Origin: a virus
Strand: one strand, 5' to 3'
IMG/VR virus record: IMGVR_UViG_3300025093_000037
Coordinates: 1-47,019 of that record
Length of the DNA stretch: 47,019 bases
Shown: positions 1-47,019 of the stretch, one piece after another
Layout of the letters: every line of letters starts with the position of its first letter
Numbering within the stretch: the first letter of the stretch is position 1
Made by a program: the position numbers and the translations under genes
Notes under the pieces: model-generated
Told to the model about the DNA's origin: nothing
Seen by the model: only the letters and a program-made list of their open reading frames with translations
Database searches by the model: none

Positions 1-2
1 AC

Positions 3-251
3 TGGATCACACACAACCCCGACGGCACAACACAAATCGACCCACACAAACAAAGACCCACACAACTACAAGACCTCGCAAACTGGGCACAAGAACTACA
101 CACCTGCACACGCTGCCTCTCAATCTGGATAGCCGCCACACTCACACTCGCACAACACAAACGACCCCACCCCACACAACTACTCACAACAGCACTCGCA
201 GCAGCCGCAATAAACAACCTCCTAGAAACCACCCCACCCCCCACAAACTGA
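3..251 (+). CDS. C-terminal end of an unrecognised protein (5' partial)
   Basis: Open from the window edge to TGA at 249-251, giving 82 codons in frame 3. I do not recognise the protein. It has a hydrophilic start (WITHNPDGTTQIDP), a small CTRC Cys pair, and a helical alanine/leucine-rich end. The codons are extreme: every codon ends in A or C except the three Trp codons, with no T-ending codon at all. All other genes in the window make heavy use of G-ending, and many use T-ending, codons. The frame looks real because the other two frames give low-complexity or interrupted peptides. It may come from a different source than the rest of the window, or an assembly join could lie near 275. Confidence 0.5.
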   Translation, partial: WITHNPDGTTQIDPHKQRPTQLQDLANWAQELHTCTRCLSIWIAATLTLAQHKRPHPTQLLTTALAAAAINNLLETTPPPTN

Positions 252-282
252 CCCCACAGGAACACACACAACACAGTGCGCT

Positions 283-299
283 CGGGCGCTTTGCGCCCG
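283..299 (+). terminator. GC hairpin downstream of the partial gene
   Basis: CGGGCGC at 283-289 pairs perfectly with GCGCCCG at 293-299 around a TTT loop. It lies 31 bases after the stop codon at 251. The downstream sequence is G/T-rich but has no clean U-tract, so it is at best a weak terminator. It coincides with an abrupt switch from A/C-rich to G/T-rich composition on the plus strand. Confidence 0.4.
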
Positions 300-320
300 G
301 CTGGGGTGTTGTGGTTTGTC

Positions 321-478
321 GCGGGTTGGTGCGGGTTGGGGCGGGCGAGTCTTTGCGGGGCGGCTAGGGAGGGGCGGGGCGGCGCAGTCTTGCGAGGCGC
401 TGAATTCTTCGCGGCTCGCCGGACCCTCGCCGGGCTCGAGAATTCTGCGGCGCGACTCGGAAATTCTTGCGGCGCTCG
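321..478 (+). repeat. Degenerate direct repeats in a 350-base gene-free stretch
   Basis: Bases 252-601 hold no credible gene. GCGGGTTGG is repeated in tandem at 321 and 331. Five imperfect copies of a TCTTGCGGCGC-like core follow, at about 347-364, 385-400, 402-418, 440-459 and 460-478, the last three beginning GAATTC or GAAATTC. The spacing is irregular (20-40 bases). They could be binding sites for a replication or regulatory protein, or decayed repeats; nothing more can be said from sequence alone. Confidence 0.4.
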
Positions 479-566
479 ACCCCCCGGCTGCGCGTGCGCC
501 CTTTCGTGGAGCCACCGCCGAAACCCCGGACAGGGTGTTCTCGGTATTTAGGGTGTTTCCCTCCGT

Positions 567-595
567 TTGACGTTGCACCGGCCGGGTGCTAGGAT
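567..595 (+). promoter_or_regulatory. Sigma-70-like promoter P1 with dyad operator
   Basis: TTGACG (567-572), a 17-base spacer and TAGGAT (590-595) make a good group-1 sigma promoter. The ATG at 602 lies seven bases after the -10 box, so the transcript is probably leaderless. The spacer contains GCACC-N5-GGTG (575-588), the dyad shared with five other promoters in the first 6.5 kb. Confidence 0.7.
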
Positions 596-601
596 CGGGC
601 C

Positions 602-763
602 ATGAGTAACGACACTTCAGACTCCCTCGTCGCGGTTTCCCCTACGACCGGCAGGACGTTTGCTGAGACCGAGGCCGAGCTGCGGCGGGTTTTCAAGATT
701 GCCGTCGATTCGCTGGACCCGGGTTCGAGCGTGGCGGAGCGAACTCACCCGTGGTGGCGCTGA
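602..763 (+). CDS. Small protein of unknown function
   Basis: 53 residues, ATG to TGA. I chose this start because it lies exactly at the expected transcription start of promoter P1 and has no Shine-Dalgarno sequence, as expected for a leaderless message. The protein is acidic at the N-terminus and ends with a basic/aromatic HPWWR. No domain is recognised. It is the first gene of the left-hand cluster of small genes and is followed by a T-run (765-773) and the next promoter, so it may be a single-gene transcript. Confidence 0.6.
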   Translation: MSNDTSDSLVAVSPTTGRTFAETEAELRRVFKIAVDSLDPGSSVAERTHPWWR

Positions 764-789
764 GATTTTTTTTTCGGGGTGTCGCCGCT

Positions 790-816
790 GGAATACATTG
801 CACCGCTCTGGTGTTG
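790..816 (+). promoter_or_regulatory. Sigma-R-like promoter P2 with dyad operator
   Basis: GGAAT (790-794), an 18-base spacer and GTTG (813-816) match the sigma-R/SigH ECF promoter pattern of actinobacteria. GCACC-N5-GGTG occupies 800-813. A nine-T run lies about 17 bases upstream. The first gene downstream starts at 865, with a GGAGAGG ribosome site. Confidence 0.65.
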
Positions 817-864
817 GCTTAGTTGCAGCGTTCGGAAGTGCCGGGCGGTGCGGAGAGGTTCCCT

Positions 865-1170
865 ATGTCTGTTCCCTGTTCCAGCGTCGGCTGCAGCGGC
901 GACGCTGAGTTCGACGTCTACACCCACGCCAACTACGGCTCCGGCCCCACCGCCGGGGCTTACTGTGTTGGCTGCATTCCCCTGTTCCTCAACGACAACT
1001 GGAACTCGCACCCGGCGTACCGGGTGATCGCTTTCGACCACACCAATTTCTGGATCAGCCACGGCCTCCTCGCCGTCGGCTCGACCTATGTGGTCGACCC
1101 TGTCACGGTCCCCGGTGCCCACGGCCCCGGCGTCGCCCTCCCCCACAAGATTCACGAGGTGAACGCCTGA
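865..1170 (+). CDS. Cys-rich small protein, possible zinc ribbon
   Basis: 101 residues. The start at 865 is preceded by GGAGAGG, and the in-frame upstream start at 823 has no such site. Four cysteines, arranged CSSVGC near the N-terminus and CVGC about 35 residues later, could form one zinc site. The middle is rich in aromatic residues. No family is recognised. The stop overlaps the next start (ATGA at 1167-1172), so it is translationally coupled to the following gene, and it opens the operon driven by P2. Confidence 0.75.
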   Translation: MSVPCSSVGCSGDAEFDVYTHANYGSGPTAGAYCVGCIPLFLNDNWNSHPAYRVIAFDHTNFWISHGLLAVGSTYVVDPVTVPGAHGPGVALPHKIHEVNA

Positions 1171-1454
1171 TGACCCGCATCCCCGCCAAGGACCTGAAGC
1201 CGGGCGACTTGGTCCGTGTCCACTCGATGGAGTGCAAGGTCCTCGCCGCCGAGCCCGCTTTCGACGGCCGGGTCCGGCTCACCATGGAGTGCGTCGCCGA
1301 GTGGGGCGGCGACCCGAGCGACATCGGCTGGGTCTACACCTACTCGATCGGCCCGAACGTCATGTACATGCCGGGCGACGGCACGACCGGTTCGATCCCC
1401 ACTGTCGGCGAGGCGCTCGCCGATCTGCTCGACAACAAGGAAGGTTCCCGATGA
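1170..1454 (+). CDS. Small beta-rich protein (SH3-like) of unknown function
   Basis: 94 residues. The N-terminus IPAKDLKPGDLVRVHSMECK resembles the start of the small SH3-like 'GDxV' phage proteins, with alternating hydrophobic residues suggesting a beta barrel. The C-terminus ends in DNKEGSR, encoded by a 29-base segment that also ends the next gene and contains the AAGGAAGG ribosome site of the gene after. Function unknown. It is coupled on both sides by four-base overlaps. Confidence 0.75.
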   Translation: MTRIPAKDLKPGDLVRVHSMECKVLAAEPAFDGRVRLTMECVAEWGGDPSDIGWVYTYSIGPNVMYMPGDGTTGSIPTVGEALADLLDNKEGSR

Positions 1455-1457
1455 GCA
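1429..1457 (+). repeat. 29-base direct repeat, copy 1 (coupled start module)
   Basis: The 29 bases at 1429-1457 recur exactly at 1665-1693. Each copy encodes the last residues of one gene (DNKEGSR), the ribosome site AAGGAAGG, the overlapping stop/start and the first codons of the next gene. The two genes themselves are not otherwise alike. Confidence 0.85.
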
Positions 1458-1690
1458 TTACTTTCACTTCACTGGGCGGCACCCGCCCCCTCTACCTCGT
1501 CGAAGCCGACGGCGAGACGGTCGGGATCGTCGGCAAGACCGAGACGGCCACCCGGTCCTACTGGTACGCCCTCGATGCGGACCACAAGAGGATCGACCAT
1601 CCCCGGTTCGACGCCGACGGCTACGAGATCGACCGCACCCGTAAGCGGGTGACGAAAGCTCTGATCGACAACAAGGAAGGTTCCCGATGA
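1451..1690 (+). CDS. Small protein of unknown function
   Basis: 79 residues. The start overlaps the upstream stop and is preceded by AAGGAAGG within the previous coding sequence. The sequence is beta-strand-like with many charged residues (VEADGETVGIVGKTE, then DADHKRIDHPRFDADGYEID). No recognised domain. Its last codons are the second copy of the 29-base module, which starts the next gene. Confidence 0.7.
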   Translation: MSITFTSLGGTRPLYLVEADGETVGIVGKTETATRSYWYALDADHKRIDHPRFDADGYEIDRTRKRVTKALIDNKEGSR

Positions 1691-1693
1691 GCA
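1665..1693 (+). repeat. 29-base direct repeat, copy 2 (coupled start module)
   Basis: Exact copy of 1429-1457, again spanning the end of one gene, an AAGGAAGG ribosome site and the ATGAGCA start of the next. Confidence 0.85.
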
Positions 1694-2295
1694 CCCCCAC
1701 CACCTATGTCCCTGGCGATGAGGTCGTCACCCCCGACGGCCGTGTCGTAACCGTCGTTCGGGTCCATCCCGACTTTCACACCCTGACCCCGGCGACCGCC
1801 CACCATGTCTGGGTGATCGATGCCCCGGACCGTTCGACGCCGGAGCACTACGACCCGGACGACCTGCGGCCGGACCTCCCGCTGCTCGACTCCGAGCTGG
1901 ATGCCCGTGAGGGCTGGCGGAACCACGTCTTCGCCGCTTCCGACGACTGGGTCCGCAACGAGGTTCGGGGCGGCGTCACTCGGATGCGCCCGTGGTGGAA
2001 GGTCGAACTTGCCCTGGCCGAGTTGAACCGCCGGGGCCTCTCGGCGGAAGAGGTCGTCGCTGCGAAGGGTCTGCGCCGGGGCGACAAGATCACCGGCTTC
2101 CCCGACGCCACGCTCTCCCCGCCCCTCCCGTTGTTCGTCCACGAGGTCGACGCCGAGGCCGAGACGCTGAGCGACGGTGTGTTCCGGTCCGCCATCGTCG
2201 TCACTGTCGATTCGTTCGACCCCGGCGAGGGGTGGCACGGTGACCGGTCGACCATCTCCCTCCCGCCCGACGTGAAGGTGGAGGTGGAGCGATGA
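1687..2295 (+). CDS. Protein of unknown function, 202 residues
   Basis: It starts within the second 29-base module. The first 45 residues again look SH3-like (YVPGDEVVTPDGRVVTVVRV...HHVWVIDAP). The middle (75-130) is helical and basic, and the rest is acidic and beta-rich. No family is recognised. It sits in the middle of the coupled small-gene operon and overlaps the next gene by four bases. Confidence 0.75.
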   Translation: MSTPTTYVPGDEVVTPDGRVVTVVRVHPDFHTLTPATAHHVWVIDAPDRSTPEHYDPDDLRPDLPLLDSELDAREGWRNHVFAASDDWVRNEVRGGVTRMRPWWKVELALAELNRRGLSAEEVVAAKGLRRGDKITGFPDATLSPPLPLFVHEVDAEAETLSDGVFRSAIVVTVDSFDPGEGWHGDRSTISLPPDVKVEVER

Positions 2296-2558
2296 TCGAT
2301 CCGATCGATTTTCACAACCCGTCGACTCGTCCGCTCCGGCGGATCGAGGTCACGGTCCGCAACGATGACCGGCTCAACGCCGAGGCGTACCGGCTGCGGG
2401 AGTACTTGTACTCGAACTTCTCGGTCTTCTCCGTGGAGGAGACTGACTCTGCTTGGGCGACGATCGTCGTGACGGGCCGGGACAGGGCCGGGTTCACGGC
2501 CGAGGCGGTCGCTGCTCGGCTCGGGTCCGGCAGTTTCGGTGCGAAGGTGGTGGCCTGA
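2292..2558 (+). CDS. Small protein of unknown function
   Basis: 88 residues, ATG overlapping the upstream stop by four bases, preceded by GGAGGTGGAG in the previous gene. The pattern of alternating strands and helices (RRIEVTVRN, AYRLREYLYSN, WATIVVTGRD, AEAVAARLG) suggests a compact alpha/beta fold of ferredoxin type. No function can be assigned. Confidence 0.75.
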   Translation: MIDPIDFHNPSTRPLRRIEVTVRNDDRLNAEAYRLREYLYSNFSVFSVEETDSAWATIVVTGRDRAGFTAEAVAARLGSGSFGAKVVA

Positions 2559-2863
2559 TGGCGAGCGAACCGAAGACCAGTGGTGACGAGATCGGCGAGG
2601 CTCTCGATCGAGCCCCGTCCGACACCGAGGTCATCGTGATGACCGGCAGCCCACACGGCCACTGGGCCGTCGGCTCGACCGAAGAGGAAGCACTCGAAAC
2701 GCTACATCGGGTCTGCGGCTGCACCGACCCCGAGGAGAAGGCCATCGGCCGGTTCTCCGAGCCGGTTTCCGTGGTGGTCGACATTCTCGGTCGCCCGTGG
2801 TGGAAGCCCGGCACTGCGACCCTCGAATGGGACGACACTGACGAACTGGAAGGGAGACTGTGA
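2558..2863 (+). CDS. Small protein of unknown function
   Basis: 101 residues, starting in the TGATGG overlap with the previous stop. The centre has an HWAVGSTEEEALETLHRV strand-helix segment, then CGC and an EPVSVVVDILGRPWW strand. That resembles the predicted-nuclease-like HicB fold only loosely, so no name is given. The last bases, GAAGGGAG, act as ribosome site for the overlapping 27-codon gene. Confidence 0.7.
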   Translation: MASEPKTSGDEIGEALDRAPSDTEVIVMTGSPHGHWAVGSTEEEALETLHRVCGCTDPEEKAIGRFSEPVSVVVDILGRPWWKPGTATLEWDDTDELEGRL

Positions 2864-2943
2864 CGGCGCACGATTGGGTCGATGTGGCCGTCGCTGCCCT
2901 GGCTCTTGGATTGATTTTTTGGTGGGGTTTCCCACGGGAATAG
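2860..2943 (+). CDS. Tiny predicted membrane peptide
   Basis: 27 residues from GTG at 2860, overlapping the upstream stop (GTGA), with GAAGGGAG five bases before. Residues 8-24 (DVAVAALALGLIFWWGF) form a plausible single transmembrane helix. Its stop codon TAG (2941-2943) overlaps the -35 box of promoter P3. Too short for homology, but the start context and hydrophobic pattern support translation. Confidence 0.5.
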   Translation: MTAHDWVDVAVAALALGLIFWWGFPRE

Positions 2944-2963
2944 ATCGCACCGGTCCGGTGTTG
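2936..2963 (+). promoter_or_regulatory. Sigma-R-like promoter P3 with dyad operator
   Basis: GGGAAT (2936-2941), 18 bases, GTTG (2960-2963). The spacer holds a perfect dyad CACCGG-T-CCGGTG within GCACC-N5-GGTG (2947-2960). A six-T run lies about 20 bases upstream. Downstream is a short leader with AAAGGA before the ATG at 2999. Confidence 0.7.
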
Positions 2964-2998
2964 ACCCGAGTGGCCACCTACCGAAAGGACACCCCGCA

Positions 2999-3343
2999 AT
3001 GAACACCTACCGAATCCTTCGAGACACCGGCAAGGGCGACGAAGTCCACGCCGAAGGATGCCGAGACATCGCCCGGACCGCCGCCCGCTACGGCGAAACC
3101 GGCTGGACGTTCACCGCCGAGCCCGGCGCCGACCTGGCCTACGAAGCGGCTCGCGACACGTACGAGGACCACATCAGCGACTACGGCTACGAGTACGACT
3201 CGCCCGAGGCCGTCCACTACTGGCGAGAGTGCGCCCACGGGTTCAAAGTCCACAACTGCGCCCACAAGCTGAACACCGTGCCCGAGATGCCCGACTTCAG
3301 CGACGACGACGAGGTCGACTTCACACGAGAGGTGGTCCGATGA
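2999..3343 (+). CDS. Acidic small protein of unknown function
   Basis: 114 residues, ATG preceded by GAAAGGAC. First gene behind promoter P3. It is rich in Asp/Glu and aromatic residues, with three Cys and several His in the second half (ECAHGFKVHNCAH), a possible metal site. No family is recognised. It overlaps the next gene by four bases. Confidence 0.75.
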   Translation: MNTYRILRDTGKGDEVHAEGCRDIARTAARYGETGWTFTAEPGADLAYEAARDTYEDHISDYGYEYDSPEAVHYWRECAHGFKVHNCAHKLNTVPEMPDFSDDDEVDFTREVVR

Positions 3344-3588
3344 CCATGATGAAGTGCGGCCACGCCGCCAACGCCACCGAAGCCGGTAAGCCGGTCTGCG
3401 TTGTCTGCTACGGGATCGTCCCCGGCGCTGACGAGATCGACACCGACGCCCCCGACCTGACCGGTCGAGAGTCGAAGTGTGGGTACTGCCGGAACGTCGA
3501 GCCGTCGTCCCCCCGCCTGGCGTACTTCCGCCACGCACCCGATCGGCCTCGCGACTCGCATTACTGCGGGTGCCGGGGCTGGAACTGA
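3340..3588 (+). CDS. Small Cys-rich protein with two zinc-knuckle pairs
   Basis: 82 residues, start in the CGATGA overlap. Cysteines occur as CGH with CVVC about 15 residues later, and CGYC with CGC near the end, which suggests two treble-clef or ribbon zinc sites. Such proteins in phages often bind nucleic acid, but no function is shown here. It is followed by an AACCC-repeat leader before the next gene. Confidence 0.7.
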   Translation: MTMMKCGHAANATEAGKPVCVVCYGIVPGADEIDTDAPDLTGRESKCGYCRNVEPSSPRLAYFRHAPDRPRDSHYCGCRGWN

Positions 3589-3590
3589 TC

Positions 3591-3610
3591 AACCCAACCC
3601 AACCCAACCC
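3591..3610 (+). repeat. AACCC tandem repeat leader
   Basis: Four exact AACCC units precede the ribosome site GGAGGTTCC and ATG at 3624. Similar A/C-rich leaders occur at 5179-5195, 5412-5424 and 7793-7804, each directly after a stop codon and before a ribosome site. Confidence 0.7.
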
Positions 3611-3623
3611 ACGGAGGTTCCAC

Positions 3624-4373
3624 ATGACAGAGAAGACCAAGCTCGCCGACAAGATCCGAGCCCTGTTCGCCAAGGCCCGGCACGAGCTGACCGGCGAAGC
3701 CGAGGCCCGAGCGTTCGAAGCGAAGGCCAACGACCTGATGGCCAAGCACATGATCGAGATGGCCGAGATCACGGGCCGGGTCGACGGCCACGAGTTCGTC
3801 GGCAGGCTCTACTACCACGGGCCGACCGGCCCCCGAGGCGTGCGGCTGTCGGCCCTGATGGGTTCGATCGCTCGACCGCACGGCGTTCACCACATGGTGA
3901 CGTCGATGACCTGGGGGTTCAAGGTCCCGGCCAGCTGGAATCTGGTCGAGTCCGGCGAGGTCGTCAAGAAGGGCCGGTACTCGCTGCTGTATGGCCGAGC
4001 TGAGATCGTCGAGGGCGTGATCGCCTTGTTTGAGCGGCTCAGTATCGACGCCTTGGCTGGTGCCAGCGACGTGAAGGGCTACGATGCTGCTGACACGAAG
4101 CGGATGCGGAACAACTTCTTGGACAGCTACGGCGATGCGGTCGAGGGTCGGCTTATGAAGTTGAATCGGGCTCGGGACGAGGAGACCGAGGGCCGGTTCT
4201 TGCCGGTGCTCCGCTCTGATCGGGAGCGGGCTGCAGAGATCGCCCCGAACGGGAGCCGGGGCTCTGGCTACAGCAGCTGGGGCGGCGGTCACGCTGAGGG
4301 GGCTGCGGCTGGTGGCCGGGCGAACTTGGCGGGTCGTTCGATGCCGAACGCTAGGAGGGCGCTCAATGCCTGA
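3624..4373 (+). CDS. DUF2786-family protein
   Basis: 249 residues, with GGAGGT nine bases before the ATG. Residues 4-50 (KLADKIRALFAKARHELTGE, then EAKANDLMAKHMIE) match the N-terminal pattern of DUF2786 proteins, common in actinobacteria and their phages, of unknown function. The middle is alpha/beta with GRAEIVEGVIALFERL. The last 45 residues are Gly/Ala/Arg-rich and probably disordered. The AACCC leader is directly upstream, and the end overlaps the next gene by eight bases. Confidence 0.75.
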   Translation: MTEKTKLADKIRALFAKARHELTGEAEARAFEAKANDLMAKHMIEMAEITGRVDGHEFVGRLYYHGPTGPRGVRLSALMGSIARPHGVHHMVTSMTWGFKVPASWNLVESGEVVKKGRYSLLYGRAEIVEGVIALFERLSIDALAGASDVKGYDAADTKRMRNNFLDSYGDAVEGRLMKLNRARDEETEGRFLPVLRSDRERAAEIAPNGSRGSGYSSWGGGHAEGAAAGGRANLAGRSMPNARRALNA

Positions 4374-4743
4374 TCCGAAGCGACGGGCTTTCACGGCTCC
4401 GGTCAGGGAGCCGATGAGCGACGAGCAGTACCTGCGGTGCGCTCTTGGCATGTTCGATGTCATCCAGTGGCACGATGGCACTACCGAGGTGGCCGACCTC
4501 GACCTACGACGTGAGGCCATCCTCGGCCTGGCCGACCGGTTCGGGCACAGCCCGATCTGGTTCTTCATCGTCCTGCGGTACTGCTTTGAGTTCAACGAGA
4601 TGACGCCTGCAGAGGCCGAGCCCGTGGTCGCCGCCGCGATCAAACGGTTCGACCCGAACCATTCGGCCAACCCCGCCGACTGGCTCGGCGAGCACTACGG
4701 CGGGGGCGCGGGCGCACCCGGCGAGCAGTGGGAGTCGTTCTGA
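4366..4743 (+). CDS. Protein of unknown function, 125 residues
   Basis: The start at 4366 follows AGGAGGG and lies inside the end of the previous gene; a longer frame from 4312 lacks a site. Mostly helical (MSDEQYLRCALGMFDVIQW, EAILGLADRFGHSPIWFFIV) with a Gly-rich C-terminal tail. No family is recognised. The stop is immediately followed by promoter P4. Confidence 0.7.
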   Translation: MPDPKRRAFTAPVREPMSDEQYLRCALGMFDVIQWHDGTTEVADLDLRREAILGLADRFGHSPIWFFIVLRYCFEFNEMTPAEAEPVVAAAIKRFDPNHSANPADWLGEHYGGGAGAPGEQWESF

Positions 4744-4748
4744 TGACC

Positions 4749-4776
4749 GGGAATACTTCGCACCGGGGAGGTGTTG
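4749..4776 (+). promoter_or_regulatory. Sigma-R-like promoter P4 with dyad operator
   Basis: GGGAAT (4749-4754), 18 bases, GTTG (4773-4776), with GCACC-N5-GGTG at 4760-4773. The ATG at 4786 lies nine bases downstream with no ribosome site, so this transcript is probably leaderless. Confidence 0.7.
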
Positions 4777-4785
4777 ACTTAGTTG

Positions 4786-5178
4786 ATGACTTACGACTTC
4801 GACTTCCGCAGCTTCGACACCGACACTGACGCTCGCGAGGGCGTCATCGCCTACTGGGACGCAGTCATCGCCGACACCCACGAGGCGCTCCGCCTTGTGA
4901 TCGACAACGCTCTCGCCGCTGGCAAGCGTGGCGACGACCCCACCGTTGCCCCCACTCTGGCCATGTTCCGGGCGATGCTCGCCGAGGCTGAGGACAACCG
5001 CCACACCAGCAACGTCATGCGCTTCAGCACTCGCAAGATGCTCGCCACCAAGGCTGCTGAGAAGGCTGCCATCGCCGCCAAGGACGACGACAGCTGCCCC
5101 TTCTGCATCAACGGCTACATCCGTGAGTTCGCCCATGTCGCCAACGGCATCTGCTTCCGCTGCGATGGCCGCGGCTGA
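4786..5178 (+). CDS. Helical protein with C-terminal DnaJ-type zinc ribbon
   Basis: 130 residues. A TTG at 4783 and the ATG at 4786 both fit a leaderless start; ATG is preferred. The first 100 residues are mostly helical. The end carries CPFCINGY...CFRCDGRG, a CxxCxGx(n)CxxCxGxG pattern as in DnaJ zinc centres, probably one zinc site that binds a protein partner or nucleic acid. No further assignment is possible. Confidence 0.75.
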   Translation: MTYDFDFRSFDTDTDAREGVIAYWDAVIADTHEALRLVIDNALAAGKRGDDPTVAPTLAMFRAMLAEAEDNRHTSNVMRFSTRKMLATKAAEKAAIAAKDDDSCPFCINGYIREFAHVANGICFRCDGRG

Positions 5179-5209
5179 TCCAACCACCAACCACAGAAAG
5201 AGGTTCCAC

Positions 5210-5410
5210 ATGACCAAGCGCCGGACCTACGTCCGCAAGCATGAAGGCTACGGCCTGACCGCCGACGGCGAACTCTGGAAGATGGGACGACACGGCTACC
5301 TCGCCGGTTACGTCTCGCACCCGGACAACATCGCCACGGCCGTCGACAACCACGAAGAAGAGATGCGAATCCTGCGGGCAGATGCCATGCGGGAGTTCGG
5401 ACTGAGCTGA
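5210..5410 (+). CDS. Small protein of unknown function
   Basis: 66 residues, preceded by an A/C-rich leader and AAAGAGGTTCC. Basic N-terminus (MTKRRTYVRKHEGYGL), acidic second half (NHEEEMRILRADAMREF). It could be a small nucleic-acid-binding protein, but no domain is recognised. Confidence 0.7.
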   Translation: MTKRRTYVRKHEGYGLTADGELWKMGRHGYLAGYVSHPDNIATAVDNHEEEMRILRADAMREFGLS

Positions 5411-5436
5411 CCAACCCAACCACCTGGAGGTTTCCA

Positions 5437-5643
5437 ATGACCCTGACCGTTTCCCCCGCCTACGGCCGTGACTACAAGTCCCGGGACGCAGTCCTTGAGG
5501 ACTGGCACGACAACAAGGACTTCATTGTCGAGTCCTTCGGCCCGCACATGGGCCGCTACATCAACAAGGCCGACGCTGAGGCCAACCTCGTTGGCCCGGT
5601 CGAGATCCGCTACGCCAAGCTCACCAAGGCGGTGATCGTCTGA
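5437..5643 (+). CDS. Small protein of unknown function
   Basis: 68 residues, with TGGAGG upstream of the ATG and another AACC-type leader after the previous stop. Contains DWHDNKDFIVESFGPHMGRY, a short alpha/beta pattern. No family is recognised. Its stop overlaps the next start (TGATGA). Confidence 0.7.
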   Translation: MTLTVSPAYGRDYKSRDAVLEDWHDNKDFIVESFGPHMGRYINKADAEANLVGPVEIRYAKLTKAVIV

Positions 5644-5858
5644 TGAAGACCACGCGAAGCTACGTGCAGCCGTGCAGCTACACCGAGGCCGTTGAGCACT
5701 GCACCGAGATGTGCCGGAACAGCCCGGAGGTTGTCGGCGGCACCTACTTGATCGCCTTCCCCCAGGAGGACGGCAGCACCATTGTGCGGGAGATCATGCT
5801 GCGGTACAACGACGACCTCGACCTCGTGCGGCCCGACTACTACGACCGCTTGGATTGA
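5643..5858 (+). CDS. Small protein of unknown function
   Basis: 71 residues, translationally coupled to the previous gene by a TGATG overlap. Two Cys (HCTEMC) in the first third and a strand-rich end (TIVREIMLRYNDDLDLV). No family is recognised. A long GC hairpin follows the stop, so it probably ends this transcript. Confidence 0.7.
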   Translation: MKTTRSYVQPCSYTEAVEHCTEMCRNSPEVVGGTYLIAFPQEDGSTIVREIMLRYNDDLDLVRPDYYDRLD

Positions 5859-5875
5859 TGATCAAGTAGTCGATC

Positions 5876-5916
5876 GTGGGGGCGGGGAGTTCGTGGAACC
5901 TCCTCCCCGCTCCCAC
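5876..5916 (+). terminator. Long GC hairpin, probable terminator or RNA switch
   Basis: A 14-base arm at 5876-5889 pairs with 5903-5916 (one G-U pair), with an inner GTTC/GAAC helix in the loop. It lies between the stop at 5858 and promoter P5. It lacks a U-tract. The segment GTGGAACCTCC (5894-5904) is the exact complement of the ribosome site GGAGGTTCCAC at 3613-3623. Confidence 0.55.
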
Positions 5917-5920
5917 CCCC

Positions 5921-5949
5921 AACCAGCTAGCACCATCCCGGTGTATACT
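5921..5949 (+). promoter_or_regulatory. Sigma-70-like promoter P5 with dyad operator
   Basis: Strong -10 TATACT (5944-5949) with a poor -35 (AACCAG). The shared dyad GCACC-N5-GGTG sits at 5930-5943, directly abutting the -10 as in P1. The ATG at 5958 is eight bases after the -10, consistent with a leaderless message. Confidence 0.6.
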
Positions 5950-5957
5950 CGATTGAA

Positions 5958-6257
5958 ATGAAACTTGGAGACACAATGATTCTTGAACTAAACGACACCG
6001 ACGGATACAACGGCTGGACCAACCGAGACACCTGGCTCGTCAACCTGTGGCTCGACAACGACTACGGCAGCTACGCCGCAAAGCTCGACCGCATCGCTGC
6101 CGAGACCAGCCCGATCGACGCAGCTGCAGCTCGCCGCATCTTCGACGATCTCGGGGCGTCTGACATCATCGGCGACGAGTTCTCGATCGAGAACGTCAAC
6201 TTCGACGAGATCGCAGTCTCGTGGGAAGATGACCGCCTAGAAGGGCGATCGCTGTAG
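5958..6257 (+). CDS. DUF7249-like phage protein
   Basis: 99 residues from ATG 5958 (leaderless from P5); a second ATG at 5976 has a good GGAG site and gives 93 residues, so either could be used. Residues 17-35 (YNGWTNRDTWLVNLWLDND) match the 'GWTNxxTWxVxLWLDN' signature of a small phage family listed as DUF7249, of unknown function. The rest is helical and acidic. It is a single-gene unit between P5 and the terminator at 6333. Confidence 0.75.
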   Translation: MKLGDTMILELNDTDGYNGWTNRDTWLVNLWLDNDYGSYAAKLDRIAAETSPIDAAAARRIFDDLGASDIIGDEFSIENVNFDEIAVSWEDDRLEGRSL

Positions 6258-6282
6258 CCTGACCTAGCGCCTCTCGGGATGT

Positions 6283-6308
6283 GCCCATAGGGCACCGGCC
6301 CATAGGGC
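6283..6308 (+). repeat. Tandem quasi-palindromes
   Basis: GCCCATAGGGC occurs at 6283-6293 and again at 6298-6308, 15 bases apart. Each unit is itself a GCCC-ATA-GGGC inverted repeat. They lie between a stop codon and a terminator and could be a protein-binding pair or RNA stem-loops. Confidence 0.6.
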
Positions 6309-6332
6309 GAGGGGCGCTGCCCTGGTGGGGCT

Positions 6333-6382
6333 GGCCCCTGCCGACGACCCGGACCCGTCGGCGGGGGCCAATTTCTTTTTTC
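6333..6382 (+). terminator. Intrinsic terminator
   Basis: A 14-bp stem (6333-6346 with 6356-6369, one G-U pair, nine-base loop) is followed by AATTTCTTTTTT, a good U-tract. It separates the DUF7249-like gene from promoter P6. Confidence 0.85.
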
Positions 6383-6391
6383 CCCACCCCC

Positions 6392-6418
6392 GGAATAGAT
6401 CGCACCAAGCCGATGTTG
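6392..6418 (+). promoter_or_regulatory. Sigma-R-like promoter P6 with dyad operator
   Basis: GGAAT (6392-6396), 18 bases, GTTG (6415-6418), with the dyad in the form GCACC-N5-GATG (6402-6415). The ATG at 6429 is eleven bases downstream with no ribosome site, again suggesting a leaderless or near-leaderless transcript. Confidence 0.7.
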
Positions 6419-6428
6419 ACCCGTGTGT

Positions 6429-7787
6429 ATGACTCCCTTCGCCGCCACCACCACCACCGTCGAGGTCACCGACCTCCCCAAGATTCGCAAGCGTTTCGAG
6501 AAGCTCGCCGCCAAGGCGGGCTCTCTTGACGTTGCGGCCCCGGTCCTGGAGGTCAGCGCCCCTCGCGAGATCGACGTCAACGGTTGGGCCGTCGAGGTCG
6601 CCGACGTCACTGTCGTGATCCCTGAGACGGTCGTGATCCCCGGCGGCTGGCGACTGGTCGCCGCCATCGACGTGACCGAGGCGGGCAACGTGATCCGCAG
6701 CTTCCGGCCCGAGGTCCCGGCGTCGCTCCACTACGTGGCGGGCACCCGCTGCGACCACTGCCACCGCTCGATCAAGCGGAAGTTCCTGGTCGCCCTTGAG
6801 TCCGCGGTCGGCGAGCTTGTCGTCATCGGCAAGACCTGCTCGGCCGAGTTCATCGGCCTCGACCTCGACGCCCTGCTCGCCTGGTACGGCTTCGGCTGGG
6901 CCATCGAGCCCTTCACCCCCGACGAGGAGGGTTTCGACGGCAGCGGTGGCGAGGGCAAGGCCTGGACCGCCCGGTTCGTGGACGCCGCCGCCGAGGCGAT
7001 CAACTACTTCGGCTACAGCAAGGCCAGCAACTGGGACACGTCGACCAAGTCCGACGCTCTCGCCGCTTACCGGCCGAGCCGCCACTGGATGGAGGCCATC
7101 GAGGGCCTGGAGATGAAGGGCTCGATCTCGGGCGCTGAGGCTCTGGCCTGGGCCAAGGCGATCGAGCCCCGCAACGATTTCGAGTCGAACCTGCGGGTGG
7201 TCGCCCACAGCTCGACCCTCGACCCCCGCTGGTACGGCATCGCCGCCTTCATCCCCGAGGGCTACCGCCGTCACATCGAGGCCGAAGCGGTTCGGATCGA
7301 GAAGGCCAAGAACGAGGCCCCCAAGGTTCGGGTCCCTGACTTCGACGGTCGGGCCACGATCGAGGGTGTCGTGATCTCCACCAAGACGGTCGAGAACGAC
7401 TTCGGCATCAGCTACAAGATGCTGGTCGAGGTCGCCGCCGAGGGTGGCGCTTTCCGCCTCTTCGGCACCGAGCCCCGAGGTCTCGACGTTGAGGCCGGTG
7501 ACCGGGTCCGGTTCACCGCTCGGGTCGAGCGCTCGGATCGGGACGAGACCTTCGGCTTCTTCTCCCGCCCGACCAAGGCTGTTAACCTGACCGCCGAGGC
7601 GCTGCTCGCTGACCGCATCGCCAAGGGCATGCCGGAGATGGCCTGCGGTCACACCGCCGACTCGCTCAGCCGGGACGAGAGCGGCCCCAACGGCATCGCC
7701 GTTTACTGCTCCCGCTGCCTCTGCTACGTCGGTGCTCCCACTGTCGAAGAGAGGGCGGCCCGGGCACGCTTGCTGGAGAACGCATGA
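6429..7787 (+). CDS. Zinc-finger / OB-fold-like phage protein, possible DNA-binding
   Basis: 452 residues; ATG 6429 preferred over the in-frame GTG at 6423. Around 100-140 lies CDHCHRSIKRKF followed by IGKTCSAEF, a probable zinc site. Residues about 300-385 (ATIEGVVISTKTVENDFG, then GDRVRFTARVERSDRD) show the strand pattern and spacing of an OB fold. A second Cys cluster lies at the end (CGHTADS...CSRCLC). The layout suits a nucleic-acid-binding protein of the early/replication region, but this is inference. It is the largest gene of the left cluster and begins the P6 transcript. Confidence 0.65.
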   Translation: MTPFAATTTTVEVTDLPKIRKRFEKLAAKAGSLDVAAPVLEVSAPREIDVNGWAVEVADVTVVIPETVVIPGGWRLVAAIDVTEAGNVIRSFRPEVPASLHYVAGTRCDHCHRSIKRKFLVALESAVGELVVIGKTCSAEFIGLDLDALLAWYGFGWAIEPFTPDEEGFDGSGGEGKAWTARFVDAAAEAINYFGYSKASNWDTSTKSDALAAYRPSRHWMEAIEGLEMKGSISGAEALAWAKAIEPRNDFESNLRVVAHSSTLDPRWYGIAAFIPEGYRRHIEAEAVRIEKAKNEAPKVRVPDFDGRATIEGVVISTKTVENDFGISYKMLVEVAAEGGAFRLFGTEPRGLDVEAGDRVRFTARVERSDRDETFGFFSRPTKAVNLTAEALLADRIAKGMPEMACGHTADSLSRDESGPNGIAVYCSRCLCYVGAPTVEERAARARLLENA

Positions 7788-7819
7788 ATCGGAACAACCC
7801 AACAAGAGAGGAACCACAC

Positions 7820-8122
7820 ATGGAAACTGAAACCTTCACACCGCGAGAGCACTCCGCACCCGAGAGGTGGCCCGCACCGGGCGACAATCTCGGCGAGGGA
7901 AGGACCGTGCTCGACTTCCGACCCATCTACAGCGGTGGCCCTGGGTCGTACGCTTACGGCACCGGGCTCTTCGTCCGGGAAGGCAAGCGCGTCCATCCGT
8001 TCGCGATCTGGTCGAGCGTCGTCTGGAACGACGACCGCGAGGAGTGGGTCATGGAGAGCGGCTCGTACTTCCACTCCCTGACCGAGGCGGTCCGCAGCTT
8101 CAGCGATCGGAACGACCGATGA
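7820..8122 (+). CDS. Protein of unknown function
   Basis: 100 residues. ATG 7820 is preceded by AGAGGA and the A/C-rich leader seen before other genes; an upstream ATG at 7784 would give twelve extra residues but lacks a site. Beta-rich with many aromatics (SYAYGTGLFVREGKR, HPFAIWSSVVWNDDREEW). No family is recognised. Overlaps the next gene by four bases. Confidence 0.7.
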   Translation: METETFTPREHSAPERWPAPGDNLGEGRTVLDFRPIYSGGPGSYAYGTGLFVREGKRVHPFAIWSSVVWNDDREEWVMESGSYFHSLTEAVRSFSDRNDR

Positions 8123-8484
8123 GCGTTCTCGCTGTTCTTCATCCGAGCGGCGAGTGGTCGCTCCCCGAGGTCCCCGACGGTCCGGTCAGTCTCGCCACGA
8201 CGCAAGAACTGGTCGGCGGGCTGGTCGAGGTCGTCGGCACGATCCTTGAACATGCCCTGCCCGAAGGGGTCGAGATGCTCATGAATGAGGAAGGGTTATT
8301 GATCGGCCTAGAGGAGAACGTGTTCGTTCCCGAGTGGACCGGGCACACCAACTTCGGCGCAGGTTTCCGAGGCCCGCTAGCGTTCGTTCGCTTCGACCTG
8401 GAGACCGGCAATCACTTGCCGCTGACCGAGGGCGACGTCGAGTTTCTGCGCCGCCGAGAGATCGAGCTGGCGGCGCTCCGTTAG
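8119..8484 (+). CDS. DUF3846-like protein
   Basis: 121 residues. The pattern of a DUF3846 domain is visible: PEVPDGPVSLATTQELVGG, then VEVVG, MLMNEEGLLIGLEENVF and a GPLAFVRFD strand. This family is widespread in phages and plasmids and its role is unknown. It is the last plus-strand gene of the left arm, and its stop (8482-8484) overlaps tail-to-tail with the stop of the minus-strand gene ending at 8481. Confidence 0.75.
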   Translation: MSVLAVLHPSGEWSLPEVPDGPVSLATTQELVGGLVEVVGTILEHALPEGVEMLMNEEGLLIGLEENVFVPEWTGHTNFGAGFRGPLAFVRFDLETGNHLPLTEGDVEFLRRREIELAALR

Positions 8485-8960
8485 TTGGAGCTGACGTCAA
8501 TCGAGGTGGCCCGAAGGGCAGCCTTCTCCGCAAGCCGCTCCAGAATCGCAATCTGATTCTGGGCGGCTTCTTGCGGTTCTTGCGTGATCTGAAGAGCGTG
8601 GACCGTCGTCGGATCTCCGAGGACAGACAGCATCGAGTCGTTCGCAAGCTTCGCAGCCCGCATCAGCCGCTCGATGTCTTCCGCCGTGTAATCGGCGACC
8701 TGCCCGGCCAAGCAAGCGAGGATCCGATCCTGGATCGCTTCGATCGTGTCGGCGTAGCCTGCAGCGATTCCGGCTTTGCGGCCGACAACTTGGCGGAAGC
8801 CGACCATCGCGTTGACGGCGTTGACTTCGTGCATCCGATCGATATCGCCGGTCCGACTCATCAGAGCCGTTAGCGCCAGCTCTTTGCCGCGCGAAAGTCC
8901 TTTCGGGATCTCTCCCGTTTCCACGGCTTTCGCAGCAAGAATCTCTAGCTCGTCGCTCAT
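8481..8960 (-). CDS. Helical protein of unknown function, next to the terminase block
   Basis: 159 residues on the minus strand, ATG at 8958-8960 overlapping the stop of its upstream partner by four bases. Almost entirely helical (ELEILAAKAVETGEIPKGL, AEDIERLMRAAKLANDSML, QIAILERLAEKAALRA). Two genes from terL, it could be a small terminase or another DNA-packaging helper, but no signature supports this. The opposite orientation to all packaging genes argues some caution. Confidence 0.6.
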   Translation of the reverse strand: MSDELEILAAKAVETGEIPKGLSRGKELALTALMSRTGDIDRMHEVNAVNAMVGFRQVVGRKAGIAAGYADTIEAIQDRILACLAGQVADYTAEDIERLMRAAKLANDSMLSVLGDPTTVHALQITQEPQEAAQNQIAILERLAEKAALRATSIDVSSN

Positions 8961-9469
8961 GGCAATATCAAACCAGGCGTCTTCGCTTCGGCAGCTGATT
9001 TCGTTGCCGCAAGAGTTCCGGCTTCCCGCTCCTTCACGATCAGCGCACGAATTTCTTCGACCATCGGCGTCTCGATCGCCCCGGCCTCAGCGACAGCCGT
9101 AGTGAAGTCCATCAACGACATCTGCAAAGCAACCTTCAGGCCGTCAAGCGTCACCGAGCCCTGAGCCGCAGCGCCGGTCATAACGTCCCGTCGAGCAGTG
9201 TTCTCAATCACAACGCCGACCGTCTTGATGATCGACGGCATGAACTGAATCAACGCATCCACCGCATCGAATTCAAGAAGCTTCTCCAGTTCCCGCATCA
9301 CGGAATGGGGCGGCTGATTAGCGTGATAGATCGACTCGCCTTCGGTTAGGGCAAGGCCAGAAGCCTTTGACGAACTAGCCAGGGCAACGGTCGTCCCCCG
9401 GACAGTTCCCTCTTCCTCGACAGATGTAGTTGGGTTGTCCATGAAGGCGAGGTTAGACGTTGAATGCAT
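8957..9469 (-). CDS. Protein of unknown function, first gene of a minus-strand pair
   Basis: 170 residues from ATG at 9467-9469; a second ATG at 9440-9442 is possible and neither has a clear ribosome site. The first 60 residues are Ser/Thr-rich and probably flexible. The rest is helical (SVMRELEKLLEFDAVDALI, LKVALQMSLMDFTTAVAEA). It forms a two-gene operon with the next minus-strand gene. No family is recognised. Confidence 0.6.
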   Translation of the reverse strand: MHSTSNLAFMDNPTTSVEEEGTVRGTTVALASSSKASGLALTEGESIYHANQPPHSVMRELEKLLEFDAVDALIQFMPSIIKTVGVVIENTARRDVMTGAAAQGSVTLDGLKVALQMSLMDFTTAVAEAGAIETPMVEEIRALIVKEREAGTLAATKSAAEAKTPGLILP

Positions 9470-9515
9470 GCTTAACTAGATGCGATCATGTAGGTCGATG
9501 CCGAGGAGGGCGTCC

Positions 9516-10760
9516 ATGACCATTAACTTCTCTTTCCCCGGCACTTGCGGAACCGATGCCGGGCCGAACTCTGACGGCGTCCTTGTCGGCTCTCTCGCAG
9601 AGTCGGCGATCGCAACGGCGCTTCTTGAATCCCGTGCGGGCAGCTCGCTTGTCATCACCGATGACGGCGGGCTCTACGTCAATGAAACGACCCCGGCCAA
9701 CGAAGCAACGGCCGACGACGTCGAGATCGTCGGAGCCACCCTGGCCGCCAACGATGCGATCTATTTCGGCGCTTCGGCCGAGTTCACCGAGATCCTCATC
9801 AACATCACGACCCAGGGCGACTACACGGACCCGGTATGGGCGTGGGAGTACTGGAACGGAACGGCATGGACGGCCGTAGCGAACCTCGTTGACGGCACCA
9901 GCTTCTGGGAGGCCGCAGCAGGAACGGTTCAGGTCAGCTACGACGCCCCGACCGACTGGGCTCAGAACACCGTCGACAACGTTCTCGCCTACTGGGTGCG
10001 GGCCAACTGCACGTCGGTCACAGCGACCGTTACACAGTGCCTCATCGGCCAGGTGTGGATCGTCGGAGCGACCCCCGCTTTCACGAACGACACGGTCGAC
10101 ATCAACGACGCTGACGTCGGCGACGTCGATGCGCTCCCGGCTACCGCAGCTCTCAACGACGCCTTCTACTACGGCATGGGAGAGAAGTTCTGCAAGCTGA
10201 AGATCACGACATCGCAGGCCCGCACCGGCACGGCGACTCTCACCTGGGAGTACTGGAACGGCTCCGCATGGGCCGCTCTCGCCACCGTCGAAGACAAGTC
10301 GGACGGCTACGCTGCGACGGCCGGAACCCACATGGTTTCGTTCGCCCCGCCCAGCGACTGGGCGGCCAACACCGCAGCCAACGGCCCTGACGGCGAAGCC
10401 GGGTTCTTTGTGCGGTCCCGCCTGTCGGCGTTCACTTCGGTGACTCAGCAGCCGCTCATCACCCAGGCGTTCGCTTTCCCTGTCAGCACCGGAGCGGTCG
10501 GCGTGCCCCGCAACGTCGGCGGTCAGGTCACTGACGTGACTTGCGACGCCATCACTGTTTCAGGCGCTAACAACGACAGCGTGTTCCTTCTGATCAATGC
10601 CGACACGGGCGCTTCGGAAGAGTTCACCTGGACCCAGGCGACCAAGACCGTGGCGAGTGCCATGAGCATCTTCAACTCTCCAGGCGCTTCCTATGTTGTC
10701 GCCCAGATCGTTGAAGACGGCACGACTGAATTTGCTTCGGTGTCGTTCTACGTCCGATAG
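9516..10760 (+). CDS. Phage structural-like protein with duplicated beta-sandwich domain
   Basis: 414 residues. ATG 9516 follows AGGAGGG; the longer frame from 9480 lacks a site. Two similar domains follow each other, at about 72-180 and 210-318. Each has the series 'ND-A-(I/F)-Y-(F/Y)-G', 'W-E-Y-W-N-G-(T/S)-A-W', 'A-G-T...V-S', 'P-(T/S)-D-W-A', then a VR strand. The pattern is typical of virion surface or baseplate beta-sandwich domains. A C-terminal Ig-like stretch follows (ITVSGANNDSVFLLINADTG). Its stop touches the terL start (TAGATG). A decoration or fibre role is likely but not proven. Confidence 0.65.
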   Translation: MTINFSFPGTCGTDAGPNSDGVLVGSLAESAIATALLESRAGSSLVITDDGGLYVNETTPANEATADDVEIVGATLAANDAIYFGASAEFTEILINITTQGDYTDPVWAWEYWNGTAWTAVANLVDGTSFWEAAAGTVQVSYDAPTDWAQNTVDNVLAYWVRANCTSVTATVTQCLIGQVWIVGATPAFTNDTVDINDADVGDVDALPATAALNDAFYYGMGEKFCKLKITTSQARTGTATLTWEYWNGSAWAALATVEDKSDGYAATAGTHMVSFAPPSDWAANTAANGPDGEAGFFVRSRLSAFTSVTQQPLITQAFAFPVSTGAVGVPRNVGGQVTDVTCDAITVSGANNDSVFLLINADTGASEEFTWTQATKTVASAMSIFNSPGASYVVAQIVEDGTTEFASVSFYVR

Positions 10761-12335
10761 ATGACAGCGGTTCAAGTCGATAGCGGGCTGTACCTGCCCG
10801 ACGGTCGCCTTGACTTGGAAGCCGCAAGAGCGCATGGCGAATTTCTCCTTGGGTTGATGAAGGAAGCTTCGTCACCCGAGGAGATCGCCGCTGTCCAGGC
10901 CGCTATCCGAAAGCACGCCCATGTGGTGGCGTTCGATTCTCCAGCTCGGCTGGCTGAAGCGACCGACCCGGAGTGGCAGTCAGCGCCTCATCTGGAGCTG
11001 ATCAGCGACACGATCCGGCGGTCGTTGACCGAACGCGTGACGGCCATCATCGAGGTGCCGGTCCGTCACGGGAAGAGCGAACTGATCAGCGCTCACGGAC
11101 CTGCCTGGTATTTAGAGAATGTTCCGAACGGCAAGGTCATCAGCCTCAGCCACTCGCTTTCCCTTGCGGAGGAATGGGGGCAGCGGAATCGCGACCTGAT
11201 CGAAGACAACCCAGATCTGTTCTGGGCTGCTCAGGTCCGGTCAGACAGTCGCCGGATTCAGCAATGGAAGACAACTGCGGGTGGCGTGATGATCAGCGTC
11301 GGCGCTCGGGGATCGATCACTGGTAAGGGTGCCAACCTGATGCTGGTAGACGACCCCGTGAAAGACGCTGAGCAGGCGTTCAGCCCTGCCTATCGGGAGA
11401 AGTTCCGGCGATGGTGGCAGATGACGATCCGTACCCGCATGCAGCGAGGGGGGTCGATCGTGATCGTGCAGGCTCGTTGGTGCGAGGATGATCTGGCTGG
11501 CTGGCTGCAAGAGCATGCGGCTGAGAATCGGTTCGCTACCCAGTGGGAAGTGATCAGTCTCCCTGCTTTGGCTGAGCCTGGGCCTGAAGAAGCTGAGGCT
11601 GATGGTTTCGATCCGCGAAAGTGGCGGGACCCTGTCGGTCGGAAGATCGGCGATCCGTTGTGGCCTGAGATGTGGAGTGCTGACGAGCTAGAGGTGGCTA
11701 AGGCTGACGTCGGCCGGTTGGCTTGGCGGGCGCTCTATCAGCAGAAGCCAGTTGATGCTGAAGGGACGTTGTTCCCTGTTGAATCGTGGACGTACGTCGA
11801 TTCGACCAAGGTCCCGTCGCTCGTGTCGATTATCCGCAAGTGGGACCTTGCTGCGACGATGGACGAGAGTTCTGACCCTGACTGGACGTGTGGCGTCTTG
11901 TTTGGGAGGGACATCCAGGGGTTCAGTTACGTTCTGGATGTGGTGCGGTTTCGGCAGGGTCCGGCGGCGACTGACCGGATGATTGCTGCGACGGCGAAGC
12001 GGGACGGGCTTCAAGTGCCTATCAGCTTTGATCAGGATCCGGGTTCGGCTGGTAAGCGAGATGCTGCTTATTTGGCTCGTGAGGTCGTCCCTGGGCACAC
12101 TGTGAGCTTCGAACCGCCACGGGGTAAGAAGATGGCTCGGGGGTTTGCTGGTCAGGTGCAGCTTGGGAATGTGCGTCTGGTGAGGGCTGGTTGGAATTAT
12201 GAGTTCGTGACTGAGCATTCAAAGTTTCCGGGTGGGCGTCACGATGACATGGTGGATGCCGCTGCTGCAGCGTTTGCGAACACTGTCGATGGGCTTGCTG
12301 TGGGTGGGGCGGTCGGCAGCTCGGTTCGCAGCTGA
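10761..12335 (+). CDS. terL: Terminase large subunit
   Basis: 524 residues; the ATP-driven motor and nuclease that packages DNA into the prohead through the portal. Walker A is VPVRHGKSE (G104-K105-S106), Walker B LMLVDD (D197-D198). The C-terminal RNase H-like nuclease shows RKWDLAAT (D362), FDQDPGSAGK (D424/D426) and GRHDDMVDA (D495/D496) as the acidic metal-binding set. Length is normal for the family. It begins directly after the previous stop, with no ribosome site of its own. No adjacent plus-strand terS is recognised. It is followed by the structured RNA region. Confidence 0.95.
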   Translation: MTAVQVDSGLYLPDGRLDLEAARAHGEFLLGLMKEASSPEEIAAVQAAIRKHAHVVAFDSPARLAEATDPEWQSAPHLELISDTIRRSLTERVTAIIEVPVRHGKSELISAHGPAWYLENVPNGKVISLSHSLSLAEEWGQRNRDLIEDNPDLFWAAQVRSDSRRIQQWKTTAGGVMISVGARGSITGKGANLMLVDDPVKDAEQAFSPAYREKFRRWWQMTIRTRMQRGGSIVIVQARWCEDDLAGWLQEHAAENRFATQWEVISLPALAEPGPEEAEADGFDPRKWRDPVGRKIGDPLWPEMWSADELEVAKADVGRLAWRALYQQKPVDAEGTLFPVESWTYVDSTKVPSLVSIIRKWDLAATMDESSDPDWTCGVLFGRDIQGFSYVLDVVRFRQGPAATDRMIAATAKRDGLQVPISFDQDPGSAGKRDAAYLAREVVPGHTVSFEPPRGKKMARGFAGQVQLGNVRLVRAGWNYEFVTEHSKFPGGRHDDMVDAAAAAFANTVDGLAVGGAVGSSVRS

Positions 12336-12364
12336 TGCCCAATTTGGGGGAACTTGCACCGGGT

Positions 12365-12391
12365 GGGAACATACCGGGCGCTGCGGTGTTG
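12365..12391 (+). promoter_or_regulatory. Sigma-R-like promoter for the structured RNA
   Basis: GGGAAC (12365-12370), 17 bases, GTTG (12388-12391), 30 bases after the terL stop. It lacks the spaced GCACC-N5-GGTG form but retains GGTGTTG, and GCACCGGGTG lies just upstream at 12356-12365. Expected start of transcription is about 12398. Confidence 0.55.
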
Positions 12392-12397
12392 TACCAA

Positions 12398-13324
12398 GTG
12401 ACTGCGGGGGCCCGGCCCCCGGGGCGGCGCTCCGTGCGCCTCCCGGCCGCCGGTCCGTAGTCCACAAGAAGCCCTTCGGGCCCCGAGCGTCCGCTTCGGC
12501 GGGTGCAAGGAGTGAGGCCAGAGGTGCCGGTAGGAGTCCGGCAGCGAGGGGTGGACATGAGATCGAGGGATCGGGTGAGCGCCGAGTGCGTGAGCCCGAC
12601 ACCACGACCCACGGTGCGCACCAAGGCGATTGAGCCTGGCGCTCCGTCGACCGCCTAGGGCACCGACCGGCTGACGCCGCGTTCTGACACCGGGGGCACC
12701 AAAGAGTCGACGGCTAGAGCGTCAGCAGCCGAGCGGACACCAACGGTCAGGTGTGATCGGCAGACTCGCCGCTCACCCGATTCCTCGACAGAGATCGATC
12801 CCCGGCGATCCGGGGATCGAGGATCGACCGCTCATCGAGCAACCCGCTGTCGTGATAGCGGCGGGCCAGCCGTAAGCGTCGAAGGAGATCCCATTCGGGC
12901 CACTGGCAACTGGTAAGACCAAGCAGCGCCGACGACGCAATCCGAGCACTGCTTCATCACGGGTGAGCGGTCGATCCATCGATCTCAGGAGGTAGTGCCC
13001 TGCTCCCCGCTCCGGGCTCGGAGAACCGAGCGCCGTAGAAGCCGGACAGGGTCGGGGCCCAAGAGGCCACCGCCAAACCGAGGGTGCCAATCCCACCACC
13101 TCCATTGATCGGCGTTGCAGGGCGTGGCTGCCCTGATGGCTGAGGTGAAAGGTCAGCACGGGTCCGGCCGACCCAGGAAGGCGAAAGCCGACGCAAGTTG
13201 AAGTTCGCCCGAACCTCTCAGCCCCCGCTTGAAAGGGGGAGTCCCAGGGCCCAAACAGGGACTCGCATCGGGCTTGATCAAGACAAGAAGAGACCCGCTC
13301 CCCGGGAAAGGAGCGGGTCTCTTT
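12398..13324 (+). ncRNA. Large structured noncoding RNA, GOLLD/ROOL-like in character
   Basis: About 930 bases with no credible protein gene but many helices, between a sigma-R-like promoter and a strong terminator. Local hairpins: 12426-12430/12436-12440; UUCG-capped 12491-12494/12499-12502; 12525-12530/12538-12543; an 11-bp stem 12795-12805/12810-12820; 12844-12850/12855-12861; 13016-13021/13026-13031 nested in 13011-13015/13042-13046 and 12998-13002/13047-13051; 13118-13123/13130-13135 nested in 13097-13102/13142-13147; 13160-13164/13170-13174; GAAA-capped 13180-13182/13187-13189; 13239-13245/13258-13264. A long-range helix joins 12821-12834 to 12964-12977 (14 perfect pairs). 12876-12881/12933-12938 crosses 12921-12926/12949-12954, a pseudoknot if both form. 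Size, complexity and phage location recall GOLLD and ROOL RNAs; the class cannot be fixed by eye. Confidence 0.72.
13288..13324 (+). terminator. Strong intrinsic terminator of the structured RNA
   Basis: A perfect 14-bp stem (13288-13301 with 13310-13323) around CCGGGAAA. The 3' arm ends CTCTTT, a short U-tract. It closes the structured RNA region. Confidence 0.85.
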
Positions 13325-13336
13325 GGCATGTTGGTA

Positions 13337-13362
13337 GGCCAGCCCCCTTGGAAAGGCTGGTC
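13337..13362 (-). terminator. Hairpin between convergent transcripts
   Basis: GGCCAGCC (13337-13344) pairs with GGCTGGTC (13355-13362), one G-U pair, ten-base loop. It lies just beyond the stop of the minus-strand secreted protein gene and may terminate it; no clear U-tract on the minus strand. Confidence 0.45.
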
Positions 13363-13374
13363 TCACAACTGTAG

Positions 13375-13893
13375 TCAACCAGTGAACGCCGGAACGGGAG
13401 CCGCCACAGGGGCAGGAGTCGCTGTAGGCACCGGGGTCGCCGTAGGCACCGGCACCACATACATCACCGTCTGGCACAGACCAGTCTCGATGTCGCCATT
13501 CGTGTACCGGGTGTAGCAACTAATGACCGGACGATCCGAATCGTACGGAGCGACTGGAACAGCCTTCTCATGCCCAACGAACAAACAATGCGTATCGCGC
13601 AGCGGCGGCCACGGACCGATCGTCTCGTTGTACGACAGGTCGCTTGAAGTCCGAAACACGGCGCTGGGCTTCAAGCCAACCGGACACCGCCACCGCTCGC
13701 CGGTCTCAATGCACTCAGGACCATCTGCTCCATGAAGCTCAGTGCATTGCGGAGGCGAGATGTGAACATCAAAGGTGTTCTGCGCTGGCTGCTCCGACAA
13801 GGGAGGCGGCTCTGGCGTCTGAGCGACAGCGTTGCTGACGCCGACGGCCAGAAGCGCAACGCTCAGCGCTGAAAGAATCATGGACTTAATCAT
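13375..13893 (-). CDS. Secreted Cys-rich protein with signal peptide
   Basis: 172 residues on the minus strand. ATG at 13891-13893 follows AAGGAG; the frame stays open far upstream, but that part overlaps the divergent plus-strand gene and is nonsense. Residues 1-24 (MIKSMILSALSVALLAVGVS...) are a clear Sec signal peptide with an AVA cleavage site. The mature part begins QTPEPPP and has several Cys pairs that could form disulphides. It ends in a Pro/Ala/Thr/Val repeat (PVPTATPVPTATPAPVAAP). It stands alone on the strand opposite the structural genes. A cell-envelope role such as host alteration or exclusion is plausible; function is unknown. Confidence 0.75.
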   Translation of the reverse strand: MIKSMILSALSVALLAVGVSNAVAQTPEPPPLSEQPAQNTFDVHISPPQCTELHGADGPECIETGERWRCPVGLKPSAVFRTSSDLSYNETIGPWPPLRDTHCLFVGHEKAVPVAPYDSDRPVISCYTRYTNGDIETGLCQTVMYVVPVPTATPVPTATPAPVAAPVPAFTG

Positions 13894-13911
13894 CCGGGGA
13901 TGTCTCCTTGT

Positions 13912-13926
13912 TTGATGACGCATCAA
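13912..13926. promoter_or_regulatory. Inverted repeat in divergent intergenic region
   Basis: TTGATG-ACG-CATCAA is a perfect dyad between the divergent starts at 13893 (minus) and 13958 (plus), positioned as an operator for one or both genes. No convincing -10/-35 pair was seen. Confidence 0.45.
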
Positions 13927-13957
13927 CGGTACCCGGAGCGAAGCTAAGGTGGTTGCA

Positions 13958-14383
13958 ATGGTACGAAATGGCGCTGGCAGCTCCATCCGAAACGATCTTG
14001 AGCAAAGCCCCGCCGGACCCAACGAAGTTCGCGTGCAAGACATCACTGTCGACGTGTACGACAAGAACCAGGGCTGCGCTTGGGAAGAGACCCTGGGCGG
14101 TGTAAGCCATCGGTGCAGTGGCCCCCCGGACTGGAAATACAACCACCGCTGGTGGTGCCTGACCCACATCGACCAGAAGCTTTGCTGCGGATCGCGATTG
14201 AGCAACTCTCAACGCCGATCGATCCTGACCAACCCCAAGCGCAACCATTGGCTCGCCAGGCAACGGCATCTCGCTGGCAAAGAGCAGACAGCAATCGACG
14301 AGTTCGAAACTCAATTCCCCAGCACAATCAATGACCCAGAGGAGCACACATTCTCATGGCGCGAATACCAGGCGAGGCAATGA
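13958..14383 (+). CDS. Protein of unknown function, 141 residues
   Basis: ATG 13958 follows AAGGTGG; an in-frame GTG at 13949 is also possible. Contains CAWEETLGGVSHRC, WWCLTHIDQKLCC (a Cys/His cluster that could bind zinc) and a helical basic stretch (RNHWLARQRHLAGKEQTAID). First gene of the head operon, overlapping the next by four bases. It may be an HNH-like or zinc-binding packaging accessory, but no HNH signature is complete. Confidence 0.65.
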   Translation: MVRNGAGSSIRNDLEQSPAGPNEVRVQDITVDVYDKNQGCAWEETLGGVSHRCSGPPDWKYNHRWWCLTHIDQKLCCGSRLSNSQRRSILTNPKRNHWLARQRHLAGKEQTAIDEFETQFPSTINDPEEHTFSWREYQARQ

Positions 14384-15183
14384 GTAGCCTCAACCCTGAA
14401 GACCTGATCTTGCCGGGGCAGAAATCCGAACAAGACATCGCCGAGATGCTGGCCGGGAACGACGCCAAGGTCGACCCGAAGTTGGATCTCTGGAACCTCG
14501 TCGGCCAGCACCAACAGGGCGGTCTGCCAGATAAGACCGCACCCGATTACGTCGCCCGAAACACAAGCGCCGAGATCCACAACTACGGGCTGCTGACCCT
14601 GATCAACGTCATCGTGTTCGCCCCGGCTGGGGTCCTGCTCGGAGCCTTGAAAGACAAAGCGACGGGCGTGATCGTCGGGTGGAACTTGTTGCCCTACGAG
14701 GGCAACGAGCTGACGGTCGAGCAGGTCAAGCAAGCTCGGACAGCAGTCGAGCAGAAATGGCCGGGCCTGCAGCAAATGCTGATGGACCACCATCAGATGG
14801 CGTCCCGGATCAACCTGATCGAAGTCGAACAGATGGAGATGGATAACCCCGAGTGGGGGCCGACGCCGAGAGAGCAGGATCGGGCTCAAGGCATCGAGAA
14901 GACCGAACGATCGGTGAAGCAGGTGTTCACCGAAGTGGGTGGCCAGATGGTCGAGACCACGTTCGAAGAACAACCGGTCGATGGCAGCACGTTGATGTGC
15001 GCTGTCTGCAACTTGGTTCCGATCGTCGGGGACCTGATGCAGTACGAGCCGATCGAGATTGAAGACGGCGGGGGGTTCCGGTGCCCGACGTGTCAGCAAT
15101 CTCATGTCGAGTCGGAGATGGAAGCAATAGACGCTGAATATCGACGCAAGAGGGAAGCGGCTGGTTCTGACGCTGATGGCTGA
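14380..15183 (+). CDS. Protein of unknown function with C-terminal zinc ribbon
   Basis: 267 residues from the ATGA overlap at 14380, with GGCGAGG upstream; ATG 14356 would add eight residues. Helical and strand-rich middle (NYGLLTLINVIVFAPAGVLL could be a buried or membrane-contacting segment). CAVC near 215 and CPTC near 240 form a likely zinc ribbon. It lies just before the portal gene. No family is recognised. Confidence 0.7.
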   Translation: MSSLNPEDLILPGQKSEQDIAEMLAGNDAKVDPKLDLWNLVGQHQQGGLPDKTAPDYVARNTSAEIHNYGLLTLINVIVFAPAGVLLGALKDKATGVIVGWNLLPYEGNELTVEQVKQARTAVEQKWPGLQQMLMDHHQMASRINLIEVEQMEMDNPEWGPTPREQDRAQGIEKTERSVKQVFTEVGGQMVETTFEEQPVDGSTLMCAVCNLVPIVGDLMQYEPIEIEDGGGFRCPTCQQSHVESEMEAIDAEYRRKREAAGSDADG

Positions 15184-15439
15184 GAGACCCCGATGCCCAG
15201 AATGCTTTAACTTCGAAATATTCTGTGTTTGCGCTAACCACTTGTTCGACGAACTAAACGAATCGTTTCAAGAGATACTGGAAGAGTACGAAGAAACACA
15301 TATCCGAGAACGTCTTATAGACGCTATGGATCGCAATGTCGTGATCGTATTCTTTCCTAACGGCGACACTTACGAAGTAAGTCCGCACTGTAACTGCGAC
15401 GTCTGCGACGAGGTAGTTCATCGGCTCGGGTGGACCTGA
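15176..15439 (+). CDS. Small acidic Cys-rich protein
   Basis: 87 residues, overlapping the previous gene by eight bases. Cys are grouped as CPEC...CVC at the start and CNCDVC at the end, flanking a Glu-rich helix (ELNESFQEILEEYEETHIRE). Codon use is noticeably more A/T-rich than the neighbours (many AAA, ATA, TTT-type codons). No family is recognised. Confidence 0.65.
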   Translation: MAERPRCPECFNFEIFCVCANHLFDELNESFQEILEEYEETHIRERLIDAMDRNVVIVFFPNGDTYEVSPHCNCDVCDEVVHRLGWT

Positions 15440-15480
15440 GGTGTAGCATTCGCAAGCATCGACCCGAGGAAGAGCGCCAC

Positions 15481-17094
15481 ATGGTATCGATCCCCGAGCG
15501 ACGGCGTCCAACACGCTATGACTTGCCCGTCGACCTAACTTCTCATCCGCTCGCCGCTAAGACAGCAGCGGTCGCCCCTCTGACGACCTTCACGAGTGTC
15601 CACGAAGCGGTCGCTCAGCAAGAGTGGCAGAGGAAGATCATGGACTGGGTCGTAGAGGGACCTGGCGTCTTGGGTTTCGCCCTGAACCTTAAAGCGACTG
15701 TTTGCGCACTCGGTCGTTGGTATGTGGCCGAGCCGGATTCGAGCGGCGGTTGGCGCAGGGTCCAGTCGGCTAAGGAACAGGCCATTCTTCACGCTTATCG
15801 CGGCGTCAACGGCGAACCGCGAGAAGAGCTGTTTCGGCAGCAGATGTTCACGACTGAATCAATCGGCGAGTTCTTGCTGGCCACCCACAACACAGACCAC
15901 GGGCCGCGATACGAGCTTCTGCAGATGAATCAGATCGCCGCTGACCGGGTCGGGTCCGGCGATTACCTTGCGATCCAGGACACCCCGGCGCAGCGGCGTC
16001 AAGACACCGAGAACGACAATGACTATCTCCGCTACCTGCCGAAGGACCAAGTCGTCCGCATATGGCAACGGAACCCGTGGTGGCCTAACCTAGCTCACAG
16101 CCAGATGCAGCGAGCCGTGCCAGATATTGAGCGGCTCATCAGCTCGACCAGACGCATCAAGCGGCTGTCCGACTCTCGTCTGGTCAATAACGACATAGTG
16201 TGGCTAGCTGCCGAAGCTGCCATGCAGTACGCCGGGCTGGGCGACGAGCAGCGGCGAGCAGACTTCCACCGCGATTTCCGCAACCATGCTCAGAAGACTT
16301 TCACCGAGTATGGCGGCGTCGCCGAGGTCGCCCCGTTCACGCTTTCGACCGGCTACCAGTGGGGGCCGCCGATGCGGATCGACATGGGCGATCCGATCGA
16401 GGAATATGACCTTGCTGCCGAAGACTCTGGTTACAAGGCGATCGGCCGTGCGCTCGATCTGCCGATGCGAGTGTTCTTCGAATCCGAACAGGGCGGCAAC
16501 CACTGGTCGGATTGGTTGACCGAATCGCAGTTCATTCGCACAAGCGCCGAGCCTTCAGGCCAGAAAGGTTTAGACCAGCTGACAATCTCGTGGCTCCGAC
16601 CCATGTACGAGTTCTTGCAGTCGGTCGGCTGGCTGCCCGACCAGATCGATCCCCAGAACCGGCGGATCATGCTGGACATGTCTGGCGTCCTCAAGAACCC
16701 CGACGAGTCAAAGGCGCTTCTTGAGGCGTACCGGTACGGCATCCCGAGCAGGGACACTGTCGCCAAGCGAGGACTCAACCTCACCGAGGACGAGATCATG
16801 GAGATGCCGTCCGACTATGACGATTTCCGAACCTGGGCCGAGTTCGTTGCCCGCCCTGTCGGCGGGAAGCCGATGGGGCCGGACGCTTTCGCCGATTCGA
16901 AACCACCAGAGCAGGCACGCCTGGCATCTGCGTTGAGTGCTGGCCAAGAGAACAACATCCCGCCCCAGCTGCTCGGTCTCGCTCTCAGGTCAGTTGAGCT
17001 GGAACCGGACGACTCGATCAGGAAAGCCGAAGAGGTCGTCTATCTGGATCATGACGCATACGCCGAAGACTCTGACCTTCTGGAGCTGCTGTGA
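15481..17094 (+). CDS. Portal protein
   Basis: 537 residues; the dodecameric ring at one head vertex through which DNA passes. ATG 15481 follows GAGGAAGAG; the frame is open to 15430, but that part lacks a site. Support: position between terL and the MuF-like gene, length, a WVVEGPGVLGFALNLKA segment and long helices (LAHSQMQRAVPDIERLISST), an EYDLAAEDSGYKAIGRALDL region and an acidic C-terminal tail, all as in actinophage portals. The stop overlaps the GTG start of the next gene. Confidence 0.85.
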   Translation: MVSIPERRRPTRYDLPVDLTSHPLAAKTAAVAPLTTFTSVHEAVAQQEWQRKIMDWVVEGPGVLGFALNLKATVCALGRWYVAEPDSSGGWRRVQSAKEQAILHAYRGVNGEPREELFRQQMFTTESIGEFLLATHNTDHGPRYELLQMNQIAADRVGSGDYLAIQDTPAQRRQDTENDNDYLRYLPKDQVVRIWQRNPWWPNLAHSQMQRAVPDIERLISSTRRIKRLSDSRLVNNDIVWLAAEAAMQYAGLGDEQRRADFHRDFRNHAQKTFTEYGGVAEVAPFTLSTGYQWGPPMRIDMGDPIEEYDLAAEDSGYKAIGRALDLPMRVFFESEQGGNHWSDWLTESQFIRTSAEPSGQKGLDQLTISWLRPMYEFLQSVGWLPDQIDPQNRRIMLDMSGVLKNPDESKALLEAYRYGIPSRDTVAKRGLNLTEDEIMEMPSDYDDFRTWAEFVARPVGGKPMGPDAFADSKPPEQARLASALSAGQENNIPPQLLGLALRSVELEPDDSIRKAEEVVYLDHDAYAEDSDLLELL

Positions 17095-19919
17095 CCACGA
17101 TCCCGATCGGTGTTCTCCGAGCCTCTAAAGCAGCACAGCAAGTAGCGGAGCCGACATCCGAAATCGTTGAACGCCTGTTGCAGGCATTCGAACGAGGCGA
17201 GCTGTCCGAGAAAGAACAGCAGGCTTACGCCGTCTGGATGGCTCGCCACGACGGCGAGAGCGGCACCCCGAACTTTGAGCTGATGGGCGGCGAAACTGGT
17301 GTCCGTTGGCTCGACGGGATGATGGAGGCCAAAGCGGCCTCGCTGCAGGCAGAACCCGAAGAAGATCTCGGCCCGACTCGGGAAGACATCATCGCTGGCG
17401 CTGTCGAGTATCTGAACATCAAAGACCATGCGACGTTCATGCGGATCTGGACGGTGCTGGAGATGGCCGCCAAGAACGCTCTGCGCCGGTCAGTAGCAAA
17501 GGCAAAGGGGACGATCCGCAACGAAGATCTCAAGGTCAAGATGGCCGCAGCTGACAGGCCGCTCAATGAGATCCCCGACAATGTTTGGGAGTCAGCGAAG
17601 CTGGACACGTCGACCCGCCACATCCTGGAATCCTCGATCGCTGAAGCGATCGAAGAGGTGCGGGGGATCTTCTTGGAAGACTCGACGCTGCTGCCGCGCA
17701 TGGCCGAGATCGTCCAATCGCCGGTCACTGCCGAGCTGCTCCAGTCGCAAGAAGAAGCAATCGAAGAAGCGGTCCGGTGCCTCGACGGCGAGCTGCTCGA
17801 CTCGTTCGAAAGTTGGGTCCGGCCGCGCGATGGCGAACCGGATTGGATCGTGGCTCCCGGCATCGTCCGGCGGGCGATGCTCATAGCGGGGGGCGCTGAT
17901 TCGAACGGCCCCACAATCAACGGGTTCCCTTGCAGGCGAGGCCGGGGCGTAGCTTCTGGTTTCGGGATGCTGAACGGCCCGTTGGCGTTTGAGATGCTTC
18001 GGTCCCCGTCGACTAGGGCGGCGGCCGTCGAGATCCCAGAGAACTTGGCCCCGTTGCTTTACCGCTGGCGGCACGGGTATCTCCGTCAGCCGAAGAAACC
18101 GTTTACCCCTCATAAGAATTTGAACGGCCGGACGTTCAAATTGGGCAACTGGGAGAAACTGCTTTCCCGGCGCAAAGACATCAACGAGTGGCCTTATGTC
18201 GACCCGGCAGACGAAGACCTCGACCTGGATCTGTACCGGCCAGGCGATCACGACGGCTGTACCTGCGCAGTCTTGCCAGTGGTCGCAGGACGGGGCCGCA
18301 TAAAGCTCGGCGCAGAATGGTTCGATGCGCAGCTCGCCGGTCGGTCCCCTGAAGCGCGAGCGGCGTTGTTCAACCCGAGGCAGCCCCGGTGCCCGAAGGG
18401 GACCGGTATCACTGCTGGGCGGTTCTCAAACGAAGAGTTGACGAACTGCAACCCGATGGTCGAGCAGCTCCACACCGAATCTTTGCAAGGCCGAATCGAT
18501 GAGCTTCAAGCAGAACTAGGCGACAGCCCTTCTCGCGAGAAGAGGGAGAAACTGGTTGAAGAGCTGAAGATCGCCCAGCTTGAAATGGAGCGCCGTCTCC
18601 AGGGCGGGGAGATCGAAGGTCCGGGCGTCACCGACGACGTCACTCAGGTCACGGCGGCTGAACCGGACTACGGGGTCCCGATCGATGAGCTAGCTGAACT
18701 GGTCGATGAAACAGGAGGCTTCACGGTTCGATCGGAGGTCGACACGCCCGAATCTGGGTTTGTGGTCGCTGATCCCGAGTTCGCCACGGTCATCTCGGAC
18801 TGGGACTCGTTGACCGACCAAGAGAAGGACTCGGTCATCATCGAATACTTGCTTCGGAACGAGCAGGCGCTGATCGACAATCCCGAAGTGTTCGTAGGGG
18901 CTTGGCGGGACTCGGAGACGGGCAAGCTTCACCTCGACATGGTGAACCATTTCACCGACCAGTCCGAGGCAGAAAGACTTGGTTCGGAACGGAATCAAAT
19001 AGCAGTCTTTGACCTTGGAACATTCGATGAGATCCCAACCGGAGGTACTGGCAATGTCGCAGAAGAAGTCACAGGAGCAGAGTTTGTTTCGACCACGGTC
19101 GGGCGAATCCGTGAGTCAGATGGCTCGTCGGCTGAGGGAGGAACTGGACCGGCGTGGCGGTTCGACCCCGAAGTCGCAAAGAAACTCGTAGCTGAGGGTT
19201 GGCGGTACAGCGATCCGTTCCCAGACCCGATTATCGAATCTCAGATTCAGCAGGCAGCTACTGCTGTGCGGGACGGGGCGTTGCGTGAAGCTGCCGCGGT
19301 CCGAGGCAATTTGATCGATATCGCTGCGGCCACTTCGGGTGAGGTGTTGGGTCTTCAAGAGGACGGCACGATCGAATTTGAGGTGAAGGGTATTGATTCG
19401 ACTGCTCGCAAGATGAGGGACCGCCACGTCGAGCGGGGCAAGCCGATGTCTGAGCTGCCTGCGGCGATCAAGGACAGCTTGCGGTACACCTACATTCATG
19501 ACGACAACAACTACACGTTGGGCGTGCAGCGAACTTTCGACACGTTGCAACAACGGGGTTGGGAGGTCGTGGAGGTCGACAACTATTGGTCGCCGGGTGA
19601 CGCTTATTCGGGGATCAACTCGGTCTTGAGGACCCCTGAAGGTCGGATGGTTGAGCTTCAGTTCCACACGCCGATCAGTTTCTCAATCAAGCAAGACATC
19701 CACCTGGAGTACGAGCTTTATCGGGAACTTCCGGCGATTGATCCGCAAGCTTGGGATCTTTGGGAATCCATGTCTGAGCGTTGGGACAATGTCAGGGGCC
19801 CTGTTGGTTGGCCGCCGATTAATTTGAACACGTTCGGGGGGTTGGCTCATTTGAGGTTTGATCAGGGGCCGAATCCGAACGAGTTCGAACGAGAAGTTCA
19901 GGTCGGCGTGGGCAGATGA
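17091..19919 (+). CDS. MuF-like minor head protein fused to RelA/SpoT-like domain
   Basis: 942 residues from GTG 17091. Residues 1 to about 410 are helical and end in GDHDGCTCAVLPV, the HxxCxCxxxPV-type ending of MuF-like head proteins, which attach to the portal inside the head. At about 430-455 comes RCPKGTGITAGRFS...CNP, the Cys tag shared with the next three genes. Residues 765-890 resemble the RelA/SpoT nucleotidyltransferase fold seen in polymorphic toxins: IKDSLRYTYI, GDAYSGINSVLRTPEG, VELQFHTPISFSIK. Such domains make or alter guanosine nucleotides in known cases; activity here is inferred. It may enter the cell with the DNA. Confidence 0.75.
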   Translation: MTTIPIGVLRASKAAQQVAEPTSEIVERLLQAFERGELSEKEQQAYAVWMARHDGESGTPNFELMGGETGVRWLDGMMEAKAASLQAEPEEDLGPTREDIIAGAVEYLNIKDHATFMRIWTVLEMAAKNALRRSVAKAKGTIRNEDLKVKMAAADRPLNEIPDNVWESAKLDTSTRHILESSIAEAIEEVRGIFLEDSTLLPRMAEIVQSPVTAELLQSQEEAIEEAVRCLDGELLDSFESWVRPRDGEPDWIVAPGIVRRAMLIAGGADSNGPTINGFPCRRGRGVASGFGMLNGPLAFEMLRSPSTRAAAVEIPENLAPLLYRWRHGYLRQPKKPFTPHKNLNGRTFKLGNWEKLLSRRKDINEWPYVDPADEDLDLDLYRPGDHDGCTCAVLPVVAGRGRIKLGAEWFDAQLAGRSPEARAALFNPRQPRCPKGTGITAGRFSNEELTNCNPMVEQLHTESLQGRIDELQAELGDSPSREKREKLVEELKIAQLEMERRLQGGEIEGPGVTDDVTQVTAAEPDYGVPIDELAELVDETGGFTVRSEVDTPESGFVVADPEFATVISDWDSLTDQEKDSVIIEYLLRNEQALIDNPEVFVGAWRDSETGKLHLDMVNHFTDQSEAERLGSERNQIAVFDLGTFDEIPTGGTGNVAEEVTGAEFVSTTVGRIRESDGSSAEGGTGPAWRFDPEVAKKLVAEGWRYSDPFPDPIIESQIQQAATAVRDGALREAAAVRGNLIDIAAATSGEVLGLQEDGTIEFEVKGIDSTARKMRDRHVERGKPMSELPAAIKDSLRYTYIHDDNNYTLGVQRTFDTLQQRGWEVVEVDNYWSPGDAYSGINSVLRTPEGRMVELQFHTPISFSIKQDIHLEYELYRELPAIDPQAWDLWESMSERWDNVRGPVGWPPINLNTFGGLAHLRFDQGPNPNEFEREVQVGVGR

Positions 19920-22051
19920 CTGCGGTTGTTGTTAGCGGCAACGAGTCGGGCAACCCGTACCACTGCCCGGCCGGTACCGGTCTGACCGCCGGGAGGTTCA
20001 CGAACGAGATCGGTGGGTCCTGTCACCCCGCGACCGAGCAGCTGTCCGATGCGGGCCTGGAGCAGCGGAAGAAGGCGCTTCAGGATGCACTCAACGGGGA
20101 AGGGCTCAGCGCTGACCGTCAGGAGAAGCTGAACGAGGAGATGGCCCTCGTTCGCGCCGAGGAAGCCCGACGGGCCGGGTCGGCCGAAGGGGACTTCGAC
20201 ATCGACCCCCTTGCCCCCAGCCTCGCTGACCCGTTCGACCCGAACATCCACACCGACATCCCGAAGCTCGCCGACTGGGCCCCGGACGGGCTCCCGATGA
20301 TCGACCCGGGCCACGGCCTACCTGAGGTCCCCGACCTGAGCGGTCTCGCCAGGTGGGCTGATGGGCGACTGCGGATGAACGGTCTTCTTGAGGAGACCGA
20401 GGTCACGGCTGAGGATCTTGTCAAGATGCGAGAGGCTCTGGCAGCGCATCTGGCGAATCCTCAGGGGGAGTGGCTGCAGGCGACCATCCTGGCGAAGCGG
20501 GCGATCATGGCGGCGAACGGGGGGGACATCCCGGAAGACCTGACGTCGGGTCCAACAGCGGAGCACCCGGACAGAAAGCACTTCACCGATATGGACGACT
20601 TCGGGGAGGTGGCTCTACGCGAACTGGACAGGTACCTGGAGGAGCTTGGAAAGGGAGAGCCTCTTCTGTACCGAGGTCGCAACAAGGGCCACAACCCCGA
20701 ACAGATCGCCGTGTGGAAGGAGCAAGGCAACCGCCCGATGGTGTGGGCAGACCTGCTCCCCCGGAGCATGGACTCTGAGGAGTTCGGGTACTACAGCGAC
20801 TGGGAGCAGGCCGGAGTCTTCCCCCCTGGGTCCGCCCTGCGCGGCAACGGGCGTTCTGCCAGGCAGCTCGTGAGGTACTGGGAAGCGGTCGAGCAGCTGC
20901 AGATGCCAGAGAGCGAACTGCTCAACCCGGACAAGCACTACTTCAACTCGGCCCAGAGCTTGGCTGGCGTCCTTAGCCAGCTCCCGGCCAAGCTCGGCGG
21001 TGGCGGGTACACGCGTACCGCCGGACTCTCCCGAGACACAGCGTGGGGAAAGGCGTGGTTTGACGAACTCACCAAGATGGCCCGTCGGGCGTGGCCGATA
21101 ACGCCGACCCCGATCCCCGACTTCGAGATCATCCCCGACCAGATCGATATCCGCCCAACGCCGGACCCGAAGTTCTGGGAGAACACGCCCCGAGGTTTCT
21201 CCCCGACACAAGAGGTAATCAGGGGACCGGACATCGGCCCCGACGCCGAGTCGTTCAACAAGCATCGCATCGTGGCCGACCTGGCTGCCGCAACCGGCGT
21301 CGAATACGAGACCGTCGACTCGGTTATTGCCGGATGGGCGTCGATGGATCACCGGTTCTACTCGATTCAGGCCACCGCCGACAAGATCCTTGGCGGCAAC
21401 GGAACGCACGATTCTGGGTACGGGAAGTTCGCCTACGACAGGGACTCTCTTGAAGAGCTTGGGCTGGACTCGTTCTCGTACAAGCAGGTCCGCCACCCCG
21501 AAGAGACTGAGAAGATCTTGCGGGCCATGTACTCACAGACCCAGGGCTTCCTGGAGGGGGCCGGGGTCGACACGCTGCAGCTTCACCGCGGGGCCGGATG
21601 GAGCATCAATTCGGACGGCGACAACCGGAGGATCCCTCATCAGATTCGGGACATTGTGCTGAACGCCAGCGATGAAGAACTGGCGGCGAACCGGATCACC
21701 GTCACTGGTGAGTGGGATCGGAACCCGATGACCTCTTGGTCTTCGGACTATGACATGGCCGACCAGTTTGCCGCCACCGGATCGAACACCTTCGCTGTCA
21801 TCCAGTCCGTTGACGCACCGAGGGAGGCCGTCATCGGCAGTTGTCGAACCGGCGTCGGTTGTCTCAGGGAATCAGAGTTCGTTCTCCTCGACACGGGCGG
21901 CGACGCTCACTTTGAGGTCTTCCTGCGTCCACCTGGCACCGGCTCGCGAGAGGAGCCGAGGTCGATGACTCGGGCCGAGTGGGAAGCAGTGTTCGACAGA
22001 ATCGAGTTTGAGACCGGGAGAGACTTCGATTCGGAGATGGAGGCAGCATGA
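19916..22051 (+). CDS. Tagged protein with C-terminal ADP-ribosyltransferase domain
   Basis: 711 residues, start overlapping the previous stop. The shared Cys tag is at residues 11-43 (NPYHCPAGTGLTAGRFT, then CHP). A coiled-coil-like helix and a long central region follow. Residues about 550-670 show the R-S-E pattern of an ADP-ribosyltransferase: LQLHRGAG (R558), TSWSSDYDMADQFA (S607/S609), RESEFVLL (E652 and E654, an ExE pair as in arginine-specific enzymes). Substrate is likely a host protein, as in phage T4 Alt-type enzymes that travel in the virion; the substrate is unknown. An AWP/PTP-rich linker separates centre and enzyme. Confidence 0.75.
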   Translation: MTAVVVSGNESGNPYHCPAGTGLTAGRFTNEIGGSCHPATEQLSDAGLEQRKKALQDALNGEGLSADRQEKLNEEMALVRAEEARRAGSAEGDFDIDPLAPSLADPFDPNIHTDIPKLADWAPDGLPMIDPGHGLPEVPDLSGLARWADGRLRMNGLLEETEVTAEDLVKMREALAAHLANPQGEWLQATILAKRAIMAANGGDIPEDLTSGPTAEHPDRKHFTDMDDFGEVALRELDRYLEELGKGEPLLYRGRNKGHNPEQIAVWKEQGNRPMVWADLLPRSMDSEEFGYYSDWEQAGVFPPGSALRGNGRSARQLVRYWEAVEQLQMPESELLNPDKHYFNSAQSLAGVLSQLPAKLGGGGYTRTAGLSRDTAWGKAWFDELTKMARRAWPITPTPIPDFEIIPDQIDIRPTPDPKFWENTPRGFSPTQEVIRGPDIGPDAESFNKHRIVADLAAATGVEYETVDSVIAGWASMDHRFYSIQATADKILGGNGTHDSGYGKFAYDRDSLEELGLDSFSYKQVRHPEETEKILRAMYSQTQGFLEGAGVDTLQLHRGAGWSINSDGDNRRIPHQIRDIVLNASDEELAANRITVTGEWDRNPMTSWSSDYDMADQFAATGSNTFAVIQSVDAPREAVIGSCRTGVGCLRESEFVLLDTGGDAHFEVFLRPPGTGSREEPRSMTRAEWEAVFDRIEFETGRDFDSEMEAA

Positions 22052-24390
22052 CTGACGTATTTGAAACATGGGACCGAGACAGGTTCGAAGACGCCTGGGG
22101 CCCGATAGCTTCACCGACCGCCGAAGAGATCGCCGAAGCGTTCGCCTCGCAGATCTCAACAGCGGTCAAGTACTACTCGTTCCTTGAAGCCGGTGGCCAA
22201 ACCGAAGGACTCTTTCGCGTCACCTGGCTCTCCCACCCCAACTACCGACGCCCCATACCCGGACGCAGCGAACTGATGGTCGACGACGAATGGGTCGAAT
22301 GGCCAGCACTGACCCGGCACTTCGTGCCTGGAGGGCTCGGCCTCCAAGGCTACGAAGAATCATCCGATCGCGTCATAGAAGTCGAGCCCCCGATCAGCGC
22401 AGCAATCACCATCACCGAAGGCGGCCGGGGCGGCAACCCTTACCACTGTCCGCCAGGGACCGGGATCACCGCCGGTCGGTTCACAGACAAAGACGGCTCC
22501 CACTGCCACCCCCAGACGCAGCAGCTGTCAACCGACGGCATCAGCCTGCGCGTCAACCAGTTGCTAGCGAAACGCACACGGGACGGCAACTCAAAGTTGA
22601 TCGAACGCGAACTGCGAATCGCCATGGAAGTTCTCAGCGAACGATCCGAGAACAGGCCCGGCAAGAACCCAGAGAAATTAGGGGCCAGCGCCAAGATCGA
22701 GATGGAATCGCTCGGGTTCGTGATGGGAGACTCGGCGGAAGTCGAAACCGCTGGCCGGATGGAAGACCTCGGCGACGAGTTCTGGAACGATGTTCAACCC
22801 TCGACGGTGAACCTTGAAGAACTCAGCCAGCAAGGCCGCCTCGTGGTCACTGAAGACCATGTGTGGTCTAAGCCGATTTCGAAGGTCGTGTGGGGCGACG
22901 AGAAACTGAGAGGCGGATACTTCATCCTTCTCTACGAGAACAAGGACAACAATTACGTTGTTGTTGACGGCCACCATCGAGTGGCCATGCACACCTTGCT
23001 CGGGACAAAGAACGTGCCCGTCAGGATCGCTCCCGTGATCCCAGTGACGGCAGCGTTCGACACCGCTCCGTACGCAAAGGAAGTCCCCCCAGGTGACCTT
23101 GGGGTCCCTGGCTTTGCCGAAAGTTTGAAGCGCGGATACAACCCGTACCGTTGCCCGGCGGGTACCGGTCTGAGCGCCGGGCAATTCACTGACGCTGCAG
23201 GATCGACTTGTCACCCGCAGACCAAGCTGCTGGAAACTGATTCGATCTATGACCGGTACAACGACATTGCCCGGGCGATGTCAAATACAGACGACCCCGA
23301 ACGGCTACGGGACCTCGCAGCGGAACGCTCTCTCGCTATAGACGAGCTGCGCAAACGAGGCGCTATGAAACCGGGTGACCGGGTCAGGGCCAAAGGCGAG
23401 TTCTTTACGCTGGACGAAGAAGGCTGGCCGGTCGATCAGGACCGAGAAGGAACCATCGCTCAGATCTTCATCTCGAAAGACAACCGGCCCAGCCACGCCA
23501 CTGTCTATTTCGATGACCGGACTCGCGGCGTGATGCTCCTCGACCGGATGGAGCTGGCCCCTTACAAGACGCCCGCATCCGAGCGGCACGCAGAGACTTC
23601 GCACAGTTCGCTGGAAGATGCGTTTGCTTGGAATGAACCCAACCAGACCGCCAGCCTGGCGCTCTCGTCCTTGGGGTTGACGGAGTTCATGCCGGATGAA
23701 GAGATCGCCGCAACTTACGAGTCGGCGATCCGAGGCGCTTACGAGTCGAGCGAGATGCTGCAAGAACTGGCGTCCGAGTACGGGTACCCAGACTTCAGGT
23801 TGATGAGGAGCGACTGGAACCAGTTCTCTGAAGCTAGGGCTCTGGAGAGGAAGACTGGTCGGGTCGGCGGCGTGACCACGTTCTTGAGCGCCGGGGCAAA
23901 CATGGACCCGTACCCGGATTACGCCCCGTTTGTCGCTCTTCACCGGAACGTTTTCGTGGGATTCCAAGCAGAAGAGGGTTGGGACAATCCGACTGAGGCG
24001 TGGCCCCTGGAGAGGGCTTCGGACGCCGGGCTTCCGCGACAGCTACGAGATCCCGACAGGTTCGATTCGACAATTGTTGACCCGTCGATCACCGGGACCG
24101 TGGTGCATGAGTTGGCGCACTATTACGAGCGGCGGATAGCTGAAACAAAGCCGAGACCGGTCCCTGAATCCCGGTTGCAAGACAATCCTGAACTCCAGAG
24201 CTGGATGGACAGAGGTCGTCGGGCAATCAGCAACGACGTGTCGCCTTATGCTTCCGAGTCGGCCACTGAGCTGGTCGCTGAGTTGTTCACAGCGATGACT
24301 CACGAAGACTTTGATCAGGAAGAGTGGCGAAAGAACGGCCCGGTGGGGATCTCTAAGATCTTCGACAAGGTGAGGGAGTACTACTCATGA
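22048..24390 (+). CDS. Doubly tagged protein with ParB-like and HExxH metalloprotease domains
   Basis: 780 residues. Two copies of the Cys tag (about 129-161 and 364-396) each precede an enzyme-like domain. Between them, YVVVDGHHRVAMHTLLG (D307-G-H-H-R311) is the signature of ParB/sulfiredoxin-fold domains, which include nucleases and nucleotide-hydrolysing enzymes. After the second tag is an SH3-like stretch (MKPGDRVRAKGEFFTL), then near the end VVHELAHYYERR (H687-E688, H691), the HExxH zinc site, with E741 or E745 in TELVAELF as third ligand. The alternation of tag and domain suggests fusion of two effectors. Substrates unknown. Confidence 0.7.
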   Translation: MTDVFETWDRDRFEDAWGPIASPTAEEIAEAFASQISTAVKYYSFLEAGGQTEGLFRVTWLSHPNYRRPIPGRSELMVDDEWVEWPALTRHFVPGGLGLQGYEESSDRVIEVEPPISAAITITEGGRGGNPYHCPPGTGITAGRFTDKDGSHCHPQTQQLSTDGISLRVNQLLAKRTRDGNSKLIERELRIAMEVLSERSENRPGKNPEKLGASAKIEMESLGFVMGDSAEVETAGRMEDLGDEFWNDVQPSTVNLEELSQQGRLVVTEDHVWSKPISKVVWGDEKLRGGYFILLYENKDNNYVVVDGHHRVAMHTLLGTKNVPVRIAPVIPVTAAFDTAPYAKEVPPGDLGVPGFAESLKRGYNPYRCPAGTGLSAGQFTDAAGSTCHPQTKLLETDSIYDRYNDIARAMSNTDDPERLRDLAAERSLAIDELRKRGAMKPGDRVRAKGEFFTLDEEGWPVDQDREGTIAQIFISKDNRPSHATVYFDDRTRGVMLLDRMELAPYKTPASERHAETSHSSLEDAFAWNEPNQTASLALSSLGLTEFMPDEEIAATYESAIRGAYESSEMLQELASEYGYPDFRLMRSDWNQFSEARALERKTGRVGGVTTFLSAGANMDPYPDYAPFVALHRNVFVGFQAEEGWDNPTEAWPLERASDAGLPRQLRDPDRFDSTIVDPSITGTVVHELAHYYERRIAETKPRPVPESRLQDNPELQSWMDRGRRAISNDVSPYASESATELVAELFTAMTHEDFDQEEWRKNGPVGISKIFDKVREYYS

Positions 24391-26285
24391 CGGTCCCGGT
24401 CGGCGGCGACAAGATCTATATCAAGCCAAGCGACTTTGAGTTCTCTGGCCATGCGAGTGTTCCTGATCTGATTCAGTTCGACGCAGAAGAGCAGGCCAAG
24501 GTCGATGCTTGGTTGTTGTCTCAGGTGGCTCGGACTGCTGCGGTCGTGGTGTCTGAGGGGGGCAGTGGCAATCCTTATCATTGTCCTGCCGGAACCGGTC
24601 TCACATCGGGGCGGTTCACAGACAGCATTGGTTCTTCGTGTAACCCGATGGTGAACCAGCTTTCAAGCAAGGGTCTTGAGTCCCGCATGTCTCAGTTGCA
24701 GAAGGCGCTGAAGGCTGATGGAGTGAGCAATGAGCGGCGAGCCAGGCTGGAAGAAGAGATGCGTCTGGTCGAGGTCGAGGCTGCTCGCCGGGCTGACCCG
24801 AACCAACCCGAAGGCATGGGTATCTCGGTGGAGCCGAACGAGGTTCCGATCGCCACTGTCGGGACCCGACTGCCGGACAGCAGCGCCAAGTCGAAGGAGG
24901 CTCAGAATCTTCCCCGGAGCCTCGACCCCGGCCTCATCATCGACTTCGAAGACGAGAAGACCAGGGCGCTGCTGGAGAAGTGGTTCGGTCAGTACGCACA
25001 GTCGGTCCCCGGCCTTCAAGGCATGGGCTTCGATGAGGCGATGAAGTTCTACGAGGACAACTTGGTCGCAGTGTTTGAGTCCGGCCTCGACCGGTACATG
25101 ATGGCCGAGATGATCGACGGTGCGCCCCACACGCCGTTGGCAACCCTCGATGAGGCGCTCGACCGGATCGGCGTGGACAGCATGTGGTACCCGGCCGCTC
25201 ACAACTACGCCCGGGACCTGGCGCTCGACTTCGACGTCCCGCCAGCTGTAGCGGTCCAAGCCATTGCAGTGCTCAGCCCGACCTCGGACTGGGACACCAA
25301 CGTGGTAAACGCCGAGCGCACCCTCCGGGCGATCACGGAGGACTGGGCAATCACTGACGCCGATGCCGAGCTGGTCAACGTCGAACTGGGCTATGCGGCC
25401 GTGGAGGAAGGGATGCGCCTCTCCGAGATGGACGCGATGGTCGCTGGCCGGTCGATCGCTTCGATGTTCCGGGGCCGGGTCGAGACCGACAAGGGGGTCG
25501 TGCTCCGAGAGCGGACAGGGAGCCGGTACCAAGATGAGCACGCTCTCGTTGACTCGATGGTCGTGCTCCCGGGTGGGGACTACAAGTTCGTGGAGCGGTT
25601 GACGAACAAGGGTGAGCAGATGTTCGCTGCCTCGAAATCGTCACGGGAGTACGAGTCCGTTGTCCGCACGATGCGGGTGGTCCAGGACGAGGACGCGACC
25701 CCTGAAGACATGTTGACCGAGATCAGCCGCGGGCTCGGCCTCGGCCACAAGGTTCGAACCTTCTACCGGAACATCGCCGACCCCTGGACCATGACCGATC
25801 AGACCGTGACCATCGACTCGCACAGTTTCAGTTCCGGGCTCGGCTACGGGATCGGGTCCGGCACCGAGATCCTGCGGCCCGAAGCGTTGGGGGGCATGGT
25901 CGGCCCGCAGCGGGATCGGGTTCCGGGCGATGAGAAGGTGAACATGTACAAGAGCCTCGGGCAGTTCGGGACCAACGTCAACGGGTTCCAGTCGACCTAC
26001 GGTATGATGCAGGAGGCCATGGTCCGAGCGACGGATCGCATCAACGAGCAGTACGGCACCGAGTTCCGACCGAGTCAGATGCAGTCCATGACCTGGGTCG
26101 AGCACCGACGCCGATGGCCATCCGATGCTAGGAGCGAGGCGTCCACCGCCGAGATGGCGGCGCTCATGTTTGAGTGGGAGCAGTCCGGCCACGACCCCGA
26201 GGTGGGGGAACGGGTCTGGGCCGAGATCGATGAGATTCGCTTGCGCGACATAGCAGCTATGGAGGAGCGTGCCAATGCCAACTGA
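24387..26285 (+). CDS. Tagged protein with uncharacterised phage C-terminal domain
   Basis: 632 residues, coupled to the previous gene. The Cys tag is at about 61-93. The coiled-coil after it (LESRMSQLQKALKADGVSNE, RLEEEMRLVEVEAARR) is closely similar to the matching part of the 19916 gene. The C-terminal half has WYPAAHNYARDL, AIAVLSPTSDWDTNV, GHKVRTFYRNI, TVTIDSHSFSSG and QSMTWVEHRRRW. This set resembles a domain found in other phages (DUF7178-like, 'VLSP...W..N' and 'DxH') of unknown activity. By position it is probably another packaged effector. Confidence 0.65.
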   Translation: MTVPVGGDKIYIKPSDFEFSGHASVPDLIQFDAEEQAKVDAWLLSQVARTAAVVVSEGGSGNPYHCPAGTGLTSGRFTDSIGSSCNPMVNQLSSKGLESRMSQLQKALKADGVSNERRARLEEEMRLVEVEAARRADPNQPEGMGISVEPNEVPIATVGTRLPDSSAKSKEAQNLPRSLDPGLIIDFEDEKTRALLEKWFGQYAQSVPGLQGMGFDEAMKFYEDNLVAVFESGLDRYMMAEMIDGAPHTPLATLDEALDRIGVDSMWYPAAHNYARDLALDFDVPPAVAVQAIAVLSPTSDWDTNVVNAERTLRAITEDWAITDADAELVNVELGYAAVEEGMRLSEMDAMVAGRSIASMFRGRVETDKGVVLRERTGSRYQDEHALVDSMVVLPGGDYKFVERLTNKGEQMFAASKSSREYESVVRTMRVVQDEDATPEDMLTEISRGLGLGHKVRTFYRNIADPWTMTDQTVTIDSHSFSSGLGYGIGSGTEILRPEALGGMVGPQRDRVPGDEKVNMYKSLGQFGTNVNGFQSTYGMMQEAMVRATDRINEQYGTEFRPSQMQSMTWVEHRRRWPSDARSEASTAEMAALMFEWEQSGHDPEVGERVWAEIDEIRLRDIAAMEERANAN

Positions 26286-26601
26286 TGGGGTCCGAGAAGG
26301 ACGACGAGAAGGACGTCAGCGGGAACAAGTCCCGATCGAGACGGTCGGCCAGGTCGTCCCGACCTCGGAGACGAGCGGGGTCGACCTTGAATTCGCCGCT
26401 GTTGATGAGATGATCGCCCGAGGTGAGACGTGGGAAGACGACCGTCTGAAGTTCGGCCGGTACTACTCTGAACCGGAAGCCGAGACCGAGGGGACCGAGG
26501 TCGAAGAGCCGAGGCTGAAGGAGGCCGAAGATGAAGCTGGCACCGATCAAACCGCCGAAGAAATGGTTTCTGGAGAAGCCGAAGGATCTGAAGCCGAATA
26601 G
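26275..26601 (+). CDS. Acidic low-complexity small protein
   Basis: 108 residues; ATG 26275 follows GGAGG and lies inside the end of the previous gene. Basic start (GVREGRREGRQRE), then a very Glu-rich end (EAETEGTEVEEPRLKEAEDE). The last 71 bases overlap the next gene in another frame and contain its ribosome site. Acidic tails of this kind occur in scaffold-like proteins, but nothing specific is seen. Confidence 0.5.
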   Translation: MPTDGVREGRREGRQREQVPIETVGQVVPTSETSGVDLEFAAVDEMIARGETWEDDRLKFGRYYSEPEAETEGTEVEEPRLKEAEDEAGTDQTAEEMVSGEAEGSEAE

Positions 26602-27592
26602 CGCCAAGTACATCGGCTCCGAGGCGACCGGTGACCAGGGGCGGATCGCCGCTTACTACTTCACCTGGGACCAGTGCCTGGAAGAGGGCAACGGTTCTTG
26701 CTGGAAGCCAGAGAAGTCTCAGAACGATTACCAGATGTTTCATCAGGGGACGGTCGAGACAGCTGAGGGCGAGGTGCTTTCGGTCGGCACTGTTGGCGCT
26801 GGCGGGGGTCATGCCCCGTTCACGTTGGACGCCAAGACCGCTGCAGCGGTCTACGCCAACACCGACAACCAGCGGTTCATCGCTCGGCTCTACGAGGACG
26901 AGGTCGGCGGCTACTTGCTAGGGGCTTTCGTCCCTGAAGTCACCGAGGAGCAGGTTGCTGAGGTTCGGCGTTCGCCGCTGTCGGCCGATTTCCGGTGGCG
27001 TAAGAAGGCTCCGCGATCCAGCGGTGGCCACTTCACCGGATACGACAACATCGGGCCGTGGCTGGTGACTCGGCCGGGCTTTCCTCTCGCCCGGGCCGCT
27101 TCACTGGCCACGGCTCTAGAACAGCATGAGCCGATGACGACGGCCCCGCTCGGCGACGAGCCGTGCTGCGAGGGGTGCGCCACCAAGACGGCTGCCGTAC
27201 ATTCGAATCAGGATTCCAGCGGGCCCGGCTCGCTCCCTGGCGGGCTCCAGGTTGGTGCTCAGCTCCCGACGGGCGAACCTTTCCAGGGGTTCGAAGACGG
27301 ACCGGTCGGCCCGCAGATGGAAGCCATGGGTCTGACCCCTGGCGGCGGGCAGCCTGAAGCGGCGGCGGGCCCGGACCCGGCTCACGAAGCCCAGATGCAG
27401 CAGATGCAAGCAGACATCCGCACCCTTATGAAGCGTGTTGATGAACTCGAAGGGCTGATGACCGGTCAGATTCTGACCAGTGCTGAAGCACCTGATCTGA
27501 TCCTTAACGAGGAATCAATGATGCAGGTCGAAGAATTCGATGACGCCATGTTCGGCGGTTACCACGTTTACGAGGACGCATCTGCTCGATGA
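26531..27592 (+). CDS. Putative capsid maturation protease with scaffold-like tail
   Basis: 353 residues; ATG 26531 preceded by AAGGAGG. Residues about 70-200 match actinophage capsid proteases in pattern: GTVGAGGGHAPFTLDAKTAA (His of GHA likely catalytic), YANTDNQRFIARLYEDEVGG, LLGAFVPEVTEEQVAEVRRS, SADFRW (family SGDWR) and RPGFPLAR. A linker with CCEGC follows, then a coiled coil at about 280-315 (QMQQMQADIRTLMKRVDELE) that could act as scaffold. It cuts scaffold and capsid N-termini during head assembly. Position directly before the capsid gene agrees. Confidence 0.7.
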   Translation: MKLAPIKPPKKWFLEKPKDLKPNSAKYIGSEATGDQGRIAAYYFTWDQCLEEGNGSCWKPEKSQNDYQMFHQGTVETAEGEVLSVGTVGAGGGHAPFTLDAKTAAAVYANTDNQRFIARLYEDEVGGYLLGAFVPEVTEEQVAEVRRSPLSADFRWRKKAPRSSGGHFTGYDNIGPWLVTRPGFPLARAASLATALEQHEPMTTAPLGDEPCCEGCATKTAAVHSNQDSSGPGSLPGGLQVGAQLPTGEPFQGFEDGPVGPQMEAMGLTPGGGQPEAAAGPDPAHEAQMQQMQADIRTLMKRVDELEGLMTGQILTSAEAPDLILNEESMMQVEEFDDAMFGGYHVYEDASAR

Positions 27593-27795
27593 GCCATCAG
27601 GTCGAGATAACTGAAGTCGAGTACATGCAGGTTGGGGACGCCTTCTGGTACGGCAAGGAATTGTTCACAATTCAAAGAATTCTTCCTCCGCAACCGGGTT
27701 GACTTCGGAACCTGATTACGTTCGACGTGATCGAACGTCCGCGACATGTGAGCTTCTCCAAGAAGGCAAGAGTCGCTAAAGCGTTGGATGCTTGA
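27589..27795 (+). pseudogene. Small SH3-like gene with in-frame TGA (interrupted or read through)
   Basis: ATG 27589 overlaps the upstream stop. After 37 codons (VGDAFWYGKELFTIQRIL) there is a TGA at 27700-27702. The same frame continues with 30 coding-like codons (NLITFDVIERPRHVSFSKKA) to TGA at 27793-27795. Together the two parts have the layout of the small 'GD...itF...V' SH3-like phage proteins that often sit near capsid genes. Either a point mutation broke the gene, or the TGA-C stop is sometimes read through. A recoded genetic code is unlikely, because TGA ends most other genes here. Confidence 0.55.
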
Positions 27796-27812
27796 AACAA
27801 CGTTTAGTTAAT

Positions 27813-27918
27813 GGTTACCCTTCTGGGTAATCGCCACCTCGCTCCTTGCGGACAGGGGTCGTTAGACCAAGGGTCTGCGACCAGGCTCACAGAGCAATAA
27901 AGTTCCGTTAACGGAACT
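27813..27918 (+). promoter_or_regulatory. Structured leader upstream of the major capsid gene
   Basis: Three hairpins fill the 152-base gap before the capsid gene: 27813-27820/27825-27832 (loop TTCT); a two-part helix 27857-27861/27878-27882 enclosing 27864-27868/27872-27876; and 27901-27907/27912-27918 (loop TTAA), followed by ATTTAAA. Together they may be a processing site, an mRNA stabiliser, or a partial terminator separating early head genes from the highly expressed capsid gene. No clear promoter was found. Confidence 0.55.
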
Positions 27919-27947
27919 ATTTAAACCTGAATCGCGAGGAGCGAACA

Positions 27948-29717
27948 ATGGAGAAGTGGGAAGAGCTGCTCCCCGAAGGGTGGCGGCAGATGGACGGGGA
28001 CGGCGTTAAGTCGCTGTTCCTTGGTCTCAAGGAGAAGCACCTTGACCTCCAGAAGAAGGCGACGACCTTCGAAGAGGCCATGGTCGTGCGTCAGCACATG
28101 CAGGCGATGCAGGGCATCAATGAGCACCTGACTGAGCAGCGCGAGAAGATCGCTGAGTACCAGGCGGCTACGACTGAAGAAGCCCCCAGCTTCATCGATG
28201 ACGTGGTTGAGGAAGAAGCTCAGCCGACTGAAGAGCCTGTGACTGAGGCTGCTGGCGACGGCGACGATGGCGGCATCGAGCCGCCCGCTGCACCTGAGGC
28301 TTCCGACGACTTTGAGCCCGAGAACGAGCTGGCCGAGCTTCTGGCTAAGGCCGCATCGCTCGGTCTCGTTGTCAAGACCGAAGGCGGCGACGTCGTGGCC
28401 GACGACGGCGAGGTTAGCCATGAGCTGCATCGCGACGGGTTCCGCGCTCCGAGCAAGGACGGCATCGGTTCGCAGCTGACCGACGAGCAGTTCTTCAAGC
28501 GTTGGGCGGATCAGATGAGCAGCGATGCTCCTGGTCGTCACACCATCGCCACGATCAACAAGTTCGACCCGGAGACCACCCTCTCCGATGGTCGCGCTCT
28601 CGGCGGCGGCGGTCCTGAGTTCAACACCAAGCTGATCCACGACACGCCTGAGCCCTACATCGAGGGCATGGCGTCGGCAGACGGCTACGACGTGGCCCCG
28701 GACCCGAAGCTCGCTTCGTTCTGCGGCCCGTTTGAGACGATCTACGCCATCCCGGACTGCGTCACTGACGAGCGCAAGGTTCGGTCGCTGTTCCGTCGCA
28801 TCCCGGCTCGCCGAGGCAACGTGGAGTTCTTCCGCTCGCTCGGCCTGACCGACGTGTCGGCTCTCAGCGGCATCGCCGAAACTTGGAGCGACGTCGACCA
28901 GGGCAACATTGTCGAAGGCGATTTCTCCACCTACAAGGCTTGCGCCCAGGTGGCTTGCATCAGCGTCGACACCACTGCGCTGGAGCGGCTCTACAGCTGC
29001 ATCCAGGTAGAGATTCTGCTCGACTACGGTTCGCCCGAGATCGTGCAGATGTACATGAATCTCATCAGCGCAGCGCACGCTCGTGCCGCTGAAGAGCTTC
29101 TACTCTGCCGGATTCGCGAAGAGTCTGTTGCGTACCAGTGGACGGGCAACTACGGCTCGACTCCGGCGCTCGCTGCTGGCCTCATTCATCTTGTGGCTGT
29201 CAGCCAGTTCCGTGGTCGCCTTACCCGTGGCCGCTACATCGCTCTGGTCCCGCAGGGTCTTCTCCAGAAGATGGACGCTGTGGATCGTGGCGCTACCGGC
29301 GAGATGGGTCAGCCCGATCTTCGGGAGCTGCTCGGTCGTGCTGGCATTGGCCTCGATGAGCTGATCGATGCTTGCGATCCGGCCAACTCGATGCCTGCTG
29401 CGTACACCAGTGCGCTCCCGGCCGTTGGTTACCCGGGCGTCGGCGTCGCTCCGACTCTTGCGGCGACCGCTGTTTACGGTGCCGAGACTTACCCGGTTCA
29501 CCTGATCACGCCTTCGGACGGTTTCTACTTTGAGCTTCCGGCCATCGACACCGGCTTGGTGTCGTCGCCGGAACTGGCACGGCAGAACAGCCGCCAGATG
29601 TTCATGGAGACGTTTGAGGGCCTGGACAAGAACGGTTGCAGCCCTTGGTTCTACGTCGAGGCCACTGTGTGCCACGACAGCGACCGGGCTGGCTTCAACA
29701 CCGTTAACTGCACCTGA
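27948..29717 (+). CDS. Major capsid protein with long N-terminal scaffold-like region
   Basis: 589 residues, ATG preceded by GAGGAG. Residues 1-85 are coiled-coil-like (FLGLKEKHLDLQKKATTFEE, QHMQAMQGINEHLTEQREKI). Residues 85-140 are a Glu/Asp/Pro-rich linker. This is the usual plan of an HK97-type delta domain that is removed by the protease. The remaining 400 residues hold the HK97-like shell domain (ALERLYSCIQVEILLDYGSP, RGRYIALVPQGLLQKM, ARQNSRQMFMETFEGLDKNG). Supported by position after the protease, a private structured leader and a terminator. Contains several Cys near residues 265-355. Confidence 0.8.
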   Translation: MEKWEELLPEGWRQMDGDGVKSLFLGLKEKHLDLQKKATTFEEAMVVRQHMQAMQGINEHLTEQREKIAEYQAATTEEAPSFIDDVVEEEAQPTEEPVTEAAGDGDDGGIEPPAAPEASDDFEPENELAELLAKAASLGLVVKTEGGDVVADDGEVSHELHRDGFRAPSKDGIGSQLTDEQFFKRWADQMSSDAPGRHTIATINKFDPETTLSDGRALGGGGPEFNTKLIHDTPEPYIEGMASADGYDVAPDPKLASFCGPFETIYAIPDCVTDERKVRSLFRRIPARRGNVEFFRSLGLTDVSALSGIAETWSDVDQGNIVEGDFSTYKACAQVACISVDTTALERLYSCIQVEILLDYGSPEIVQMYMNLISAAHARAAEELLLCRIREESVAYQWTGNYGSTPALAAGLIHLVAVSQFRGRLTRGRYIALVPQGLLQKMDAVDRGATGEMGQPDLRELLGRAGIGLDELIDACDPANSMPAAYTSALPAVGYPGVGVAPTLAATAVYGAETYPVHLITPSDGFYFELPAIDTGLVSSPELARQNSRQMFMETFEGLDKNGCSPWFYVEATVCHDSDRAGFNTVNCT

Positions 29718-29730
29718 GACCAGATTCGGA

Positions 29731-29769
29731 GGGGGCTGCCCAGTCGTTGGGTTCTGGGCAGCCCCCTTT
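29731..29769 (+). terminator. Intrinsic terminator after the capsid gene
   Basis: A perfect 13-bp stem (29731-29743 with 29754-29766), ten-base loop, then TTT. It follows the capsid stop by 13 bases. With a short U-tract it probably stops only part of transcription, which would make capsid mRNA more abundant than downstream genes. Confidence 0.85.
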
Positions 29770-29786
29770 GAGCAGGAGGACTGAAT

Positions 29787-30749
29787 ATGGGCACCTTTCG
29801 GGGACCGGAGAACATTTCGGCCGGGATCAGCACTTGGACTTCGGGTGCCCGTGCTGGGATTCCGACGTTGGCCACAGCTGTCAACCAGCGGTGGAACGGG
29901 GTCGGAGGCGTCAAGTTCACGCCGGACGGTCCTCTGACCGCTTTCGGGTGGCCGTCTCTTAGGGATTCGTCTCTTGACCCGGCTCCCCAGAAAGCTCTTC
30001 AAGGCGAACAGGATGAGGTCTATTTCTCAAGCATCGGCATCTACTCGTCGGTTCGTTCTGAGAACGGTTGGCATCCTGAGATTCCTGACTGGCAGGAACG
30101 TGCGGCGCGTGCGCTTCGGAACAGTTGGCGGTTCACGCTTTGCGAAGAAGTCATGGACGGCGTTTGGTCGGACTTGGCTGGCGCTGAAGACAATGTGGCA
30201 GTTTCGGTCAATGGGGCGACCCCGAAGATTTCGAACCTGGCAAACGGGAACACGATCCGGGCACGCGCAACGACGCTGCCGGGCGCTGTATCGCTGAAGA
30301 AGGGCATTGAGGCTCTGATCCGCGAATGGCGGCGAGGTTCGATTGTTGACTATTCGGACCCTGAGGGTGCTGCTCGTGGCGCTCGTCAGGCTGTCACGCC
30401 GGTCATCCACGTTCCTGATCACGCTCTCAATTATTTGCCCGAGCATGGCAGCTACGTTCGCGGTCGAGAGATTTGGACGAACCATGGGACCGCTCTGATC
30501 GCTCCGGGCCCCGGTTACTCGGGGAACCCTCCTGGTACGGCCGCTCCAACGGATATGCCTGCAGGGAATTTCTGGATCTATGTGACTGGACCGTTGGCGT
30601 TTGATGTGTCGACTCTTCCGGCTTTCGATGACTTCGCTGAAGAGTTTGACGAGCGGACGAATACGCAGACGCCGATCAGTGAGATGAACGCTATTGCCAT
30701 ATTCGATCCGACGGTCGTCTACGGTATCGAAGTAGTGCAGGAGAGCTGA
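29787..30749 (+). CDS. Putative structural protein downstream of the capsid gene
   Basis: 320 residues, start behind GCAGGAGGA. Mixed alpha/beta with Trp-rich N-terminus (ISTWTSGARAGIPTLATAV) and C-terminal ISEMNAIAIFDPTVVYGIEV, which resembles the final strand ('DPxxVYxIEV') of many capsid-type proteins. It could be a minor capsid or vertex protein. No family is recognised with certainty. Overlaps the next start by one base. Confidence 0.65.
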   Translation: MGTFRGPENISAGISTWTSGARAGIPTLATAVNQRWNGVGGVKFTPDGPLTAFGWPSLRDSSLDPAPQKALQGEQDEVYFSSIGIYSSVRSENGWHPEIPDWQERAARALRNSWRFTLCEEVMDGVWSDLAGAEDNVAVSVNGATPKISNLANGNTIRARATTLPGAVSLKKGIEALIREWRRGSIVDYSDPEGAARGARQAVTPVIHVPDHALNYLPEHGSYVRGREIWTNHGTALIAPGPGYSGNPPGTAAPTDMPAGNFWIYVTGPLAFDVSTLPAFDDFAEEFDERTNTQTPISEMNAIAIFDPTVVYGIEVVQES

Positions 30750-31264
30750 TGGCTTACACTCAGGCGACCCCAATTAACTGGCTCTCCAACAATATGCTTG
30801 TTCAGCAGTTGTCGACTAATGGCGACGGGACTGGAACTGTTGAGGCCATCGGCGATTATTCAGTAGCGGCTGAAGAGTTCTATATCGAGGCGACTAGGCA
30901 CTGCCATCTTGAACAGCTGACTATCAAGATCGAGGACGTTGGCTCTTTCGATTCTGGTTTCTATGGCAACAATGTCACGTTGACTAACGGCATTGTCGTC
31001 GAAAAGCGGAACGCAGCCGACGTTGTTCAGTTCAATTTGACGCCCTTTCCGATTATGAAGACGGCCGACTGGGCGGCATATTGCTACGACTTGACGCTGT
31101 TCTCTTGGGGGGCTGGCAACGAGACGGCTGCAGCGCGTTGGCAATTCTCTTCGTTTGTGAAGGACGGCGTGCAGCTGTCTGCTGGAGAGAAGTTTGTTGT
31201 TAGGTTCAACGATGACTTCTCGGGTCTTGTCCGTCATGAGTTCTTGATTGAAGGCAATTACTAG
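30749..31264 (+). CDS. Putative structural (decoration-like) protein
   Basis: 171 residues, predicted beta-rich (EFYIEATRHCHLEQLTIKIE, FSSFVKDGVQLSAGEKFVVR). The pattern and place in the head block suggest a head decoration or head-associated protein. No family is recognised. More T-ending codons than the left-arm genes. Confidence 0.6.
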   Translation: MAYTQATPINWLSNNMLVQQLSTNGDGTGTVEAIGDYSVAAEEFYIEATRHCHLEQLTIKIEDVGSFDSGFYGNNVTLTNGIVVEKRNAADVVQFNLTPFPIMKTADWAAYCYDLTLFSWGAGNETAAARWQFSSFVKDGVQLSAGEKFVVRFNDDFSGLVRHEFLIEGNY

Positions 31265-31273
31265 GAGATCTAA

Positions 31274-31591
31274 ATGTCTGACCATCGTCCCGGGTATGAG
31301 CGAATTGGAAACAGTTGGCGGCGTGTCAGTGACACGGCGATGGCTGATGTTGCTCGTCGCAATGATGCTGAGTTCCGGGCTGAGGCTGGCAGTGACGAAG
31401 CGTTCATTGCGACTCATGTTCCTTCGGTTGAGGAAGCCGTGTCTGGGCCTGAGCCTGTGGACATCGACAAGATGACGAAGCAGGAGCTTGTTGACTTTGC
31501 TTCTGAGCATGAGATCGATGTCGATGAGGGTTCCAAGAAAGACGACATCCGTGATCACATTCATGCCGTGATGGATACGGCGGGCGAGTGA
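31274..31591 (+). CDS. Small protein with HeH/SAP-like domain
   Basis: 105 residues, ATG behind TAGGAGATC. Residues 60-100 (DIDKMTKQELVDFASEHEID, then SKKDDIRDHIHAVM) match the helix-extension-helix (HeH/SAP/Rho-N-like) pattern common in small phage head-tail proteins. The first half has a GYERIGNSWRRV motif. It may be a head-completion or DNA-contact protein. Start and stop overlap neighbours. Confidence 0.65.
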   Translation: MSDHRPGYERIGNSWRRVSDTAMADVARRNDAEFRAEAGSDEAFIATHVPSVEEAVSGPEPVDIDKMTKQELVDFASEHEIDVDEGSKKDDIRDHIHAVMDTAGE

Positions 31592-31908
31592 TGCCGAAAG
31601 TGATGACTGTTGTGGCTTCTTTGTCGACTTCTTTGGGGGATGCGAATCTGCCTTTCGAAGTTGAAGAAGGGACTGCTGAGTGGGACGACGCTATGGACAT
31701 GATTAAGCGTGGCCTTGCTAGAACGATGTTGGTCACTGAAGTGGACGTGATGCGTGCCGGGGCCGAGCGTCCGCTGATCGAAGTCCTTGAAGGGCTTGCG
31801 GAGCCGCTCACCTTTGATATTTCCGCTGCTGTTTCTGAAGATCGTGAAGAAGATTCGATGGACCCCGAAAGTATCGGGACCTACGACTATGAGGAAGGAG
31901 GGGAGTAG
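31591..31908 (+). CDS. Protein of unknown function, head-tail region
   Basis: 105 residues from the TGATG overlap at 31591. Begins with a strand (KVMTVVASLSTSLG), has a helix AEWDDAMDMIKRGLARTM, and ends very acidic (EDREEDSMDPESIGTYDYEE). No family is recognised; a structural or chaperone role is likely from position. Confidence 0.6.
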   Translation: MPKVMTVVASLSTSLGDANLPFEVEEGTAEWDDAMDMIKRGLARTMLVTEVDVMRAGAERPLIEVLEGLAEPLTFDISAAVSEDREEDSMDPESIGTYDYEEGGE

Positions 31909-31910
31909 CC

Positions 31911-33053
31911 ATGGCACTTCCCGAAGTGATTACTCAGTGCTTCTCGCCTCTTGATGTTTGCGGCGCTCAGCTGAACCGGCTGGGCTGCAACGGCGAGATC
32001 TTGCAGGGCACCGATGACGTCAAGATCGCTTGCGATCTTCTCGATATCTCCCTGACCCCGAACACTACGCCATCTCGGTCGGACGTTGCCCGCAACGGCG
32101 GCCAGGTCAAGGTGGCTGAGCGTGTGCTGCCTAGCGTCACCGAGGACTACTCGTTGACGATGAACTTGTCGCCCAGGATCGACGTCGGTCTGCTGGAGCT
32201 GATGGGCACCCATGAGGCGATTGTCGATGACCTTGGGGTCTACGACTGGCAGTCTCCTGGCAGCCGGATCGGTATCAAGCCTTACGCTGCAGGCGAGCAG
32301 GGCTGCGCATGCACCAATACGCAGACTTGCGATAACGGCGTTTCGCTGCTGGTCTGGTTCAACAACACGGCTCTGCCGACCAATGAGAAGGCACCGTACG
32401 TGGTGTTTGCTTTCCCGATGGTGAAGTTCGCTCCGAACGGATCGTGGGACATCAGCGATACGTACAGCAACCGTCAGTACATCGGGACACCGGAGACGAA
32501 CGCTCACTGGATCGACCCGACGGTTTACGACGATCAGGCTCTGGTCGCTGCTCGGGGTCCTGGTTTCATCTTCCCCGAGTCGATCGGTCTTGATGTTCCG
32601 TGGGCAGCTTGGGTTACTGCGACCCCGGCTCCGGGTGGTTGCGACTGCACCAGCTGCAACTACGAGTACACCTCGTCGGCTGCTCTTGGTGGGGTTGTTG
32701 ATACCGAGGAGATCGGTATCGCTGTCACTCCGTCGACGACCTTCACGGGCGGCGGCGGCGAGGCTCAGCCTGCTGACACGATCGATTTCGACTACTCGAT
32801 CAGCAATCCGTCCTCTACTGATGGGCTCACCTCGATCCTGGTCAATGATGCCGTTGCTGGTGTCACTGACTTGGCCGTTGCTGACATCGCTGGTGGCGCT
32901 GGCCCCACGTCGACTGGTGCGCAGACCTACTCGGTCACGGCGGCTGATGTTGCTCGTGGATTCGTGACCACCTTTGCGGTGGTGACGGCTCTCAATGTGA
33001 ACGGTCGAGAGGTCAGCAACAGTGTTGTGACTACTGTGGACCTGACCCCCTGA
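31911..33053 (+). CDS. Putative major tail tube protein with Ig-like C-terminal domain
   Basis: 380 residues, ATG behind GGAGGGGAG. Residues 1-240 have features of actinophage tail tube proteins: VKIACDLLDISLTP, EDYSLTMNLSPRIDVGLLEL, and YVVFAFPMVKFAPNGSWDIS near 155-175. Residues 265-380 form a separate beta domain (AQPADTIDFDYSISNPSS, TYSVTAADVARGFVTTFAVV) of the DUF11/Ig-like kind, often exposed on virion surfaces. Its place between capsid and connector genes, rather than after the tail terminator, is unusual and leaves a head decoration role possible. Confidence 0.55.
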   Translation: MALPEVITQCFSPLDVCGAQLNRLGCNGEILQGTDDVKIACDLLDISLTPNTTPSRSDVARNGGQVKVAERVLPSVTEDYSLTMNLSPRIDVGLLELMGTHEAIVDDLGVYDWQSPGSRIGIKPYAAGEQGCACTNTQTCDNGVSLLVWFNNTALPTNEKAPYVVFAFPMVKFAPNGSWDISDTYSNRQYIGTPETNAHWIDPTVYDDQALVAARGPGFIFPESIGLDVPWAAWVTATPAPGGCDCTSCNYEYTSSAALGGVVDTEEIGIAVTPSTTFTGGGGEAQPADTIDFDYSISNPSSTDGLTSILVNDAVAGVTDLAVADIAGGAGPTSTGAQTYSVTAADVARGFVTTFAVVTALNVNGREVSNSVVTTVDLTP

Positions 33054-33066
33054 TTAAGGAGCGCCG

Positions 33067-33900
33067 ATGGGTAGCTGGGCCACGCTCGCTGACCTATTTG
33101 ATTGCTGCCCATCTGGCGACTTTCAGAAGCAAACAGGGATCACGCTGCCCAGCAACTGGGACGGCGTGGTCCCTGCGCCTTCTGGCGGCGCTCACGAGGC
33201 TTGGTGGACGTCTCTGAACACTGCGCAGCAGAACTCGCTTCTGGCTGCTCAGGACGTTCTGGACGCCGCTCAGCAGTGGCTGCACCAGAAGACGTGTCAC
33301 AAGTGGCCTGGGATCACGACTAGAACGATCTGGTTGGATCCTGAGTGCAGGTATGACCCGATTGATCTGAGTCTTGAGCTTGGTCGGGTCGAGTCAATTG
33401 TTCAGGTCGTTGAGTATGTCGAGCCTGTTGTTTCGGGGACCACTGGCACGGTCAGTGTGGTGGACTCGGATACGTACCGGCTTGAGGATCATGCTGTTCT
33501 GGTTCGTCAGGCGACTGACAGTAAGCCGGATCCTTGGCCGGAACAGGACGGCGATTTGCCGTTGGGTTATCCGGGGACTTGGAACGTTCAGTTGCAACTT
33601 GGGGAGATGCCGGGGAAGCTGCACACGTTGGCGGTCGCTCAGTTGGGTTGCGATCTTCTTAGCGTTTGTTTGCTGACGCCTTCGGCGTGTGACACGTTGC
33701 CTGAAGGTGTCACGTCGATGAACCGTAATGGGGTTACGTTGACGGTGCGTTCGATGCTTGAGGCGCTTCAGGCTGGCGGAACCAATAATGAGTTCACTGA
33801 TATGTTCTTGAACGCTTATGGCTGTGATCGTGGTGACTATGCCGGGATGAGAGATCCGGCTGATGTGTCTCCGTTTATAGCTGTAGGCGATGCTGAATGA
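33067..33900 (+). CDS. Head-tail connector (adaptor) protein
   Basis: 277 residues, ATG behind AAGGAG. The pattern of actinophage adaptors is visible: helices around LNTAQQNSLLAAQDVLDAAQ; a KWPGITTRTIW strand; VESIVQVVEYVEPV; DTYRLEDHAVLVRQ; then LAVAQLGCDLLSVCLL; LPEGVTSMNRNGVTLTVRSM (family 'LPrrVtsvtRqGvs'); and FTDMFLNAYG. It binds below the portal to start the neck. Length is slightly above normal owing to an N-terminal extension. Confidence 0.8.
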   Translation: MGSWATLADLFDCCPSGDFQKQTGITLPSNWDGVVPAPSGGAHEAWWTSLNTAQQNSLLAAQDVLDAAQQWLHQKTCHKWPGITTRTIWLDPECRYDPIDLSLELGRVESIVQVVEYVEPVVSGTTGTVSVVDSDTYRLEDHAVLVRQATDSKPDPWPEQDGDLPLGYPGTWNVQLQLGEMPGKLHTLAVAQLGCDLLSVCLLTPSACDTLPEGVTSMNRNGVTLTVRSMLEALQAGGTNNEFTDMFLNAYGCDRGDYAGMRDPADVSPFIAVGDAE

Positions 33901-33911
33901 GAGGGAAGTAA

Positions 33912-34301
33912 ATGGCATCTCCAAATTGGTCGGACCTTGTGTTTGACGGGGCTCTTGATGTGATTGCCGACAATTGCACTCGTGTCGATATTTGTGGCAC
34001 TGAGCCGACGACTTATGCTGAGGCGACGAGCACTTATACGCTTGCGAATTACACGTTGACTGCGGGCGATGGTCTTGGAGATTGGGTTATCGCTAATGGC
34101 GATACTTCTGGCCGTAAGTTGACCATGAATCAGCAGACCGGGAACACGGCGACTGGTACTGGTAATGGCAACTTTCTTGCGTTTACTGATGGGTCTTCCG
34201 TGCTGTACGGAGTCATTGATGGCGATGGCGGTTCTGTTGCTGTGGGTGTGGCTGTAGATATTTCTGCAGTTGATGTTCTTGAGATTCGAGATCCGAGCTG
34301 A
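33912..34301 (+). CDS. Small conserved-type phage structural protein
   Basis: 129 residues, ATG behind GAGGGAAG. Begins MASPNWSDLVFDGALDVIAD and continues CTRVDICGTEPTTYAEATS, TLTAGDG, SGRKLTM, GNFLAFTDGSSVLYGVIDG. This is a pattern I associate with a widespread small phage protein near fibre or structural genes, probably beta-rich, role not established. T-ending codons are frequent, in contrast to the GC-rich genes that follow. Confidence 0.6.
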   Translation: MASPNWSDLVFDGALDVIADNCTRVDICGTEPTTYAEATSTYTLANYTLTAGDGLGDWVIANGDTSGRKLTMNQQTGNTATGTGNGNFLAFTDGSSVLYGVIDGDGGSVAVGVAVDISAVDVLEIRDPS

Positions 34302-34312
34302 TCCGAGCGCCT

Positions 34313-34332
34313 ATCATCTCTGCATTGATGAT
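34313..34332 (+). other. Small hairpin at the left edge of the GC-rich cassette
   Basis: ATCATC (34313-34318) pairs with GATGAT (34327-34332) around an eight-base loop, between the stop at 34301 and ATG 34347. No U-tract. It may be incidental or a weak processing signal. Confidence 0.3.
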
Positions 34333-34346
34333 CTGAGGAGTTAGAA

Positions 34347-36257
34347 ATGGCAATCGTCGACGCTGATTGGTCATTCGACAACGCGACCGGAAACATTCGG
34401 TATATCGGGGACGACCACAACGGAGCCGCCCCGTCCTACGCCACGGTCATCGAGCTGCACCGCTGGCTTCAGGACCTTGCCGACGACGCAGTGTTCAGCG
34501 GCGACGACGAGCTGGACATCACGGTCGTCAACCCGTCGTCTCGTTCGACCGACAACATCATCACCCTTATCGGGTCGGCGAACATCGACGACGCCAGCAG
34601 CGAGCACCTGTACGACGGGTCGATCATCCAGGCGTCCGGCGCGGAGATCTACGACGGCATCGTCAACTTTGGCAACCCGCAAGTACAGATTCAGGTCCAC
34701 CAGGACGGCGCAGTGCTGGCCGACGACTGGTGGAACAAGTCGATCGGCGGAACCCACGACGGCGCAGCCGACGCTTCGGTTCTGACCGACTCTGGTGAAG
34801 CTTGGACGACCGACCAGTTCGTCGACTACACGATTTACAACGTGACGGACGGGTCGTCGGGCATCATCACCGCCAACACTGCGACCACTATCACGGCGAC
34901 GCTCGCTGGTGGCACCGACGACGACTGGGACATCGGCGACGCCTACGTGATCGGCGTACCGCTGAACGCCGACGCCAACCAGGGCATCTCTCACCGGTTC
35001 ATGCTGAAGGTCCGCACCGGCGGATCGGACACCGACGGCCGTCGCCTCCTCGGCACCTCCCGTCGGTTCGGGAAGACCTACAGCGAGTTCTCGATCAACG
35101 GCACCTCGCGTGGCAACAACGTCCTCGCCCTGAACGACGCCGACGACCTCAACAACGCAACCGCCGAAGCGACCGTCGCAGGTTGGACCACGATCGTCAA
35201 CCAGACCGAGGGCTACGTCGGCCTCGACGTCGACGGCAACGGCTCCGACGAGTTCTACTACTCCGAGTGGGACCGGGCTGCGCTCTCGATCAACTCGCTC
35301 TACGAGCGCACGAAGTACCTGAGCCGCGACGGCTCGGCCTCGACCCTCTACGGGCTGAACGGCGAACTGTTCCGCGGCATCACCCACGAGATCGACGTCG
35401 ACACACCGACCGGCACCTTCGCCGCAGTCGAAGCCGTCTCATGGACTGGCGGCACTGGCCAGCTCCTCGCCATCGACTCGACGACCGCCCCGACGAAGAT
35501 GTGGATTCAGTTGCTCACCGGAACGGTGCCAGGCGACGGAGTCACCATCACCGGCGCATCGACGGCGACCGCCGACGTCAACGTCACCGTCACGGCACGG
35601 ACCCTGTCGACCCCGTTCATCGGCGCATCGACCGGGTCGGCGATCATCGGGTCCTACGGCTTGGGCATCCAGCCGACCGACCTGACCCAGAACGACCTTC
35701 TGTTCGACCTGACCAACACGTCGAACCAGCCGCCGAACAACGTGACCTTCACGGTGGGCGGTCTCGTGTCGACCGAGGACCGGGTCCTCGTGTTCCCATG
35801 GGACGGCGTTTCGGTCGACGCCGAGAACAACCCCGCGATCGACGTCGACCAGCTTTCGCTGAACACGACACTGAGCGCAGCGGGCCAGACGTCGGTAGTC
35901 GTCACCACGACGATCCCGTCCGACACGCCATCGTCGGGCACGATCCGGGTGCAGTTGGACGACGGCCGGTACCGTCGAGTCCCGTACACCAGTTACACGG
36001 GCTCGACGTTCACGACGGCCTCGACCAACTGGAGCGATCCCGACGACGCGACGGCGGGCAACAACGTGTGGATCTCCTACATCGACGAGACCGCTTCGGG
36101 CACTAGCGCCAGCTACACGGCGGTGTACTCGACCGACCGCGACCTTGGCGTGCTTGTGCGTGACGGCGGCGGCACCCCGATCAAGCAGTACATCACGTCC
36201 GCAGTGTTCGGTTCCGCTGACTCGACGACGACAGCGATCCGCACCACCGACGAATGA
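34347..36257 (+). CDS. Large virion-type protein, probable fibre/spike component
   Basis: 636 residues, ATG behind GAGGAG. N-terminal DWSFDNATGNIRYIGDDHNG followed by APSYATVIELHRWLQDLADD is shared with structural proteins of many environmental phages; the rest is beta-rich with Thr/Ser/Asp/Gly repeats (STTAPTKMWIQLLTGTVPGD, GASTATADVNVTVTARTLST). Third codon positions are almost all G or C, unlike the flanking genes. Likely part of an adhesion or surface structure. Confidence 0.65.
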   Translation: MAIVDADWSFDNATGNIRYIGDDHNGAAPSYATVIELHRWLQDLADDAVFSGDDELDITVVNPSSRSTDNIITLIGSANIDDASSEHLYDGSIIQASGAEIYDGIVNFGNPQVQIQVHQDGAVLADDWWNKSIGGTHDGAADASVLTDSGEAWTTDQFVDYTIYNVTDGSSGIITANTATTITATLAGGTDDDWDIGDAYVIGVPLNADANQGISHRFMLKVRTGGSDTDGRRLLGTSRRFGKTYSEFSINGTSRGNNVLALNDADDLNNATAEATVAGWTTIVNQTEGYVGLDVDGNGSDEFYYSEWDRAALSINSLYERTKYLSRDGSASTLYGLNGELFRGITHEIDVDTPTGTFAAVEAVSWTGGTGQLLAIDSTTAPTKMWIQLLTGTVPGDGVTITGASTATADVNVTVTARTLSTPFIGASTGSAIIGSYGLGIQPTDLTQNDLLFDLTNTSNQPPNNVTFTVGGLVSTEDRVLVFPWDGVSVDAENNPAIDVDQLSLNTTLSAAGQTSVVVTTTIPSDTPSSGTIRVQLDDGRYRRVPYTSYTGSTFTTASTNWSDPDDATAGNNVWISYIDETASGTSASYTAVYSTDRDLGVLVRDGGGTPIKQYITSAVFGSADSTTTAIRTTDE

Positions 36258-36307
36258 TCGGGCCGCACGACACAAGGTTCTAGCTGCGAGCAGGAGGGCA
36301 GCATCGA

Positions 36308-37873
36308 ATGGCCGTCACTTCTCTGCTCACCAGTCTGGAAGATTTCGAGGCACCCGGCGCGACCTTCACCGGCATCAACTCGGGTCCCGGCGCATCCGAC
36401 AACGGCGACATCTTCATCGAAGGCGCTCAGTCTGGTGGCCGTCGTGTAGACAATGCCACCGACAAAGGCTTCCTCGTGTCTGTGCCGAGCACGGACCTGT
36501 CGGGCGCTGGAGAGCACATCAAGCACTGGGTCTTCGTGACGCAGTGGCCTCAGGTCACAGCGCTCAACATCCGGTTCGGCTCCGGCACCGGCACAGCAGA
36601 CACCGACGATCACTCGTTGCCGGTCGCCGAGTTCCCGTCGCTCGGCGGATTCGTTCCGGTGTGGGTCGACTGCGACCGCACCCCCGAACGTGCCGGAGCG
36701 TCGACCGACCTCACAGCGGTCGTGAACTCGGGCTGCATGATCACGATCGGCGACGTCGGCGGCGCAGCCGACAACTTCATCATCGACGAGATCCTCCACG
36801 GCACTAGCGGCTTGCAATGGACCGGGTCGAGCGGCACGATCAGCGACTTCAGAACCTACGAAGACACCAACTCCGAAGGCGTGCTCGTCGTCTTGAACGG
36901 CATCGACTTCTGCTACGCCCGCCTAGAACTAGGCGACGGCACCACCACGACCGGGTTCACGATGCAGGACGGTTCGCTGATCTTCCCCGATCAGTCGCTC
37001 GTCGAATCGACATGGATGGGCGTGACCGTCGACGCCTCAAAGACCGGCGACACGTTCACGTTCGCCGACCAAACGATCGCATCGTCGGACGTCGTCGGCG
37101 CAGGCAAGCGGCCCGACTTCATCGTCACAGGCACCGCTGCAACCGTGTCGCTCAACTCTGGGACGCTCATGCTCGGCATGCGCCAGATCACTTGGACGTC
37201 GGCAGTGACCGTCACGGGCGGAACCTACGACGCGATCGGCCTCACCCAAGGCAACGCCGACGTGTCGGGCTGCACGATCCAGACCAGAGCGGCGACGAGC
37301 GTCGCAGCCATCACCGACCCCGACTTCACGAACCTCGCCGACATCGACTTCGCCCAGTCCGGCGCAGGCCACGCCATCGAGATCGCAGCGGCAGGCACCT
37401 ACACGCTCAACGGACTGCGCGGCCTAGATACGAGCGGGGGCTACGGGGCGAACACGACCGACTCGGCTGCGCTCGACATCACCGCTTCGACCGGCACCGT
37501 CACACTCAACATCACCAACGGCGGCGCGACCCCGACCTACAAGACCGCCGGGGCGACCGTCGTGATCAACAACGCCGTCGACCTGACCGTCACGGTCACC
37601 GACTCTACCGACGGCTCAGCATTGCAGGACGCACGCGTGTACCTCACCGCCGACACGGGCGGGCCGGAAACCGTCGGCACCGTCCTTATCAACGAACTGA
37701 CCACGGCGGCAGGTGTCGCAACCGAGTCTTACGCCTACACCGCCGACCAGCCGGTCACGGGCTGGGTGCGCAAGTCGACCACCCCTGGCGCTCTCTACAA
37801 GGAAGCTAGCCTGACAGGAACAATCACCTCGGGCGGCTACACGCAGGCTGCCCCGATGACCCCGGACGAGTGA
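36308..37873 (+). CDS. Beta-rich virion protein, probable fibre/spike component
   Basis: 521 residues, ATG behind CAGGAGGG. N-terminal 160 residues look like a carbohydrate-binding-type jelly roll (LEDFEAPGATFTGINSGPGA, HWVFVTQWPQVTALNIRFGS). The centre (about 190-420) is a run of short beta strands as in beta-helices. The end (430-515) is an Ig-like domain (TVTVTDSTDGSALQDARVYL). Strong GC3 bias as in its neighbours. Probably contacts the host surface. Confidence 0.65.
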   Translation: MAVTSLLTSLEDFEAPGATFTGINSGPGASDNGDIFIEGAQSGGRRVDNATDKGFLVSVPSTDLSGAGEHIKHWVFVTQWPQVTALNIRFGSGTGTADTDDHSLPVAEFPSLGGFVPVWVDCDRTPERAGASTDLTAVVNSGCMITIGDVGGAADNFIIDEILHGTSGLQWTGSSGTISDFRTYEDTNSEGVLVVLNGIDFCYARLELGDGTTTTGFTMQDGSLIFPDQSLVESTWMGVTVDASKTGDTFTFADQTIASSDVVGAGKRPDFIVTGTAATVSLNSGTLMLGMRQITWTSAVTVTGGTYDAIGLTQGNADVSGCTIQTRAATSVAAITDPDFTNLADIDFAQSGAGHAIEIAAAGTYTLNGLRGLDTSGGYGANTTDSAALDITASTGTVTLNITNGGATPTYKTAGATVVINNAVDLTVTVTDSTDGSALQDARVYLTADTGGPETVGTVLINELTTAAGVATESYAYTADQPVTGWVRKSTTPGALYKEASLTGTITSGGYTQAAPMTPDE

Positions 37874-38091
37874 CCGTGTCTGAAGACTTCAACCCGATCG
37901 TGAACGGCCGCAACATCCAGGCGCTCGTGCAACGCTGCAACGACATCGACCAGCAGCTCGCCGATCTTCGCTCGGCGCTCGACGCCATGCGTGGCCTCGT
38001 GATGACGCAGCAGAACCAGTTGCAGGTGATGGCCCAGAACTACGGGCAGGCGATGGGCGCTCTCCTCAACGGCGCAAGCACGACCGAGTGA
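37870..38091 (+). CDS. Small coiled-coil protein
   Basis: 73 residues from GTG 37870, overlapping the upstream stop (GTGA); GTG 37876 is an alternative. Residues 16-55 (ALVQRCNDIDQQLADLRSAL, DAMRGLVMTQQNQLQVMAQN) form a clear heptad coiled coil, probably a trimeric or tetrameric assembly helper for the fibre cassette. Confidence 0.65.
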   Translation: MTVSEDFNPIVNGRNIQALVQRCNDIDQQLADLRSALDAMRGLVMTQQNQLQVMAQNYGQAMGALLNGASTTE

Positions 38092-38095
38092 ACTG

Positions 38096-40774
38096 ATGCC
38101 GCTCTCGGTCGACTTCGTCAACAAGATCATCTACCCGGACCGCGCCGAAATGGTGCAGGTTCAGACGACGCCGATCGCCATCTATCAGATGGATCTAGAC
38201 AAGCTGCATCTCGACTTGCGTGACCGGGAGGACGACGAAGACGGGATGTGGGGCCTGAAGACCCACGACTACAAAGGGCCGACCACCCTCTCTGGCGTCA
38301 CTTATGCGCGACTCATTGAGATCGTGAACGACTACACCGTCACCTTCCTGCCCGATGCGGCTTGGGTGGTGCAGATCGTCGGCGGCAACTCGAACGTCGG
38401 CGACCGAGTGAACCCGAACAACGTCTCGGTCCAGGTGGCGAACTCGGCAGGCTTGCAGGACGCCGAGTCGCTCCAGGCTTCTTCGTTCCTGGGGTCGGTG
38501 TCGCTCGACGTCACCTCGCCATACTCCGGCACGGTGTTCCCGATCGGCACCCGCCAGTCGCCCGTCAACAATCTCGCCGACGCCCGATCTATCGCGATTG
38601 AGCGTGGCCTTCGGAACATCTCGATCCTGTCGAACATGACGCTCGGCGCTGGCGACTTCTCCGACGGCTACACGTTCGTCGGCGAATCGCCGATCATCAC
38701 GGCGGTCACGATCGACACCGCAGCAGACGTGACGAACTGCCGGTTTCAGAACATGTTCGTGAACGGGGTGCTGGACAACAACAACGAATTCCGAGAATGC
38801 GTCGTCGGCGACCTTGAATTCTTCAACGGCGGAATCTTGCAGTGCGCTTTCGTCGGGACCGTGATACTTGGCGGCGGCGTGCAAGCACAGATCTATGACT
38901 CATGGTCAGGAAACGCGGCGCACGGCTTCAACGACTACCCCGAGTTCGACCTTGGCGGCAGCGGCCAGGACCTCGTGCTCCGCAACTACACCGGCGGTAT
39001 ACGGCTGATCAACAGCACCGGGCCGAACGACGTCTCGATGGACATCACGTCGGGCCGGGTCTTCATCGACTCGACGGTCACCGACGGCGACATCGAGATC
39101 AGGGGCAACGCCCGCATCCAAGACGAGTCGACCGGCACGACGGTCGTCCGCAACGAGACTCTGAACCAGGCGCAAGAACTCGCAGCGTTTGAGGGTGCCG
39201 TCACGGTCGATCCAATCAACGGTACGACCGGCGAAACGGAATACCCGTTCGGCACGGCCGGGTCTCCGGTGCTGACCCTCGCCGATGCGTTGACAATCTC
39301 GGCGAACCGCGGTCTCCCACAAATCAACTTCACATCGTCATACACCTTCGGTCCCGGCGACGACGTAACCGACAAGCTTCTATCGGGCCGCGGGCCATCG
39401 ACGGTCCTCACCTTCCAGTCCGGTTCGATCACGACCCGAACGAACTTTCAATTCTGCACCGTCGAGGGCACGATCGCCCAGTTTGGGAACTTCAGCTTCT
39501 GCCATTTCCGGCACGTCACCGACGCAACGGTCGGCACGCATGGCCTAGTGCAATTCCAGCAATGCTCGTTCGACGGCACCTGGACGTTCGCAACGGCTCA
39601 CACCATGACCCTGGAATTGCTCTACTGCGTCACCGGCGCAGCCAGCAACACGCTCAACGGAGGCGTCGCGACTCTCGACTTCAACGGTGCCGACGCCGAG
39701 GTCGCGATACGCAACTGGTCCGGCGCAATGGAACTCAAAGGCATCAGCAACGCCGCAGCCGAAATCTCCGTCGACTTCTTCTCCGGTTCGGTGAGGGTCG
39801 ACCCCGACTGCACCGACGGCGCTCTGATCCTTCGCGGCGACGCCATCGTGAACGACCTGTCGAACGGTACCGACGTCACGAACGCCACGATCCACGAGGC
39901 AACCGAGGCAGCCGCCTACGCCGGATATGTGACGGTCGACGAGACGAACCTGACCGGCGCAGCAGTGGCCGGAACCGAGTTCCCAGCGGGCACCGACGAG
40001 AACCCCTCGAACAACATCGAAGACGCCATGGCGATCGCACGCGACCGCGGCCTCGTGGAGATGCGAGTGATCGGGCCGCTAGTTGTCGACGGCACGAACA
40101 ACATCGAAGGCATGACCCTGTTCTGCCGACTCGTCGGCTCGTCGGTGAACCTTACCGACGCAGCGGCCGAGGTGAACCGCACGGCGTTCCTCAACCTCGC
40201 AGTGTTCGGCGTCCTAGAAGAGCGGTCCTCGTTCAAGGACTGCTTCGTGTTCAACTCGACCTTCGAGCGGGTAAGGCTTCGGAACTGCGGCCTGTCGCAG
40301 ACGTTGACGATGACCGGCGGCGGCACCAGCGTGCTAGAGGACTGCTACTCGGGTTATCCGCTGGGCCAGAACAACGCCGACCCGGCTGCGCCAGTGTTCG
40401 ACCTGGGCGGCACTGGGCAGTCGCTGAGGATGGTCGGCTGGCGCGGTAACTGCACGATCCAGAACCTGACCGACTCTGCCGAGTATGTGGAGATCGACTC
40501 GACGACCGGGGTGATCACGATCGACTCGACCGTCACCGCCGGGACGATCAAAGTCCGAGGGTCGGCGCAGGTGATCGACAATTCGACCGGCACAACTGTC
40601 GTCGAGATCGAGTCCAGCCCGGACGGCACGAAGATCGACGAGATGTGGAAGCTCCAAGGGCTTGACGCATCGAACCCGACTACAGCGACCCCGACCCAGG
40701 TCACGTCGGCAGGGATCACCGTCGACATCGCTGGCGACCCGGACGTGTCTCAGACAGCGACGAGGCAGCCATGA
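38096..40774 (+). CDS. Large spike-like protein with three tandem modules
   Basis: 892 residues. N-terminal 120 residues resemble a virion-attachment domain (PLSVDFVNKIIYPDRAEMVQ). Three related modules follow, at about 132-365, 366-605 and 606-850. Each starts V(S/T)(L/V)D...G(T/E)xFP-G(T)xxSP-NN(L/I)xDA-IAxxRGL, continues as beta-helix-like strands, and ends (T)xGxIxIxGxAxIxDxSTGTTVV-like. The second module is the most diverged. A beta-helix with repeats is typical of receptor-binding or enzyme spikes, but no catalytic site is recognised. Strong GC3 bias. Confidence 0.7.
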   Translation: MPLSVDFVNKIIYPDRAEMVQVQTTPIAIYQMDLDKLHLDLRDREDDEDGMWGLKTHDYKGPTTLSGVTYARLIEIVNDYTVTFLPDAAWVVQIVGGNSNVGDRVNPNNVSVQVANSAGLQDAESLQASSFLGSVSLDVTSPYSGTVFPIGTRQSPVNNLADARSIAIERGLRNISILSNMTLGAGDFSDGYTFVGESPIITAVTIDTAADVTNCRFQNMFVNGVLDNNNEFRECVVGDLEFFNGGILQCAFVGTVILGGGVQAQIYDSWSGNAAHGFNDYPEFDLGGSGQDLVLRNYTGGIRLINSTGPNDVSMDITSGRVFIDSTVTDGDIEIRGNARIQDESTGTTVVRNETLNQAQELAAFEGAVTVDPINGTTGETEYPFGTAGSPVLTLADALTISANRGLPQINFTSSYTFGPGDDVTDKLLSGRGPSTVLTFQSGSITTRTNFQFCTVEGTIAQFGNFSFCHFRHVTDATVGTHGLVQFQQCSFDGTWTFATAHTMTLELLYCVTGAASNTLNGGVATLDFNGADAEVAIRNWSGAMELKGISNAAAEISVDFFSGSVRVDPDCTDGALILRGDAIVNDLSNGTDVTNATIHEATEAAAYAGYVTVDETNLTGAAVAGTEFPAGTDENPSNNIEDAMAIARDRGLVEMRVIGPLVVDGTNNIEGMTLFCRLVGSSVNLTDAAAEVNRTAFLNLAVFGVLEERSSFKDCFVFNSTFERVRLRNCGLSQTLTMTGGGTSVLEDCYSGYPLGQNNADPAAPVFDLGGTGQSLRMVGWRGNCTIQNLTDSAEYVEIDSTTGVITIDSTVTAGTIKVRGSAQVIDNSTGTTVVEIESSPDGTKIDEMWKLQGLDASNPTTATPTQVTSAGITVDIAGDPDVSQTATRQP

Positions 40775-40926
40775 TCCGCAACTTGACTCGTGGCACGCTG
40801 GGCCGCAACCATCAGATGGCGCTGGTCACTGGTGGTGTGCTCGATCTTGCCGGGGTTGTTAAGGGCGGCTTCGCTTGCCTTACCGTGTCGGCTCCTTGGG
40901 CCAAGATGCAGATGAGCAAGTGCTGA
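40771..40926 (+). CDS. Small protein of unknown function
   Basis: 51 residues, ATG in the ATGA overlap with the previous stop. LTRGTLGRNHQMALVTGGVL then LAGVVKGGFACLTVSAPW. It is coupled to the next gene by another ATGA overlap. No family is recognised. Codon use returns to the mixed pattern seen before 34.3 kb. Confidence 0.55.
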   Translation: MIRNLTRGTLGRNHQMALVTGGVLDLAGVVKGGFACLTVSAPWAKMQMSKC

Positions 40927-41084
40927 TGAATCAACAATGCGCCAAGTTGAATCTGACGTTCGCCACAAGCGACCTCGACCTTGAAGAACCCGAAGCTCGG
41001 ATGACCATCATTGAGCCAACCGTCGACCTTTCGGTCGGGTATTCGACTGCGGTGCTAACGTTGGCGATCGATAAGAACTGTTGA
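40926..41084 (+). CDS. Small protein of unknown function
   Basis: 52 residues from ATG 40926, overlapping the previous stop. Beta-rich (KLNLTFATSDLDLEEPEARM, VLTLAIDKNC). No family is recognised. Probably one of the small structural genes between fibre cassette and neck. Confidence 0.5.
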   Translation: MNQQCAKLNLTFATSDLDLEEPEARMTIIEPTVDLSVGYSTAVLTLAIDKNC

Positions 41085-41091
41085 GGGAATC

Positions 41092-41394
41092 ATGGCATCG
41101 TCTGCGGCGGTTACATACGGCACAGCGCCAGTGGCGAACGTCCTGTTCTATGCGGCTGATGGTTCGTTGAGCGATCCGACCACGGTGACGTTTCTGTTGC
41201 GGAGGCCGGACCGGACAGTGGTCACTACCGTTGCTCCCGATGCGGCCATCCAGAACCCTTCGGTGGGTAGTTGGAGCTATCAGCTCCCGGCGCTCGACCA
41301 GGAAGGGGCTTGGTTCGTTCGGGCTGAGGGCTCTGGCGCTGTGACAGCTGCGTCGGAAACCAAGATCACGGTTCGCGATTCCGAGTTCTACTGA
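41092..41394 (+). CDS. Small beta-sandwich structural protein
   Basis: 100 residues, ATG behind GAGGGAATC. VANVLFYAADGSLSDPTTVT, then VVTTVAPDAAIQ, GSWSYQLPALDQEGAWFVRA and ETKITVRDSEFY show an Ig-like strand pattern common among small phage neck/stopper-region proteins. Starts 7 bases after the previous stop and overlaps the next gene by one base. Confidence 0.65.
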   Translation: MASSAAVTYGTAPVANVLFYAADGSLSDPTTVTFLLRRPDRTVVTTVAPDAAIQNPSVGSWSYQLPALDQEGAWFVRAEGSGAVTAASETKITVRDSEFY

Positions 41395-41885
41395 TGGTTC
41401 AGATAGATAACTTCGGGCAGCTCATCGCCGAGGTGGAGCAGCAGGTTGTCTGGGGCGTCAAACAGCGGACACGGGAAGCAGCAAAGCTGTTGTTGGAGCT
41501 GTTGCGAGAGAACGCCCCGGTCGACATGGACGAGCAGAACCGGAAACGGGGCCCGCACCTGGCCGACCAGATCTCTCTCAACGTGCGCGAGGTAGACGAC
41601 GATTTCGAGATCATTGTCACGATGCCCGGCTACGCAAAGTTCACCGAGTTCGGAACCGAACCGCACGTCATTACCCCGAGGGACCCCGGCGGGGTTCTGC
41701 GGTTCTTCGTGGCGGCCGAAGAGGTGTTCCGTACGATCGTGAACCATCCCGGCACCCCAGCCACTGGTTGGGTAAGCGCTTCGTTGGATGAGTGGCGGCC
41801 GATACTGCTAGACCAGCTTGCTCAGGGGCGGTTCTTGGAGCGGGCCCCGGGCCCGAAGGACTTTGAGATAAGGATCGAGCCGTGA
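41394..41885 (+). CDS. Neck protein, HK97 gp10-like
   Basis: 163 residues. Helical first part with AKLLLELLRENAPVD, then the family hallmark YAKFTEFGTEPHVITPRDPG, followed by LRFFVAAEEVFRTIVNHPGT. HK97 gp10-like proteins join the head connector to the tail. Length and position before the tail terminator fit. The stop overlaps the GTG start of the next gene. Confidence 0.85.
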   Translation: MVQIDNFGQLIAEVEQQVVWGVKQRTREAAKLLLELLRENAPVDMDEQNRKRGPHLADQISLNVREVDDDFEIIVTMPGYAKFTEFGTEPHVITPRDPGGVLRFFVAAEEVFRTIVNHPGTPATGWVSASLDEWRPILLDQLAQGRFLERAPGPKDFEIRIEP

Positions 41886-42370
41886 CTCTGCCTATCACTG
41901 ATGCCGCTTGTTGCATCCGAGATGCGATCGTTGAGATGCTGGACCGAGAGTGCGGCCGTGAACGACCCAGCTGCACCTGGGTCTCGACCAACCCCACCCC
42001 CGGCGTGGGGTGCTGCGACGCCATTCTTGTTCGCCACACCCGCATCGAGAACCTGGCCCCGGTCGGGGTTCGGACCAGTGTCGCCAAGTTCCGCATGACG
42101 TTCGACGTCAAGGTCACCCGGTGCAAGCCAGCTATCGATTCGGATAAGGACTCGTTGTCGGTCGAGCAGGAAGAAGAGTTCGCCAACGAAGTGCTGGACG
42201 AGCGGTGGGTCCTGGCGAGCGAGCTGATGGGCTATCTGATTTCTGAGTGCGGGAGTTGTTCCACTATTCGATGCGCTGAGTACGAGGTGTCAACGATCGA
42301 GTCTTACGATGACGCTTTCTGTTCGGGTCATCAGTTCACGGTTCGCTTCGTTGCGGTGCCAGCCGAGTAG
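41882..42370 (+). CDS. Tail terminator protein
   Basis: 162 residues from GTG 41882. The Cys-rich layout of actinophage tail terminators is visible: GVGCCDAILVRHTRIENLAP, FRMTFDVKVTRCKPAID (family 'leVgVlRCaP'), a helical segment EEEFANEVLDERWVLASELM and a final Cys-rich strand. It caps the tail tube and binds the neck. Position between neck and tail chaperones is as expected. Confidence 0.75.
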   Translation: MTLPITDAACCIRDAIVEMLDRECGRERPSCTWVSTNPTPGVGCCDAILVRHTRIENLAPVGVRTSVAKFRMTFDVKVTRCKPAIDSDKDSLSVEQEEEFANEVLDERWVLASELMGYLISECGSCSTIRCAEYEVSTIESYDDAFCSGHQFTVRFVAVPAE

Positions 42371-42379
42371 GCTCGTCGC

Positions 42380-42784
42380 ATGTCTGAACCCAACAAGAAG
42401 AAGTCTGCTCCGAAGGTCCTTGCTGAATTCAACACGGCGTTGGCGGCGGTTAGGGCTGAGCGGGACGAGCAGCAGAATGCGATCCTCGTGGAGGTCGACG
42501 GCACCGCCTACATCTGGACCGTGGTTGACACCAATGATGTCGATTTCTACGAGTCGGTCATGATGTGGTTCGGTTATGCCGAGTTCGAAGAGCGGCGACG
42601 TCCGCTGATTCGGCAGGTGTTTGAGGCGATGCTGACTAAAGAATCTTTGGCCGAGTGGGAACGCTTGATCGAGGAACAGGGTCGGGTGCCTTTGGGCAGT
42701 GATGAGTTGACGGTCATTGTGGCTGACACGTTCATGGCGATGACCGGACTTAGTGCGGCAAAAGCAGAGTCCTCTGCCGACTAG
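42380..42784 (+). CDS. Tail assembly chaperone (G-like)
   Basis: 134 residues. Position directly before the tape measure, size, and a helical middle (ESVMMWFGYAEFEERRRPLI, KESLAEWERLIEEQGRVPLG) agree with lambda G-type chaperones, which keep the tape measure soluble. Close to the stop lies an AAAA run (42760-42763), and the downstream partner lies in the -1 frame, so programmed frameshifting to give a G-T product is possible. Confidence 0.7.
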   Translation: MSEPNKKKSAPKVLAEFNTALAAVRAERDEQQNAILVEVDGTAYIWTVVDTNDVDFYESVMMWFGYAEFEERRRPLIRQVFEAMLTKESLAEWERLIEEQGRVPLGSDELTVIVADTFMAMTGLSAAKAESSAD

Positions 42785-42792
42785 CTGTTGAA

Positions 42793-43047
42793 TTGTGGGG
42801 TCTCTGGGAGACCGTCCACGACATGTCGGTGGAGGACGGCCTCCGAAAGACTCTTCTTAAGATCTATTACTTGGGGCCTACCGTGTTCGCCTCTGAAGCT
42901 TGGCAAGACCTGCGTATCGACATGGGCGAATCTCCTGCTGAGATTGTCAACTACGCTTCTATTCAGGACGAGAAGAAGCGGAACGAGATGCGCAATCGGT
43001 ATGTCGACATGGTGCAACGTCATCGCGAGATGGGGATTGAGTCATGA
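42793..43047 (+). CDS. Tail assembly chaperone, second part (T-like)
   Basis: 84 residues if read from TTG 42793; ATG 42823 gives 74 residues. The frame is open from 42754 and is -1 relative to the upstream chaperone, so the natural product may be a fusion made by -1 slippage. Contains GLRKTLLKIYYLGPTVFASE, then QDEKKRNEMRNRYVDMVQRH, helical as in T-type partners. Overlaps the tape measure start by four bases. Confidence 0.65.
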   Translation: MWGLWETVHDMSVEDGLRKTLLKIYYLGPTVFASEAWQDLRIDMGESPAEIVNYASIQDEKKRNEMRNRYVDMVQRHREMGIES

Positions 43048-45836
43048 GTTTCGATGACGATTTCACGTTCAACATCATCGGCGAACTGGGATTCGACACT
43101 GACGAGGTCAGCGTTCAAGATGTCGAGCGAACTGTTGCTCGCCTCCGTGAACAACTTGAACAGCTGAATGATCCAATACCAATTAGCGCTCAGCAGCGAC
43201 GCTTTGAGGAATACCAGACCGGCTTTCTTAACTTGCTCCAGGAGCAGGAAAAGCTGGTAAGCGCTGATCAAGAGCGGGCTGCGATTCAAGAACAGATCAC
43301 CTCATTGGTTGAGCGGCAGAGCGAGGTAGTTCAGCAGATTGCTGCTGAACAGAGGGAAGCTTTCTTCCCGCCTCAGCTGTCGGTCAGCGATCAAGAGCTT
43401 GATCAAATATTCAGCGTCCCCGACGTTGAAGAATCGGGGTTATCGCAGGTAATCCAGACGAGCGATCAGTTTTTGAAACGGCTGGCTCGCACCGCTGGTA
43501 CTGCTGCCACTTTGCTAAACACAGTCCGAGCAATTCCTCGCGGCATCAATGCCATCGGCGAAGCAGCTAGAGAGCAAGCCGCATCCATTGCTGATTCGTT
43601 TGATCAGATCGGAGTTCCGATTCAGGAACAGGCTGATTTGATTCGCACTGATCTAATTGCTGCTCAGATAGAAGCAGAGGCTGGTTGGGGCGATTATGCG
43701 TCATCAATCGCCGCTGCTGCGATCGATTCGATTCCGTTCATCGGGAGCCTTCGTCAAGAAATTGCTCAGCTGACGGCTGACACTGAGCTGACAGCTTTGA
43801 GCGTCGTTCCGTTTCTTCAGGACATTCAGACCGAAAGTGCTGCTGCGGCTGAAGCGTTCGGGAAATTGGTGAATGCGGGCAGTCAAGAAGAACTTGATCG
43901 GGCCATAGCTGACATCAGAGCTTTGACAGAGGAAGAGCTGTTCGGCCAATTGGTTGACACCCCCGTACTGGAAGAAGCCCGGGCAGCTATTGAAGATTTC
44001 GTCAATGATGCGGTTCGCAACTTTGATGCCCTTGAAGAATCGAACAGGAGAGTTATTGAGGCCCAAGGCGGGTTTGAAGCTTTGACTAATGCAATCTTCA
44101 GTGAGGTTTCTCCCGCTCAAGAAGAAGCTGTAGAACTAGCTCGGGCCCTGGGCGAAACTTACTTTGAAACAGGGCAGATCAGTGAAGCGGCATTTCTGCT
44201 GTTAGAAGATGCCGCAAACGAAGCTCGCGTACCAGTTGAAACCTTGTTTGATGAGATGCGGGCTGGCCGGAACGAAGCTGAGAAAGCAGCTGAAGAGCAG
44301 GCTAGGGCTGAGGAAGAGCAAGCTAGGCGGTACGCCGAAGCTAGGGCAGCTGTGGCTGCTTCTCGAACGGCTGATCTCCGCAACTTCGAAACTTACATTG
44401 CGGGTCTTGAGCAGGGCTACGAAGCTGTCGAAGCGAGCAGGGCGGCCGCTGAAGAGGAATTTGCAGGGGCTCTTGCTTCAGGGCTAGAGGAGCAGCGGCA
44501 GCGGATCGAAGGGCTGCTGCAGATCGACTTCAGCGTCAACACCGAAGACGCGATCGATGACTTTGAGGAACTGACCGGGAACATCCAGACCCAGCTTGAT
44601 CAGTTCAACGCTCGGGAAGCAGCAGCGTTAGAGCTGGTCCCGATTCTTGGCGCAGATTCAGAGGTCATCAAAGCTCTCCGGGCCGGGAAGCTCGACCAGT
44701 TCTTGCAAGGGGAAGGACTGGAACTGTCCGAGGTCGTGAAGCTGGAGCTTCAGCTCGATAAAGTGAATGAAGCCAAGGCGCTTGCTTTGGCCAACACGGT
44801 CGAAGGCAATATCGATCTTGCCACGAGTGCCCTGGATGAGGGTGAGATCCGGGCACTTGGTGGTGTCCCCGGCGAGTTCCTGATCGAGGGTCTTGAGCAG
44901 GCGATCCTTGACGGGGAGATGGACATCACTTCGGCGGTCTTGAGTGTTCTTCGTTCGGCCGAGGCCGCAGCTTTGGGCCCTGATGGTCTGGAAACTGGGT
45001 CGCCTTCGAAGAAGACCTACCAGTGGGGCGAGTGGATGATGGAGGGTCTCGTCAACGGGATTGACGAGAACGCTAACGCAGTCGCTGACGCTTCGGTTCG
45101 CGTGTTCGCCACGGTGGAAGAGGCGCTGGAAGGCAAGCCGCTTTTCCCGGTCGAGATCGACGCCGAAACTCAGGGGTTGCTCGATGCGATCGTGGCGCAA
45201 CGGCCCGAGCCGAGTCGAGACTCGACAGCTAATTTCGCTGATTTCCTGAGCGGGCTCCAAGAGGACTTGGCCTCTGAAGCCGAAGCTGAGGCGGTGAAGC
45301 TGCAAAGGTCCGAAGCAGCTGAACGGTTGCGGGCAGCGGGCAACACGTTGTTCGGGGATCTTGTTGCTGCGGGCAACGCTGACGAGTTGTTGGATGACAT
45401 CTTGCTCGCCCCGAACCAGGCGGTGTTCGATCAGATCGAGGATCAGTTGGGGATTCAGGGCCAGACGATAGGCGAAGCCTTGGTTGATGGCCTGGTTGAG
45501 GGAGTCGAGGCTTCGGAAGAAGAATACCGCAAGTCTCTGCTGACGCTCGGAGAGTCCGGGTTGCAGGCTCTGAGAGATGTCATGCTTATTCGGTCGCCGT
45601 CCAGGGTGATGTACGACATCGGCGTCAACGTTGTCGAAGGCTTACGGCTCGGCATCACCGAGAACAGCTCTTTGATCGACGCAGCAATGACAGGACTCAG
45701 CTCGTCCATCGCTGCACCAACCGCCACGCCGGGCAGCGTCGGCGGGTCAGTGGACAACTCGCGGACCGTGAACGTCTATCCTGCAACAGTTGGCGACGAC
45801 TTGATACTGGCCAAGATGATTCTCGCTGGACTGTGA
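43044..45836 (+). CDS. Tape measure protein
   Basis: 930 residues, largely helical; sets tail length and sits in the tube until DNA ejection. Coiled coils occur throughout (EAEKAAEEQARAEEEQARRY near 410). One hydrophobic patch (AGTAATLLNTVRAIPRGINA) lies near 155-175. Two copies of the C-terminal 'SPS...G...(M/V)xxGLxxGI' motif common in siphovirus tape measures are at about 653-677 and 851-875. At 930 residues it predicts a tail in the region of 140 nm by the usual 1.5 angstrom per residue; this is an estimate. Confidence 0.85.
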   Translation: MSFDDDFTFNIIGELGFDTDEVSVQDVERTVARLREQLEQLNDPIPISAQQRRFEEYQTGFLNLLQEQEKLVSADQERAAIQEQITSLVERQSEVVQQIAAEQREAFFPPQLSVSDQELDQIFSVPDVEESGLSQVIQTSDQFLKRLARTAGTAATLLNTVRAIPRGINAIGEAAREQAASIADSFDQIGVPIQEQADLIRTDLIAAQIEAEAGWGDYASSIAAAAIDSIPFIGSLRQEIAQLTADTELTALSVVPFLQDIQTESAAAAEAFGKLVNAGSQEELDRAIADIRALTEEELFGQLVDTPVLEEARAAIEDFVNDAVRNFDALEESNRRVIEAQGGFEALTNAIFSEVSPAQEEAVELARALGETYFETGQISEAAFLLLEDAANEARVPVETLFDEMRAGRNEAEKAAEEQARAEEEQARRYAEARAAVAASRTADLRNFETYIAGLEQGYEAVEASRAAAEEEFAGALASGLEEQRQRIEGLLQIDFSVNTEDAIDDFEELTGNIQTQLDQFNAREAAALELVPILGADSEVIKALRAGKLDQFLQGEGLELSEVVKLELQLDKVNEAKALALANTVEGNIDLATSALDEGEIRALGGVPGEFLIEGLEQAILDGEMDITSAVLSVLRSAEAAALGPDGLETGSPSKKTYQWGEWMMEGLVNGIDENANAVADASVRVFATVEEALEGKPLFPVEIDAETQGLLDAIVAQRPEPSRDSTANFADFLSGLQEDLASEAEAEAVKLQRSEAAERLRAAGNTLFGDLVAAGNADELLDDILLAPNQAVFDQIEDQLGIQGQTIGEALVDGLVEGVEASEEEYRKSLLTLGESGLQALRDVMLIRSPSRVMYDIGVNVVEGLRLGITENSSLIDAAMTGLSSSIAAPTATPGSVGGSVDNSRTVNVYPATVGDDLILAKMILAGL

Positions 45837-45837
45837 C

Positions 45838-47019
45838 ATGACCTACAACGTTGGGTTCCTTGAAGTCGACGGTGTCCGCATCGTGGACGGCTGCAGGTTG
45901 AAGCATTATTTGACCGCAGCCGGACCGGACCGGCCGCACCCGTCGTGGAACGCTCCCAACGATTGCCCGGATCATTGTTGCGACGAGGACGCAGGGGTCT
46001 ACGCCACTCCTTCGACGGTGTCGAATCCGGCTCCTTGGTGGGACCCTTACCAACCCGCTTCGGCTGATTTCTTCGGGGTCAACATCCGGTCGATCACGCG
46101 ATCAGGCGGGTACAACACCAAGACAGAAGAAGGGAACCCGCTTCCTGCTATCCGCGAGGATACCAAGCAGTACCTGTTCATCGATGCTGAGATCGTCAGC
46201 TCGTCGTGTGAGGGGACCCGGTTCGGCGAAGAGTGGTTGAACCGGTTGTTTGCTAATTCGTGTACTGCGACCGGCGGCGCTGAGGTGACGTTCAGGCAGC
46301 ATTGCGATTACGTTCGCCCGGCGACGCAGACGCTGGACGATGAGCTGCATTTCTACAGTGCTGGCGGGGCCACGATCTATGCCAACTTCGTTCGGGACTA
46401 TGACGGCACGATTACGGACACGAACCTTGGCGCAGATCTGGGGTTGACGGTTCTGACTGGTTCGTCGGAGGGCGATGGTTCTGCTTGGGCGATCGACGGT
46501 TCTCAGAATTTGTTGTTCATCAACCCGGAGCTGGCGGTGGCGACGGTCACGTTGCCGATCGCCGGTCTGCACACTGGGAACGTCACTGGCCTGGCTTGGT
46601 GGGGCGGCGTTCTGTACGGGATCACTTCGACGTTTGAGCTGTTGCGGTTGAATTGCACGACTGGTGTGACGACCGTGTTGGCGGGTCCGTTCACTGGGGT
46701 GGCGGCTGATCCTTGGTTGGGTGTGAACGCTGACGGGTTCTATGTGCCGAGTGCTACGGCTTCGACTATCGCCACCATCGATAGCTCTGGCGAGACGTTG
46801 GCGGCTACCGATGTGTTCTCGGCGAGCGGGACGGTGACTTACGGGCAGTCTGCGCCGGATGGCCGGTTCTATGCTTTGATCACTGGGACCGGGTTCGCTG
46901 AGTTGATCAATCTGGCTGGCGGCGGGTTGGGTGGCGAGCTGGTGTTGGATGCTGCGCCGAACGAAACGTTGTTCGCCCCTTGGTGGCGGTCCGATCAGTT
47001 GGTGACTGTGCCATCTGAG
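45838..47019 (+). CDS. Distal/minor tail protein, 3' end beyond window
   Basis: Open from ATG 45838 through the end, 394 codons without a stop. Starts YNVGFLEVDGVRIVDGCRLK, then a Cys-rich stretch (CPDHCCDED). The second half has a repeated strand pattern (TGNVTGLAWWGGVLYGITST, GPFTGVAADPWLGVNADGFY, TVTYGQSAPDGRFYALITGT) like blades of a beta-propeller. Position after the tape measure is that of distal tail proteins. Incomplete, so function is only inferred. Confidence 0.7.
   Translation, partial: MTYNVGFLEVDGVRIVDGCRLKHYLTAAGPDRPHPSWNAPNDCPDHCCDEDAGVYATPSTVSNPAPWWDPYQPASADFFGVNIRSITRSGGYNTKTEEGNPLPAIREDTKQYLFIDAEIVSSSCEGTRFGEEWLNRLFANSCTATGGAEVTFRQHCDYVRPATQTLDDELHFYSAGGATIYANFVRDYDGTITDTNLGADLGLTVLTGSSEGDGSAWAIDGSQNLLFINPELAVATVTLPIAGLHTGNVTGLAWWGGVLYGITSTFELLRLNCTTGVTTVLAGPFTGVAADPWLGVNADGFYVPSATASTIATIDSSGETLAATDVFSASGTVTYGQSAPDGRFYALITGTGFAELINLAGGGLGGELVLDAAPNETLFAPWWRSDQLVTVPSE

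Follow-up and report, generated by a model that had tools for sequence, protein, structure and literature searches.

A candidate large structured non-coding RNA beside the terminase gene of a phage genome

Among the large RNAs encoded by phages, GOLLD forms a 14-mer RNA nanocage and is often located near tRNA islands, and ROOL is built from stems P1-P19, including pseudoknots, the solved ROOL measuring 659 nt (PMC12286853, from which the definitions of both families used here were taken). Abundant phage ncRNAs of 0.6-1.2 kb that belong to no family are also already known (PMC7567579, PMC9241854): phage ICP1, which has no tRNAs, makes an intergenic ncRNA of about 800 nt seen by RNA-seq (PMC7567579), and RNA-seq likewise showed lnc001 and lnc002 of phage K to be large non-coding transcripts from gene-free gaps (PMC9241854). 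Beside these giant phage RNAs, the candidate described here would be a further molecule for structural comparison.

The candidate (Table 1) lies in a virus record of 47,019 bases, analysed over its whole length and hereafter called the window, between terL and a convergent gene; the portal, head and tail genes on the + strand begin beyond the latter, at 14356. The 1,039 bases separating the two genes (window 12336-13374) lack a coding signal in every frame, with codon log-odds over 12340-13389 of at most 0.04 in all six frames as against 0.23-0.55 in the phage's confident genes, and the open frames that cross them match nothing in Pfam. This bears out the initial annotation, which saw no credible protein gene here and named a conserved protein frame as what would speak against an RNA; judged by this one sequence, no frame carries a coding signal. 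The locus shares with large structured phage ncRNAs a non-coding, gene-free gap within the range of about 0.5-1.2 kb.

The phage itself is isolated, the nearest other TerL in a TerL profile search being about 40% identical. A second record, IMGVR_UViG_3300006790_000001 (65,561 bases), shows 99.97% identity over the parts compared. Its beginning carries on from the end of the window, the two sharing a 123-base overlap (window 38075-38197/G001:C1 start), and when joined these near-identical records point to a genome of about 65.4 kb that is circular or permuted. Just before terL, window 9480-10757 holds a 426-amino-acid gene with a weak match to an HNH-endonuclease PHROG (1.7e-4) and none in Pfam. 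The word GATC occurs 412 times in the whole window (8.8 per kb), above the expectation from base composition, and GTAA and TAAG are rare, which together may point to the host.

Table 1. Features of the locus, in window coordinates; the ends of the candidate RNA are inferred.
Feature	Position	Strand	Evidence
terL, terminase large subunit gene, upstream of the candidate RNA	10761-12335	+	phrog_38, 3.5e-78
Putative sigma-R/ECF-like promoter, GGGAAC-N17-GTT	12365-12390	+	exact match, weak evidence
Candidate large structured ncRNA, about 929 nt	12396-13324	+	non-coding, fold z, long-range stems
5' stem-loop of stacked nested helices	12400-12462	+	pair probability 0.92-1.0; z -3.2 for 12395-12465
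Core-closing long-range helix	12471-12497 (5' arm)/13038-13067 (3' arm)	+	pair probability 0.85-0.95
8-bp hairpin, cUUCGg loop, tandem G-U/U-G in stem	12487-12506	+	sequence
Structured core	12558-12987	+	z -8.1 on +, -5.9 on -
Strongest stem, 25 nt	12563-12587 (5' arm)/12764-12788 (3' arm)	+	23 Watson-Crick pairs, one G-U
Perfect 11-bp hairpin	12795-12820	+	
16-bp long-range helix	12821-12836 (5' arm)/12962-12977 (3' arm)	+	pair probability 0.99
14-bp terminator-like hairpin at the boundary between RNA and convergent gene	13288-13323	+	stem 13288-13301/13310-13323
Convergent gene of about 157 aa whose start resembles a signal peptide; matches no family	13375-13848	-	

Does this non-coding stretch fold better than its composition would dictate? 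On the + strand, positions 12365-13324 reach -488 kcal/mol, compared with -432 in shuffles (z -8.0; the - strand gives z -4.9), which is the deepest fold among 49 + strand windows of 960 bases. The 200-base windows inside the same region are ordinary, with no outliers, so the excess must lie in long-range pairs. The best of these, the 25-nt stem, was matched in one of 3000 dinucleotide shuffles (Gumbel tail about 2e-4) and equalled in none of 138 other 960-base windows of the contig. Since structure beyond chance is concentrated in 12558-12987, the 3' quarter (13070-13286) folds at chance level (z -0.4), and z drops to -4.6 (+) and -4.1 (-) once the terminator is removed, it is the core and the terminator that carry the observation. 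Hence, of the structured RNA of about 930 bases that the initial annotation had proposed, the absence of a gene and complementarity beyond chance hold up; structure throughout does not, and the - strand folds well too. Although the core and the lobe at 12790-12987 have somewhat more favourable z values on the + strand, the strand preference is modest, and the stems show no excess of G-U over A-C (15 vs 17, a strand-neutral count). Any inverted repeat would fold well on both strands, and because the - strand here also folds far beyond its shuffles, we infer, rather than observe, that an RNA and not a DNA repeat is involved.

The anatomy of the core is best described by its helices. The 25-nt stem, whose arms are 176 nt apart, had escaped the initial annotation; the fold model assigns a pair probability above 0.9 to 12564-12587/12764-12787, and likewise to 12478-12486/13052-13060 in the outer helix. 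Several elements that had been listed earlier are indeed present, namely the 11-bp hairpin, the UUCG-capped hairpin and the perfect 14-base helix 12821-12834/12964-12977, which extends to 16 pairs. A GAAA-capped hairpin can be found at 13180-13189, albeit with only three pairs and in a place where the fold model prefers other pairing. The UUCG-capped hairpin would form in competition with the outer long-range helix. In a model no more than 2 kcal/mol from the fold optimum, the core could be drawn as a four-way junction, composed of the closing helix 12558-12566/12979-12987, the arms 12567-12587/12764-12784 and 12821-12836/12962-12977, and the hairpin 12795-12820.

At its 5' end, the candidate would start near 12396 if the promoter-like sequence, which sits just before the first stable helix, were used. 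The sigma-R-like promoter claimed previously does match its pattern exactly; nevertheless, near-matches are common in the window, and the promoter is therefore weak evidence. The 14-bp stem of the claimed terminator is present as well, but the T-tract following it on the + strand is weak, and a terminator scanner detects the terminator on the - strand alone; the hairpin probably serves both strands. Its location at the far end of the RNA, before a convergent gene, implies that the candidate does not serve as leader to a gene downstream, and the stand-alone position between terL and this hairpin argues against a cis leader. Elsewhere in the window, the major head protein gene has a 245-nt leader (27703-27947) whose MFE and centroid structures coincide (z -7.0) and which matches neither Rfam nor any phage; the gene's Shine-Dalgarno sequence GAGGAG is covered by the 13-bp outer helix of this leader (27839-27851/27932-27944), as it would be in an RBS-sequestering leader.

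Rfam 15 returned nothing at gathering cut-offs. With the filters relaxed and E values up to 10 allowed, the region gave only weak - strand hits, the best of which, ncr1175, was dismissed as a sub-threshold match covering two tandem terminator-like hairpins. The covariance models of GOLLD (RF02032, conserved 3' region) and ROOL (RF03087), a comparison that the initial annotation had proposed, found no match in the region either at E up to 10 or in targeted searches, the latter having no positive control because the control genomes also fell below the cut-off. The 47-kb window contains no tRNA, nor does it place the candidate near a tRNA island as is frequent for GOLLD; the 65-kb relative record has one tRNA-Thr candidate, elsewhere in the record. 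Membership in GOLLD or ROOL, as suggested earlier, is consequently not supported. A tRNA or tmRNA identity was rejected, none being found in the window, as was a group I or II intron, for which no Rfam intron model matched and RF01998 gave just a weak hit elsewhere.

Homologues from related phages, by which covariation was to be judged, were sought widely, and the sole other copy of the RNA region, that in the second record, is identical in sequence. No homologue was found by blastn among 50,697 phage records or plasmids, in IMG/VR via TerL, portal and capsid protein, by TerL search in genomes, in about 700 Chloroflexota and Pseudomonadota genomes, or by nhmmer and blastn at 80 further loci reached with the TerL profile (Rfam, run on 18 of these, gave no match either). 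Four 16-mers searched in IMG/VR and a 17-mer searched in genomes produced hits that all stop at or near the pattern; the most suggestive of them (L197) lies inside a coding ORF. A separate 43-base match, in G007, falls within an apparent sigma-factor gene. A single-sequence covariance model of 12790-12987, applied to 99 sources together with 24 virus records, gave as its best hit outside this phage 48 bases in L155 (E 0.007), taken as chance. Among low-GC TerL relatives, five (L060, L062, L069, L081 and L084) have 0.8-1.4 kb without a 90-aa ORF just upstream of terL; these gaps, which have no Rfam match, may hold small genes or another RNA.

What else, then, could the locus be? The main rival is that the inverted repeats act as DNA, be it as a replication, packaging (pac/cos) or protein-binding site, or as what is left of a small inverted-repeat mobile element such as a MITE, here 226 bp long and bounded by arms of 25 nt. 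Folding well beyond chance on both strands, the proximity of terL, and a 10-mer, CGGGTGAGCG, that occurs three times in the core in both orientations with no other exact copy in the window are all what such a role would predict, yet no target-site duplication is evident in the sequence at the 25-nt arms, the window has no second copy, and the nested stems differ in length and sequence, unlike a single inverted repeat. GATC, the repeated word that stands out most, is frequent all over the phage, and its clustering was therefore rejected as a special feature of the core. On balance, we hold a DNA-level role to be unlikely. It is less probable still that the region is GC-rich non-coding filler with an ordinary two-way terminator, its stems due to chance or recent local duplications: the unremarkable 200-nt windows would suit such filler, as would the low z of several coding windows in this GC-rich phage, but the rarity of the best long-range stem would not, and phages seldom retain as much as a kilobase of DNA that has no use. 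Finally, a true GOLLD or ROOL member that diverged beyond the reach of the Rfam models and still builds the same nanocage would fit in length and phage setting; with no model match and no tRNA nearby, we consider this very improbable.

Taken together, a kilobase without coding signal, long-range complementarity that chance would seldom produce and a hairpin terminator at its far end make a large structured ncRNA the best reading, specifically a stand-alone phage ncRNA of about 930 nt on the + strand, with a long-range-helix core and closed by the terminator hairpin. We favour this reading with some reserve, having counted against it the want of a homologue, the - strand z of the core, the missing G-U excess, the 3' quarter and the weak promoter; as there are no relatives for covariation, we put the chance of a structured RNA only somewhat above even and have little confidence in any function. 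Transcription would run on the + strand, in the model proposed here, from just after terL to the terminator hairpin; the middle of the RNA would fold into a multi-helix junction held by long-range helices of 16 to 25 nt, and a further such helix to 13038-13067 would close the core. By analogy with the abundant ncRNAs of GOLLD, ROOL, ICP1 and phage K, our guess is that a stable, abundant RNA might be made during infection and might act as a scaffold or particle, not as an antisense regulator. Could it stand for a class of its own among large ornate phage RNAs, related to neither GOLLD nor ROOL, built on a four-way-junction core and perhaps able to self-assemble into particles? This is conceivable but doubtful, and a new class cannot be claimed since no homologue was found.

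How, then, does the candidate compare with the known systems? It departs from GOLLD in lacking a covariance-model match, a tRNA in the window and a known multimer, and resembles it in being phage-encoded, non-coding, about 0.8-0.9 kb long and predicted to fold intricately. From ROOL it differs by its length (about 930 nt vs 659 nt for the solved RNA), the failure of the model to match and the absence of a nearby tRNA, whereas both are large phage ncRNAs with long-range helices, predicted ones in the present case. Probably, it is an orphan large phage ncRNA of no described family, perhaps working in a GOLLD/ROOL-like manner. If so, an independent RNA beside a packaging gene, with no tRNAs nearby, would suggest more than one origin of such RNAs among unrelated phages, within the limits of a claim drawn from a single sequence without relatives. 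The ncRNA of ICP1 and lnc001/lnc002 of phage K were shown by RNA-seq, whereas the candidate is known from sequence and matched none of the phage records searched; what it has in common with them is large size, a gene-free gap and no assigned family and, with ICP1, a setting without tRNAs.
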